Source: an uncultured bacterium (GTDB lineage Bacteria; Planctomycetota; Phycisphaerae; Phycisphaerales; SM1A02). Taken from it: a DNA stretch of 44,752 nt. Below are positions 1 through 44,752 of the stretch, piece by piece. The notes beneath the pieces are model-generated. The model was not told where the DNA came from and made no database searches. It saw nothing but the letters and a program-made list of their open reading frames with translations. Every line of letters starts with the position of its first letter. Positions within the stretch are counted from its first letter, which is position 1. The stretch lies in contig CAITDI010000033.1 of NCBI GenBank assembly GCA_903891095.1, positions 1-44,752 of the forward strand, written 5' to 3'. The position numbers and the translations under genes were made by a program.

Positions 1-85
1 CCTTCACGCCACGGGCGGCGGGGGCGTGGTGGTCACACAACTCTTCAAGCCACGCGCGCCGAGATCGTGCCCATCACACAACCCG

Positions 86-245
86 CCGCGCCGGAGGCGC
101 GGGTGCCACTTCCTCCGCGGAGCGGAGGTAGTGGTCGCGGGACATTCGAGTTCGGAACTCCGTGGCGCGGAGCGCCGGTGCCGACCGGCGCTGCGCGCCG
201 CGACCATGATGCCCCTTCGGGGAAGTGGCACCCGCCCTTCGGGCG
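86..245. repeat. Multi-hairpin intergenic element with nested inverted repeats
   Basis: This non-coding stretch lies just beyond the stop of the sulfotransferase gene. It contains at least seven perfect or nearly perfect inverted repeats: 86-92/96-102, 106-110/130-134 continuing into 112-118/122-128, 133-140/198-205, 148-152/156-160, 171-179/184-192, 212-215/219-222 and 233-237/241-245. A 15-bp perfect inverted repeat (99-113 with 221-235) encloses most of them and is mutually exclusive with several local hairpins. On the plus strand two loops read as C(UUCG)G tetraloops. It could be a BIME/REP-type repeat, a transcript-end structure or a structured RNA; the sequence alone does not decide. 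Positions 1-85 hold nothing I can assign. Confidence 0.6.
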
Positions 246-258
246 GCGGGCGCGATCT

Positions 259-1752
259 TCACACTGCCGGCCGCGCCGTGCGCGCGCGCATCGCCTCATG
301 CGCGTCGACGAGCTTGTCCCACGATGCGTCGAACGCGAACTCGTAGTTCTTCCAGCGGCCGATGGAGCTGCGGTTGATCGGCTTGCGCACCTGGAGCGCC
401 GACAGCGTGAACGACGCGCGCGTGTTGCCTTCGGGCGCGAGCACGCGCTCGTCCATCGCGAGGCCCATCAGCTTCAGGCAGCGCTCGGCGTGGCCCGCGG
501 GATCCTCGACGAGATCCTCGTACACGACCGTTTCATGCGGGATTCCCAGCACTTCCATGCCGCGCGGCACGAGGCTGCGCTGCATCTCGATCACGCGGCG
601 CATCGATGCGAGGCTGTGCGCCCACGCCATGGCGCTCGTGTGGAAGTACGACAGGAAGCAGCTCGTGGCCATGTCGCGCGGATCGCGATGGACATCGATG
701 CACACCGCGCCGGGCAGCACCGCGGCGATCTCGGGCAGCGAGCGCCACACGCGCAGCGACTTGTCGAAGGTCCACGACGCGCCGTCGCGGCGGATGCGGT
801 GCGCGCCCTCGAGGTAGAGCTTCTGCGCCGCGGCGTACGCCTGCTGCGGAACCGACGCAGGCCTGCGCGGCCACGCGCCCGTCGACTCGAGGTCGAGGCA
901 GAACTCCTTCACGCCCTCGAACTCGCCGATGCCGCTGATCGCCGGATGGCGGTCGAGCATCTGCTCGAGGAGCGTGGTGCCCGAGCGCGGCATCGCGACG
1001 ATGAGCGCGACGCCCTCCACCTTGTCGACGGCGGGCTTGATCCAGTTCTCGCCGGACCCGAAGCGCGCGAGCTGCTCCTGCATCGGCCGCAGGAACGCAT
1101 CGATGTCGAAGTCGCGCGAGGTCGTCGCGTGCGTGAACTTCGCGGTCTCGAAAGCCTCGCGGTACTGGCCGGCCTTGTCGAGGAGTCCCGCCGCCTCGAA
1201 GCCCGTGATGCGCCGCAGCAGCGGATGCAGCCTGAGGTCGCGCGCGATCGCGCCGAGCGCGGCCGCGCCTGCGGCGGGATCGTCGACCACGAGGGCGCGC
1301 GCGATGTGCAGCGGCGCGCGCTGGTCCTTGGTCCACGCGGCGCCGGACTTCACGCCGGCCTGCACGAGGTCGCGCATTTCCTCGCGCTTGTTCGAGTTGT
1401 AGAGGATGTCGAAGAGCACGACGCTCGCGCCCACGGCGTGCGGTCCGCGGCCCGACGCGATCGGGCGCAGGCGCGCGGTCGCGTCGTCGGCGCGCCCGCG
1501 CTCGGCGTCGACGCTCGCGCGCAGCAGGTTCGCATGCTCGTCGCGCGGCGAGAGCCTGAGCGCGGCGTCAAGCTCGCGCTCGGCCTCGATGCCGCGGCCG
1601 AGCTCGGTGAACGCGCGCGCGCGGCCGAGGCGCGCGACGAAGCTGTTCGGCGCCTTCGCCAGGAGCTCGTCGCACGCGCGCAGCGCGCCGACGTTGTCGC
1701 CCGCGCGCAGCAGGCGTTCGATGGTTTCGGCAGGTGTCTCGCGTGCGGCCAT
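259..1752 (-). CDS. TPR-containing sulfotransferase family protein
   Basis: The 497-residue product has helical TPR-like repeats over roughly residues 1-210 and a sulfotransferase domain from about 245 to 480. The 5'-phosphosulfate loop is visible as PRSGTT at 255-260, and a 3'-phosphate-binding segment as HRDPRD at 355-360 followed by a conserved serine region. Such proteins transfer sulfate from PAPS to a carbohydrate or protein acceptor; the TPR part probably binds the acceptor or a partner. No signal peptide is seen, so it is predicted cytoplasmic. It is followed on the same strand by the hairpin element at 86-245 and stands next to a secreted glucan hydrolase, which hints at polysaccharide modification, but the substrate cannot be read from sequence. 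Start taken at the ATG at 1752; no clear Shine-Dalgarno. Confidence 0.85.
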   Translation of the reverse strand: MAARETPAETIERLLRAGDNVGALRACDELLAKAPNSFVARLGRARAFTELGRGIEAERELDAALRLSPRDEHANLLRASVDAERGRADDATARLRPIASGRGPHAVGASVVLFDILYNSNKREEMRDLVQAGVKSGAAWTKDQRAPLHIARALVVDDPAAGAAALGAIARDLRLHPLLRRITGFEAAGLLDKAGQYREAFETAKFTHATTSRDFDIDAFLRPMQEQLARFGSGENWIKPAVDKVEGVALIVAMPRSGTTLLEQMLDRHPAISGIGEFEGVKEFCLDLESTGAWPRRPASVPQQAYAAAQKLYLEGAHRIRRDGASWTFDKSLRVWRSLPEIAAVLPGAVCIDVHRDPRDMATSCFLSYFHTSAMAWAHSLASMRRVIEMQRSLVPRGMEVLGIPHETVVYEDLVEDPAGHAERCLKLMGLAMDERVLAPEGNTRASFTLSALQVRKPINRSSIGRWKNYEFAFDASWDKLVDAHEAMRARTARPAV

Positions 1753-1791
1753 GTTTGGTGCTTGGTTCCGAAGGCGAGACTCTAGCGTGAA

Positions 1792-4700
1792 TCAGCACGG
1801 ACCCCACGCGCCGAGTACGAGCGAGAGATCCGCGGCGTCCACGGTCCCGCTGCGGTCGACGTCTGCGAGCGCGTTCGACGAGCCCCACGCGCCGAGGATC
1901 AGCGAGAGATCCGCTGCATCGACCGCGCCGCTGTGGTCGACGTCGGCGGGGCAGCAGGTGCCCGCCGTCGAGCCCGCCGAGGGGATCGTGATCGCGCAGC
2001 TGCGCACCGAGACGAACTCGCTCGCGTCGAGCGTGCCGTTGCCGTTCACGCTCGCGGGCGCCTGTCCTGCGGGCTTGAGCGCGCCGCCGTTGGCGTTGCC
2101 GAACGGTCCGACCGCGAGGCTCAGGTTCGCGGGCATCGCGCCGAGATACGCCGCGAGGTCGAGCGTGCCCTCGATCACGCCGCCGTTGGCGCCCGTCGCG
2201 CTCCGCGGCGCACCCGCGCCCGCGATCGTGTTGCCGAGCTGGTTGAACCAGCCCGAGTACGCGTTGTCGTTCTCGTCGGCCAGGAACGCGCTCCACGCGG
2301 CGACCTGCCCCGCCTTCGCCCACGGCGCCGCGATCGGCGCACCCGCGGGCGCGCCGACGAACACGAACACATCGTCGCCTTCGCCCGCGTCCTCGGTGGC
2401 GACGTAGAGCTCGTTGCCCTTGATGCCCGCCCACAAGTGGCGCGCGCCGTTCGACGCGACGAGCACCGCGTCGCTGTCGAGCGAGCCGTCCATCGTCCAG
2501 GTGTTCGGTGCCTGCGCGCCCGTCACGGCGACATGCCAGTCGGCGCCGCCGTTGTTGTCCCACGCGTTCGCGCCGTTGTTGAACACGATGTCGAACTGCG
2601 TCGCCGTCGCAAGCAGCGGCACGGTCGCGGTCCAGCGTTGCGTCTTCGCATTCCATGTCATCGTCGCGTCGGGGCTCGCGACCTGCGCCCACGCGTTGTA
2701 GCCGTAGTGCAGCTTGACCGTCGCCGCGCCCGCGAGCGGACGGTTCGCGGGGTTGTACGACACCGTCGCAGACGCGCCTGCGACGAGCGGACTCGGCGTG
2801 ACGGTGACGACATCGCCCGTTCCGCCGCCGCCACCCGCGCCCGCGCCGTCGCCGACCCACACATGCTGGATCGGGCTCTTGCGGATGTTGCCGCGCGTGT
2901 CGCTCGCCTCGACGTAGTAGTCGACGAGCTTGCTGCGGATGCCCGTGATGTCGGCGTAGAACTCGTCGGCGATCGCCGTCGGCATCTCGAAGAAGTCGAT
3001 GCTCGGGCTGTTGAAGAAGTTGCCCGCGGGGAACGCGCGGCGCGTCATCGCGATCGACTGCCACGCGCCCACGCCCGCGGTCTGCGCGTACAGCTCGTTC
3101 GCGTTGTCGGCGAGCGGATTCGCGCCGTCGTCGTCGACGCGGTACTTGAGCGTGACGCTCCCCGTGCCCGAGACATCGTGCACGAACGTCCACACCTTGA
3201 AGTCGCCGTTCGACTGCGACTGCTGGTAGCCGTACTGCGCGCCGAAGTTGGTCGAGCCCGGATTCCACGGAAAACGCTGGGGAATCCACACCGTCGGCCC
3301 GGTCGCGTCGAGCGTGCCCGCGCCGATCACCGTCTGCGCCTCGGCGACGGCCTCGTTGCACGCGACCGTCGGCTTGACCTCCATGTCAAGGTCGGTGCCG
3401 TAGTACATGTAGCCCGAGTTCAGGCTCCCGAGGAAGAAGTGCCACGCTCGCTCGCTCGCGCGGCTCGCGCCGGTCGGGTTCAGGATCTCGCTCGCGCGCG
3501 TCGCGAGGCCTTGTCCTGCGTGGATCTGCTCCGCGGTCGACACGAAGTTCTGCGCGGCCGTGATCACGGCCCAGTTGCGGATGTCCTCGGCCCAGCCGTT
3601 GGCGATGTCGACCGTGCCGTTCGCAAGCACGGGCGGCCAGTTCCAGTTGAGGAACTGCGGGCTGCCGAAGTCGCCGTCGGCGTTGACCCACGCGCCGTCC
3701 TCGACATGCACGATGTCGGCCGCGGGCACCGCGTGGTCGTTGAGGTACTTCTGCACGACCGTCGACTTGTAGCCCTGTCCTTCGGCGGTCGACACGAAGT
3801 TCGGCACCGCCTCCATGTAGTACGAGAAGCCGCCGCCCCACGCGTTGTCGCCGTCGTGCGCGAACACCACGAGCATCGGGCGATTCGGATCGTTGTACGC
3901 GTCGAGCGTCGTGAGCTCGCCGGTCGAGATCGGGTTGTAGCCGTCCATCCAGCCGAGATGCTGGGAGCAGGGGACGACGGTGACGAAGCTCTCGACGCCT
4001 GTGTTCGGATCGACGTACTTCGCGCGGTGCGGCGTGTACGCGAACGGCACGGCCTCGGCGGGCGCGCATCCGCGCGAGATCGTGATGCGGCGGTAGTTCG
4101 CCTGCGACGCGTTGAGCTGGTCGGCCTTGTTCGGCGGATCGCAGTTGATGCCGCCCGAGCCGTAGACCACGGGAAATCCCGCGCACGCGCGCGAAAGCTT
4201 CTCGCCCGAGACGAAGCTCCACTCGATGCCCGCCTCGGCGAGATACGGGATGATCCGCGTCGAGAACGCCATCTCGCTCGGGAAGAATCCCTTCGACACC
4301 GCGGGCGCCGCGCCGAACGCCTGCGGGTAGATCGCCTTGAAGACCGCGAGTTCCTTGCGCACCGCGTCGCCGTCGACGAGCGGCAGCAGCGCGTGGTGAT
4401 GCGAGAACATCACGAGATCCATGCGCGGGAAGTTCGCGCCTGCGGCCGCGGTGCTCCATCCGCGCGACTCGCGCCACGGTCCGTACCAGTTGGTCGAGTA
4501 GCCGAGCTGCCCGCCCGCTTCGGCAAAGCTCTGGATGTTCTCGATCAGTCCGCCGCTGAAGCTCACCTGCGCGCCGGCCTCCGACGCCCACGAGATCGCG
4601 CTCACCGTGTCGCGCGGGCGGAACTGGTACGCAGCCACGCGGTCGGCGAGGCCGAAGATCGCGCGCAGGTCGTTCTGAGGATGCGCGCCGCCCGCGTCGC

Positions 4701-4887
4701 GGCGCAGGGTCGACTGCCACGCGCGCTCGTATCGCTGCGTTCCCGCCTGGCGGTCGGGCCAGTAGATCGGCTGCTCGAGATGCCAGAGGTAGGTGAAGTG
4801 CGTCTTCTCCGCGACGGCGGGCGCGGCGAAGGCAGCGCAAAGCACGGGAAACACAGCGAGCGAGGTGACCGATCGGGCGCGGGACAT
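1792..4887 (-). CDS. Secreted GH57-like glycoside hydrolase with CBM25-like module and dockerin tail
   Basis: This 1031-residue protein starts with a signal peptide (about residues 1-26, ending AVA). The first ~400 residues resemble the GH57 alpha-amylase/glucanotransferase barrel: an early WHLEQP segment, a FFPSEMAFS segment whose Glu near 205 matches the family nucleophile, and HDGDNAWGG near 344-352 with the likely acid Asp. Beta-sandwich segments follow, including a starch-binding CBM25-like module near 690-780 (YNAW and WDNNGGADW features). The last ~60 residues carry two calcium-loop repeats (DVDHSGAVDAADLSLILGAW type), a dockerin-like tail flanked by cysteines. I infer extracellular alpha-glucan degradation. 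The start at 4887 is preferred over 4923 because it gives a clean signal peptide. A degenerate CAGACT box ends 7 nt before it. Confidence 0.8.
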   Translation of the reverse strand: MSRARSVTSLAVFPVLCAAFAAPAVAEKTHFTYLWHLEQPIYWPDRQAGTQRYERAWQSTLRRDAGGAHPQNDLRAIFGLADRVAAYQFRPRDTVSAISWASEAGAQVSFSGGLIENIQSFAEAGGQLGYSTNWYGPWRESRGWSTAAAGANFPRMDLVMFSHHHALLPLVDGDAVRKELAVFKAIYPQAFGAAPAVSKGFFPSEMAFSTRIIPYLAEAGIEWSFVSGEKLSRACAGFPVVYGSGGINCDPPNKADQLNASQANYRRITISRGCAPAEAVPFAYTPHRAKYVDPNTGVESFVTVVPCSQHLGWMDGYNPISTGELTTLDAYNDPNRPMLVVFAHDGDNAWGGGFSYYMEAVPNFVSTAEGQGYKSTVVQKYLNDHAVPAADIVHVEDGAWVNADGDFGSPQFLNWNWPPVLANGTVDIANGWAEDIRNWAVITAAQNFVSTAEQIHAGQGLATRASEILNPTGASRASERAWHFFLGSLNSGYMYYGTDLDMEVKPTVACNEAVAEAQTVIGAGTLDATGPTVWIPQRFPWNPGSTNFGAQYGYQQSQSNGDFKVWTFVHDVSGTGSVTLKYRVDDDGANPLADNANELYAQTAGVGAWQSIAMTRRAFPAGNFFNSPSIDFFEMPTAIADEFYADITGIRSKLVDYYVEASDTRGNIRKSPIQHVWVGDGAGAGGGGGTGDVVTVTPSPLVAGASATVSYNPANRPLAGAATVKLHYGYNAWAQVASPDATMTWNAKTQRWTATVPLLATATQFDIVFNNGANAWDNNGGADWHVAVTGAQAPNTWTMDGSLDSDAVLVASNGARHLWAGIKGNELYVATEDAGEGDDVFVFVGAPAGAPIAAPWAKAGQVAAWSAFLADENDNAYSGWFNQLGNTIAGAGAPRSATGANGGVIEGTLDLAAYLGAMPANLSLAVGPFGNANGGALKPAGQAPASVNGNGTLDASEFVSVRSCAITIPSAGSTAGTCCPADVDHSGAVDAADLSLILGAWGSSNALADVDRSGTVDAADLSLVLGAWGPC

Positions 4888-4963
4888 CGCGGCGAGTCTG
4901 ACGGAGGCGCCGCGCGAACGCAAGGGAATCGGCGGTGAATGATGGAAATCGCGGGGGTGCGCG

Positions 4964-4969
4964 TATACT
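4964..4969 (+). promoter_or_regulatory. TATACT -10-like box, 7 nt before the DUF433 start
   Basis: TATACT is followed by 7 nt and then the ATG at 4977, with no Shine-Dalgarno between. If it is a -10 element, transcription would begin at or next to the A of the start codon, giving a leaderless mRNA. Confidence 0.5.
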
Positions 4970-4976
4970 CGGCGCC

Positions 4977-5204
4977 ATGAGCGAGTTCCGTTGCATCACG
5001 ATCGACCCCGCAGTCCGCTTCGGGCGACCATGCGTCCGCGGGACGCGCATTTCCGTCGGCGACGTGCTCGGTTTCCTTGCATCCGGGATGAGCGAATCGG
5101 AGGTCCTGGCGGACTTCCCGCAGCTCACGAGCGAGGACATCCGCGAGTGCCTGGCGTTTGCGTCGGTGCGTGAGAATCGCATCCTCATCGACCCGGCCGC
5201 GTGA
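4977..5204 (+). CDS. DUF433 family antitoxin-like protein
   Basis: This 75-residue protein matches the DUF433 (VapB-type, HTH-like) antitoxin pattern: CITIDP, then GRPCVRGTRISVGDVLGFL, a short acidic helix (SESEVLADFPQLTSEDI) and a final RECLAFA helix. In other bacteria such proteins are encoded directly before DUF5615 PIN-like toxins and are thought to bind DNA and neutralise the toxin. The same arrangement is seen here: the next frame starts in a GTGA overlap with this stop codon. The start at 4977 is chosen over 4935 because MSEFRCITIDP is the usual family N-terminus and a TATACT box ends 7 nt upstream. The partner toxin is disrupted, so this may be an orphan antitoxin now. Confidence 0.85.
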   Translation: MSEFRCITIDPAVRFGRPCVRGTRISVGDVLGFLASGMSESEVLADFPQLTSEDIRECLAFASVRENRILIDPAA

Positions 5205-5545
5205 ATGCCTACCGCGTCATTCTCGACGAGAACGTCTCGGAGTCGGTTGCTGCGCGCATCGAGACCGCGTTCGGCAGGGTTCTGCACGTGAGGACGGTGC
5301 TTGGAACCGGCGTCGCGGATGACGATATCTGGTGATTCGCACGGCGTGAGCAGCTGGTGCTCGTGACGCGCGATGGCGACTTCGAACGCATGAGCATGAT
5401 GTATGGCTCGCCGCCAAAGGTCGTCTGGATCGGCGTGCACAACATGAGCAACGCGGGTCTGGCCGAACTGCTGGTGACCCGAAAGCCCGCCATCGACCGA
5501 CTTGTCGCCGATGAGCAGGCGGCGTTTCTCGCGCTGCGTGCTTAG
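5201..5545 (+). pseudogene. DUF5615 PIN-like toxin, interrupted by an in-frame TGA
   Basis: Reading from the GTG at 5201, which overlaps the antitoxin stop (GTGA), the frame encodes a DUF5615-type start (RVILDENVSESVAARI) and reaches DDDIW before a TGA at 5333-5335. The same frame continues without gap through FARREQLVLVTRDGDF and ends at 5545. The two halves together give the normal length (~114 aa) and the family's conserved acidic residues (LDEN, DDDIW, TRDGDF). The lesion is therefore a single nonsense codon with no frameshift; CGA to TGA would be a one-base change. A weak re-start at the GTG at 5357 is possible but would lack the N-terminal acidic residues. Sequencing error or stop-codon recoding cannot be excluded. 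Confidence 0.8.
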
Positions 5546-5553
5546 GGCTCGAC

Positions 5554-5559
5554 TATCCT
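5554..5559 (+). promoter_or_regulatory. TATCCT -10-like box, 7 nt before the CBM9-like gene
   Basis: TATCCT is followed by 7 nt (TCGCGCC) and the ATG at 5567. The spacing and context match the TATACT box before the DUF433 gene, and no Shine-Dalgarno is present. Confidence 0.5.
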
Positions 5560-5566
5560 TCGCGCC

Positions 5567-6508
5567 ATGCTCGCACGCACGACCCTCCTCGCCGCAACCG
5601 CGCTCGCTTCAGGTCTTCTTGCTGCAACGCCGCCGCAGCCTTTCCCGCCTCCGGGCGACGCCACGCCGCGCAAGCCTGAGTTCGCGCAGCGGAGCTACGA
5701 CTGCGCGTTCGCCACGGTTGCGCCCAAGCTCGACGGCAAGCTGGACGACGATGTCTGGTCGAAGGCCGCGTGGACGGACGACTTTCTCGACATCGAGGGC
5801 CCCGCGCGTCCCGCGCCGCGCTACCGCACGCGCGCGAAGATGCTGTGGGACGCGGAGTACTTCTACATCGCCGCCGAGATCAGCGATCCGCACGTGTGGG
5901 GCACGCTGACCAGGCACGACGAGATCGTGTTCCACGACAACGACTTCGAGGTCTTCATCGATCCGAACGGCGACGCGCGCGAGTACTACGAGCTCGAGGT
6001 CAACGCGCTCGGCACGGTGTTCGATCTCTTCCTGCATCGCCGCTACAAGGAGGATGGTCCTGCGGAGCACGGGTGGAACGCCGAAGGCCTCAAGACCTTC
6101 GTGCACGTGAACGGCACGCTCAACGATCCGACCGACACCGACAAGGGCTGGACGCTCGAGTGGGCGATCCCGTGGAGCGCGTTCAAGCCGCCGAACTGGG
6201 ACAAGCCCGGATTCGGCGAGAAGGAACGCGCCGCCGCTGCGCCGAAGGACGGCGAGGAGTGGCGCCTCAACTTCTCGCGCGTGCAGTGGCTGCACAACTT
6301 CGAGGGCAAGACCGCGCCGAAGCCGCCGGAGAAGCCGATCAACGACAGCTACAAGCAGGAACCGCCCGCGCCCGGCTCCGCGCCCGCGCTGCCGAAGTAT
6401 GAGAAAACCGCGGGAAAGCCCGAGGACAACTGGGTCTGGACGCCGCAGTGGCAGATCGACATGCACGATCCGCGCTGGTGGGGCCGCGTGAAGTTCATGA
6501 AGAAGTGA
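5567..6508 (+). CDS. Secreted CBM9-like carbohydrate-binding protein
   Basis: The 313-residue product begins with a signal peptide (about residues 1-23, Ala/Leu rich). From about residue 40 it has the CBM9-like pattern seen in many Planctomycetota: a PKLDGKLDDDVWSKA opening, AKMLWDAEYFYIAAEISDP strand pairs, and a HDNDFEVFIDPNGD segment followed by YYELEVNALGTVFDL. These folds are beta-sandwiches related to xylanase CBM9 and often act as sugar- or haem-associated extracellular domains. The C-terminal third is Pro/Lys rich and ends with a Trp-rich strand (MHDPRWWGRVKF), which is usual for the family. No catalytic domain is attached. It lies near the GH57-like gene and could help bind polysaccharide, but its ligand is unknown. 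Confidence 0.8.
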   Translation: MLARTTLLAATALASGLLAATPPQPFPPPGDATPRKPEFAQRSYDCAFATVAPKLDGKLDDDVWSKAAWTDDFLDIEGPARPAPRYRTRAKMLWDAEYFYIAAEISDPHVWGTLTRHDEIVFHDNDFEVFIDPNGDAREYYELEVNALGTVFDLFLHRRYKEDGPAEHGWNAEGLKTFVHVNGTLNDPTDTDKGWTLEWAIPWSAFKPPNWDKPGFGEKERAAAAPKDGEEWRLNFSRVQWLHNFEGKTAPKPPEKPINDSYKQEPPAPGSAPALPKYEKTAGKPEDNWVWTPQWQIDMHDPRWWGRVKFMKK

Positions 6509-6640
6509 TGTGGCGCTGACGGCACGCGCGCGTTGCCGATAAGGCGCCTGCGTCATCGACGCACTTCGCCATTTGCGACGGCGGCTGCGTGCATCTCCGC
6601 AGAACTTCCGCGTTTCGGCAGCCTCGCCGCGAAGCATGCG

Positions 6641-6646
6641 TATCTT
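6641..6646 (+). promoter_or_regulatory. TATCTT -10-like box, 8 nt before the GDH-like gene
   Basis: TATCTT is followed by 8 nt and the ATG at 6655. This supports the ATG at 6655 over the upstream ATG at 6589, which would place the box inside the coding region. Confidence 0.45.
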
Positions 6647-6654
6647 CGAGCGAG

Positions 6655-7986
6655 ATGGAACGGACGACCGTCACACGCACCACGCGGACCGCCGCCGCTC
6701 GGATCTTCGAGGAGATCGGAGTCGTGCCGCAGGCCGGCAACCTCTTCCACGAGACGGCGGAGCGGCTGCTGCTCGCGTCGGAGATGGTCGGCCTCCGCCA
6801 TCACCAGCAGATCATCCTCGCGCAGCCGAAGAGCGAGGTCATGGTGCAGTTTCCCGTCGAGATGGACGACGGACGGCACAGGCTCTTCAAGGGCTACCGC
6901 GTGCAGCATTCGAACGCGCTCGGTCCGTATCTCGGCGGCGTGCGCCTTGCGCCGCGGCTTGCGCTCGACACCGTCAAGGGCCACGCGATGCTCGCCACGC
7001 TGCGCTCCGCGCTCGTGCGCGTGCCGTTTGGCGGCGCTTTCGGCGGCGTGAAGGCGAATCCGCGCGAGCTCTCGCGCAACGAACTCATGCGCCTCACGCG
7101 CCGCTATTGCAGCGCGATCAGCCACCAGCTCGGCCCCGCGTACGACATCGTCTCGCCGGAGGCCGGCGCGGGTGGGCAGGTCATGGCGTGGTTCTTCGAC
7201 ACGCTCGCGCAGACCACGCCCGAGCCCACGCGCCAGGACCAGTCGCGCACGGTGATGGGAAAGCCTTCGGAACTCGGCGGATTCGGCTCGCGCGGACGCG
7301 TGATCGGCCTCGGCGTCGCGACGATCCTCGAGGAGATCCTCGGTGACTCGATGATGGAGCTCGGCACCGCGCGCGTCGCGGTCGTCGGCTTCGGCCAGAT
7401 CGGCACGGCGGTCGCGAAGGCGCTCGCGATGCGCGGCGCGCGCGTGACCGCGGTGCTCGCGACCGGCAGCGCGCTGTACGAGCCGAGCGGCATCGACGTG
7501 ATGGCGCTCGCGCAGCATCGCGCGGCGACGGGCGACATCGAGGGATTCACGGGCGCGACGACCGTGCTCGAGCGCGACTTCTGGTCGGCGCCCGCCGAGA
7601 TCGTCGTGCTCTGCGCCGACGACGGCTGCCTCGACATCGCGCGCGCCGAACTGTGCCGCGCGCGCGTCGTGGTCGAGGTCGGCAGTGCGAACATCACGGC
7701 CGGCGCCGAGGAAGTGCTGCTCCGGCAGGGCATCGAGATCGTGCCCGACGTGCTCGCTGGCGCGTCGGCCGATCTCGCGAGCGCGCTCGAGTGGCGCGAG
7801 GCGCGGCTCGATCCTGCGTTCCGCAAGGCGGATCTCGACGCGCACGTGCGGAGGCAGATGAAGCGCGCCGCACGCCGCGTGCGCGTGGCGCGCACGCGCT
7901 ACGAGTGCGACCTCCGGCTCGCGGCTTTGTGCGCGGGACTCGAGCGCATTGGCAAGATCTACGATTTGCGCGGGGTGTTTCCGTAA
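6655..7986 (+). CDS. Glu/Leu/Phe/Val dehydrogenase homologue lacking catalytic residues
   Basis: The 443-residue sequence aligns end to end with hexameric glutamate dehydrogenases: FKGYRVQHSNALGPY at 78-92, AMLATLRSALVRVPFGGA at 111-128, a NAD-binding GFGQIG at 245-250, and an ending like ERIGKIYDLRGVFP. By comparison with family numbering (Clostridium K89, K113, K125, D165), the substrate and catalytic lysines are replaced here by Leu93, Arg117 and Phe129, and the catalytic Asp by Glu169. The NAGG segment after the nucleotide domain is also changed (LAGASADL). The fold and cofactor loop appear intact, so this looks like a pseudoenzyme or an enzyme of changed chemistry rather than a decaying gene. 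Start 6655 fits the family N-terminus and the TATCTT box. A dispersed 3'-end repeat follows the stop. Confidence 0.85.
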   Translation: MERTTVTRTTRTAAARIFEEIGVVPQAGNLFHETAERLLLASEMVGLRHHQQIILAQPKSEVMVQFPVEMDDGRHRLFKGYRVQHSNALGPYLGGVRLAPRLALDTVKGHAMLATLRSALVRVPFGGAFGGVKANPRELSRNELMRLTRRYCSAISHQLGPAYDIVSPEAGAGGQVMAWFFDTLAQTTPEPTRQDQSRTVMGKPSELGGFGSRGRVIGLGVATILEEILGDSMMELGTARVAVVGFGQIGTAVAKALAMRGARVTAVLATGSALYEPSGIDVMALAQHRAATGDIEGFTGATTVLERDFWSAPAEIVVLCADDGCLDIARAELCRARVVVEVGSANITAGAEEVLLRQGIEIVPDVLAGASADLASALEWREARLDPAFRKADLDAHVRRQMKRAARRVRVARTRYECDLRLAALCAGLERIGKIYDLRGVFP

Positions 7987-7993
7987 CGCGTGT

Positions 7994-8027
7994 TTGAAGC
8001 GGTCGCAGCTGCGGCTGCTTCCTCTGG
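7994..8027 (-). repeat. Dispersed 3'-end repeat, copy 1
   Basis: A 34-bp element with core GCAGCCGCAGCTGCGACCGC, here on the minus strand, beginning 8 nt after the stop of the GDH-like gene. The same element occurs at 22372-22404, 22410-22433, 43794-43827 and 43876-43915. GCAGC and GCTGC halves can form a short hairpin. Relative to the upstream gene it reads stop then TTGAAGCGGTCGCAG, as at the other loci. Confidence 0.75.
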
Positions 8028-8076
8028 TGTGAATGGTGGCTGGTGGGGCTCGGGCGAATTGCGCGTGGGTGTTCGC

Positions 8077-8082
8077 TACACT
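8077..8082 (+). promoter_or_regulatory. TACACT -10-like box, 6 nt before the HIT gene
   Basis: TACACT is followed by 6 nt and the ATG at 8089 without a Shine-Dalgarno, the same geometry as at other genes in this window. Confidence 0.45.
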
Positions 8083-8088
8083 CGCGGC

Positions 8089-8499
8089 ATGACGGTTTTT
8101 TCCAAGATCATCGCTGGCGAGATTCCCTGTCATCGCGTGTACGAGGACGAGCATGTGCTTGCGTTCCTCGACATCGGCCCGGTTTCCGACGGGCACTTGC
8201 TTGTCATTCCGAAGGAGCCGAAGGCCTTCCTGCACGAGCTTTCCGATGAGAGCGCGGCCGCGGTTGGTCGCGTGCTTCCGCGGCTCGCGCGCGCGGTGAT
8301 GGCCGCGACCGGCGCGAAGGACTACAACATCCTGCAGAACAACGGTGCCGACGCGCACCAGGCCGTGTTCCACGTGCATTTCCACATCATTCCCAGGATC
8401 GGCTCCGCGGGGCTCGGCGTGGGATGGAACTCGGGCAAGCTCGACGGCGCTCGCGCGAAGGACCTCGTGACCAAGATGCAGGCGGCGTTGCGCGCATGA
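8089..8499 (+). CDS. HIT (histidine triad) family protein
   Basis: This 136-residue protein has the full HIT fold: IIAGEIPCHRVYEDEHVLAFLDI at the N-terminus, GHLLVIPKEP at about 35-44 and the triad HVHFHIIPR at 95-103 containing H95, H97 and H99. HIT proteins of this Hint/PKCI-like group hydrolyse purine nucleotide phosphoramidates, such as AMP-lysine adducts, using the middle histidine as nucleophile. Length is normal for the family. It is first in a tight cluster: its TGA overlaps the start of nadC by ATGA, and nadC and birA follow, so it is likely cotranscribed with cofactor genes. The family is well recognised; the physiological substrate is not known. Confidence 0.92.
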   Translation: MTVFSKIIAGEIPCHRVYEDEHVLAFLDIGPVSDGHLLVIPKEPKAFLHELSDESAAAVGRVLPRLARAVMAATGAKDYNILQNNGADAHQAVFHVHFHIIPRIGSAGLGVGWNSGKLDGARAKDLVTKMQAALRA

Positions 8500-9467
8500 T
8501 GCCCGACCCACGCACGATCCACGATCCGGTGCAGGACTGGAATGCGATGACGCTTCCGGCGCTGTTCGACGCGCTCGCGCGGCCTGACGCGGAGGACGCC
8601 GTCGCGCGCGCGCTCGACGAGGACCTTGGCGCGCGCTTTGGCGGCGCGGGGGATGTGACGAGCCTGGCGTCGATTCCTGCGGCGATGCAGGGCCGCGCGA
8701 CCATCGTGAGTCGCGCGGACGGCGTGCTTGCGGGCGTGCGCGTGGCCGAGATCGTCGCGCGTCGCGCGGGGCTGCGCATCGATGTGCGCGTCGACGACGG
8801 CGCGCGCCTCGTGCGCGGCACGCGCGTCGCGACGCTCGAGGGTCCGCTCGCGTCGATCCTCACGCATGAGCGGACGATCCTCAACTTCCTCACGCTGCTC
8901 TCGGGCAACGCGTCGCTCGCGGCGCAGTTCGTCGACGCCGCGCGTGGAACGCGCGCGCGCATCTGCGACACGCGCAAGACCGTCCCCGGCCTTCGCACGC
9001 TGCAGAAGTACGCGACCCGTTGCGGCGGCGCTTCGCTGCATCGCATCGGGTTGTTCGACGCGGTGCTGCTCAAGGACAACCATCTCGGCGCGTTCGAGTC
9101 GGGCACGCTCGCGGAGCGCGTCCGCGCGGCCTCCGCGCATGCGCGCGCGAGCGCACGCATCGCGTTCGTCGAGTGCGAGGTCGATGCGCTCGCGCAGCTC
9201 GATGAACTGCTCGCGCTCGAGCAGGGCGTGCTCGACATGATCCTCCTCGACAACATGGACGCGGGCACGCTCGCCGAGGCCGTGCGCCGTCGCGATGCGC
9301 GCGCGCCGCGCGTGCTGCTCGAGGCCTCGGGTGGCGTGCGCCTCGACACGGTCAAGCGCATCGCCGCGACGGGCGTCGACCGCATCTCGGTCGGCGCGAT
9401 CACGCACTCGGCGCTTGCGCTCGATCTCGGGCTCGATCTCGACGCGGTCACGGAGCGCGGCGCGTGA
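8496..9467 (+). CDS. nadC: Nicotinate-nucleotide pyrophosphorylase (quinolinate phosphoribosyltransferase)
   Basis: NadC converts quinolinate and PRPP into nicotinate mononucleotide, CO2 and pyrophosphate in de novo NAD synthesis. The 323-residue product shows the family landmarks: GDVTS near 52-56, ILNFL and SGNAS near 128-140, DTRKT at 158-162, HR at 182-183, LLKDNH at 191-196, a LLDNM segment and a final GVDRISVGAITHS phosphate-binding strand. One small deviation is Leu181 where most homologues have Asn before the conserved HR. The start at 8496 overlaps the HIT stop (ATGA), implying translational coupling, and the end overlaps birA (GTGA). The N-terminal ~35 residues are slightly longer than usual. 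Confidence 0.93.
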   Translation: MMPDPRTIHDPVQDWNAMTLPALFDALARPDAEDAVARALDEDLGARFGGAGDVTSLASIPAAMQGRATIVSRADGVLAGVRVAEIVARRAGLRIDVRVDDGARLVRGTRVATLEGPLASILTHERTILNFLTLLSGNASLAAQFVDAARGTRARICDTRKTVPGLRTLQKYATRCGGASLHRIGLFDAVLLKDNHLGAFESGTLAERVRAASAHARASARIAFVECEVDALAQLDELLALEQGVLDMILLDNMDAGTLAEAVRRRDARAPRVLLEASGGVRLDTVKRIAATGVDRISVGAITHSALALDLGLDLDAVTERGA

Positions 9468-10237
9468 CGGGTGCCGCGCCGTTCTCGGCGTGGCGCGCGC
9501 GGCTCGACGCCGCGTGCGCGGGAACGACGCTCGTGCGGCGCGCGTTCGCGCTCGATGAGACGCCGTCGACGCAGGATGCACCCGAGACGCGCGACGCTCT
9601 GCCTGGCACCGTCGTCACCGCATGGAAGCAGACCGCCGGCCGCGGTCGCTTCGGCCGCGCATGGGCCGACACGGCCACTGCGGGAATCGCCGCGACCTTT
9701 GTCGTCGACGTGCAGCCTGCGGAGCGCCTTGCGCTCGCGGGCGCGATCGCCGCCGCGGATGCCGCGGAAAGCGCGCTCGGCGCGCGCGTCGGCATCAAGT
9801 GGCCGAACGACGTCGTCGTCGGCGGGCGCAAGCTCGCAGGCGCGCTCATCGAGACGCGCGGACCGCGGGCGTTCATCGGCATCGGCATCAACGTGGCGCA
9901 CGAGCGTTTCGAGGGCGAGCTCGAGTCGCGCGCGACCAGCCTGGCGATGCTTGGCGCGCGCGCGGATCGGATCGATGTGCTGTGTGCGCTTGTCTCGGCG
10001 ATCGACCGCGCGCTCGCGTCGAGCGACGCCGCGCTGGTCGAGCAGTTCCTCGCGCGCGACGCGCTGCGCGGGACGCGGGCGTTGTTCGCGACGCCCGAGG
10101 GTCCGGTCGAAGGCGAGGTTCGTTCCGTCGATCCGATGCGCGGGCTTGTCGTGCGCACCGACTCGGGCGAGCGATTCTTGCCTGCGGGCTCGACGAGCGT
10201 TGCCGAGTGGGGCGGCCGCCGGGTTCGCGCGCTGTGA
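9464..10237 (+). CDS. birA: Biotin--[acetyl-CoA-carboxylase] ligase, monofunctional
   Basis: BirA activates biotin with ATP and attaches it to the carrier lysine of acetyl-CoA carboxylase and related enzymes. The 257-residue protein contains the biotinyl-AMP loop (QTAGRGRFGRAW near 56-67), KWPNDV at 112-117 and GGRKLAGALIE with FIGIGINV nearby. It lacks the N-terminal winged-helix domain of repressor-type BirA, so it should be a ligase only. The start is a GTG at 9464 within the GTGA overlap with nadC. The C-terminal ~50 residues form the small beta-barrel usual for the family (GEVRSVDPMRGLVV). Confidence 0.92.
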   Translation: MTGAAPFSAWRARLDAACAGTTLVRRAFALDETPSTQDAPETRDALPGTVVTAWKQTAGRGRFGRAWADTATAGIAATFVVDVQPAERLALAGAIAAADAAESALGARVGIKWPNDVVVGGRKLAGALIETRGPRAFIGIGINVAHERFEGELESRATSLAMLGARADRIDVLCALVSAIDRALASSDAALVEQFLARDALRGTRALFATPEGPVEGEVRSVDPMRGLVVRTDSGERFLPAGSTSVAEWGGRRVRAL

Positions 10238-10307
10238 CCTCGGGTCGCGGCGGGGGACTGCCTCAAGTGGGGCCGTTGCGCCGACCGATATCCGTGGCGT
10301 GCCTGGT

Positions 10308-10991
10308 GTGACTCCGCTCATCCTCTGCGCGCTGCTCGCGACGCCGCCAAGCGGCGGGTCGTCGGCGCCACGACAGTCGGGCGCGCAGCAGTCCGGCGCC
10401 GCGGGAACCAGCGCGAACAACACCGCCGCCGCCGGCCAGCTTCATCCGCCGCTTCAGCTGATCGATCAAGGAACCGCCGACCGCGGCGGACTCATGACGA
10501 GCTTTCGCCTGATGCCGCTCGACATGCGGTTGCCAACGGGCTTTACCGACGTGTACCGCGTGCCTGGCAGCGACGACAAGATGATGCGCGGCAACGGCGC
10601 GCTGTTCGCGGTGTTCCCGAAGAGCGTGTATCGCCGCACTGCGATCGGCATGATCCCGATCGCGCCCGCGGGCGTGGTCTATCACATCGGCATGCCGGGC
10701 GGGATGGTGTTCCCCGGAAGCACGCTCGGCAATGAGATGCCGCCGACCGATCCACGCATCGCCACGCGCGTCGATCGACGCGTGCGTCTGACGCCGATCG
10801 ATCAGGCGAAGCCGTTGCAGATTGGTGTGTCGAACAGCGATCGCGCGGGCAGCGAGGCCGAAACTCCCGCGGATCCCATGCCGCCGATTTCCGATGCGCC
10901 GCGTGTCCCGCCTGCGGATCCGGCGTCTGCGCCGGCGAAGCTTGATCTCAGCGATCTGCGGCTGGGCCCGGCGCGCGTCGTGCGCGAATAA
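10308..10991 (+). CDS. Hypothetical secreted protein, last gene of the HIT-nadC-birA cluster
   Basis: I do not recognise a family. The 227-residue product begins with a short hydrophobic stretch (TPLILCALLATP) that could be a minimal signal peptide, then a Ser/Gly/Gln/Ala-rich linker, a folded-looking core (roughly residues 50-160, with FTDVYRVPG, ALFAVFPKSVYRR and a Gly/Met-rich MPGGMVFPG segment) and a Pro-rich C-terminal third ending in LGPARVVRE. The GTG at 10308 is chosen because it starts directly at the hydrophobic stretch; the GTG at 10299 is equally possible. It lies 70 bp after birA on the same strand. Codon usage resembles neighbouring genes, so I consider it real. Confidence 0.6.
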   Translation: MTPLILCALLATPPSGGSSAPRQSGAQQSGAAGTSANNTAAAGQLHPPLQLIDQGTADRGGLMTSFRLMPLDMRLPTGFTDVYRVPGSDDKMMRGNGALFAVFPKSVYRRTAIGMIPIAPAGVVYHIGMPGGMVFPGSTLGNEMPPTDPRIATRVDRRVRLTPIDQAKPLQIGVSNSDRAGSEAETPADPMPPISDAPRVPPADPASAPAKLDLSDLRLGPARVVRE

Positions 10992-11012
10992 ACGGGCGTC
11001 CAGCCAGCAACG

Positions 11013-11030
11013 CTGAAGGGACAGGCATTG
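11013..11030 (+). repeat. Short repeat AAGGGACAGGCAT, copy 1
   Basis: CTGAAGGGACAGGCATTG. Near-identical copies lie at 11318-11334 and 11503-11520 on the same strand, and at 11851-11868 on the other strand, all within 860 bp. Confidence 0.6.
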
Positions 11031-11477
11031 TCAGTGCGCCACGCCGTCGCCACGCTCTTCAGTGCGGTTGAGCTTGCCTTCCTGGTCGTAGTACTTCCAC
11101 TGCCCGACGCGGACGTCGTCCTTGTATGTCCCCTCGCGCTCGAGGACGCCGTGGTCGTAGTACGCGCGCCCGATGCCGTTCTTCATCCACTTGCCGGCGG
11201 CGTTCCGACGCATCTCGTTGTAGTACTTGAGCTTTCCGTTCGGCCAGAACTCCTTCATGACCTTCATCCCGTCGGCGGGCTTGGCGTCGGCCGGGCTCGG
11301 CTCGACAGGCTTCGTGTCTGAAGGGACAGGCATGTCCGGTTGCGACTGCGTTTGCGGTGCCGGCGCTGGTGCCGGCGCCGCCGACGGCTTCTCGCAGCCA
11401 GCGATCCACGCGGCCAGCAGGGGGCTCGCGACGAGGAGGGCGGTGGTGACCGGAACGCGGAGTCGGTTCGTGCTCAT
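11031..11477 (-). CDS. Putative lipoprotein with MORN/YwqK-like repeats
   Basis: The 148-residue product has a lipoprotein signal (hydrophobic ALLVASPLLAAW, then IAGC with the likely lipidated Cys28), a Pro/Ala-rich linker, and a C-terminal part with repeated pattern such as EFWPNGKLKYYNEM, GKWMKNGIGRAYYDHG and REGTYKDDVRVGQWKYYDQEGKL. This spacing of G-K/Y-YY and GxW residues is that of MORN-like toxin_YwqK repeats, found in many envelope proteins as short beta-strand hairpins. It is predicted to be anchored in a membrane on the periplasmic face. Two copies of the AAGGGACAGGCAT repeat flank the gene and one lies within it. The leader repeats GAACCCCACC twice before the ATG; no Shine-Dalgarno seen. 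Confidence 0.75.
   Translation of the reverse strand: MSTNRLRVPVTTALLVASPLLAAWIAGCEKPSAAPAPAPAPQTQSQPDMPVPSDTKPVEPSPADAKPADGMKVMKEFWPNGKLKYYNEMRRNAAGKWMKNGIGRAYYDHGVLEREGTYKDDVRVGQWKYYDQEGKLNRTEERGDGVAH
11318..11334 (+). repeat. Short repeat AAGGGACAGGCAT, copy 2
   Basis: CTGAAGGGACAGGCATG, located inside the lipoprotein gene, where on the coding strand it encodes part of DMPVPSDT in the linker. Confidence 0.55.
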
Positions 11478-11502
11478 GGTGGGGTTCGCCTGGTGGGGTT
11501 CA

Positions 11503-11520
11503 CTGAAAGGACAGGCATTG
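11503..11520 (+). repeat. Short repeat AAGGGACAGGCAT, copy 3
   Basis: CTGAAAGGACAGGCATTG in the divergent intergenic region, differing from copy 1 at one base. Confidence 0.6.
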
Positions 11521-11600
11521 CAGGCGCGTCAGCATACGCCAGCCATCCGTTGGGTGAACCACTCCGCGTACGATCCCGGCCCGCGCAGCCGCGTCCTCCC

Positions 11601-13256
11601 ATGAGGCTCCACCCTCGCACAGCTTCCGCCCGCGTCCGTGCCGTCGTGCTCCTCGCGACCGCCGCGGTCGCCGCCATCTGCGGCTCGGCCAACGCCGATG
11701 CGGTTCCGCTCGTCCGCAGCACTTTCGCCGTGCGGGGCGCGCCCATGCTCATTCCCGTCCAAGTGACGCCTGACGCGCTCGTCGGCTTGATCGAGTTCGC
11801 GTCGGGTCCATCCGGCGCGCGGCAGCCAGGCGGCGGGCGCTTGATCTGGCGCATGCCTGTCCCTTTGCGCGATGACGACCTCCTGCGCTGGGCCGCCTCC
11901 TCGCGCAACTTCACCTTCGCCACCGATCGCCCCGAGGGCGCGACCGAGGCGTTCCTCGCGATCGACGTTCCCGCGTCACTTCCCGACCGCGCCCGCGTCG
12001 ACATCGCGGGCGTCAGCGTCGCGCTCAGCGTGTTCGACGCCGGGCCCGCCGATCTCTACGACCAGATCGCCCTGCGCGCGAGCATGCTCACGCCGCTCGG
12101 CGAACCCGATGCGCTGCTCACGCTGCCCGATCATGCGCTTCCGTTCGAGCGTTTCCGCTACGACATCGGCGTGCCGATGCGTCACTGGCCGCGCATGCAG
12201 GCATTCGATCCCGGCAGCGGCAACGACCTTGCTTCCCGCGCGGTCTCCGCGCTTTGGCGCGCTGCACTCTGGCGCGTCATGGCGTCGAGCCCCGGGCCCG
12301 CGATCGAACTCGCCGAGCAACTCGTCGCGTCCTGCAGCGACTCGACCGCCCGTGCGCCGATCGCGGCGTGGATCGCCGACGAGCGCGAACTCGTCGCCAT
12401 CCTCGACCTCGTGCTCGATCGCGAGCTTTCCGCGCAGGGCGCTGCGAACCGCATCGACGAGTTCCTCCGTCATCGCACGCCTGTCCTCTGGTGGATCGAG
12501 GACTCCGACCGCACCTCGGTCACCATCGCCCTCGCGAATCCGACCACGCGCGCCCAACTCGTGCGCTTCGTCTGGCTCGTGGGCAGCGAGAGCGACATGG
12601 TCGTGCGACCCGAAACCGTGCAGCCCGCCGAAGTCCTCCGCGTCCGCATCGCCCGACCGACGGTCGCCGTGAACGTTCTCGGCGCCGAGCAGGACGAACG
12701 CATCGAGTCGCTGCGCGTCGAATTCTCGACGGGCGCCAAGAAGATCGATCTCCCGAAGGGCACGCAGCCGAGCGAGCCGCAGGGGTTCGAACTCAAGGAC
12801 TTCTTCGCGCCGCTCAATCTCGTCACCGTTTCAGGCGAGGATCGCACGCCGCCCGAGCCGGTCGGCGGTTCGTACGCCGCGCTGCGCCCGCGACTTGCGG
12901 GATGGGAGCTGTTCGTCGAAGCGCGCACCGCGGCCACGCTCGCCGAGGCATCGAACTGGATCGCCGCCTACGGACCCGCCGGCCGCATGATCCGCATCGA
13001 CGCCCTCGGCGCGGTCACCAAGGAATCCTGCGACGACCTCGCGCCCGACGCGGTCGAGTTCGCGCATTTCCCCGACCGTTTCCGCGGCGGCTTCGTCGTT
13101 CCGTCGGGCTGGACCAAGCGCACGGACGACGCGACGATCGTCGAGGTCGGATTCCGCCGCGCGTGGCGCGCGGGTTTCGTCGACGCGCCGTTCCCGACTG
13201 TCCCGTGGCGCACCCGCCCGCGCACGCAGGCGATCGACATCATGCCTCGGGAATAG
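11601..13256 (+). CDS. Hypothetical secreted protein
   Basis: I do not recognise this 551-residue protein. It begins with a basic region and a hydrophobic core (AVVLLATAAVAAICGSANA), a plausible signal peptide cut near residue 34. The mature part seems globular, with beta-rich ends and a helical middle (around residues 205-290: ALWRAALWRVMASSPG, AIELAEQLVASC, RELVAILDLVLDREL). No membrane helix follows the signal. The start is the ATG at 11601; a TACGAT box ends 26 nt upstream. The gene reads toward parA, with only 26 bp between them. A reverse copy of the AAGGGACAGGCAT repeat lies inside it at 11851-11868 and encodes RMPVPLR. Confidence 0.75.
   Translation: MRLHPRTASARVRAVVLLATAAVAAICGSANADAVPLVRSTFAVRGAPMLIPVQVTPDALVGLIEFASGPSGARQPGGGRLIWRMPVPLRDDDLLRWAASSRNFTFATDRPEGATEAFLAIDVPASLPDRARVDIAGVSVALSVFDAGPADLYDQIALRASMLTPLGEPDALLTLPDHALPFERFRYDIGVPMRHWPRMQAFDPGSGNDLASRAVSALWRAALWRVMASSPGPAIELAEQLVASCSDSTARAPIAAWIADERELVAILDLVLDRELSAQGAANRIDEFLRHRTPVLWWIEDSDRTSVTIALANPTTRAQLVRFVWLVGSESDMVVRPETVQPAEVLRVRIARPTVAVNVLGAEQDERIESLRVEFSTGAKKIDLPKGTQPSEPQGFELKDFFAPLNLVTVSGEDRTPPEPVGGSYAALRPRLAGWELFVEARTAATLAEASNWIAAYGPAGRMIRIDALGAVTKESCDDLAPDAVEFAHFPDRFRGGFVVPSGWTKRTDDATIVEVGFRRAWRAGFVDAPFPTVPWRTRPRTQAIDIMPRE
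11851..11868 (-). repeat. Short repeat AAGGGACAGGCAT, copy 4 (reverse strand)
   Basis: The plus strand reads GCATGCCTGTCCCTTTGC, the reverse complement of the repeat core, inside the secreted-protein gene. Confidence 0.5.
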
Positions 13257-13268
13257 CGCGGATTTCCC

Positions 13269-13274
13269 TATACT
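13269..13274 (+). promoter_or_regulatory. TATACT -10-like box, 8 nt before parA-like gene
   Basis: TATACT is followed by CCGCGCCC and the ATG at 13283, with no Shine-Dalgarno. It closely resembles the sequence before the DUF433 gene (TATACTCGGCGCC). Confidence 0.5.
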
Positions 13275-13282
13275 CCGCGCCC

Positions 13283-14665
13283 ATGACGCAAGTTCCGCCG
13301 CGCATCACCGCCTTCCTCAACCAGAAGGGCGGAGTCGGGAAGACGACCTCCACCGTGAACATCGGCGCCGCGATCGCGTCGCTCGGCCGCCGCACGCTGC
13401 TGATCGACCTCGATCCGCAGTCGCACCTTTCACTGCATCTTGGCGTCGACGGCGCGACCGTCGGCCGCACCGCGTACGACGCGCTCGTCGAGCCCGAGAT
13501 GGCGCTGCGCGATTGCCTCGTGCAGGTGCGCGACAACCTCTGGCTCCTGCCCGCGACCACCGACCTCGCCGGCGCCGAGACCGAGCTTGCCTCGCATCCC
13601 GACCGCAACCGCATCCTGCGCGAGCGATTCGACGTGATCGCGGACGAGTTCGACTTCGTGCTCATCGACTGCCCGCCGAGCCTCGGCGTGCTCACGCTCA
13701 ACGGCCTCTGCCTCGCGGAGGAAGTCGTCGTCCCGATGCAGGCGCAGTTCCTCGCGATGCAGGGACTCACCAAGCTGCTCGAGACCGTGCAGCTGCTCTC
13801 GCAGGGCCTGAATCCGTCGCTCAAGGTCGGCGGAGTCGTCCTCTGCATGCACGAGACGCAGACCGCGCACAGCCGCGAGGTCGTGCAGGAACTCTCGACG
13901 TTCTTCGATGAAAGCGCGGGCAGCGGGCTTCCGTGGGACGGCGCAAAGGTCTTCACGCCCGCCGTGCGCCGCAACATCAAGCTCGCCGAGGCCCCGAGCT
14001 TCGGCCAGACGATCTTCGACTACGCGCCGTGGTGCCCGGGCGCGATCGACTACCGCGCGCTCGCCGAGCGCTTCGTGCGCGAGTGGGAACTCGCGTTTGG
14101 CGTGGCCGATGCGATCGCGGGCAAGCCGACGCCGGCAGCCGCGGCCGCAGCCGCCGCCGCCGCTGCAGCCGCGGCAGCAGCAGCTGCTGCAGCAGTCGTG
14201 AACACGCGCTTCACGCCAGAGACCGCAGCCGCCGCGCGCGCCGCGCGACTCGCCAAGACCGGCACCAAGCCGACGGCCGCTGCAGCCACGCCGATGGTCG
14301 CCGCGAAGGTCGGTGCCGCAGCGAAGTCCGTTGCCTCCGTCGCGCCCGTCGCCGCGAAGCAGATCGAAGTGAAGCCCGTCGAAGCGAAGGCACCGGACGC
14401 GAAGGCCATCGAAGCGAAGGCATCGGAAGCGAAGTCGACGAAGCCCGCCGCAGTCAGCAAGTCTTCCGCAGCGACGCCGACCGCTGCAAAGACCGCTGCC
14501 GCGAAACCCGCGCCGACGAAGTCCACCAAGCCCGTCCGCACCGTCGAGGCCGCTTCGCCTGCGCCACCGCGTGCGAGCGCCGCGCCTGCGCCGGTCGTCG
14601 AGACCGTCGCCGAGCAAGTCGATCCGAGCCATCCGTTCCGAGCGGCGACGCCGCGGGCGCGCTGA
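13283..14665 (+). CDS. ParA/Soj-family ATPase with polyalanine and AK-rich tail
   Basis: Residues 1 to about 270 form a ParA/MinD-type P-loop ATPase: deviant Walker A KGGVGKTT at 15-22, the LLIDLDPQSHLS Walker A' segment at 39-50, and FVLIDCPPSLG with later LNGLCLAEEVVVPMQ. Such proteins drive segregation of chromosomes, plasmids or protein cargo by ATP-dependent DNA binding. The remaining ~190 residues are unusual: a run of 20 alanines starting near residue 284, then a low-complexity tail rich in Ala, Lys, Pro and EAKA/DAKA repeats, reminiscent of histone H1-like tails. The alanine run uses all four GCN codons, so it is not simple triplet slippage. No parB is adjacent; a VanZ-like gene follows after 3 nt. 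It may be an orphan ParA. Confidence 0.88.
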   Translation: MTQVPPRITAFLNQKGGVGKTTSTVNIGAAIASLGRRTLLIDLDPQSHLSLHLGVDGATVGRTAYDALVEPEMALRDCLVQVRDNLWLLPATTDLAGAETELASHPDRNRILRERFDVIADEFDFVLIDCPPSLGVLTLNGLCLAEEVVVPMQAQFLAMQGLTKLLETVQLLSQGLNPSLKVGGVVLCMHETQTAHSREVVQELSTFFDESAGSGLPWDGAKVFTPAVRRNIKLAEAPSFGQTIFDYAPWCPGAIDYRALAERFVREWELAFGVADAIAGKPTPAAAAAAAAAAAAAAAAAAAAVVNTRFTPETAAAARAARLAKTGTKPTAAAATPMVAAKVGAAAKSVASVAPVAAKQIEVKPVEAKAPDAKAIEAKASEAKSTKPAAVSKSSAATPTAAKTAAAKPAPTKSTKPVRTVEAASPAPPRASAAPAPVVETVAEQVDPSHPFRAATPRAR

Positions 14666-14668
14666 TCG

Positions 14669-15604
14669 ATGACTTCGATCGCGGACGCCGTCGACGAGCC
14701 CACGCGCTTTCGCGAGTTCGCCGCGCGCGCCGTGCGCGCATGGCGCATTGCGCTCGTCTCGTACCTCGTGCCCGTGAGCGTCGCGACGCACTGGCCGCGC
14801 CTTGGTTTCGGCGGCGGCGGCATCATCGATAAGTTCGTGCACTTTCTCGCGTTCGGCACGCTCGCGTGGCTGTGGATGCACGCCAAGCCGTGGGGGCGCG
14901 CGTCGATCGGCTTCGCGTTCGCCGCAGCGTGGGTGTTCGTTGACGAGTGGACGCAGTCGTTCGAGTTCCTCGGTCGAACCTTCAGCGCGTACGACATGAT
15001 CGCCGGCTGGGTCGGCGTCGCGATGTGCGGCGCGCTTTACGCCGCGATCCGCTACCGCTGCCCGGCGCAGAGCGCCGCGCGCGCCGACGCCTGGGCGATC
15101 GACGACACGACCTACATGCGCGGCCGCAACTGGGCGATTGCCGCGGCGCAGACGGTGTTCGTCGTGGTCACGGGCGGCGGCGTGCTCGCGTACATGCAGT
15201 ATTCCCGCGAGGGGGCGCTGTATCTCGGCACGTTCGTCTACGCGATCGCGTTCGCCGGCCTGATCGGCGCGGCGATCGCCACGAGCGCGGTGACCAGCAT
15301 CGGCCGCAGGCAGTTCGAGCAGGCGATGTCGCGTCGCGCGGTCGTGGTCGCGGTCCCGCGATGGGCGCCGTTCGTGCTCGCGCTTCCGTTTCTCGTCGCG
15401 CTTGGTTTCGCGTTCCGCGTGTTCGTCGCGGCGATCTTCGGCGCGCCTGTTTCCGAGGATCTCGCGACGGATCTCGAGGGATTCCGCGTGCTCGGCAACA
15501 GCGGCTTCCCGATCGGCGCCGCGCTGCTCTCGCTTGCGGTCGGCGACCTGATCGCCGTGCGGCTGCGCGCGCGCCGCGATCCATCGCTCGCCGAGCGGCG
15601 CTAG
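14669..15604 (+). CDS. VanZ-like multi-pass membrane protein
   Basis: The first ~140 residues match the VanZ-like pattern: DKFVHFLAFGTLAWL, an acidic DEWTQSF and FSAYDMIAGWVGV segment, within four predicted membrane helices. The C-terminal half adds about four more helices (AIAAAQTVFVVVTGGGVLAY, GTFVYAIAFAGLIGAAIA, FVLALPFLVALGFAF and a final one), so the 311-residue protein has roughly eight. VanZ-domain proteins are envelope-associated and their biochemical role is poorly known; teicoplanin resistance is known for the founding member only. The gene starts 3 bp after parA and may be cotranscribed with it. Confidence 0.78.
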   Translation: MTSIADAVDEPTRFREFAARAVRAWRIALVSYLVPVSVATHWPRLGFGGGGIIDKFVHFLAFGTLAWLWMHAKPWGRASIGFAFAAAWVFVDEWTQSFEFLGRTFSAYDMIAGWVGVAMCGALYAAIRYRCPAQSAARADAWAIDDTTYMRGRNWAIAAAQTVFVVVTGGGVLAYMQYSREGALYLGTFVYAIAFAGLIGAAIATSAVTSIGRRQFEQAMSRRAVVVAVPRWAPFVLALPFLVALGFAFRVFVAAIFGAPVSEDLATDLEGFRVLGNSGFPIGAALLSLAVGDLIAVRLRARRDPSLAERR

Positions 15605-15623
15605 CATCCGCTCCTTCGCAACC

Positions 15624-16907
15624 ATGTCGAACGCATCACGACACGTCACGATCATCGGCGCCGGCATCGCTGGCCTCGCCGCCGCACGCACGCTTGCCGA
15701 CGCCGGCGCGACCGTCGAACTCATCGAGTCGAGCGACCGCATCGGCGGCCGCGTCGCGAGCGACACGGTCGGCGGCTTCACGCTCGACCGTGGGTTCCAG
15801 ATCTATCTCTCGGCGTATCCCGAGGGCAAGCGCTTTCTCGACCTCAAGTCGCTCGATCTCAAGCCGTTCATGCCGGGCGCGCTGGTGTGGAACGGCGCGC
15901 GTTCCGCGACCATCGCGCATCCGATGCGCGAGCCGCTCGCGGCGATCGCCGGCGTCGTGCGCGGAGTCGTGCCGCCGTCCGACGCGCTGCGCATGATTCC
16001 CTTCGCGAGCGCGGCGTTGCGCGGACCAGCCGATGCGCCGGGCGCCTCGCGCGGTTCGTCGTTGGAGCGTCTCCGCGGCGCGGGCATCTCCGACCGCACG
16101 ATCGACGGCTTCTTCCGCAGCTTCTTCGGCGGCGTGTTCTTCGACCGCACGCTTGCGACCGACGCGAGCCGATTGGACTTCCTGCTGCGCATGTTTGCCG
16201 AGGGTTTCGCGTGCGTTCCCGCGCGCGGCATGGGTGAGATTCCCGCGGCGATGCTGCGCGCCATGCCCGCAGGCCGCGTGCGCGTGCGCCTCAACACCGC
16301 GGCCGACGCGATCGACGGCACGCGCGTCACGCTCGCGTCCGGCGAACGGCTCGACGCCGACGCCGTGATCGTCGCGACCGACGCGCACGCGCTGCGGCGA
16401 TTTGTGCGCGATTTGCCCGAGATTCCGTGGTGCAGCACGCTGTCGGCTTGGTTCGCCACGCCCGATGCCTCGCTGCTTTCGCCGTGGCTCGTGCTCAACG
16501 GTACAGGGCGCGGCGGCGATGCCATCGGCTCGTTCAACCACGGCGCCGCGATGAGCTCGATCGCGCCGAGCTATTGCGCTGGCGCCGCTGGCCGCGGCCT
16601 CTTCGTCGCGAACACGACGTCGCTCCCCGCGAATCCCGACACCGCCGCCGATACCGCGGAGGACATGCACCGCACGCTGCGCGAGATCCTCGGCGCCGCC
16701 GCGACCGACGGCTGGGAGCTCCTGGCCACGCAGCGCATCCCGCACGCGATCCCGCGCCAGTGGACCGCCGACATCGCCGCGCGCCTTCCTGCGCAGCTCG
16801 GCGCGCGCGCGTTGGTCGCCGGCGACCACCTCGAGGATTCCTCGATCAACGGCGCGATGCGCTCGGGCCGCAAGGCCGCCGAATCGTGCCTCGCCGCGAT
16901 CGGCTGA
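15624..16907 (+). CDS. FAD-dependent oxidoreductase, amine oxidase/protoporphyrinogen oxidase-like
   Basis: The 427-residue protein starts with a Rossmann dinucleotide loop (IIGAGIAGLAAARTLADAG, GxGxxG at 12-17), the Glu that binds FAD ribose near residue 35, and RIGGRVASDTVGGFTLDRG, typical of flavin-containing amine oxidases, protoporphyrinogen oxidases and phytoene desaturase relatives. A VIVATDAHALRR segment lies near 250 and an ARALVAGDHLEDSSINGAM segment near the C-terminus, the usual closing FAD-binding motif. No signal or membrane segment is clear. The substrate cannot be told. It follows the VanZ-like gene by 19 bp. A TAGCAT sequence 16 nt upstream is a possible promoter element. Confidence 0.87.
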   Translation: MSNASRHVTIIGAGIAGLAAARTLADAGATVELIESSDRIGGRVASDTVGGFTLDRGFQIYLSAYPEGKRFLDLKSLDLKPFMPGALVWNGARSATIAHPMREPLAAIAGVVRGVVPPSDALRMIPFASAALRGPADAPGASRGSSLERLRGAGISDRTIDGFFRSFFGGVFFDRTLATDASRLDFLLRMFAEGFACVPARGMGEIPAAMLRAMPAGRVRVRLNTAADAIDGTRVTLASGERLDADAVIVATDAHALRRFVRDLPEIPWCSTLSAWFATPDASLLSPWLVLNGTGRGGDAIGSFNHGAAMSSIAPSYCAGAAGRGLFVANTTSLPANPDTAADTAEDMHRTLREILGAAATDGWELLATQRIPHAIPRQWTADIAARLPAQLGARALVAGDHLEDSSINGAMRSGRKAAESCLAAIG

Positions 16908-16919
16908 ACGCGGCTTCGC

Positions 16920-16925
16920 TATCCT
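16920..16925 (+). promoter_or_regulatory. TATCCT -10-like box, 6 nt before a lipoprotein gene
   Basis: TATCCT is followed by GCGCCG and the ATG at 16932, matching the spacing seen before five other genes, and lacks a Shine-Dalgarno. Confidence 0.45.
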
Positions 16926-16931
16926 GCGCCG

Positions 16932-17351
16932 ATGCCTTCCGCCCGGCCATTCGCAACCATGCTCTCGCTCACGACGCTTCTGCCGGCGTCGCTCCTGCTG
17001 GCGTCACTCTGCGGCTGCTCGCGCGCAACGATGCTGCTCGAGAGCGACGTGCCGCTTCCGAACGGCATGAGCACGATCCGCAGCTCCGACATTCGCCGCA
17101 CCGACGGCACGGTGAGCGGCGGCAAGTTCCTGCTCGCTGGCGACGTCAACGACGCGCACGACGCGATCACCGAGACCGCCGAGATCTACCGCGACAACGG
17201 CTGGACGATCGTCCGCGCAAGCGGGGGACTCGACCTCGCGACGGGCGTGTTCCGCAAGGACGACCGCATCGCCGAGATCACGCTGCGCCGCCGCGCGCTC
17301 ACGCCGGAGATGTCGACGGGCATGCTCGAGGTCAAGTCAGCCGGCAAGTAG
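16932..17351 (+). CDS. Hypothetical lipoprotein
   Basis: The 139-residue product has a hydrophobic N-terminus (MLSLTTLLPASLLLASLCGC) ending in a lipobox-like LCGC, so it is probably lipidated at that cysteine near residue 29. The remaining ~110 residues seem to form a single small domain (LLAGDVNDAHDAITETAEIYRDNGW, IVRASGGLDLATGVFRKDDRIAEITLRRR) with no family I recognise. The ATG at 16932 is favoured by the TATCCT box; the ATG at 16959 would also give a lipoprotein signal. It lies between the flavoenzyme and murJ on the same strand. Confidence 0.7.
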   Translation: MPSARPFATMLSLTTLLPASLLLASLCGCSRATMLLESDVPLPNGMSTIRSSDIRRTDGTVSGGKFLLAGDVNDAHDAITETAEIYRDNGWTIVRASGGLDLATGVFRKDDRIAEITLRRRALTPEMSTGMLEVKSAGK

Positions 17352-17423
17352 CCGCGAACACGCGACCGCGACCACGCGACCGCGACAAGGAAGCACGACC
17401 GTACGCCGCAGGAACGGATTCCG

Positions 17424-19088
17424 ATGGCCGAGAGATTCGAACAACACGCGCGCACGCTCAGCATCCTGACGCTCATCAGCCGCATCACCGGCCTGGTGCG
17501 TGACGCCGCGCTCGCGAGCGTGTTCGGCATCAGCCCGTTCACCGACGCGTTCAACTTCGCGTTCCAGATCCCGAACCTCTTCCGCAGGCTGTTCGGCGAA
17601 GGCGCGATCTCCGCGGCGTTCATTCCGCGCTACACCGAACTCGTGCGCGACGATCCCGAGGCGGCGCGCCGCTATTCGGGCCTCTTGCTCGGCGCGCTCG
17701 CCGTGTTCCTGTGGTCGATCGTGATCCTCGGCGAAATCGTCATCTTCATGCTGTGGAAGGACGCGCCCGAGATCCGCTTCACCGTTGGTCCGTCGATGCA
17801 TGTCGGCGGCGTGCTGCTGCCGACGATGGGCGTGCACTACGCGCGCCTCGCGTACGAGCTTGCCGCCGTGATGCTGCCGTACATGCCGATGGTCTGCCTC
17901 GTCGCCGTCGGCGGCGCGGCGCTGCAGACGCACGGGCGATTCGGCCCGACCGCGGGCAGCCCGATCATCCTCAACATCCTCATGATCGCGGCGATTCTCG
18001 GCTTGCTGCCGTTTGCGCTGCGCGGTTCGATCGACGCCGAGACGCACCTGCGCGCGGTCTCGGCCGCGGTCGTGATCGCAGGAATCCTGCAGATGCTGTG
18101 GACCTACGTTGCGCTTCGCCGCATCAAGCCGGTCTTTGCGCCGCGCGATCCCGCCGCGTGGGCATCGATGCGCGCGACCCTGCGCGGCGCGGGCCCGATG
18201 ATGCTCGGTCTCGGCGTGCTGCAGATCAACATCCTCGTCGACGGCTTCATCGCCAGCTGGCCGAGCGTGTTCGGTCCGACGATCCTCGGCATGCAGTATC
18301 CGCTCGCGGAAGGCGCGATGACCACGGTCACCAACGCCGCGCGCATCTACGAGTTCCCGCTTGGCGTCTTCGGCATCTCGATCGCGACGGCGATCTTTCC
18401 GCTGCTTTCGCGGCAGAACAACGACCTTCCCGCGTTCGCCGCCACCGTGCGCCGCGGGCTGCGGCAGACGGTGTTCATCGGACTTCCCGCGAGCGTCGGG
18501 CTCATCCTCGTCGCGCGCGAGGCGGTCGGCGTGCTCTTCCAGCGCGGCGAGTTCAGCGCCGACGACACCGCGCGCGTCGCGTGGGTGCTGGTCGGATTCG
18601 CGCCCGCGATCTGGGCGTACCAGTCGATCCACATCCTCACGCGCGCCTTCTACGCGCTCAAGAAGCCGATGAAGCCCGTGGCCGTCGCGGTGTCGATGGT
18701 CGCGCTCAACTTCCTGCTCAACATCACGCTGATCTTCACGCCGCTGCGCGAGGCGGGCCTCGCGTGGTCGACCGCGATCTGCGCGATGCTGCAGGCGGCG
18801 ATCCTCGCGCGCGTCCTCGCGAAGGAAGTCCCGAACATCGTCGACCGCGAGGTCTTCGCGAGCTGCGCGCGCTCCGCGATCGCGGTGGCGGTCATGGGCG
18901 CGGCGCTGCTTGCGGTCGGATTCGCGCTCCCGCGCGGCCACGGAACGGGCGGAATGCTCGTCGCGCTCGTCGCGAAGATCGTGGTGGGAGCAGGGGTTTA
19001 CGTGCTGGTCGCGCGGTTCATGCGCATGCCGGAACTCCCGTGGGCTCTCGGTCGCCGCGCGCCTGGCGATCCGCCGGCCGGCAGCTGA
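17424..19088 (+). CDS. murJ: MurJ/MviN lipid II flippase
   Basis: MurJ moves undecaprenyl-linked peptidoglycan precursor (lipid II) across the cytoplasmic membrane. The 554-residue product opens with the family's SILTLISRITGLVRDAALASVFG segment, followed by FTDAFNFAFQIPNLFRRLFGEGAISAAFIP, and has about fourteen membrane helices. Later segments such as YEFPLGVFGISIATAIFPLLS and ILTRAFYALKKPMKPV are also typical. Length is normal. A weak AGGA lies about 10 nt before the ATG at 17424. The gene is followed 113 bp later by a large coiled-coil membrane protein, which makes a link to envelope synthesis plausible. Confidence 0.93.
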   Translation: MAERFEQHARTLSILTLISRITGLVRDAALASVFGISPFTDAFNFAFQIPNLFRRLFGEGAISAAFIPRYTELVRDDPEAARRYSGLLLGALAVFLWSIVILGEIVIFMLWKDAPEIRFTVGPSMHVGGVLLPTMGVHYARLAYELAAVMLPYMPMVCLVAVGGAALQTHGRFGPTAGSPIILNILMIAAILGLLPFALRGSIDAETHLRAVSAAVVIAGILQMLWTYVALRRIKPVFAPRDPAAWASMRATLRGAGPMMLGLGVLQINILVDGFIASWPSVFGPTILGMQYPLAEGAMTTVTNAARIYEFPLGVFGISIATAIFPLLSRQNNDLPAFAATVRRGLRQTVFIGLPASVGLILVAREAVGVLFQRGEFSADDTARVAWVLVGFAPAIWAYQSIHILTRAFYALKKPMKPVAVAVSMVALNFLLNITLIFTPLREAGLAWSTAICAMLQAAILARVLAKEVPNIVDREVFASCARSAIAVAVMGAALLAVGFALPRGHGTGGMLVALVAKIVVGAGVYVLVARFMRMPELPWALGRRAPGDPPAGS

Positions 19089-19201
19089 CCGGTCCGCCGA
19101 TATCGGATCAGCCCGCGCATTCGGCAGGTCCCGAATCTCCAACTGTCCTTCAGCAGCGCCGAAATTGCGTCGATCCCTGCGACAGGAGGCGTTTCGTCCA
19201 A

Positions 19202-21739
19202 ATGCTGGGGACTTCATCATCCAACTCGTCTGCGCTCAACTCGGGCGACACTCTTGCACTTCTCGCCGAGGTTGAGCGTTCGCTCGCCAAGCTGCGCCAG
19301 AGCGCCGGCGACGACGCATCGCGCGCTGAAGAGGCCGCACGCCTCGACCGCGAGCTGAAGTCGCTCGAGGATGAGCGCGCTCGCCTGCTCGAGCGCCAGG
19401 TCGTGCTCGAGTCGCAGGTCGCGACCGCACGCGCGTCGGCGGTGTCCGCCGAGACGAACCTCGCAGCATCCCGCGCCTCCGAGTCGAAGCTCGGCGCCGA
19501 ACTCGCCGATTCGCGCAAGCAGGCGCAGTCCCTCGCCGGCGAGACGCAGAAACTCAAGTCCGACATGAAGGCGCAGTTCGCGGAGTTCTCCGCGCGCAGC
19601 GCCAAGCTCGAGTCGTCGCTCGCCACCGCGCAGCAGGCATCGAGCAAGCTCGAGTCGCAGCTCGCGGAGGCGCGCAAGGCCGCGACAGACCTCGAGCAGC
19701 AGCTCGCCGAGTCGCGCACGAACAACGCCAAGTTCGAGTCGCAGCTGGCTGAGGCGCGGAAGGCGCTCGAAGCATCGCGCAGCGAACTCACGGCCTCGCG
19801 CAGCGAAACCAAGGCCGCGCGCAGCGAACTCACGACCTCCCGCAGCGAAACCACGGCCGCGCGCAGCGAGGCAACCAACGCCCGCAACGAGAGCACCCGC
19901 CTTCAGTCCGAACTCGCGCGCTCGATCGAAGCCGCGAACGCAGCCCGCGCGAAGTTCCAGTCCGAGCTCGCCGAAGCCGAGGCGTTCAACAACGAATTCG
20001 CGACCGAGCTGAACAGCTCGAAGGCCGCCGCGCAGAAGCTCGAGTCCGAGCTCGCCGCCGCCAAGCAGGCGTCGAAGCAGCTCGAGTCCGATCTCTCGAC
20101 CGCGCTGGCTTCGGCCAAGAGCGCTTCGTCGCGCCTCGAGAAGGAACTCTCCGACGCGAAGGCCGCCGCCGCCAAGGCGACGCAGCAGTTCAACCACGAT
20201 CTCGCCGAGGCGCGCACCGGCGCGTCGTCGAGCAGCGCCGATCTCGCCGCGGCACGCAAGGCCATCGCCACGCTCGAGGGCGAGCTCGCGACCGCGCGCA
20301 AGACCGTGACCGAGATGCGCGCCCAGCTCGACGCTGCGCGTACCGCGACCGAGTCGCTGCAGAAGTCGCTCGCCAAGGCCGAATCCGACAAGCGCGAATC
20401 CGACGAGCTCGCTCGTCTCGCGACCGACGAGTGCACGCGCATCGAGCGCGAGGCCGATGCGGCGCGCACGTCGCTCAAGTCCCAGCTCGAGACCGCGCAC
20501 GCGCGCGCCCTCGATTCGCAGGCCGTTTCCGCACGCGCGGCGCTCGACGCCGAGCGCGGCCGCATCGCCGTCGTCGAGCGCGAGCGCGATGCGCTCCGCA
20601 CGCAGTGCGACGCCGCGGGCAAGCGCCTCCAGTCGCTCACCGAGCTCGCCGACAAGCAGGCCTCGCAGATGCTCGAGCTCGAGCAGACGCTCGAGTCGAC
20701 GCGCGCGGCGCTCACCGCCGCGCAGTCGAACACCTCGACGCACAGCGCGCTCGAGATCGACGCGCTCGCCGACGCGCGCATCGCCGAGCTCATCCAGCCC
20801 AAGCTCGCGCAGCTCTCGCAGGTCGCGTCGTTCCTCAAGACCCGCCGCGAGCGTCTCAACGCGCTTCGCCTTGGGCTCAAGCGCAAGGCACGCGCGCTGC
20901 GCGAGACCGAGCTCAAGCTCAAGTCGGCCGCCGCTGCCGCCGGCACAACGGCCATCCTGCCCGCAAGCAGCGTCCCGTCGCCCGAAATCGAAGCGCAGCG
21001 CGAGGAACTCGCACGCGAGCGCAAGGAGATCGTCGAGCTTCGCGAGATGCTCGCGCACAGCGAGGCGTCCGTCGCACGACGCGCCGCAGGCACGCGCTTC
21101 ATCACCGCGGCGTCGCTCGTCGCAGCGATGCTCGCGCTCGGCTCGGTGTGCGCCTGGCATCTCTCGGGCGCGCTCGGTCCCAAGACCGTCGTCGCGACCT
21201 GCGAACTGCAGGCGACCACTCGCGCGGTTGAAGGCAAGTCCGACGGCAACGCCGAGGCCGCGCCGATCGCCGCATGGCTCGGCGAGGCGATCAAGGATCC
21301 CGCGTTCGCGGGCATGGTCTCGTCGCGCATCGCCGAGCGTGGCCGTTCGCACGCCGAGAGCGACGCGATGGTCAAGGACATCGGCGACCGTCTCGAGATC
21401 CACTCCGAGGACTCCACGCTCCGTCTCGCGCTGCGCGGCGAGGGCGACGCCAACACGCAGGTCACGCTGGACTCGGTCGCGTCTTCCGCGATCGCGACCT
21501 TCAAGGCGATGCCCGTGCGCCGCACCGACATGCTCCGCATCGGCATCGCCAACGCGCAGCAGGACGTCGGCCGCACGGTCTTCTCGACGGTCGTGCCCGT
21601 GCCCGATCCTCAGCAGCTCACGCGCGCTGGCGCGTTGCTCGCCACGATGGTGCTCGTCGCCGGCGGCCTGGTCGCGATCCTCATGGTCATGATGCGCCAC
21701 GCGCCCAAGCACGCCGATCCTGCGCTCGCCGCCGACTGA
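19202..21739 (+). CDS. Large coiled-coil membrane protein with Wzz-like C-terminal module
   Basis: The 845-residue protein is almost entirely heptad-rich coiled coil from about residue 15 to 620, including short tandem units around 195-225 (ELTASRSETKAARS type). A first membrane helix lies near 632-656 (FITAASLVAAMLALGSVCAW), followed by a ~150-residue loop and a second helix near 809-831 (ALLATMVLVAGGLVAILM) just after a Pro-rich VPVPDPQQL segment. TM, alpha/beta periplasmic loop, Pro-rich TM is the topology of Wzz/polysaccharide copolymerase proteins, so the loop is probably outside the membrane and the coiled coil inside the cell. This is inference from topology and pattern, not a confident family call. 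An AGGAGG lies 12 nt before the ATG. Confidence 0.7.
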   Translation: MLGTSSSNSSALNSGDTLALLAEVERSLAKLRQSAGDDASRAEEAARLDRELKSLEDERARLLERQVVLESQVATARASAVSAETNLAASRASESKLGAELADSRKQAQSLAGETQKLKSDMKAQFAEFSARSAKLESSLATAQQASSKLESQLAEARKAATDLEQQLAESRTNNAKFESQLAEARKALEASRSELTASRSETKAARSELTTSRSETTAARSEATNARNESTRLQSELARSIEAANAARAKFQSELAEAEAFNNEFATELNSSKAAAQKLESELAAAKQASKQLESDLSTALASAKSASSRLEKELSDAKAAAAKATQQFNHDLAEARTGASSSSADLAAARKAIATLEGELATARKTVTEMRAQLDAARTATESLQKSLAKAESDKRESDELARLATDECTRIEREADAARTSLKSQLETAHARALDSQAVSARAALDAERGRIAVVERERDALRTQCDAAGKRLQSLTELADKQASQMLELEQTLESTRAALTAAQSNTSTHSALEIDALADARIAELIQPKLAQLSQVASFLKTRRERLNALRLGLKRKARALRETELKLKSAAAAAGTTAILPASSVPSPEIEAQREELARERKEIVELREMLAHSEASVARRAAGTRFITAASLVAAMLALGSVCAWHLSGALGPKTVVATCELQATTRAVEGKSDGNAEAAPIAAWLGEAIKDPAFAGMVSSRIAERGRSHAESDAMVKDIGDRLEIHSEDSTLRLALRGEGDANTQVTLDSVASSAIATFKAMPVRRTDMLRIGIANAQQDVGRTVFSTVVPVPDPQQLTRAGALLATMVLVAGGLVAILMVMMRHAPKHADPALAAD

Positions 21740-22042
21740 TCGCGTCATTTATCGCCGCAGCAGGCGCAGCATTCGCACCAACCGCGATTTCGCGGACGAA
21801 TCCGCATGACTGCCCCAAGTCGACCAGGTACCGCGCCGATCCATCACCTACGCAGGTGCCACGGAACGGCACCGGAAAGGGAAGCCATCGTGCATGGATT
21901 CGCTCGACTGAGGCTCGTAGGGACAACGCCAATCGACGGCATTGAAGAGTGCCCGAAGGACGACTTCCCGAAGCCGCTTCCCTTTCCCACATGCGTTCGC
22001 AACCTGCCGCGCGGTGGCCACGGCCACCCCGCGCTCGACGCG
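21740..22042. other. Intergenic stretch without a clear gene
   Basis: Frames here have poor GC bias at third positions. Small inverted repeats occur (CACCT/AGGTG at about 21847-21860 and GGTGCC/GGCACC just after), which could belong to an RNA leader of the small frame at 22043, but I cannot match a known riboswitch. Confidence 0.4.
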
Positions 22043-22141
22043 ATGGATCACGTGGAGTTCTCGCTCGCCAAGCTGCGCGCCGCGCTCGACGCGGTCAACA
22101 ACGCCGCCGGCGAAGACGGCAACGGCCCACGCGCCGCCTGA
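22043..22141 (+). CDS. Small protein (32 aa) resembling the start of the coiled-coil protein
   Basis: The frame encodes MDHVEFSLAKLRAALDAVN and a Gly/Asn-rich end. Third codon positions are strongly GC, as in true genes here, and the terminator at 22162 follows directly. The segment VEFSLAKLR nearly repeats VERSLAKLR at the start of the coiled-coil protein, with 18 identical bases (TCGCTCGCCAAGCTGCGC). Coding bias extends upstream to about 21950, so the true start may be earlier, for example a GTG near 21890 after AAAGGGAAG. Function unknown; it could be a partial duplication or a small regulatory partner. Confidence 0.4.
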   Translation: MDHVEFSLAKLRAALDAVNNAAGEDGNGPRAA

Positions 22142-22161
22142 CCGCACGCAACCAACCGAAT

Positions 22162-22209
22162 CAAAACGACAGACGCCGTCCTTTGGGGGGACGGCGTCCG
22201 TTCGTTTTG
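22162..22209. terminator. Strong bidirectional hairpin terminator
   Basis: GACGCCGTCC (22172-22181) pairs perfectly with GGACGGCGTC (22189-22198), and outer arms CAAAACGA (22162-22169) and TCGTTTTG (22202-22209) extend the structure. The outer arms give a T-run on either strand, as expected between convergent transcription units: the coiled-coil/small-protein unit and the M16 operon. Confidence 0.85.
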
Positions 22210-22264
22210 TCGCGCGGTGAACGGTCGATCCCGCCATGGACTCGGGTGCCCTCAGGCCGCCGAG

Positions 22265-22366
22265 TCAGCTGACGTGGATCTCGGCACGACTCCGGCGGCG
22301 AAGCCTGAGGGTGAGCGCCAGGCCCCACACAAACCACATCGTCTCGGCAAACCCGCTCACCATCAT
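22265..22366 (-). CDS. Possible small membrane protein (33 aa)
   Basis: The minus-strand frame reads MMVSGFAETMWFVWGLALTL followed by an Arg cluster (RLRRRSRAEIHVS). A hydrophobic helix followed by RRR resembles a small single-pass protein or the leftover C-terminal anchor of a longer one. It lies downstream of the M16 gene, between the dispersed repeats and the terminator. No Shine-Dalgarno is evident. Low confidence. Confidence 0.25.
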   Translation of the reverse strand: MMVSGFAETMWFVWGLALTLRLRRRSRAEIHVS

Positions 22367-22371
22367 GCCCG

Positions 22372-22404
22372 CCAGAGGAAGCAGCCGCAGCTGCGACCGC
22401 TCAA
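22372..22404 (+). repeat. Dispersed 3'-end repeat, copy 2
   Basis: A 33-bp copy with the GCAGCCGCAGCTGCGACCGC core, ending CTCAA, downstream of the minus-strand M16 gene. It is separated by 5 nt from a second, shorter copy at 22410. Confidence 0.75.
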
Positions 22405-22409
22405 TCCAC

Positions 22410-22433
22410 GCAGCCGCAGCTGCGACCGCTCAA
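22410..22433 (+). repeat. Dispersed 3'-end repeat, copy 3 (partial), overlapping the M16 stop codon
   Basis: A 24-bp core copy whose TCAA end supplies the TGA stop (22430-22432 complement) of the non-catalytic M16 gene. Confidence 0.75.
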
Positions 22434-23914
22434 TTCTTCGCCGGCTGCATCGTCATCGGATCCCGCATCGGCAGGTGCTCCGCCTTGTCGTCGAAGAAGT
22501 CCGCCATCTTCGCGCGCTTCGTCGCGTCGCCCTGCGAGATCGGACCCCAGTCGCCCACGATGAAGATCGCCATCTCCTTCGGGTCGAGCATGCGCTTCGC
22601 GACGCGCTGCACGTCGGCGGCGCTGACCTTGGACACGTTGTCGCGGTAGGTCTGCCAGTACGAAGCATCGCGGCCCGTCCACTCGTCGCCCACGAAGATC
22701 CGCAGCATCGCGTCCTTCGACTCGAACGCGCGCGGGAAGGTCTCGATGAACGACTTCTTCGCGACCTCGAGCTCCTCGGGGCTCACTTCGGCGTCGCGCA
22801 TGCGCGTGAACTCGCCGTTGATGAGCTTGATCGCGAGCGCGACCGTCTCGTTCTTCGACTGGAAGCCCGCGCGGAACTCGCCCGGGTAGTACACGCCCGC
22901 GTCGAGCTTGCTGCCCGCGGAGTACGCGAGGCCTTCGTCCGAGCGCACGGTCTTCATGATGCGGCTGGTGAAGCCGCCGCCGCCGAGGATCTCGTTCATC
23001 ACGAGCGCGGCGAAGTAGTCGGGGTCGTCGCGCTGGAGCGAGCGGCGTCCGATGTAGACCTTGCCCTGCGGGATCTGCTTCTCGACGTGGTACACGCCGG
23101 GCTTGACCGCGACGGTCGGCGCCGGCGGGTCGGCCATGCGCTCGCCCTTCGGCCACGCGGCGAACGCCGCCTCGAGCTTGGCGAGCATGTCCTTGGGCTC
23201 GAAGTCGCCGCTCACCGAGACGATCACGTTGTTCGCGTTGAACACGCGCGACGCGAACGCCTTCATGTCGTCCTTGGTGATCGCGCGGATCGACGCCTCG
23301 GTCTCCATGCGCGCCTCGAAGTGGTTCTCGCCGTACATGGCGATGTTCCACTCGCGCGACAGGATCGGATCGGCGTCGTCGTTGCGCTGCTTCATCTGCT
23401 CGAGCGCGTCGTCGACGGCGATCTTCATCTTGCCCTCGTCAAAGCGCGGGCGGAGCAGCATGTCCATGAGCAGCTTGAGGCTCTCGTCGAAGTTCGACTT
23501 GAGGCAGTCGATCGACGCGCTCGACACCGTCTCGCGCGTGGCGATCTTGATGTCGGTCGCGAGGAAGTCGAGCTTCTCGTCGAGCTCGTTCGGCGCGAGG
23601 CCTTCGGTGCCGCCGGTGCGCAGCATCTCGGCGGTCATGCCCGAGAGGCCGACGCGGTCCGCGGGCTCGAGGTAGTCGCCGCCCTTGAAGGTCATCGTCA
23701 GGTCGACCAGCGGGAGCTCCTTGCTCGGCGCGAGGTAGACGACGATGCCGTTCGAAAGCACGTGGCGGTAGTCCGCGGCCTTCGGCGGGTTGAAGGTCAG
23801 CGGCTTGTACTTGATCTCTTCGGGGCGCTTGGGAAGCGTCTGGGCAGCGGCGGGGGCGGCTGCGATTCCAGCGACGGCGGCGGCAAGCGCGAGGATGGTG
23901 ATGGTGTTCTTCAT
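22430..23914 (-). CDS. M16 family peptidase-like protein, non-catalytic subunit
   Basis: The 494-residue product has a signal peptide (about 1-24, ILALAAAVAGIAAAPAAAQ) and two M16/pitrilysin-type halves. Where active members have HxxEH it reads VGLSGMTAEMLRTGG, so the zinc-binding residues are missing. It keeps the later features of the non-catalytic partner, including GGFTSRIMKTVRSDEGLAYS with the Arg/Tyr pair used to hold substrate. Bacterial M16B enzymes often work as heterodimers of one catalytic and one non-catalytic chain, and the catalytic gene lies immediately upstream in a 4-bp overlapping frame. Start 23914 is chosen (GGAG 9 nt upstream, clean signal) over 23956, which would add a non-signal extension. 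Predicted periplasmic. The stop codon lies inside a dispersed repeat. Confidence 0.88.
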   Translation of the reverse strand: MKNTITILALAAAVAGIAAAPAAAQTLPKRPEEIKYKPLTFNPPKAADYRHVLSNGIVVYLAPSKELPLVDLTMTFKGGDYLEPADRVGLSGMTAEMLRTGGTEGLAPNELDEKLDFLATDIKIATRETVSSASIDCLKSNFDESLKLLMDMLLRPRFDEGKMKIAVDDALEQMKQRNDDADPILSREWNIAMYGENHFEARMETEASIRAITKDDMKAFASRVFNANNVIVSVSGDFEPKDMLAKLEAAFAAWPKGERMADPPAPTVAVKPGVYHVEKQIPQGKVYIGRRSLQRDDPDYFAALVMNEILGGGGFTSRIMKTVRSDEGLAYSAGSKLDAGVYYPGEFRAGFQSKNETVALAIKLINGEFTRMRDAEVSPEELEVAKKSFIETFPRAFESKDAMLRIFVGDEWTGRDASYWQTYRDNVSKVSAADVQRVAKRMLDPKEMAIFIVGDWGPISQGDATKRAKMADFFDDKAEHLPMRDPMTMQPAKN

Positions 23915-23952
23915 GGGAGTGTTCTCCGTTCTCTTCTTCACGTGTTGCCGGG

Positions 23953-25812
23953 TCACTTCTTGCCGTCGAGTTCCGCGATGCGGGCCTCGACCTTGCTCAC
24001 GAGGTAGTCAAACAGCGGCTTCGCCTCGGGCGGAACCTGCGCGGCCTGGCCCTTCATGCGCTCGAGGTTCGTGCGCAGCTTGGCCGCATCGGTCTCCTTG
24101 CCGATCTGCTGGCCGAGCATGCGCGCCTGCGCCTGCATCGGACCGGGCAGCGCGGCGAGCGCGGCATCGGCAGGAGCCGCAGCGCCGGCCTTGCGCGTGT
24201 ACACCGCGACGGAGCGGTTCTTCTCGCCGAAGTACATCTTGGCCACGCGCTGGATGTCGGCGGCGGTCACGGCCTCGATGCGGCGCGGCGAGTCGTTGAT
24301 CTCCTCCCAAGTGCCCAGGCCCTCGGCGTAGCCGAGCTGGACCAGCAGGAAGAAGTTGCTCTTGAGCCGGCGGAAGTTCGACGCAGCGAACTGGTTCTTG
24401 ACCTTCTGCAGCTCGTTCGCGGGAACGGCCTCGTCCTGGATGCGCTTGAGCTCGGTGTACCACGACTGCTCGAGCTCGCGGGGATCGGTCTCGCCCTTGA
24501 CCTCGGCGCTGAAGCTGAACGCGCCCGCGTACTTGCGGCCCTCTTGCTGCGCGCTCGCGCCCGAAGCGATCTCGCTGCCCTCGACCATCGACTTGTAGAG
24601 GCGACCCGTGCGGCCGTTGAGGACCGCGGCCATGACCTCGAGCGCGTAGCCGTCCTTGTGACGGAACGGCACGGTGTGGTAGCGCACCTCGACCGACGGC
24701 TGGCAGTCGCACTCGGCGTTCATGCGCATCTCGGCGAGCTGCGGGACCTCGAGCGTGACCACCGGCGGCGGCGCCTGCTCGCCGCGCTTGAGGCGGCTGA
24801 AGTAGTTCGTGATCGTCGCCTTGACCTCGGCGGGCTTGAAGTCACCGACCACCACGCCGCACAGGTTGTTCGGCCGGTAGTAGATGTTGAAGTACTTCAT
24901 CGCCTCTTCCATCGTGTAGCTGTTGAGGTCGCTCGACCAGCCGATGACGGGCCACGAGTAGCCGCTCGATGCGTAGAACATCGCCTCGAACTGCTCCTGG
25001 AACACGCCCGTCGGCGTGCTCTCGGTGCGCAGGCGGCGCTCCTCGTGCACGACGTCGCGCTCGCTGAAGAACTCGCGGAACACCGAGTTCGACAGGCGGT
25101 CCGACTCCATCCACGCCCACAGCTCGAACTTGTTCGACGGGACGTTGATGAAGTAGAAGGTGAGGTCGTTCGTGGTGAACGCGTTCATGCCCGAGCCGCC
25201 CTGGCCCGTGTAGATCTTGTCGAACTCGTCCTTGACGACGGTGCGCGCGGCGTCCTGCTTGCCCTTGAGGAGCGCGATCTGCGCCTCGAGGCGCGGCTTC
25301 GCCTCCGCGGTCGCGGCGGTGAGGTCCTTCTGGAGCTCGGCGATGCGGTCGGCGTCGAGGCGACCCTGCTGCGAGTCCATCGCGCTCTTGAGGTCGGCGC
25401 GGAGCTTCGCGAGCTCGGGCGTGTCGTTGGCGGCCGACCACGGATCGTCGATCTCGCCGTTGAAGAACCGGCGGTACTGCTGGTTCCAGGTGATCTCGTT
25501 CATGCGCGCGCGGAGCGCCTTCTGCTGCTCGCGGTACTTCGAGTCGGCGCCGGCGTCGGCGGTGCCGATCGTGTCCGTGCCCTTGAACATCATGTGCTCG
25601 AAGAAGTGGCTGATGCCGGTGATGCCCGGGCGCTCGTTGACCGAGCCGACCTTGGCGACCCAGCCGGCCGCGATGACGTTGGGCTGGTCGGTGCGCGGGA
25701 GGAGGAGGAACTTCATCCCGTTGTCGAGGGTGAAGACCTCGGGTGCGACCTGCTGAGCGAGGACCGGTGCAGAGATGGCGAGCGCGGCGACCGCGCAAAG
25801 GACTTGACGCAT
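23953..25812 (-). CDS. M16 family zinc metallopeptidase, catalytic subunit
   Basis: The 619-residue protein has a signal peptide ([20 protein letters not shown]) and the M16 zinc motif in [14 protein letters not shown] near residues 68-81 (HxxEH). A ~100-residue charged, helical insertion follows the motif before [21 protein letters not shown], so the distal zinc-binding Glu lies later than in short M16 enzymes. A second, degenerate M16 half occupies the C-terminal region. These enzymes cleave peptides inside a clam-shell chamber; here the partner is the downstream non-catalytic chain. GGAG lies about 6 nt before the ATG at 25812. It is divergent from the nuclease gene at 26043 across a 230-bp gap in which I see no clear regulatory site. 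Confidence 0.92.
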
Positions 25813-26042
25813 GCGTGACTCCTGTATCCCGAAAGGGGGGCGCGGATCGTAGCCGTGGAGCGGTCCGCGTTGCGGGCATGTGGCGTGGCGAGCGTGCGAT
25901 CGCGGGACTTACAGGCGCATCGCCTCGCGATCGATGGGCTTCCGTCAGATCCGTGCTTCCGAATGGGCGAATCAGGCGTACATTCGGGCTCGTTGAGTCG
26001 CGTCGTCGATGCGGCTCGATCTCCATACGAGGTTCGACAGTT

Positions 26043-27869
26043 ATGCGCCTACATCATTTCGTCGCTGTGGCTGGCCTTGCGTTGTCCCTTTGCAGCGCCG
26101 CTGTCGCGCAGCTGCGCGTGGTGGACTACAACCTCGCCAAGCTGATCGGCGACACGCCGTCGGCGCGCGGGGTGCTGGCCGCGATCGGGCAGGACGACAA
26201 GTTCGGCTTCGCGACCGCGCCCGCCGTGATGTGCTTCCAGGAGATCCCCAACACGGTCATCGCGTCGGTCGATGCGCTGGTGCTTTCGGCGTTCCCCGGC
26301 GTGCCGTACGCGCGCGGGACCTACACGACCTCGGGCACCGAGGACGGCGCCGGCGGCGCGCAGGCCATGTACTACCGCACCGATCTCCTGACCGAGGTCG
26401 TCTCGGGCCACGCCGACATCGCGACCGGCGCGTCGCGCAACAGCGATCGCTGGCTGCTGCAGGTCAACGGGTACACCAACCCGCCCGTGCGCTTCTACAT
26501 CTACGGGTCGCACCTCAAGGCGAGCAACACCGCGGCCGACGCGACCACGCGCAACACGGGCGCGATCGCGCTCCGCAGCAACGCCGACGCGCTCGGCGCG
26601 GGCGTGCACGCGATCTTCTGCGGCGACTACAACCTGTACACCAACACCGAGCCCGCGTATCTGACGATGGTCTCGGCCGGCAACGCGCAGTGCGTCGATC
26701 CGCTCGGTCCGGTCAACTGGAACAGCGCGGCAGGCGCGCTCAAGCACACGCAGTCTCCGCGCGACATCGCGGGCGCGCTCGTCGGCGGCGGCGTCGACGA
26801 TCGCTTTGACTTCCAGCTCTCGACGGCGGCGTTTCAGGATGGCAACGGGCTTTCGTTGATCCCCGGCACCTACCGCACGTTCGGCAACGACGGCAACCAC
26901 TACAACCTCGCCATCAACACGGGCAACAACTCGTACTACCCGAGCGACATCGTGCGGTCGAATGCGATCGCCGACATGCTCTTCGCCGCGACCGACCACA
27001 TGCCGGTCGTCGCCGACTACCAGGTTCCGCCGATCCAGACTGCGACGATGCAGTCGACTTTCGGCCCCGTGATCGTGGGTGCGTCGGTCGTGATCCCCGT
27101 CGCCGTCTCGAACAGCGCGAATGTCGTCAGCGCGCTTGGCAGCGATGTGCTCCAGTCGACCGTCACCGGGTCTGGCGCGCTGGTCGGATCGCAGACCATC
27201 ACCGCGCCGCTCGCGCCCTCGAGCGCGAACGTCAATCTCACGGTCAACACGGCGTCGGCGGCCAGCGTCACCGGCACCGCGACCGTGACCACAGCCGTCG
27301 AAGGCGCGCAGAACGCGTCGATCACCCGCACGCTCACGGGCACGGTGCTCGCGCACGCGCGCCCGTCGTGGGTCTCCACGTCGCTCATGCCTTCGATCAA
27401 GATCGCGATCACGGTCGCTGCCAACAGCGGCGCGACGCAGATCCCGGCGCCGGTCTACAACTTCGGCTACTCCGCGCTCCAGGCGCGGCTCGATGTCGAC
27501 GGCGCGACCGGCGTGAGCGCTCCGTTCTCGACGGTCGACGCGGTCGAGACCAACATCGCCGCGACGCCAGGCTCCGTCACCTTCGCCTTCAACGCGAACG
27601 GCCTTGCTCCGGGCGTCTACTCCAAGACCGTGACCGTCCTCACCAGCGACGAGAACCTCGCCGGCGCGACCAACGGATCGCTCACGCTCACGATGCAGGT
27701 GACGGTTTCGGGCGGCAACGCCGCGGACCTCAACGGCGACGGTCGCGTCGACGCTGCGGACCTTGCAATCCTGCTGAATCAGTGGGGCACCTCGGGCAGC
27801 GCCGACATCGACCACGACGGTATCGTCGGCGGTTCGGATCTCGGCGCGCTGCTCAATGCGTGGAGTTGA
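26043..27869 (+). CDS. Secreted endonuclease/exonuclease/phosphatase-fold protein with dockerin tail
   Basis: The 608-residue product has a signal peptide (about 1-22, ending AVAQ). Residues ~24-330 match the EEP fold: VDYNLAK near the start, CFQEIP with the metal-binding Glu67, [18 protein letters not shown] and a closing [11 protein letters not shown]. Such domains are Mg-dependent nucleases or phosphodiesterases. Beta-sandwich repeats follow ([18 protein letters not shown] and [17 protein letters not shown]), of the choice-of-anchor type. The last ~60 residues hold two EF-hand-like loops ([20 protein letters not shown] and [17 protein letters not shown]), a dockerin-like tail. I infer an extracellular nuclease or lipid phosphodiesterase; the substrate is unknown. 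Confidence 0.82.
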
Positions 27870-27945
27870 TGCGGCCTTCGAGTTGATACGGTCCTCGAAC
27901 CGCGCGCTCGTCCGGCGCCGGGCGTTCGAGTTACGGAGTCCCAGG

Positions 27946-28788
27946 ATGATTCGCACCCCACAGCACGTCGCCTTCGTCACCCTGATCGCGAGCGCGGTCT
28001 GCGCAGTTGTTTCGGCTGATACCGCGGTCCTCACCAGCGTCGCGGACAACACGATCATCGAGGACGCCGCTGGCGCATACAGCGGCGGCGGCGCGCAGTA
28101 CTTCTTCGTGGGTCGCGTCGGTGTGAACGGCTCCAGCCTCTTGCGCCGCGGTGCGCTGCGCTTTGACTTCTCGTCGATCCCCGCCGGCGCGATCGTGACC
28201 TCGGTCACGCTGCGCATGAACTGCTCGGCCGCCGGTCACACCGCGGCGGAGACGGTGAGCCTCAAGCGCTTCACGGCATCGTGGGGCGAGGGCGCGAGCG
28301 TCGCGTTCGGTGGCGGCGGCGCACCTGCCCAGCCGAACGACGTCACCTGGCTGCATCGGCACTATCCGAGCACGCTGTGGGCCACGCCGGGCGGCGAGTT
28401 CGCCGCGACGGCGAGCAGCTCGCGATCGGTCACGGGCGTGGGGCTCTATGTGTGGCCGACGAGCGCGCAGTTCGTGACCGACGTGCAGCAGATGATCGCG
28501 ACTCCCGCGAGCAACTTCGGCTGGTGCGTGGTCGGCAACGAGGTCACGCTGCAGTCGGTCAAGCGATTCGACAGCCGCGAATCGGGCGGCGCGACTTCCA
28601 AGCCGCAGCTCACCGTGGTCTACACGGCTGTGCCGCGCTTCGATCTCACCGGCGATGGAAAGGTCAATGCCGCGGATCTCGCGGTGCTGATCGCCGCTTG
28701 GGGCGCGACGGGCCCTGGCGACTTCGACGGCGATGGCGTCGTGGGCGCGCCGGACTTGAGCGCGCTGCTCGCTGCGTGGACCCTTTGA
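27946..28788 (+). CDS. Secreted DNRLRE-like beta protein with dockerin tail
   Basis: The 280-residue product has a signal peptide (ending AVVSA near residue 24) and one domain of the DNRLRE type: SVADNTIIEDAAG, a LLRRGALRFDFSSIPAGAIVTSVTLRM strand pair, and a later QPKLTVVY-like final strand. These domains are surface beta-sandwiches found in adhesins and sorted proteins; here no enzyme domain is attached. The last ~60 residues form two calcium loops (DLTGDGKVNAADLAVLIAAW, DFDGDGVVGAPDLSALLAAW). It lies 76 bp after the EEP-dockerin gene on the same strand with GGAG before the ATG, so the two may form one unit. The intergenic gap of 44 bp before the convergent gene shows no clear terminator. 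Confidence 0.8.
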   Translation: MIRTPQHVAFVTLIASAVCAVVSADTAVLTSVADNTIIEDAAGAYSGGGAQYFFVGRVGVNGSSLLRRGALRFDFSSIPAGAIVTSVTLRMNCSAAGHTAAETVSLKRFTASWGEGASVAFGGGGAPAQPNDVTWLHRHYPSTLWATPGGEFAATASSSRSVTGVGLYVWPTSAQFVTDVQQMIATPASNFGWCVVGNEVTLQSVKRFDSRESGGATSKPQLTVVYTAVPRFDLTGDGKVNAADLAVLIAAWGATGPGDFDGDGVVGAPDLSALLAAWTL

Positions 28789-28832
28789 GCTGAACCCTCG
28801 GATCTCAACCCGCGGATCACATGACACGCCGA

Positions 28833-31142
28833 TCAGATGCGGCGGCGCAGTTCTGCGCGGAGCCACGCCACGAACGCCGCCGTTCCCGACGAGCGATCGC
28901 CTTCCGACTGCGCGGTGGTCGCGTTGAGGTAGGCCGCGGAGAGATCGCCGCGCGCGGCCTGCGATGCCGCAGTCACCAGCAGCGCGTCGACATGCGGCGG
29001 CGTCGCATTGTTGAGCGGCTCAAGCGAACGCTCGAGCGCCTCAAGCCGCGCCACGAACTTCGCGTCGTGCGAGATGTGGTCGATGCTCGACGAATCCCTG
29101 CGGAACGCCTCGCGCAGCAGATCCGACGCGCGCGCCGTCTCGCCGCGGAACGCACGCGCCACGGCCTGGCCAACGACCCAGCGCTGGTCGCTCGGCTCCG
29201 CAGCCTCGAGCAGGATGAAGCCTTCCTCGGCATCGCGGTCGTAGCCGTCGGCGAGGAAGCTCCACATCGCGTCAGGGTTCGGCAGCGAAGGCGCGGGCGG
29301 CGCGACGTATGTCGTTGTGTACGTCACGGGGTAGTACACCGGCGTGTAGACAGGCGCCCACGCGTACGTGTAGCACGGCGTCCACGCGGGGTACGGGCAC
29401 GGGCCGCACGTGTAGCAGCGGTCCCACCACGGGCGGTACGGCGCGCACGGCGACCAGTAGATCGGGCGATACCACGAATGGCACCACGGATCCGGGCCGC
29501 AGCTCCAGCACGAGGCGTAGCCGTCCCACCACGGATTCGCCCAACTCGAGCAGAGCGGTGCGCAGCTCGACCCGTAGAAGAACCCGAAGCTGAAGCCGCC
29601 GCCGAAGCCGATCGCGACCGACACGCCGCTGTGGCATTCGTACGGTTGCCACGTGTGGCACGGGCCGCAGCTCGACCAGCGACCGCCGGAGTTCCAGCCG
29701 TTGCAGCGGGCGATGCCTGCGGAGTAGGCGACGTTGGATCCGCGTTCGCGATACACCGCGGGCTCAGCGCCATGCGAACCGCCGCGCTGCGACGGACCCT
29801 CGCTCGGCTTGCGCACGGGAACGCCATGCACGGTGTCGGCGACAAAGTGCTCCGATCCGCGCGCAGCCTGCGGCGTTGTCTCGACGCGCTCAGGCTTGCG
29901 CGGCGTTGCGTTGGTTGAAGACGCGTCGCGCGCGGGAGGCTGCTTGGTCGTCGCGCTCGGCGACGCGGGGCGCTCATCGCGCGGCGCGCTGGGCTTGATC
30001 GAAGGTTCGTCGCGATGCGGCTTGGTGGTGGTCGTCGGCGCAGTCGTCGTCGTGCCGGTGTCAGCGCTGTCGCGCGATCCATTGCGCGAGCCGCTGGTCG
30101 GCTTGCGGTCGGGCTTGCGGTCGGGCTTGGTCTCGGGCTTGGGTTCAGGCCTGGCTTCAGGCTTGGTTTCAGGCCTGGTCTCAGGCTTGGGCTGGGGCTT
30201 GGCCGCAGGCTTGGCCTCAGGCTTAGTCTCAGGCTTGGGCTGGGGCTTCGCTTCGGGCTTCGCCTGCGGCTTGGTCGGCTCGTCGCGCCCGTTGTTTCGC
30301 GACGGCTTGTTGTCCTCCGGCACAGGTACGCGCGGGTTGTTGTTGCTTTGGCTGTTGTCGTTCGCCTGCGAGCCGGGCTTCGCGCCCTGGTCGCGCGATG
30401 GCGTTGGATTTGTCGGGCGAATCACGGGCGTGCGCTGCGGCTCCTCGCGACCCGCGTCCCGCGTCGGCAGCGACGACCGTCCGTGCGTGGTCGTCTCTTG
30501 CGAGGTCGTCTGACTCGGCTGCTTGGCGCTCGGAGTCTTTGATGGCGACGACGAAGAGGGCGACGACGGCCTCACAACCGGCGGACTCTGCACGGGCCTT
30601 GACGCCGGCCGCGTCGGCTCTGCGGAGGGCACGCGGACGGACCCACCCGACGGAGTGGCATTCGACGGCGTCGCGCTCGGCGTCTTCACGCTCGGCTCAG
30701 GCATGCGCGGCTCAGGCATGCGCGGCTTGGTGTCTTGCCGTGGCTCTTGTCGCGATTCTTGCCGTGGCGCCGGTGAAGGCGCCGCCACCGGTCGCTGCGA
30801 CGGCTCGGCGCGCGTGGGGGCTGCAGCGGGCGCGCTTGGCGCATGGCTTGGCGCATGACTTGGCGCATGGCTTGGCGATTGAAACTGCGGCTTCGACTCC
30901 TGCCGCGGCGCGTCGCGCATCGGCGCGCTCGGCGACGGCTGCATCGCGCCGCCATGCGATCCGCCTCCGCCGCCTTGCTTCGTCGCGCCGTTGTTCGCGC
31001 CGTTTGCGGGCAACATCGGCGGCGCGGCGAGCGCTGCGGACGCGATCACCACCGAAGCGACGAGCGCAGCGGCGGCGCCGACACCCGACCCGCGGGTTGC
31101 GGAGATGGTCGACATGGACAGGAGCCGGGGCAGGGTGCGCAT
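28833..31142 (-). CDS. Secreted disordered protein with Cys/Trp/Tyr-rich segment and helical C-terminal domain
   Basis: This 769-residue product is not a family I recognise. After an N-terminal hydrophobic stretch (GAAAALVASVVIASAALA) comes a long disordered region of Pro/Ser/Arg/Gln, with a KPEAKP/QPKPETKP run near 284-354. Residues ~469-617 hold about 14 cysteines and 14 tryptophans among many Tyr, Gly and Pro (SSCGPCHTWQPYECHS, CYTCGPCPYPAW). The last ~150 residues are helical and acidic/Ala-rich, TPR-like (DAEEGFILLEAAEPSDQRWVVGQAVARAF broken in two here: EEGFILLEAAEPS, then WVVGQAVARAF). The start at 31142 has a good AAGGACC Shine-Dalgarno; 31370 would precede the signal. Possibly a surface or wall protein cross-linked through Cys/Tyr. 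Confidence 0.75.
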   Translation of the reverse strand: MRTLPRLLSMSTISATRGSGVGAAAALVASVVIASAALAAPPMLPANGANNGATKQGGGGGSHGGAMQPSPSAPMRDAPRQESKPQFQSPSHAPSHAPSHAPSAPAAAPTRAEPSQRPVAAPSPAPRQESRQEPRQDTKPRMPEPRMPEPSVKTPSATPSNATPSGGSVRVPSAEPTRPASRPVQSPPVVRPSSPSSSSPSKTPSAKQPSQTTSQETTTHGRSSLPTRDAGREEPQRTPVIRPTNPTPSRDQGAKPGSQANDNSQSNNNPRVPVPEDNKPSRNNGRDEPTKPQAKPEAKPQPKPETKPEAKPAAKPQPKPETRPETKPEARPEPKPETKPDRKPDRKPTSGSRNGSRDSADTGTTTTAPTTTTKPHRDEPSIKPSAPRDERPASPSATTKQPPARDASSTNATPRKPERVETTPQAARGSEHFVADTVHGVPVRKPSEGPSQRGGSHGAEPAVYRERGSNVAYSAGIARCNGWNSGGRWSSCGPCHTWQPYECHSGVSVAIGFGGGFSFGFFYGSSCAPLCSSWANPWWDGYASCWSCGPDPWCHSWYRPIYWSPCAPYRPWWDRCYTCGPCPYPAWTPCYTYAWAPVYTPVYYPVTYTTTYVAPPAPSLPNPDAMWSFLADGYDRDAEEGFILLEAAEPSDQRWVVGQAVARAFRGETARASDLLREAFRRDSSSIDHISHDAKFVARLEALERSLEPLNNATPPHVDALLVTAASQAARGDLSAAYLNATTAQSEGDRSSGTAAFVAWLRAELRRRI

Positions 31143-31372
31143 TTGCAGGTCCTTTCGCTCGAACTCGGCTGCGACGAAGTCTCTGAAGAGTACCCCGAAT
31201 TCAGCCGCGAGCCGCAGATTGAGCGGGTTCGCTGCAGACTGATTCCCGACAATCGTGCGACTCCGTCCGAGATTCGCGATTCGCCCAACCAGCTCCACCG
31301 TCAACCGAGGAAAGTTGACCGACTGCGAACTCGCCTCTTGGCAGGCGCGGTGCGGTCGGTCATCTTCCACCC

Positions 31373-32926
31373 ATGCAGTTCTCGAAGAATCGAATCCTCA
31401 GGGCTTTGGCTCTGCCGACCGCAATCCTGGCTTTCGCGAGCGCCGCGCATGCGGACTACTCCGGCGATCCGGGCTTGCCGGCGTCGTTCCAGGCGACGGG
31501 CTTCGACGATGTGCAGGCAAAGGTCGTCGCCGGGCCGGATGGCGGCCACTACGTCAGCTGCCTCACGGGTGCCGGCTACGACGTCGCCGTGATGCGCGTC
31601 GACCGCAACGGCCGTCCGATGTGGAAGTCCGTCTGGGTCATCGCCGAGGACCGCGCGCTTTCGTCGACCGTTGACTACGGCCTCGCCAGCGATGCGCTCG
31701 GCAACGCCTATGTCGCGTACGAGGGCCGCACCGCAGCTGGCGTGCCTTCGAGCGAAGTCACGGCGATCTCGCCCGCGGGCACGATCCTCTGGAACGCCGT
31801 CGTCGATCAGAGCGCGACCGCGAGCATCGGTCCCGCGCATGTCACCGTCGCGAGCGACGGCTTCGTGTGGGCCGCGCACCTGCAGGACGCGACCACCCGC
31901 GTGCAGCGCCTCGATCCCGCGACGGGCGCGCAGTCGTTCGCCGCGCCCGTCGTCATCAGCGAGACCGGCCAGAACCAGTGGCTCGCCGACATCCAGCCCA
32001 GCATCAACGGCGCGGTGATCGTGTCGACCGTGCGTCAGGCCGGCTTCACCAGTGCGAAGCTCCTTCGCGCGCACCGCATCAACGTTGACGGAACGCGTCC
32101 GTGGGCGGCGGCCGGCGTGCCGGTCTTCACCACGAGCTCGCTGCAGTTCGGCAACTTCCCGTACTTCATCTCGGACGGCCAGGGCGGCGCGTACTTCACG
32201 TGGTACACGACCGGTCCGCTGCAGTCGTGGGTCCAGCGCATCGATCAGAACGGCACGCCGCTCTACGGCACCAACGGCGTCGCCGTGACCTCGACCTCGA
32301 CCTTTGAGCGCACCGATCCGTCGATGACGCTCGGCACCGATGGCCGCCTCTACGTCTTCTGGACGCAGCACCAGGCCAACACCTTCAACTACGGCATCTA
32401 CGGCCAGTGCTTTGCCAAGGGCGTGCGTCAGTGGGGCAACGACGGCGCGGCCGTCGAGGCCATGGCCACCGTCGCGTACTCGCGCAGCTTTGCGCGCGCG
32501 ATGCGCCTCGGCGACAACGTCGCCTGCAGCTACAACGATTCGACCAGCGCGGTGCAGGACTTCCTCCGCTGCGCCTCGCTCAATCCGTCGGGCACGATTC
32601 TCTCGCGCAAGGACATCGCGACCAACACCGGCAACAAGTCCCGCTACGCGATGGCCGATGCGGTGATGAACGGCAGCGTCGTGTTCTGGCAGGGCGCGCT
32701 CTCGACGGGCGCCAGCGACCTCTGGGGCGCGCGCGTCAACAGCGACGGCACGATCGGCGTTCCGCCGCCTGTCTACGGCGATCTTGATGGCGACGGCCTG
32801 GTCAACGCGCGCGACATCACCGTGCTGCTCTCGCAGTGGGGTGGTCCGGGCTCCGCGGATCTGATCGCCGACGGCATCGTCGGTCCGCAGGATCTCGCCG
32901 CGCTGCTCACGGCGTGGACCGGCTGA
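31373..32926 (+). CDS. Secreted beta-propeller-like protein with dockerin tail
   Basis: The 517-residue product has a signal peptide (ILRALALPTAILAFASAAHA, cut near 28). The body consists of repeated four-strand segments of the kind seen in beta-propellers, with recurring VASDGFVWAAH, GQGGAYFTWY and GTDGRLYVFW motifs; no catalytic residues can be named. The last ~55 residues are a dockerin-like pair (DLDGDGLVNARDITVLLSQW and DGIVGPQDLAALLTAW); the second loop is degenerate (LIADGIVG), lacking one expected Asp. It is divergent from the disordered-protein gene across 230 bp. A degenerate TCATCT ends 7 nt before the ATG. Confidence 0.8.
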   Translation: MQFSKNRILRALALPTAILAFASAAHADYSGDPGLPASFQATGFDDVQAKVVAGPDGGHYVSCLTGAGYDVAVMRVDRNGRPMWKSVWVIAEDRALSSTVDYGLASDALGNAYVAYEGRTAAGVPSSEVTAISPAGTILWNAVVDQSATASIGPAHVTVASDGFVWAAHLQDATTRVQRLDPATGAQSFAAPVVISETGQNQWLADIQPSINGAVIVSTVRQAGFTSAKLLRAHRINVDGTRPWAAAGVPVFTTSSLQFGNFPYFISDGQGGAYFTWYTTGPLQSWVQRIDQNGTPLYGTNGVAVTSTSTFERTDPSMTLGTDGRLYVFWTQHQANTFNYGIYGQCFAKGVRQWGNDGAAVEAMATVAYSRSFARAMRLGDNVACSYNDSTSAVQDFLRCASLNPSGTILSRKDIATNTGNKSRYAMADAVMNGSVVFWQGALSTGASDLWGARVNSDGTIGVPPPVYGDLDGDGLVNARDITVLLSQWGGPGSADLIADGIVGPQDLAALLTAWTG

Positions 32927-32956
32927 TCGGCTGCAAGCGACCGGCTCGCGAAGACT

Positions 32957-33892
32957 TCAACCCCCGAGACCACGGCCCTCGCGCATGCGGCGGAAGCTCG
33001 ACGGCAGCAGGTAGCTGCGGCCTTCGTACGCGTACACCGTGCCTGAGATGAGGATCTCGGGAGCGATGTCGTTCTCGCGCGCGGCGTTCTCGAGCTTCTC
33101 GAGCAGCAGACACGGAAGGATCTCGATCGACGGATCGCCCGAGCCCGTGGCCTGCTCGGGCACGAAGCGCCACGAGCCCGCCTGCGGGTCGCGCGAGAGC
33201 CGACCCGCGCGCAGCGAGAGGCGCGTGCCGCTGGCGATCGGCGCGGACTCCTTGGCAGCGTGGCTTGACGCTGAAGCATGCGCGTCGCCCGTGCGCGACT
33301 GCGGCGCGCGGCCAACGCGCTCCTCGAGGCGACGCTCGATGTCGCGGACAGTCTGGTCGTCCTTCGCATCAACGGTCGGCTTCGGCGCGACGAACTTGTC
33401 CTCGCCATTCGGCGTGGGCTGCGTCGCTGCGTCGGCCTTCGGCGTGTCGCCTGGCTTGGTGTCGAAGCGCATCACCGTCGGCGCAAAGTCGGGCAGCAGG
33501 AAGTTGCGCCCGCGATAGATGAACACGCGGCCGGTCATCTCGAACTGCACGGGCGCGCCCGCGACGCGCGCGGTGCGGACGAGGTCCTCGAGCACCGGCG
33601 ACGGAAGCAGCAGGAACTCGCGGCGCAGTCCACCTGGCTCGGGTTCGATCGGTCGGAAGATCCACACCTTCTCGTCGGGGTCCTGCATCAAGTCGCCGAC
33701 CAAGCGCGAGATCACGCTGCCTTCGCGCAGCAGCGGCAGGCGGTAGCCGCCGAGGTCCGTCACCGGCGGGGTCGTCGCGGCCTTGGCAGGAGCCACCGTG
33801 GTCGCGGGTGTCGTCTGCGCGTTCGCGAGAAGGTTGCTCGGGGCAACGACGCAGGCGCATGCGGCGAGGATGGTGGATGGGGTGCGAAGCAT
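32957..33892 (-). CDS. Hypothetical secreted protein with an internal domain duplication
   Basis: I do not recognise this 311-residue protein. It has a signal peptide (ILAACACVVAPSNLLANA). Residues about 77-134 and 240-297 are copies of one another: VWIFRPIEPE ... FLLLPSPVLEDLVRTAR ... EMTGRVFIYRGRNFLLP against SWRFVPEQAT ... IEILPCLLLEKLENAA ... ISGTVYAYEGRSYLLP. The two domains are joined by a Pro/Lys/Asp-rich linker. The pattern of a helix followed by two beta strands ending GRxYLLP suggests a small alpha/beta domain used twice. The start at 33892 gives the signal peptide; 33976 would add a charged extension. The 180 bp between this gene and tRNA-Cys hold no clear feature. Confidence 0.75.
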   Translation of the reverse strand: MLRTPSTILAACACVVAPSNLLANAQTTPATTVAPAKAATTPPVTDLGGYRLPLLREGSVISRLVGDLMQDPDEKVWIFRPIEPEPGGLRREFLLLPSPVLEDLVRTARVAGAPVQFEMTGRVFIYRGRNFLLPDFAPTVMRFDTKPGDTPKADAATQPTPNGEDKFVAPKPTVDAKDDQTVRDIERRLEERVGRAPQSRTGDAHASASSHAAKESAPIASGTRLSLRAGRLSRDPQAGSWRFVPEQATGSGDPSIEILPCLLLEKLENAARENDIAPEILISGTVYAYEGRSYLLPSSFRRMREGRGLGG

Positions 33893-34071
33893 GGAGGTTC
33901 GGGTCAGTTTCGGGCGGCGCGCGCGATCAAGCAAGCCATCCGAGCGTAGGAGGTTCGATTGTGACGGCGCGCCCATTTCGGTTCTCAGGTCTTCGCGTTG
34001 ACGAGCCGATCGATTGGTGCGATAGTCCTACTCCTCGCCAGCATCCAGTTCAGGATCCTGGCCAGCGCCAC

Positions 34072-34145
34072 GGTCGCGTACCCAAGTGGCCTAAGGGAAC
34101 GGATTGCAAATCCGTGATTCGTGGGTTCAAATCCCACCGCGACCT
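34072..34145 (+). tRNA. tRNA-Cys (anticodon GCA)
   Basis: Acceptor GGTCGCG (34072-34078) pairs with CGCGACC (34138-34144) followed by discriminator T. The anticodon stem ACGGA/TCCGT encloses TTGCAAA with anticodon GCA, and the T arm is GTGGG-TTCAAAT-CCCAC. U73 is the known identity base for tRNA-Cys. CCA is not encoded. A terminator follows at 34152. Confidence 0.95.
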
Positions 34146-34151
34146 TTCTGA

Positions 34152-34180
34152 AGCCCCGCCGATAGGCGGGGCTTTTCTTT
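34152..34180 (+). terminator. Rho-independent terminator of tRNA-Cys
   Basis: AGCCCCGCC (34152-34160), loop GATA, GGCGGGGCT (34165-34173) and TTTCTTT tail. Confidence 0.9.
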
Positions 34181-34215
34181 GGTCGCGTTGGGATTGGTCG
34201 GCTTCGCCTCGTGGA

Positions 34216-34241
34216 GTTCAAATCCCACCGCGACCTTTCTG
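34216..34241 (+). repeat. Duplicated tRNA-Cys 3' end
   Basis: These 26 bases are identical to 34125-34150, the T arm through acceptor of tRNA-Cys plus TTTCTG. They are followed by a diverged copy of the terminator (34242-34265), whose left arm no longer pairs well. The period is 91 bp. Confidence 0.85.
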
Positions 34242-34336
34242 GCGCCCGGCTGTCAGGCGGGGCTTTCGTTGGTCGGCTTGCGATTGGGCTCGCTCCGCTC
34301 CCGCGCTTCGGCAGCATCCTCAACGGGAAAAACAAA

Positions 34337-34360
34337 GCGTCCCGCCGTTGGGCGGGACGC
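34337..34360 (-). terminator. Rho-independent terminator of the Pro/Gly-repeat gene
   Basis: Perfect 10-bp stem GCGTCCCGCC (34337-34346) with GGCGGGACGC (34351-34360), loop GTTG. On the minus strand it is followed by TTTGTTTTT, and it lies 48 bp after the minus-strand stop at 34409. Confidence 0.9.
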
Positions 34361-34408
34361 GGGTGTGTTCGTGTGGTCGTGGCTGTTGGGCTGACCCTCA
34401 TCACGCGC

Positions 34409-35149
34409 TCACCGGAAGATCGGCGGATGCGGCGGATCGGTCGGCGTGCGCGGCGGGTTGGTGCCGGGCGTCGTTCCTGGCGATCCGAATCCTGGCGCGC
34501 GCGGCGGCGCGATCGGCGCATCGGGCGGGTTGCGACCACCTGGGTCGGAGCCGAATCCTGGCGCGCGCGGCGGCGCGATCGGCGCATCGGGCGGATTGCG
34601 ACCGCCCGGGTTGGAACCGAACCCCGGCGCACGCGGCGCCTCAATGGGTCGACCTGGCTCGTTGCGGCCTGGAGTGCTGCCGAATCCCGGCGGCTTCGGC
34701 GCGCGGATCGGCGCGCCCGGCTCGTTGCGGCCCGGGGTGGAGCCAAATCCTGGCGGACGCGGCGCCTCAATGGGTCGACCTGGCTCGTTCTTGCCGGGCG
34801 TCGAGCCGAATCCTGGCGGCTTGGGTGCCTTGATCGGGTCGCCAGGCATGCGCTTGCTCGGCTTCGCGGTCGGCTTGCCGTCACGGCCTGGGTTGATCGG
34901 ATCGCCAGGTTCGCGCTGACCGGGCAGCACGACGGGCGCGGGCTTCTCTGGGTTCACGGGGTCGCTGGGTTCGCGCTGGCCGGGAAGCACCTCAGGCAGG
35001 GGCTTCTCCGGTGAGACCGGCTCCTGCTGCGACGGACGCGCTGGCGCCGGCAGCGAGCCAGGAAAGATCGGCGGGGTCGCCTGCGCGAACACCGTCGTCG
35101 TGATTCCGGCGCTGAGGATGCAGATGGCGGCGATCGGTCGCTGACGCAT
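34409..35149 (-). CDS. Secreted Pro/Gly-rich tandem-repeat protein
   Basis: The 246-residue product has a signal peptide (MRQRPIAAICILSAGITTTVFA) and is otherwise Pro, Gly, Asn and Arg rich. About five tandem units of 21-22 residues begin PGFGS and continue as TPGRNEPGRPIEAPRP or NPGGRNPPDAPIAPPRA; two further related units near the N-terminus read VLPGQREPSDPVNPEKPAP. The repeat contains no cysteine and no aromatic except Phe in PGFGS. It looks like an extended, elastic or matrix-like secreted chain; function unknown. Unit variants fall into two families, suggesting successive duplications. Translation probably uses one of three tandem Shine-Dalgarno copies just upstream. Confidence 0.8.
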   Translation of the reverse strand: MRQRPIAAICILSAGITTTVFAQATPPIFPGSLPAPARPSQQEPVSPEKPLPEVLPGQREPSDPVNPEKPAPVVLPGQREPGDPINPGRDGKPTAKPSKRMPGDPIKAPKPPGFGSTPGKNEPGRPIEAPRPPGFGSTPGRNEPGAPIRAPKPPGFGSTPGRNEPGRPIEAPRAPGFGSNPGGRNPPDAPIAPPRAPGFGSDPGGRNPPDAPIAPPRAPGFGSPGTTPGTNPPRTPTDPPHPPIFR

Positions 35150-35153
35150 GGGC

Positions 35154-35185
35154 TCTCCTAATGGGCTCTCCTAATCGGCTCTCCT
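35154..35185 (-). promoter_or_regulatory. Triplicated Shine-Dalgarno (13-bp tandem repeat)
   Basis: On the minus strand AGGAGA occurs at 35154-35159, 35167-35172 and 35180-35185, in units ATTAGGAGAGCCC of exactly 13 bp, directly before the ATG at 35147-35149. The nearest copy is 4 nt from the start codon; the next is 17 nt away. Confidence 0.8.
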
Positions 35186-35343
35186 GATGGGCGCTTGCTC
35201 AGCACCCTGAACCAGTATCTACGCGAGAACTACGTGAGGATCGGCGAATGCTTGCGGATTGGGAAGGGGATTCGGGGGAAATCTCGACAAACTCCCGCTG
35301 CGGGGTCGCGCTGCGCCGTCCGTCACCAACGCCACCATCGGTT

Positions 35344-36624
35344 TCAGGGCGCAGTCCGCTGGTGCCGCCGCAGCCACGCGAGCGTCACCCACGCCGCCGC
35401 CGCGCACAGCCCGCCCACGACCAAGAACACGCGGTGCGACTCCATGTGCACGCCGCCCCGCAGCGCGAAGAACAGCACCCCGCCCAGCAGCCCCATGAGG
35501 AAGCTGACCCCGTTCGCCGTCCCCAGCACGCGGCCGCGCGACACGTCGGGCGCGTACTCCTGCAGCATCGACTGCAGCGGGATGATGTAGAAGCCCGCCG
35601 TCAGTCCCGTCAGCACCAGCAGGCCCATCGTGAGCCAGTAGTTCGGCGGCGCGAGCCCGAGCAGGATGAACGACAGCGCGAGCCCGCCCGCGCCCGCGGG
35701 CACGAACATCCAGCGCCGCGCGGGGCTGTCGAGATACGCCGCCAGCACGCAGCCGACGCCGATCGCAACGCCGAGTCCCGCCTTGAGCAGCGCCGTCTCG
35801 TTGTCCTTGACCGCGAGAAAGCTCGAGTAGTCGGGCAGGATCAGGAGCACCACCGACGCCACGAAGTAGAAGAACGTCCACGCCGCGCACACCGCGAGGA
35901 GCGGCGACTTCGCCATCTCGCGCAGCGTCGCGATGTACGTCGAGAACGGATTGAGGTCGACCGGCAGCGACGGGTTCTGCGGCTTGAGCTTCGGCAGCGT
36001 GAGGCAGGTGAGGAACCCGAGCACGACCGCGACGGCCATCGCGATGCCCGGATGCCACGCTGCGACGCCCGTCGGACTGCCGTCGACAAAGCTGTCCTTC
36101 CAGTCGGTCACGACGATGCCCGCGACGATGCCGCCGACGATCACCGCGACGTTGGTCGCCATGTTGAGGATGCCGTTCGCGCGCGAGAGTTCCTTCGTGT
36201 CGACGAGCTCCGCGATCATGCCGTACTTCACGGGGCCGAAGAACGAGCTCACCGTCGCGAACGCGACCAGCGCCGCGATCGCGCCGTACGCCGAACCGCG
36301 CGCGAACTCGATCGCGCACAGCGCGCACACCGCGAGCGACAGCGTCTTGAGGATCACCGTGATGCGCGACTTCGAGTAGCGGTCCGCGATGCGCCCGCCG
36401 AACGCCGACAGCAGGATGAACGGCGCGGAGAAGATCACCGCGATCAGCCCGCTGCCGCCTTCGCCGAAGACCTTCTCCCACGGGCCCGCGACGGCCGCCG
36501 CGAACACGATCGTGTCCTTGATGATGTTGTCGCTCGCCGCCTCGAAAAACTGCGTGAACAGCAGCGAAACAAAGCCGCGGTTCCACAGCGGCGCGCGTGC
36601 CGAGTTCGGCTCGCTCGTGTTCAC
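35344..36624 (-). CDS. MFS transporter, LplT-like
   Basis: The 426-residue protein has twelve predicted helices and MFS markers: QFFEAASDNIIKDTIVF near the start, a GGRIADRYSKSRI loop between helices 2 and 3, and FFGPVKYGMIAELVDTKELSRANGILN, which is typical of the LplT (lysophospholipid) branch rather than sugar transporters. LplT-type proteins flip lysophospholipids inward for reacylation; here no acyltransferase is fused or adjacent, so the substrate is uncertain. The start is a GTG at 36624 that overlaps the cyclophilin stop by GTGA, so the two should be translated together. The 190 bp between this gene and the Pro/Gly-repeat gene carry only the triple Shine-Dalgarno. Confidence 0.85.
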   Translation of the reverse strand: MNTSEPNSARAPLWNRGFVSLLFTQFFEAASDNIIKDTIVFAAAVAGPWEKVFGEGGSGLIAVIFSAPFILLSAFGGRIADRYSKSRITVILKTLSLAVCALCAIEFARGSAYGAIAALVAFATVSSFFGPVKYGMIAELVDTKELSRANGILNMATNVAVIVGGIVAGIVVTDWKDSFVDGSPTGVAAWHPGIAMAVAVVLGFLTCLTLPKLKPQNPSLPVDLNPFSTYIATLREMAKSPLLAVCAAWTFFYFVASVVLLILPDYSSFLAVKDNETALLKAGLGVAIGVGCVLAAYLDSPARRWMFVPAGAGGLALSFILLGLAPPNYWLTMGLLVLTGLTAGFYIIPLQSMLQEYAPDVSRGRVLGTANGVSFLMGLLGGVLFFALRGGVHMESHRVFLVVGGLCAAAAWVTLAWLRRHQRTAP

Positions 36625-37676
36625 CGGTCGCTCGATTCGCGCTTGGCTTCGGGCGTCGCGACCGCGGTCACGCGCGCATCGGGCCGGCCCTTGCCGGGGA
36701 TCCACGCAGGCGCGGGCTCGGTGAACGCGCGCAGCACCGTCTGCGGTTCCTTCGGCCGTCCCGTCGCGGGGTCGGCCAGCTCGCCGCCCGCGATCTTGAG
36801 GATCGCGTCCGCGCCTTCGACCGCGTAGCCGAACGCGCAGTACTGCCCGTCGAGCCGTGCCGTCGCCTCGCGCGACAGGCAGATGAACCACTGGCTGCCC
36901 GCGCTGTCGGGCCAATCGCTGCGCGCCATCGACACGACGCCAAAGTCATGCGCGAGCTTCGACGGCTCGAGCGGCAGGTCGTAGCCAGGACCGCCGTCGC
37001 CCGTGCCCGTCGGATCGCCGCCTTGGATCACGAACGGCTTGCCGTTGCGATCCGCAGGCACGATGCGATGCACGATCGTCCCGTCGTAGAAGCTCTTCTC
37101 CGCGAGCTCGACAAAGTTGCGCGCGGTGTTCGGCGCCTCGTCGGGCCGCATGGCAAAGCGGATGCGCCCCGCGGTCGTCTCGAACACGACATCGAGGTCG
37201 CGCGCGAGCCGGAAGCCCGAGAGCGGCGTCGGATCCGACTTCGCCCACGACGCCTGCAGCTTGGCGTGCGCTTCGTTCTTCGGGTCGAGCAGCGTCTCGC
37301 CCCAGCCGATCACGCGCGTGTACGTGGTCTTGCCGTCGGGGCGCAGGTCGCTCGTCGTGCGGATCGCCGGCCGCGGATTGAGCGGAATCACCAAGAGCGG
37401 CGCGCCCTCGGGCGAACCCGCCACCACCGCCTGCACGCGCACGACGCCACCCGCCTCGCGGATCTTGGGAAAGAGCACCGTCAGGTCGACGTCGCCCGCA
37501 GCCGCGGTCGCGCGTGCGAGCTCCGCCGCGTCCTTGTCGAGCAGCACGAGCTTGCACGGCTGGTCGATGTCCGACAGCCGCACGACCATCGGCCCGGTCG
37601 GCTTGGCGAACTCAGTCCTGGGGGTGAGGGTTGCGGAAGTCATCACGGCCGATGCAAGCAGGAGCGCGGCGGGCAT
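36621..37676 (-). CDS. Secreted cyclophilin-type peptidyl-prolyl isomerase
   Basis: The 351-residue protein has a hydrophobic N-terminus (LLLASAVMTSATL) suggesting export. Residues ~160-320 are a cyclophilin: FETTAGRIRFAMRPDEAPNTARNFVELAEKSFYDG (shown here in part: TARNFVELAEKSFYDG), HRIVP, FVIQGGDPTGTG, SMARS, SAGSQWFICLS and FGYAVEGADAI. Cyclophilins speed cis-trans isomerisation of X-Pro bonds and help fold exported proteins. The N-terminal ~150 residues are a separate, mainly beta domain with no family I recognise. CATAAT ends 6 nt before the ATG. Confidence 0.9.
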   Translation of the reverse strand: MPAALLLASAVMTSATLTPRTEFAKPTGPMVVRLSDIDQPCKLVLLDKDAAELARATAAAGDVDLTVLFPKIREAGGVVRVQAVVAGSPEGAPLLVIPLNPRPAIRTTSDLRPDGKTTYTRVIGWGETLLDPKNEAHAKLQASWAKSDPTPLSGFRLARDLDVVFETTAGRIRFAMRPDEAPNTARNFVELAEKSFYDGTIVHRIVPADRNGKPFVIQGGDPTGTGDGGPGYDLPLEPSKLAHDFGVVSMARSDWPDSAGSQWFICLSREATARLDGQYCAFGYAVEGADAILKIAGGELADPATGRPKEPQTVLRAFTEPAPAWIPGKGRPDARVTAVATPEAKRESSDR

Positions 37677-37682
37677 TCCCGC

Positions 37683-37688
37683 ATTATG
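37683..37688 (-). promoter_or_regulatory. CATAAT -10-like box, 6 nt before the cyclophilin start
   Basis: On the minus strand CATAAT is followed by GCGGGA and the ATG at 37676, consistent with leaderless transcription. It lies back to back with the gatB promoter. Confidence 0.4.
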
Positions 37689-37733
37689 GCGAGAGCCTTC
37701 CGATCGTGCGCCTGTCCCGTACTATCTCCCCCT

Positions 37734-37739
37734 TACGAT
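37734..37739 (+). promoter_or_regulatory. TACGAT -10-like box, 6 nt before gatB
   Basis: TACGAT is followed by CCACCT and the ATG at 37746; no Shine-Dalgarno. Confidence 0.45.
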
Positions 37740-37745
37740 CCACCT

Positions 37746-39308
37746 ATGGCGACCACCGTCGATCCAAAAACCGCCCGCATCGTCCGCTCGACCATCAAGG
37801 TCGGCCTCGAGATCCACATCGAGCTCGCGACCCGCACCAAGATGTTCACGCGCGTTCCCAACGCCGCGCACCCGTCGCACTACGACGAGGCGCCGAACAC
37901 GCTCATCGATCCGGTCGTGTGCGCGCTGCCAGGCGCGCTGCCCGTGATGAACAAGGCCGCCGTCGAGATGTCGATGATGGTCGGCATCGCGCTCGGCTGC
38001 CAGATCGCGGGCTACTCCAAGTGGGACCGCAAGAACTACTACTACCCCGACCTGCCCAAGGGCTACCAGATCTCGCAGTACGACCTGCCGCTCTGCCATG
38101 ACGGCCACGTCGAGATCCCCGCCGTCGCGGGCGGCATGCGCGGGATCGGAATCATCCGCGCCCACCTCGAGGAAGACACCGGCAAGCTCGGCCACGAGCT
38201 TCCCGGCGGCCACGAGTACGCGGGTTCGCTCGTCGACCTCAACCGCGCGGGCACGCCGCTGCTCGAGGTCGTCACCGCGCCCGACTTCGACTGCGCCGAC
38301 GACGTGGTGACCTTCGCCGAGGAGCTTCGCAACATCTGCCGCTTCCTCGGCGTGACCGAAGGCATCATGCAGAAGGGCCACATGCGCTTCGAGCCGAACA
38401 TCAACATGGTGCTCGAGCTCGAGGGTGTGGGAGGGATGGGCGGCGAGACGATCAAGACGCCGATCGTCGAGGTCAAGAACCTCAACAGCTTCCGCGCCGT
38501 CAAGGGCGCGATCGAGCACGAGGCCGTGCGCCAGGTCGAGGAATGGCGCGCGACCGGCCGCGTGATGGGCCGCGGCATGAAGCAGACGCGCGGCTGGGAC
38601 GACATCGCGCTCAAGACCGTCCTCCAGCGCGAGAAGGAAGACGCGCACGACTACCGCTATTTCCCCGAGCCGGACCTCGTGCCGGTCGAGGTGAGCGCCG
38701 CGTGGCGCGACGAGGTCGCCGCGCGCGTTCCCGAATTGCCGATGGCGCGCCGCAACCGCTATCTCGCCGCGTACGGCCTCGCCGACATCGACGTGCGCAA
38801 TCTCGTCGACGACCGCAACACGTGCCTCTTCTTCGAGGCGTGCGTCAAGGCCGCGATGGCCACAGGCGCGTTCAAGAGCGAGAAGGACGCGGGATACGCC
38901 GCAGGCAAGCTCGTCCTCAACATCGGCGCCAAGCATGCCAACGAGCGCGGCGTCGCCGTGCATGCCGTCGGCATCGCCGCCGAGCAGGTCGCGGGAATCC
39001 TCGCGCTGCGCGAGCAGGGCACCGTCGGCGCGCAGTCGGTCGATGCGCTCTTCGGTGCGCTCATCGGCAGCAGCGACACCGCGCTGGCCGTCGCCGAGCG
39101 CAGCGGTTTCGTGATGGTGCGCGACGAAGGCCAGCTCCTCGCGTGGGTCGACGCCGCGATCGCCGCGAACGAAGCCGCCGCCAACGATGTGCGCGCAGGC
39201 AAGATGGCTGCGATCGGCCGCATCGTCGGCTCGGTGATGAAGCTCTCCGGCGGCAAGGTCGATGCGAAGAGCGTGAACGACGCGATCAAGTCGCGCCTCG
39301 GCCAGTGA
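37746..39308 (+). CDS. gatB: Aspartyl/glutamyl-tRNA amidotransferase subunit B
   Basis: GatB is the kinase/tRNA-binding subunit of GatCAB, which converts Glu-tRNA(Gln) or Asp-tRNA(Asn) to the amidated forms. The 520-residue protein has the family landmarks: VGLEIHIEL near 20-28, the Cys/Pro-rich LPGALPVMN, KNYYYPDLPKGYQISQYD, HLEEDTGKL, DLNRAGTPLLEVVTAPD and the NLNSFRAVKGAIEHE segment; a YqeY-like helical tail closes it. gatA and gatC are not in the window. The start has a TACGAT box 6 nt upstream. hpt follows 28 bp later. The ~20 N-terminal residues before VGLEIH are longer than in many homologues. Confidence 0.95.
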   Translation: MATTVDPKTARIVRSTIKVGLEIHIELATRTKMFTRVPNAAHPSHYDEAPNTLIDPVVCALPGALPVMNKAAVEMSMMVGIALGCQIAGYSKWDRKNYYYPDLPKGYQISQYDLPLCHDGHVEIPAVAGGMRGIGIIRAHLEEDTGKLGHELPGGHEYAGSLVDLNRAGTPLLEVVTAPDFDCADDVVTFAEELRNICRFLGVTEGIMQKGHMRFEPNINMVLELEGVGGMGGETIKTPIVEVKNLNSFRAVKGAIEHEAVRQVEEWRATGRVMGRGMKQTRGWDDIALKTVLQREKEDAHDYRYFPEPDLVPVEVSAAWRDEVAARVPELPMARRNRYLAAYGLADIDVRNLVDDRNTCLFFEACVKAAMATGAFKSEKDAGYAAGKLVLNIGAKHANERGVAVHAVGIAAEQVAGILALREQGTVGAQSVDALFGALIGSSDTALAVAERSGFVMVRDEGQLLAWVDAAIAANEAAANDVRAGKMAAIGRIVGSVMKLSGGKVDAKSVNDAIKSRLGQ

Positions 39309-39336
39309 TCTCCCGCTCAGGAAACGGAGTCGACGC

Positions 39337-39972
39337 GTGATCGAAGAACACCTGCACGAAAGCCGCCCGCATGAGGACCGCCTTCACGAGGACCGCCTTC
39401 ACGAGGACCGCCTTCACGAGGACATCGAGAAGGTGCTCGTACCGAGCGCCGCGATCGCTGCGCGCGTGCGCGCGCTCGCCGCGACGATTGGCGAGGACTA
39501 CAGCCACGCCGACGGCCGCCTGACCGTGGTTCCCGTGATGACGGGCAGCCTGCTGTTCGCGGCCGATCTCGTGCGCGCGCTGCCGCAGCGGCGCATGCGC
39601 ATCCAGCTCACGACCGTCTCGAGCTACGGCGGCACGGCGACTGCGTCGCGCGGTAGTTCGATCGTCGGCGCGCTGCCCAAGCATCTCGAAGGTCATCACA
39701 TTCTCATCGTCGACGACATCCTCGATTCGGGCGGCACGCTGCGTCTGCTGCGCAGCGAGTTCATGGCGCGTGGTGCCGCCGATGTGCGCGCCTGCATGCT
39801 GCTCCGCAAGCGCATCCCGAGCGCGATGAACACGCCGTGCGAGTATGTCGGATTCGACATCGACGACGAGTTCGTCGTGGGATACGGGCTCGACTACGAC
39901 GATCTCTATCGCAATCTTCCGTACGTCGGAACGCTCCGCAAGGAAGCGATCGGCCGGGAGTTGCGCGCGTGA
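39337..39972 (+). CDS. hpt: Hypoxanthine phosphoribosyltransferase with N-terminal RLHED repeats
   Basis: The enzyme makes IMP or GMP from hypoxanthine or guanine and PRPP. Residues ~30-211 are typical: VPVMTGSLLFAADL, a TTVSSYGGTATASRG flexible loop and the PRPP loop HILIVDDILDSGGTL, then VGYGLDYDDLYRNLPYVG at the C-terminus. The N-terminus has an unusual charged extension, HEDRL repeated three times (residues ~12-29), encoded by three identical 15-bp units. The GTG at 39337 is the only in-frame start before the enzyme domain. Its stop overlaps the next start as GTGA. Confidence 0.92.
   Translation: MIEEHLHESRPHEDRLHEDRLHEDRLHEDIEKVLVPSAAIAARVRALAATIGEDYSHADGRLTVVPVMTGSLLFAADLVRALPQRRMRIQLTTVSSYGGTATASRGSSIVGALPKHLEGHHILIVDDILDSGGTLRLLRSEFMARGAADVRACMLLRKRIPSAMNTPCEYVGFDIDDEFVVGYGLDYDDLYRNLPYVGTLRKEAIGRELRA
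39373..39423 (+). repeat. In-frame 15-bp minisatellite in hpt
   Basis: Three exact copies of GAGGACCGCCTTCAC (39373-39387, 39388-39402, 39403-39417) plus a 6-bp remnant. Confidence 0.95.
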
Positions 39973-40595
39973 GCGATCCCGCGCCTGACCGAATTGCGGC
40001 CGCGCCTGACCGTATAGCGGCCGCGCCTGATCGCATTGCGGCCGCGCCTGACCGAATTGCGGCCGCGCCTGCCGCCGTCCCCACCACCCAGCACATCCCG
40101 CACGCGCTGCAGGCCGTGCTCGGGCCCGATGAAGTCATCGTGCTGCTGCTTCGGCCGAGCGTCCTCTACATCGTGCTGTCGTCGCTCGGGACGCTGGTCG
40201 CGAGCCTCGTGATCGGGCTCGTGCTCGCGTATTCCGCGCAGTTTGCGTGGAGCCCGTGGCGCGAGTCGCACGCGGTGCTCTTTGGCGGCGGCCTTGCGTG
40301 CATGCGCCTCGCGTGGGCGTGGCTCGACTGGATCAACCATGCCTACGCGCTCACCGACCGCCGCGTGATCGCGCGTCGCGGCATCATGCGCACCGCGCTC
40401 TACGAGGCGCCGCTCACGCGCATCCAGAACACGATCGTCGTGCAGAGCATGCGCGAGCGCCTGTGCGGCCTCGGCACGCTTGGTTTCGCGACCGCCGGCC
40501 GCGGCACGTTCGATGCATTCTGGGAGTCGATCGCGTCGCCGTTCGAAGTGCACCGCAAGGTGCTCGAGACGATCCAGCGCTACGGCCGTCGTTGA
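39969..40595 (+). CDS. PH-domain (bPH2/YdbS-like) membrane protein
   Basis: The 208-residue product begins with four identical APDRIAA units, then has a membrane hairpin (VLYIVLSSLGTLVASLVIGLVLAY and a second helix near AVLFGGGLACMRLAWAWL) and a bacterial PH-like domain: YALTDRRVIARRGIMRTALYEAPLTRIQNTIVVQ (in part), ERLCGLGTLGFATAG and FEVHRKVLETIQ. Such bPH2 proteins sit at the inner membrane; their ligand is unknown. The GTG at 39969 overlaps the hpt stop (GTGA), so the two are probably coupled. Confidence 0.85.
   Translation: MSDPAPDRIAAAPDRIAAAPDRIAAAPDRIAAAPAAVPTTQHIPHALQAVLGPDEVIVLLLRPSVLYIVLSSLGTLVASLVIGLVLAYSAQFAWSPWRESHAVLFGGGLACMRLAWAWLDWINHAYALTDRRVIARRGIMRTALYEAPLTRIQNTIVVQSMRERLCGLGTLGFATAGRGTFDAFWESIASPFEVHRKVLETIQRYGRR
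39981..40064 (+). repeat. In-frame 21-bp minisatellite in the PH-domain gene
   Basis: Four 21-bp units (39981, 40002, 40023, 40044) plus a partial one. Units differ at several bases, yet every difference is synonymous: each encodes APDRIAA. Confidence 0.95.
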
Positions 40596-40608
40596 GCCGC
40601 ACCTTGCC

Positions 40609-41601
40609 TTACGAGCGCAGGTGAGCGATCCGCGCGCGCGGGTTCTCGCTGGCGCGGCCGATTTCCTCGAGCAGTTGCTTGGTGAGGTCGTTCGGCTCCT
40701 TGGGCGGAACGATCTGGATCACCACGAACAGGTCGCCTGCAGGCTTGCCGCCCGCAGCGGGGATGCCCTTGCCCGCGATGCGCATCTTCTTGCCGCTCGG
40801 CGTGCCTGCGGGAATCTTGAGCGCGACGGTTCCGCCAGTCGGCAGCGGGGCATCGACGGTCGCACCGAGCGTCGCTTCGACGATCGACAACGGCAGGTCG
40901 TACGAGAGGTCGCGCTCGTCGCGGGTGAGCCACGCGTGCGCGTCGGCGTGGATGCGCACGACGGCATCGAGGCGGCCGGACACCGACAGCAGTTCGCCGT
41001 CTTCGGCGCCGATCGGGATGTCGAGCTCGTAGCGCTGGTTGTCGATCGAGATCGAGTGCTTGCCGCCGCGGATGATCTTCTCGAGCGGGATCGCGATCTC
41101 GTACTCGGCATGCTCCTGGCGTCGCGCGCGCGAGCCTCTGCCTCCCGCGGCGCCAGCGGCTCCCGCGCCGCGCGGACCACCACGCCCGCCGCCGAAGATG
41201 TCGCCGAAGATCGATTCAAAGGTCGCGTTGTCGGAGGTCGTCCACTGCTCGGCGCCGCGCGGTTGGCCGCGTGCGGCGCCTGCCCAAGGATTCCCTGCCG
41301 AGGGATTGCCTGCCGAGGGACCTTGAGAGTGGGGATTCTGCGCGCCGGCCTGTCCGCTGCCCGACGCGAACGACTCGGTCGTCCCACCCACGCGGATCCA
41401 CTCGTCGTACTGCTTGCGCTTGTCGTCGTCGGACAGCACTTCGTACGCCTGCTGGACCTCGGCAAAGCGCGCGGCCGCGGTCTTCTCCTTGTTGCGGTCG
41501 GGGTGGTACTGCAGCACCAGCTTGCGGTGCGCGCTGCGAACGTCCGCCGCAGTGGCGGTCCGGCTCAAACCAAGGACTTCGTAGTAGTCGCGCGCGGGCA
41601 T
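40609..41601 (-). CDS. DnaJ/CbpA-type J-domain co-chaperone
   Basis: The 330-residue protein has a J domain at residues ~1-70 (DYYEVLGLSRTATAADVRSAHRKLVLQYHPDRN in part, with the HPD triad near 34-36), a Gly/Pro/Ser-rich middle (GPSAGNPSAGNPWAGAARG, FESIFGDIFGGGRGG) and the two DnaJ C-terminal substrate-binding barrels (DLPLSIVEATLGATVDAPLPTGG). No Cys-rich zinc finger is present, so it is type II (CbpA-like). It should stimulate a DnaK ATPase. The start at 41601 is set by the J domain; TATACT lies 8 nt upstream. Convergent with the PH-domain gene 13 bp away. Confidence 0.93.
   Translation of the reverse strand: MPARDYYEVLGLSRTATAADVRSAHRKLVLQYHPDRNKEKTAAARFAEVQQAYEVLSDDDKRKQYDEWIRVGGTTESFASGSGQAGAQNPHSQGPSAGNPSAGNPWAGAARGQPRGAEQWTTSDNATFESIFGDIFGGGRGGPRGAGAAGAAGGRGSRARRQEHAEYEIAIPLEKIIRGGKHSISIDNQRYELDIPIGAEDGELLSVSGRLDAVVRIHADAHAWLTRDERDLSYDLPLSIVEATLGATVDAPLPTGGTVALKIPAGTPSGKKMRIAGKGIPAAGGKPAGDLFVVIQIVPPKEPNDLTKQLLEEIGRASENPRARIAHLRS
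41288..41320 (-). repeat. In-frame 15-bp minisatellite in the DnaJ-family gene
   Basis: Two 15-bp units (41288-41302 and 41303-41317) and a partial third, encoding SAGNP twice in the Gly/Pro linker. The units differ at one synonymous position. Confidence 0.75.
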
Positions 41602-41609
41602 GGGCGGTG

Positions 41610-41615
41610 AGTATA
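41610..41615 (-). promoter_or_regulatory. TATACT -10-like box, 8 nt before the DnaJ-family start
   Basis: On the minus strand TATACT is followed by CACCGCCC and the ATG at 41601, without a Shine-Dalgarno. Confidence 0.5.
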
Positions 41616-41640
41616 GAACGCTCCGCGCAACGAAACCGAG

Positions 41641-41654
41641 CGCGCACGTGCGCG
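41641..41654. promoter_or_regulatory. Perfect 14-bp palindrome between divergent genes
   Basis: CGCGCACGTGCGCG lies between the DnaJ-family start and the ferredoxin-TPR start at 41668. It could be an operator serving both, but palindromes of GC-rich letters are expected by chance at some frequency in this genome. Confidence 0.35.
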
Positions 41655-41667
41655 TAGGATGCGCCCG

Positions 41668-43764
41668 ATGTCGAGCGAGAACGCCCCACGCGCCGGAAGC
41701 GGCGCCAAGCACTGCGAAACGCGGCACCCCGCGGTGGCGCTTTCACTGCCCGTGATCGCCGGCGGCGGCTCGGGCGAGCATGCCCCGAAGGGGACGCGTG
41801 CGCCGCATTCAACTCCACATTCAGTGCCACATTCAGTGCCACATTCAGTGCCACATTCTCGGATGGGCTGGCGCCGCGCCACCGTCCTCATCGTCATCCA
41901 GCTGCTCATGGTCGCGCATGTCGTGCAGTGGCTCTGGACCGGCAGCACGATCAAGCCCATCGAGCCTTCGGAGACGATGGAGACGACCAAGGACGGCATC
42001 GTCACCGTCGGCACGATCTTCTTCGTGCTCGCGCTCGCGTCGACCGCGGTCCTCGGCCGCTGGTTCTGCGGCTGGGGCTGCCACGTCGTCATGCTGCAGG
42101 ATTTCTGCGGCTACCTCATGAAGCGCGCCGGCATCCGCCCCAGGCTCTTCCGCTCGCGGCTGCTGCTGTGGCTGCCGCTCGCGCTCGCGACGTACATGTT
42201 CCTCTGGCCGGTGGTGTATCGCTTCGCGATCGCGCCGTTCACGCGGCCCGACCTGCGCTGGCCTGGCTTCAGCGCGAGCCTCGTCACCAGCGATTTCTGG
42301 GCGACGTTCCCAGGCGTCGCGATCGCGGTGCCGTTCTTGCTCGTGTGCGGATTCCTCACGGTGTACCTGCTCGGCGCGAAGGGCTACTGCACCTACGCGT
42401 GTCCGTACGGCGGATTCTTCGCGCCGCTCGATGAGCTCGCGCCCGTGCGCATCCGCGTAAGCGACGCGTGCACGCAATGCGGACACTGCACCGCGGTCTG
42501 CACGTCGAACGTGCGCGTGCACGAGGAAGTCCGCGATTTCCGCATGGTCGTCGACCAAGGCTGCATGAAGTGCCTCGACTGCGTGAGCGCGTGCCCCGAG
42601 CAGGCGCTGCGCGTCGGCTGGGGCGCGCCTGCGTTCATGGCCAGGCGCGCGAGCGATGCGCCCGCGCGTCCGAACAAGTGGGATCTTTCGTGGAACGCCG
42701 AGCTCGCGCTCGCTGCCGTCGCCATCGCGAGTTTCTTCGCGGTGCGCGGCGCGATCGGCGTGCCTCTGCTGTTTGCATCGGGAATCGCCGCGTGCGCCAC
42801 CTACCTCGCGTGGATGCTCGCGCAGATCGTCACCGCACCCGACGCCCGCCTGCACCGCATGCAGCTCAAGCGCGCCGGACGCGCGACGGGGCAGGGCATC
42901 GCGGTCGCGCTCGTCGCGCTCGCGGCACTCGCCGCGGTCGCGGGCATCGGCGCGATCAACACGCTCTTCGCGCTTGCCGAGAGCGACGAGGCGCGCGTGA
43001 CCTCTTCGGCCCAGGTCGTCCTCAGCGGCGCGGGCACCAAGGTCGACGGCGCCAACCTCGCGCTCGCATCGCGCGCGCGTGCGCGCTACGAGCACGCGCT
43101 CGCGTGGAGCGAGGCCGTCGGCATCGCCGCGCCGATCCGCCAAGGCGTCGAGTCGCGCATCGCCTGGCTCGATGCGGTTGCAGGCGATTTCAAGCATGGC
43201 GAGCAGCTTCTCCGCGCTTCCGCCGCGCGCGACGGCATGAACGAAGGACTTGCCCTCGGCATCGCGCGGTTGATCCGCGGCAGCGGCGATGCGCAGGGCG
43301 GCAACGCCTTCGCGCGCGCGCAGTACGAGGCGAATCCCGCGTGGCATGGCCTGCGCGAGGAACTCGTCGGCTGGCTGCTCGCCGATGAATCGCGCGCAGA
43401 CGCGCTCGCCGTCACGCGCTCGGCGATCGCACGCGATCCAAGCGATGTCGGCGCCCAGCGTCGGCTCTCCGCGATCCTCGTCGAGTCGCTCGACCCCGAG
43501 CAGGTGCGCGAAGGCATCGCGCTGATCGATCGGCTTCTCCAGTCCGATCCGCGCAACGCGTCCGCGCTGGCAGCGCGCGCGCGCGGCCAGCAGACGCTCG
43601 GCGACATCGCGGGCGCCGAGGCGAGCCTCCGCAAGGCGATCGAGATCGCGCCCGACGAATGGCAGCCGCACCAAGCGCTGGGAATGCTGCTCATGGCGAC
43701 CGACCGCCAGAAGGAAGCAGCGTCGATCCTCAAGCGCGCGGGCGACCTGCGCGTGAAGCGGTGA
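41668..43764 (+). CDS. CcoG/NapH-like membrane ferredoxin fused to a TPR domain
   Basis: The 698-residue protein has a cytoplasmic N-terminus with repeated PHSV units, then membrane helices and the NosR/NapH/CcoG hallmarks: RWFCGWGCH (family form is usually CGWxCP), AKGYCTYACPYGG and two 4Fe-4S clusters, CTQCGHCTAVC and CMKCLDCVSACP. Two more helices follow. From about residue 420 on it is a soluble, helical TPR-like region (LAEVRARYEHALAWSE type; EASLRKAIEIAPDEWQPHQALG). It probably moves electrons at the membrane, as in cytochrome-oxidase copper delivery or nitrate systems. The ATG at 41668 is favoured by AGG 9 nt upstream; 41659 is possible. Confidence 0.82.
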   Translation: MSSENAPRAGSGAKHCETRHPAVALSLPVIAGGGSGEHAPKGTRAPHSTPHSVPHSVPHSVPHSRMGWRRATVLIVIQLLMVAHVVQWLWTGSTIKPIEPSETMETTKDGIVTVGTIFFVLALASTAVLGRWFCGWGCHVVMLQDFCGYLMKRAGIRPRLFRSRLLLWLPLALATYMFLWPVVYRFAIAPFTRPDLRWPGFSASLVTSDFWATFPGVAIAVPFLLVCGFLTVYLLGAKGYCTYACPYGGFFAPLDELAPVRIRVSDACTQCGHCTAVCTSNVRVHEEVRDFRMVVDQGCMKCLDCVSACPEQALRVGWGAPAFMARRASDAPARPNKWDLSWNAELALAAVAIASFFAVRGAIGVPLLFASGIAACATYLAWMLAQIVTAPDARLHRMQLKRAGRATGQGIAVALVALAALAAVAGIGAINTLFALAESDEARVTSSAQVVLSGAGTKVDGANLALASRARARYEHALAWSEAVGIAAPIRQGVESRIAWLDAVAGDFKHGEQLLRASAARDGMNEGLALGIARLIRGSGDAQGGNAFARAQYEANPAWHGLREELVGWLLADESRADALAVTRSAIARDPSDVGAQRRLSAILVESLDPEQVREGIALIDRLLQSDPRNASALAARARGQQTLGDIAGAEASLRKAIEIAPDEWQPHQALGMLLMATDRQKEAASILKRAGDLRVKR
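41806..41853 (+). repeat. In-frame 12-bp minisatellite in the ferredoxin-TPR gene
   Basis: One variant unit (CATTCAACTCCA) followed by three exact CATTCAGTGCCA units encodes PHST-PHSV-PHSV-PHSV. Its A/T-richer codons contrast with the rest of the gene. Confidence 0.95.
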
Positions 43765-43779
43765 TTCCCGAGTTGGCGT

Positions 43780-43796
43780 TGGCGTGAGTCACGCCA
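43780..43796. terminator. Hairpin at the end of the ferredoxin-TPR gene
   Basis: TGGCGTG, loop AGT, CACGCCA, 16 nt after the stop codon. It is a perfect stem but has no T-run, so it may be a 3' processing or pausing site rather than a classic terminator. Confidence 0.45.
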
Positions 43797-43827
43797 GAGG
43801 AAGCAGCCGCAAGCTGCGACCGCTCAA
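43794..43827 (+). repeat. Dispersed 3'-end repeat, copy 4
   Basis: A 34-bp copy with one extra base in the core (GCAGCCGCAAGCTGCG), downstream of the minus-strand PTS IIA-like gene. Confidence 0.8.
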
Positions 43828-43875
43828 ACTCGTCGCGCCCGCGCCGTGCGCGCGCTCGCGTAGGCGTAGTCGTCA

Positions 43876-43915
43876 CCAGCGGAAGCAGCCGCAAGCCGCA
43901 AGCTGCGACCGCTCA
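43876..43915 (+). repeat. Dispersed 3'-end repeat, copy 5
   Basis: A 40-bp copy whose core is expanded by one extra GCCGCAA unit. It ends 8 nt before the stop codon of the PTS IIA-like gene (minus strand). Confidence 0.8.
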
Positions 43916-43923
43916 ATCACGCC

Positions 43924-44379
43924 TTACGACTCCGCTTCGCGGAAGAGCCCGTACAGCTCCGTCGCCGTCTGCGCCGCGTAGGCGCGCTGGCGGAATTCCG
44001 GGCTCGTCATGATCTTCGAGATCTTGCCGAGCGCCTGGATGTGCTCGTCCTTCTTCTCCGGCGGGGAGACGAGCAGGATCACGAGCTGCACCGGCTTCTT
44101 GTCGATCGAGCCGAACTCGATCGGAGTCGCGGGCTTGCCCATCGCCATCACGAGTCCCTGCGTTCCGCCGCACTTGCCGTGCGGGATCGCGAGGCCTTCG
44201 CCGATGCCGGTCGATCGCTGCGACTCGCGCTCCCACACCGCGCGCTTCACGCTCGCGGGATCGGGGCAGAGGCCGTTCGCAGCCAGGAGGTCGACGAGTT
44301 CGTCGATGACAGGGTGCTTCTCCGTCGCCGCAAGCGGGACTTTCACGGTGCTCGGAGAGAGGATGTCGAGGATGCGCAT
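43924..44379 (-). CDS. PTS EIIA-like (nitrogen-type) protein
   Basis: The 151-residue product matches the PTS EIIA type-2 domain (PtsN-like): MRILDILSPSTVKVPLAAT, DELVDLLAANG, and the phosphorylation-site segment GIGEGLAIPHGK with the active His near residue 70. It ends with EKKDEHIQALGKISKIM and a helical tail. Alone, without sugar-specific IIB/IIC, such proteins are usually regulatory, receiving phosphate from HPr-like proteins. The start at 44379 fits the family. It and the next gene are on the same strand with 103 bp between stop and start. Confidence 0.9.
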   Translation of the reverse strand: MRILDILSPSTVKVPLAATEKHPVIDELVDLLAANGLCPDPASVKRAVWERESQRSTGIGEGLAIPHGKCGGTQGLVMAMGKPATPIEFGSIDKKPVQLVILLVSPPEKKDEHIQALGKISKIMTSPEFRQRAYAAQTATELYGLFREAES

Positions 44380-44482
44380 GGCGCGGGCTTCCGTTCGAGT
44401 TGGAAGCGGAGATGGTAGCAACGCCCGCGCGCTTCGCGAGGCGGTGGATTCCGCGCCGAATCGATGCGCGCCGGCCGCGGGA

Positions 44483-44752
44483 TCAGATCTTCGCAAGCAG
44501 CGTGTGGAAGCCGCCGTCGCGGTACCGCGCCGCTGGCTCGCCCGGCATGCCCGCGGGCATGATCGTGCGGTCGAACACGGGTGAGAGCCCGTGACGGCTG
44601 CAGAGCCTGCGCGCCTGCGCCTCGTTCTCCGAGTGCTCGATCGAGCAGGTCGCGTAGAGCACGAGGCCCTTGGCGGCGAGCAGTCCCATCGCGGGATCGC
44701 AGATGTTCTGCTGCAGTTCGATCACGCTCTGCGTGCGCGCCTTCGAGAAGCG
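44483..44752 (-). CDS. C-terminal part of an RsmB/RsmF-like rRNA cytosine-C5 methyltransferase
   Basis: The frame is open at the right edge of the window. The visible ~90 residues contain RTQSVIELQQNICDPAMGLL and the LVLYATCSI segment, in which the Cys is the conserved residue of m5C RNA methyltransferases (motif usually YSTCS), followed by NEAQARRL and a closing DGGFHTLLAKI. Such enzymes methylate 16S rRNA using S-adenosylmethionine. Only the C-terminal end lies in this window. Confidence 0.82.
   Translation of the reverse strand, partial: RFSKARTQSVIELQQNICDPAMGLLAAKGLVLYATCSIEHSENEAQARRLCSRHGLSPVFDRTIMPAGMPGEPAARYRDGGFHTLLAKI

Follow-up and report, generated by a model that had tools for sequence, protein, structure and literature searches.

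REPs lie behind genes, between convergent or tandem genes, and form inverted dimers, which in one group join only units of different loop length; they are thought to be moved by RAYTs (available parts of PMC3733652 and PMC2817692). The copy number of REPs is usually >100 (available part of PMC2817692), and an interrupted stem matters for the E. coli TnpA-REP (available part of PMC8266576). Class 3 TnpA-Y1 genes occur mainly in Planctomycetes, Acidobacteria and Proteobacteria and are flanked by several atypical secondary structures, which can be abundant (available part of PMC6006769). The BOX elements of pneumococci are structured interspersed repeats with a narrow host range and were judged parasitic (available part of PMC3049150). 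In the open-licence literature, as far as its accessible parts go, we found no description of the repeat family reported here. We consider it likely that positions 77-257 of the window form an inverted heteropair of an L and an S' unit, and that they belong to a dispersed, genus-level family of REP/BIME-like repeats whose units would be non-autonomous and copied in trans.

Structure of the window copy

The window is the whole DNA stretch of 44,752 nt, and coordinates are window positions unless a contig or locus is named. The genome that it comes from, the own genome, is labelled G000. A dockerin domain and C-termini of this kind point to a probable planctomycete. The feature spans 77-257 and is longer than the 86-245 given by an earlier sequence-only reading. 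It consists of an L unit and an S' unit placed tail to tail, with their 3' ends meeting. The parts are as follows.

2-82, no strand: two 40-nt direct repeats, 75% alike (2-41/43-82; repeat listing)
77-180, plus strand: long (L) unit with hairpin 1, GGGTGCCACTTCC, hairpin 2, GGTAGTGGTCGC, linker, hairpin 3 and GGTG (alignment of 41 units)
86-102, plus strand: hairpin 1 of the L unit, 7-bp stem with GGA loop (sequence and parse)
99-113, plus strand: left arm of the 15-bp inverted repeat, made up of the hairpin 1 end and the conserved core (sequence, repeat listing)
106-134, plus strand: hairpin 2 of the L unit, stem interrupted by a T.T mismatch (inverted-repeat listing and folds)
148-160, plus strand: linker hairpin GAGTTCGGAACTC (sequence; forms in the DNA fold of the unit)
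164-176, plus strand: hairpin 3 of the L unit, GGCGC GGA GCGCC (sequence and fold)
183-257, minus strand: S' unit, a short variant that lacks the long linker and is inverted, with its 3' end toward the L unit (alignment)
187-199, minus strand: hairpin 3 of the S' unit (sequence and fold)
212-222, minus strand: hairpin 2 of the S' unit, CCCC GAA GGGG (sequence, parse and fold)
221-235, minus strand: right arm of the 15-bp inverted repeat, the equivalent stretch of the S' unit (sequence, repeat listing)
232-246, minus strand: hairpin 1 of the S' unit, CCGCCC GAA GGGCGG (sequence and parse)
259-1752, minus strand: neighbouring TPR/sulfotransferase gene (ORF; Pfam PF13469 97.2 bits, TPR_19 33 bits)

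The covariance model of the family matched the L unit at 75-180 (86.4 bits, E 1.9e-16) and the S' unit at 183-257 (57.4 bits, E 1.2e-9), both units being part of its training set. The S' unit adjoins the stop codon of the TPR/sulfotransferase gene, 1-2 nt past the stop. The direct repeats at 2-82 are possibly decayed copies of the 39-42 bp arrays found 5' of some units; Tandem Repeats Finder reported no array in window 1-400, which counts against this reading. The window also holds two tRNA-Cys genes (both gca) at 34072-34145 (+) and 34560-34634 (-), 415 bp apart, and Rfam at its threshold reports only the first of them.

Folding of the window pair

Most of the structure proposed by the sequence-only reading was confirmed. 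The stretch 99-113 (GCGGGTGCCACTTCC) is the exact reverse complement of 221-235, and this perfect 15-bp repeat sits inside a 25-nt pair (89-113/221-245) that is 88% complementary. The repeat arises because both window units carry GCGGGTGCCACTTCC. A perfect separated 15-nt inverted repeat was seen in 1/2000 mononucleotide shuffles and in 0/259 other 171-nt tiles of the window. The local hairpins at 86-102 and 106-134 are present, the latter with its T.T mismatch. The count of at least seven inverted repeats in 160 bp was fair; 40 inverted pairs were found in window 1-400 (25 itemised).

Folding of both strands showed that 80-250 is far more stable than dinucleotide shuffles, and not merely equal to them. 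The RNA fold of the plus strand reached -132.9 kcal/mol (shuffle mean -89.9, sd 4.38, z -9.82) and that of the minus strand had a z of -7.73. None of 200 shuffles folded as well on either strand. With the pairing span limited to 45 or 60 nt, the fold of 80-250 was -107.8 or -109.8 kcal/mol, which leaves the long-range fold as the more stable of the two. As RNA, the L unit alone had a z of -2.3 (4/200 shuffles equally good), and the S' unit alone was no better than shuffles (z -0.8, 39/200 equally good).

The two C(UUCG)G tetraloops proposed for the plus strand fared less well. The strings C(TTCG)G exist (213-221, 235-243), but they say little for RNA tetraloops because the hairpins are symmetric and their complement reads C-GAA-G. 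We therefore rejected RNA UUCG tetraloops and read TTCG as the complement of the C-GAA-G loops. A structured non-coding RNA, another of the earlier proposals, is possible for the window element. The Rfam search found no family that matches it.

A dispersed repeat family in the own genome

BLAST of the window stretch gave 81 matches in the own genome (3.6 Mb, 131 contigs, 98.6% complete), and the 18 regions around the matches contained a single recurring unit. The core pattern occurred at 41 places, vs 0 for the reversed control. A covariance model built from 41 units found 44 units at E<=1e-3 and 46 at E<=0.1; the training set makes up 41 of the 44, and the three units outside it are C13:11213, C3:2774 and C6:49340. 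The unit counts, and the gene-context counts below, take in contig-end loci and two places that are probably represented twice (C58 end/C93 start, and C30/C52 ends), as their alignment indicates. At the C58 end (L011 3911-4083), hairpin 1 reads CCC-GAA-GGG, and at the C93 start (L023 1-173) CGC-GCA-GCG. If this is one place, as is probable, the difference reflects either paired changes between strains or an artefact of assembly.

The units are about 75-110 nt long and have three or four hairpins. The order on the sense strand is hairpin 1, GGGTGCC, hairpin 2, TGGTCGC, a foldable linker, hairpin 3 and GRTC. Hairpin 2 has an outer CCACT/AGTGG stem, a T.T mismatch and an inner stem of varying length. 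The 44 units were classed on hairpin 2 by a script with L as the default, which gave 21 L, 3 M, 15 S plus one cut off after two bases, and 4 S'.

For hairpin 1 there are five stem types, with a perfect stem in 43/44 units. Its pairing was kept in 276/277 pairs, vs 0.869 on average and 0.917 at most after 3' arms were re-dealt among units. The same test was weak for hairpin 2 (223/232, 0.961, vs a shuffle mean of 0.937 and maximum of 0.961 in 500 shuffles). C-GNA-G triloops are very stable DNA loops, and they close hairpin 1 in 42/44 own-genome units. We rejected this triloop as a family rule; hairpin 1 loops in the relatives G005 and G007 include AAA, AAC, CCT, TTT and CTA. Single units of the own genome folded as RNA with z of -3.6, -2.7, -2.3 and -0.8, and those of the relatives G004 and G007 with z of -1.3 and -2.8. 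As DNA, three own-genome units had z of -2.9 to -4.6 over both strands.

Pairing of units and tandem arrays

All 18 inverted neighbour pairs of the own genome join an L or M unit to an S or S' unit; one S call comes from the cut-off unit, and two of the pairs may represent a single place. Fifteen pairs are head to head and three, including that of the window, are tail to tail. One direct pair (M, M) and single units are also present. The relatives differ. One of the three pairs seen in G007 consists of two long units, and G005 units have a hairpin 2 of a single length, so the long/short rule holds for the own genome only.

The core-to-core distance within pairs ranges from 60 to 279 nt. The mutually exclusive folds noticed earlier do exist as two alternatives, but no switch is needed to explain them. 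They arise because two hairpin units lie in opposite orientation, and the range of distances together with the occurrence of both pair orientations makes them a by-product of inverted units. The suggestion of a switching 3' structure meets the same objection: the units do lie at gene 3' ends, but the pair distance varies and both head-to-head and tail-to-tail pairs occur.

Tandem arrays of 39-42 bp lie 5' of some units. Only one of them falls within a seen head-to-head spacer (3.3 copies, in C30). Two 39-bp arrays 5' of units run into contig ends, with 8.9 copies at the C30 end (L014 5047-5393) and 3.5 at the C45 end (L017 4691-4825).

Genomic location

Gene context was taken from our own codon-usage gene caller, and other gaps were counted if they were at least 80 nt long. 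The 26 loci of the own genome all lie outside called genes: 8 between convergent genes, 7 between tandem genes, 1 between divergent genes and 10 at contig edges. Gene 3' ends faced units 31 times and 5' ends 11 times, vs 20 and 42 in other gaps (Fisher p 5e-5). An earlier version of the gene caller with heavier masking gave 26 vs 15 against 23 vs 41 (p 0.009). The 23 loci of G004, G005 and G007 showed the same preference, with 7 convergent, 4 tandem, 0 divergent and 12 at edges; 3' vs 5' ends were 26 vs 8 at units and 17 vs 33 elsewhere (p 1.6e-4). On contig C51 of G004 (L105), three unit loci (2000-2400, 4600-5030 and 9050-9320) lie behind near-identical gene ends within 7 kb; these units were carried along with a tandem gene duplication.

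Distribution across the genus and family

A BLAST search of 60 relatives with the window copy yielded no more than short pieces, from three of the genomes, so a covariance model was needed for the diverged versions. The first model, run against the 15 other genus genomes, gave one weak match, in G004. This match is a head-to-head pair with the same anatomy and different stems. Used as a query, the G004 pair matched G007 39 times and G004 6 times, and G005 gave 8 short matches. A second model, built on units of four species, matched 6/16 genus genomes and 0/165 other family genomes. With 21 candidates scored per genome, and with stricter filters by which weak matches were lost, the matches were at least 21 in G000, at least 19 in G007, 5 in G004, 2 in G003, 1 in G005 and 1 in G001; the other 10/16 genus genomes had no match to this model. 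The matches on G001 C49 and G003 C138, which were not used for the model, have different stems within the same anatomy.

G005 has its own version, GGGTGCCCAGT-hairpin 2-ACTGGGTCGC, with at least 13 units in 7 loci and 6 head-to-head pairs, each of which, by our reading, joins two linker types. Across species, 5/17 consensus pairs changed on both sides. The perfection of hairpin 1 stems in G004, G005 and G007 is partly by construction, because the scans required perfect stems of at least 5-6 bp. The search for covariation and for other copies in related genomes, suggested by the sequence-only reading, led to a dispersed repeat with 44 units in its own genome and with genus relatives that carry their own versions.

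The pattern GGGTGCCACN{8,38}AGTGNNCGC gave 16 matches outside the own genome among 181 family genomes, vs 27 for the reversed control, and two of the 16 are real (G004 C51, G003 C141). A pattern scan of the genome contig collection gave 13 stretches, 12 without hairpins and one real (L049); viral contigs gave 0 matches. L049 (CAIYPF010000047.1, labelled Gammaproteobacteria) holds two units and is probably a misplaced contig of a near relative; 119 nt of one unit are identical to the C47 end of the own genome.

The convergent junction on C104 of the own genome is 347 nt long. No unit was found at this junction in 11 relatives, in three of which the contig ends 2-198 nt past the gene. Five relatives have a convergent neighbour that is similar in length, and gaps of 35-238 nt. 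One loose match in G008 is another repeat elsewhere in the locus. The absence of units in the relatives supports a lineage-specific gain, without giving its exact ends, and no exact empty site was found. Two close relatives, G012 and G002 (ends of L226 and L227), have a GTCACGCCTTCACG-type tandem repeat close to the contig end, at a junction with a unit pair in the own genome. The 20 sulfotransferase loci scanned held two units in the own copy, one loose 6-bp match in L221 and none elsewhere; nothing was concluded from them because they are mixtures of paralogues 51-65% identical.

Search for a possible mobilising enzyme

Two Y1 (IS200-like) genes were found in the own genome (PF01797), and 28 matches in 13/16 genus genomes. 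None of the 28 Y1 loci carries a unit. The search covered 30 stretches (two loci repeated; 102,418 bases, several cut by contig ends), and its strict hallmark would miss G005-type units. A looser test gave 4 matches, none with the unit anatomy. L181 and L184 have a hairpin followed by GGTGCC near the Y1 gene, a likeness too short to count. Both own Y1 genes are of the YIERNP type and are flanked by other palindromes, and one scored 51.6 bits on the RAYT model, below the cut-off of 80. At these two loci (C117 and C38; L027 1300-2140, L028 1184-1224) the palindromes are of the GTGCACGGCACGTGCCGTGCAC / GGCACGTGCC type and are unrelated in sequence to the window repeat. The motif Y...NP, and not the class 3 motif, was present in 15/16 Y1 loci checked, and one had no motif.

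Ten head-to-head pairs showed no target-site duplication; the mean best flank repeat was 0.8 nt, vs 1.1 for mismatched partners. No transposase gene flanked by a unit was found in the 28 Y1 loci, nor was a parent transposon found.

Comparison with known repeats

The closest known kind is the REP/BIME repeat, and the family works like a REP/BIME. The units are dispersed, extragenic and species-specific, although 44 units are fewer than the >100 that the source, as far as available, gives as usual for REPs. They lie behind genes and between convergent or tandem genes, and they form 18 inverted neighbour pairs vs one direct, as heteropairs. The interrupted stem also recurs in one REP group (available part of PMC8266576). 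On the other hand, the units are 75-110 nt long with three or four hairpins, whereas REPs are 20-40 bp with one palindrome. There is no unpaired GTAG/CGTC tag common to the species here: in L, M and S units, GTAG is partly paired and belongs to the 3' arm of hairpin 2, and CGTC is found in 3/4 S' units; at the GTAG position, G004 and G007 units have GCAG and G005 units have none. No Y1/RAYT gene flanked by units was found in this genus (0/28 loci). The family was not filed as REP/BIME because of these differences in size, tag and RAYT link.

The repeats beside class 3 TnpA-Y1 genes resemble the family in their occurrence in Planctomycetes, atypical structures and abundance, a likeness of description and not of sequence. 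Among the PF01797 matches here, no class 3 gene was found. The reported foot of these repeats is CnGA, and by analogy, as far as the source is available, they may be the best lead. Like a small paired element of the REPIN/MITE kind, the head-to-head pairs end on both sides in inverted copies of hairpin 3 plus GRTC, but neither the target-site duplication nor the parent transposon of a MITE was found here. BOX elements have a modular make-up. They share with the family a structured, interspersed nature and a narrow host range, judging by description only and by the accessible part of the source.

Proposed mechanism and rival explanations

In our view the window pair is a REP/BIME-like element, probably non-autonomous, that would provide transcripts with 3' hairpins. 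Its units would be non-autonomous DNA that spreads via copying of a folded single strand. The copying enzyme would act in trans and recognise the hairpins, and would most likely be something like an HUH/Y1 transposase, although none is linked to the units here. Copies would persist where they are least harmful, behind genes and between convergent genes, and read-through transcripts would carry them as strong 3' hairpins. Of the three natures suggested by the sequence-only reading, the mobile palindromic element thus fits best, with a dispersed family and species-specific versions; the mobility is what we infer from these. Amplification of the unit stretch through recombination, or through gene duplication in tandem as in G004, is an equally good alternative to mobility.

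The units might instead serve the host as two-way 3' elements, in which transcripts from either side are stopped or protected by the hairpins together with an outward tail rich in C and poor in G; Rho-dependent termination would be one way. We think this rather improbable, despite the 3'-end and convergent bias in two independent sets and the stem pairing that is retained although the letters change. The 25 nt past the unit have C 0.488 and G 0.167, a tail noticed post hoc in the 33/44 units parsed (the 11 unparsed ones were dropped), and comparison stretches before opposing gene 3' ends have C 0.375 and G 0.324. The C/G values past the unit are 0.433/0.233 in G005, 0.45/0.23 in G004 and 0.405/0.28 in G007. 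Such a tail would suit Rho-dependent ends, but the location bias fits harmless insertion too. There is no T-run terminator; intrinsic terminators (a G+C-rich hairpin, then a T run) numbered 0 in window 1-500 and L012 3250-3700. Moreover, the element is dispensable, since 10/16 genus genomes are without a match and relatives lack units at the C104 junction. Far less credible is an RNA switch that regulates the sulfotransferase transcript specifically. Two alternative folds do lie 1-2 nt past that stop codon, but the same units stand behind many unrelated genes, the distance and arrangement of pairs vary, the exclusivity follows from inverted units, and the two folds are 23-25 kcal/mol apart.

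It is also improbable, somewhat more so than a two-way 3' element, that the units are distant REPs of the genus Y1/RAYT genes, or of a missed class 3 TnpA-Y1, moved in trans. The Y1 genes in 13/16 genus genomes, the hairpins followed by GGTGCC in L181 and L184, and the several atypical, possibly abundant structures beside Planctomycetes class 3 genes (available part of PMC6006769) speak for it. Against it stand the 0/28 Y1 loci with a unit, the other palindromes beside the two own Y1 genes, and the Y...NP motif, not that of class 3, in 15/16 checked loci (none in one). The GGTGCC likeness is short, and loose matches are about equally frequent in other loci.

Significance

The REP/BIME-like reading remains our preferred one. 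We regard as unlikely, though less so than the rivals above, that the pairs form a class of multi-hairpin DNA of their own, apart from REP/RAYT, with heteropairs, inheritance by shape instead of sequence, two-way transcript ends and copying by neither a RAYT nor a classical transposase. If true, such a class would place two unit types as inverted heteropairs between convergent genes within one genus. As a REP/BIME-like repeat, the family has a three-hairpin architecture that outlives its sequence across species of one genus. It offers a natural covariation data set in which selection on folded DNA or RNA may be weighed against the copying process as the cause of upkeep. The putative enzyme is searchable by comparing the six unit-bearing genus genomes (G000 with 44 units, G007 at least 19, G005 at least 13, G004 5, G003 2 and G001 1) with the ten without a match.
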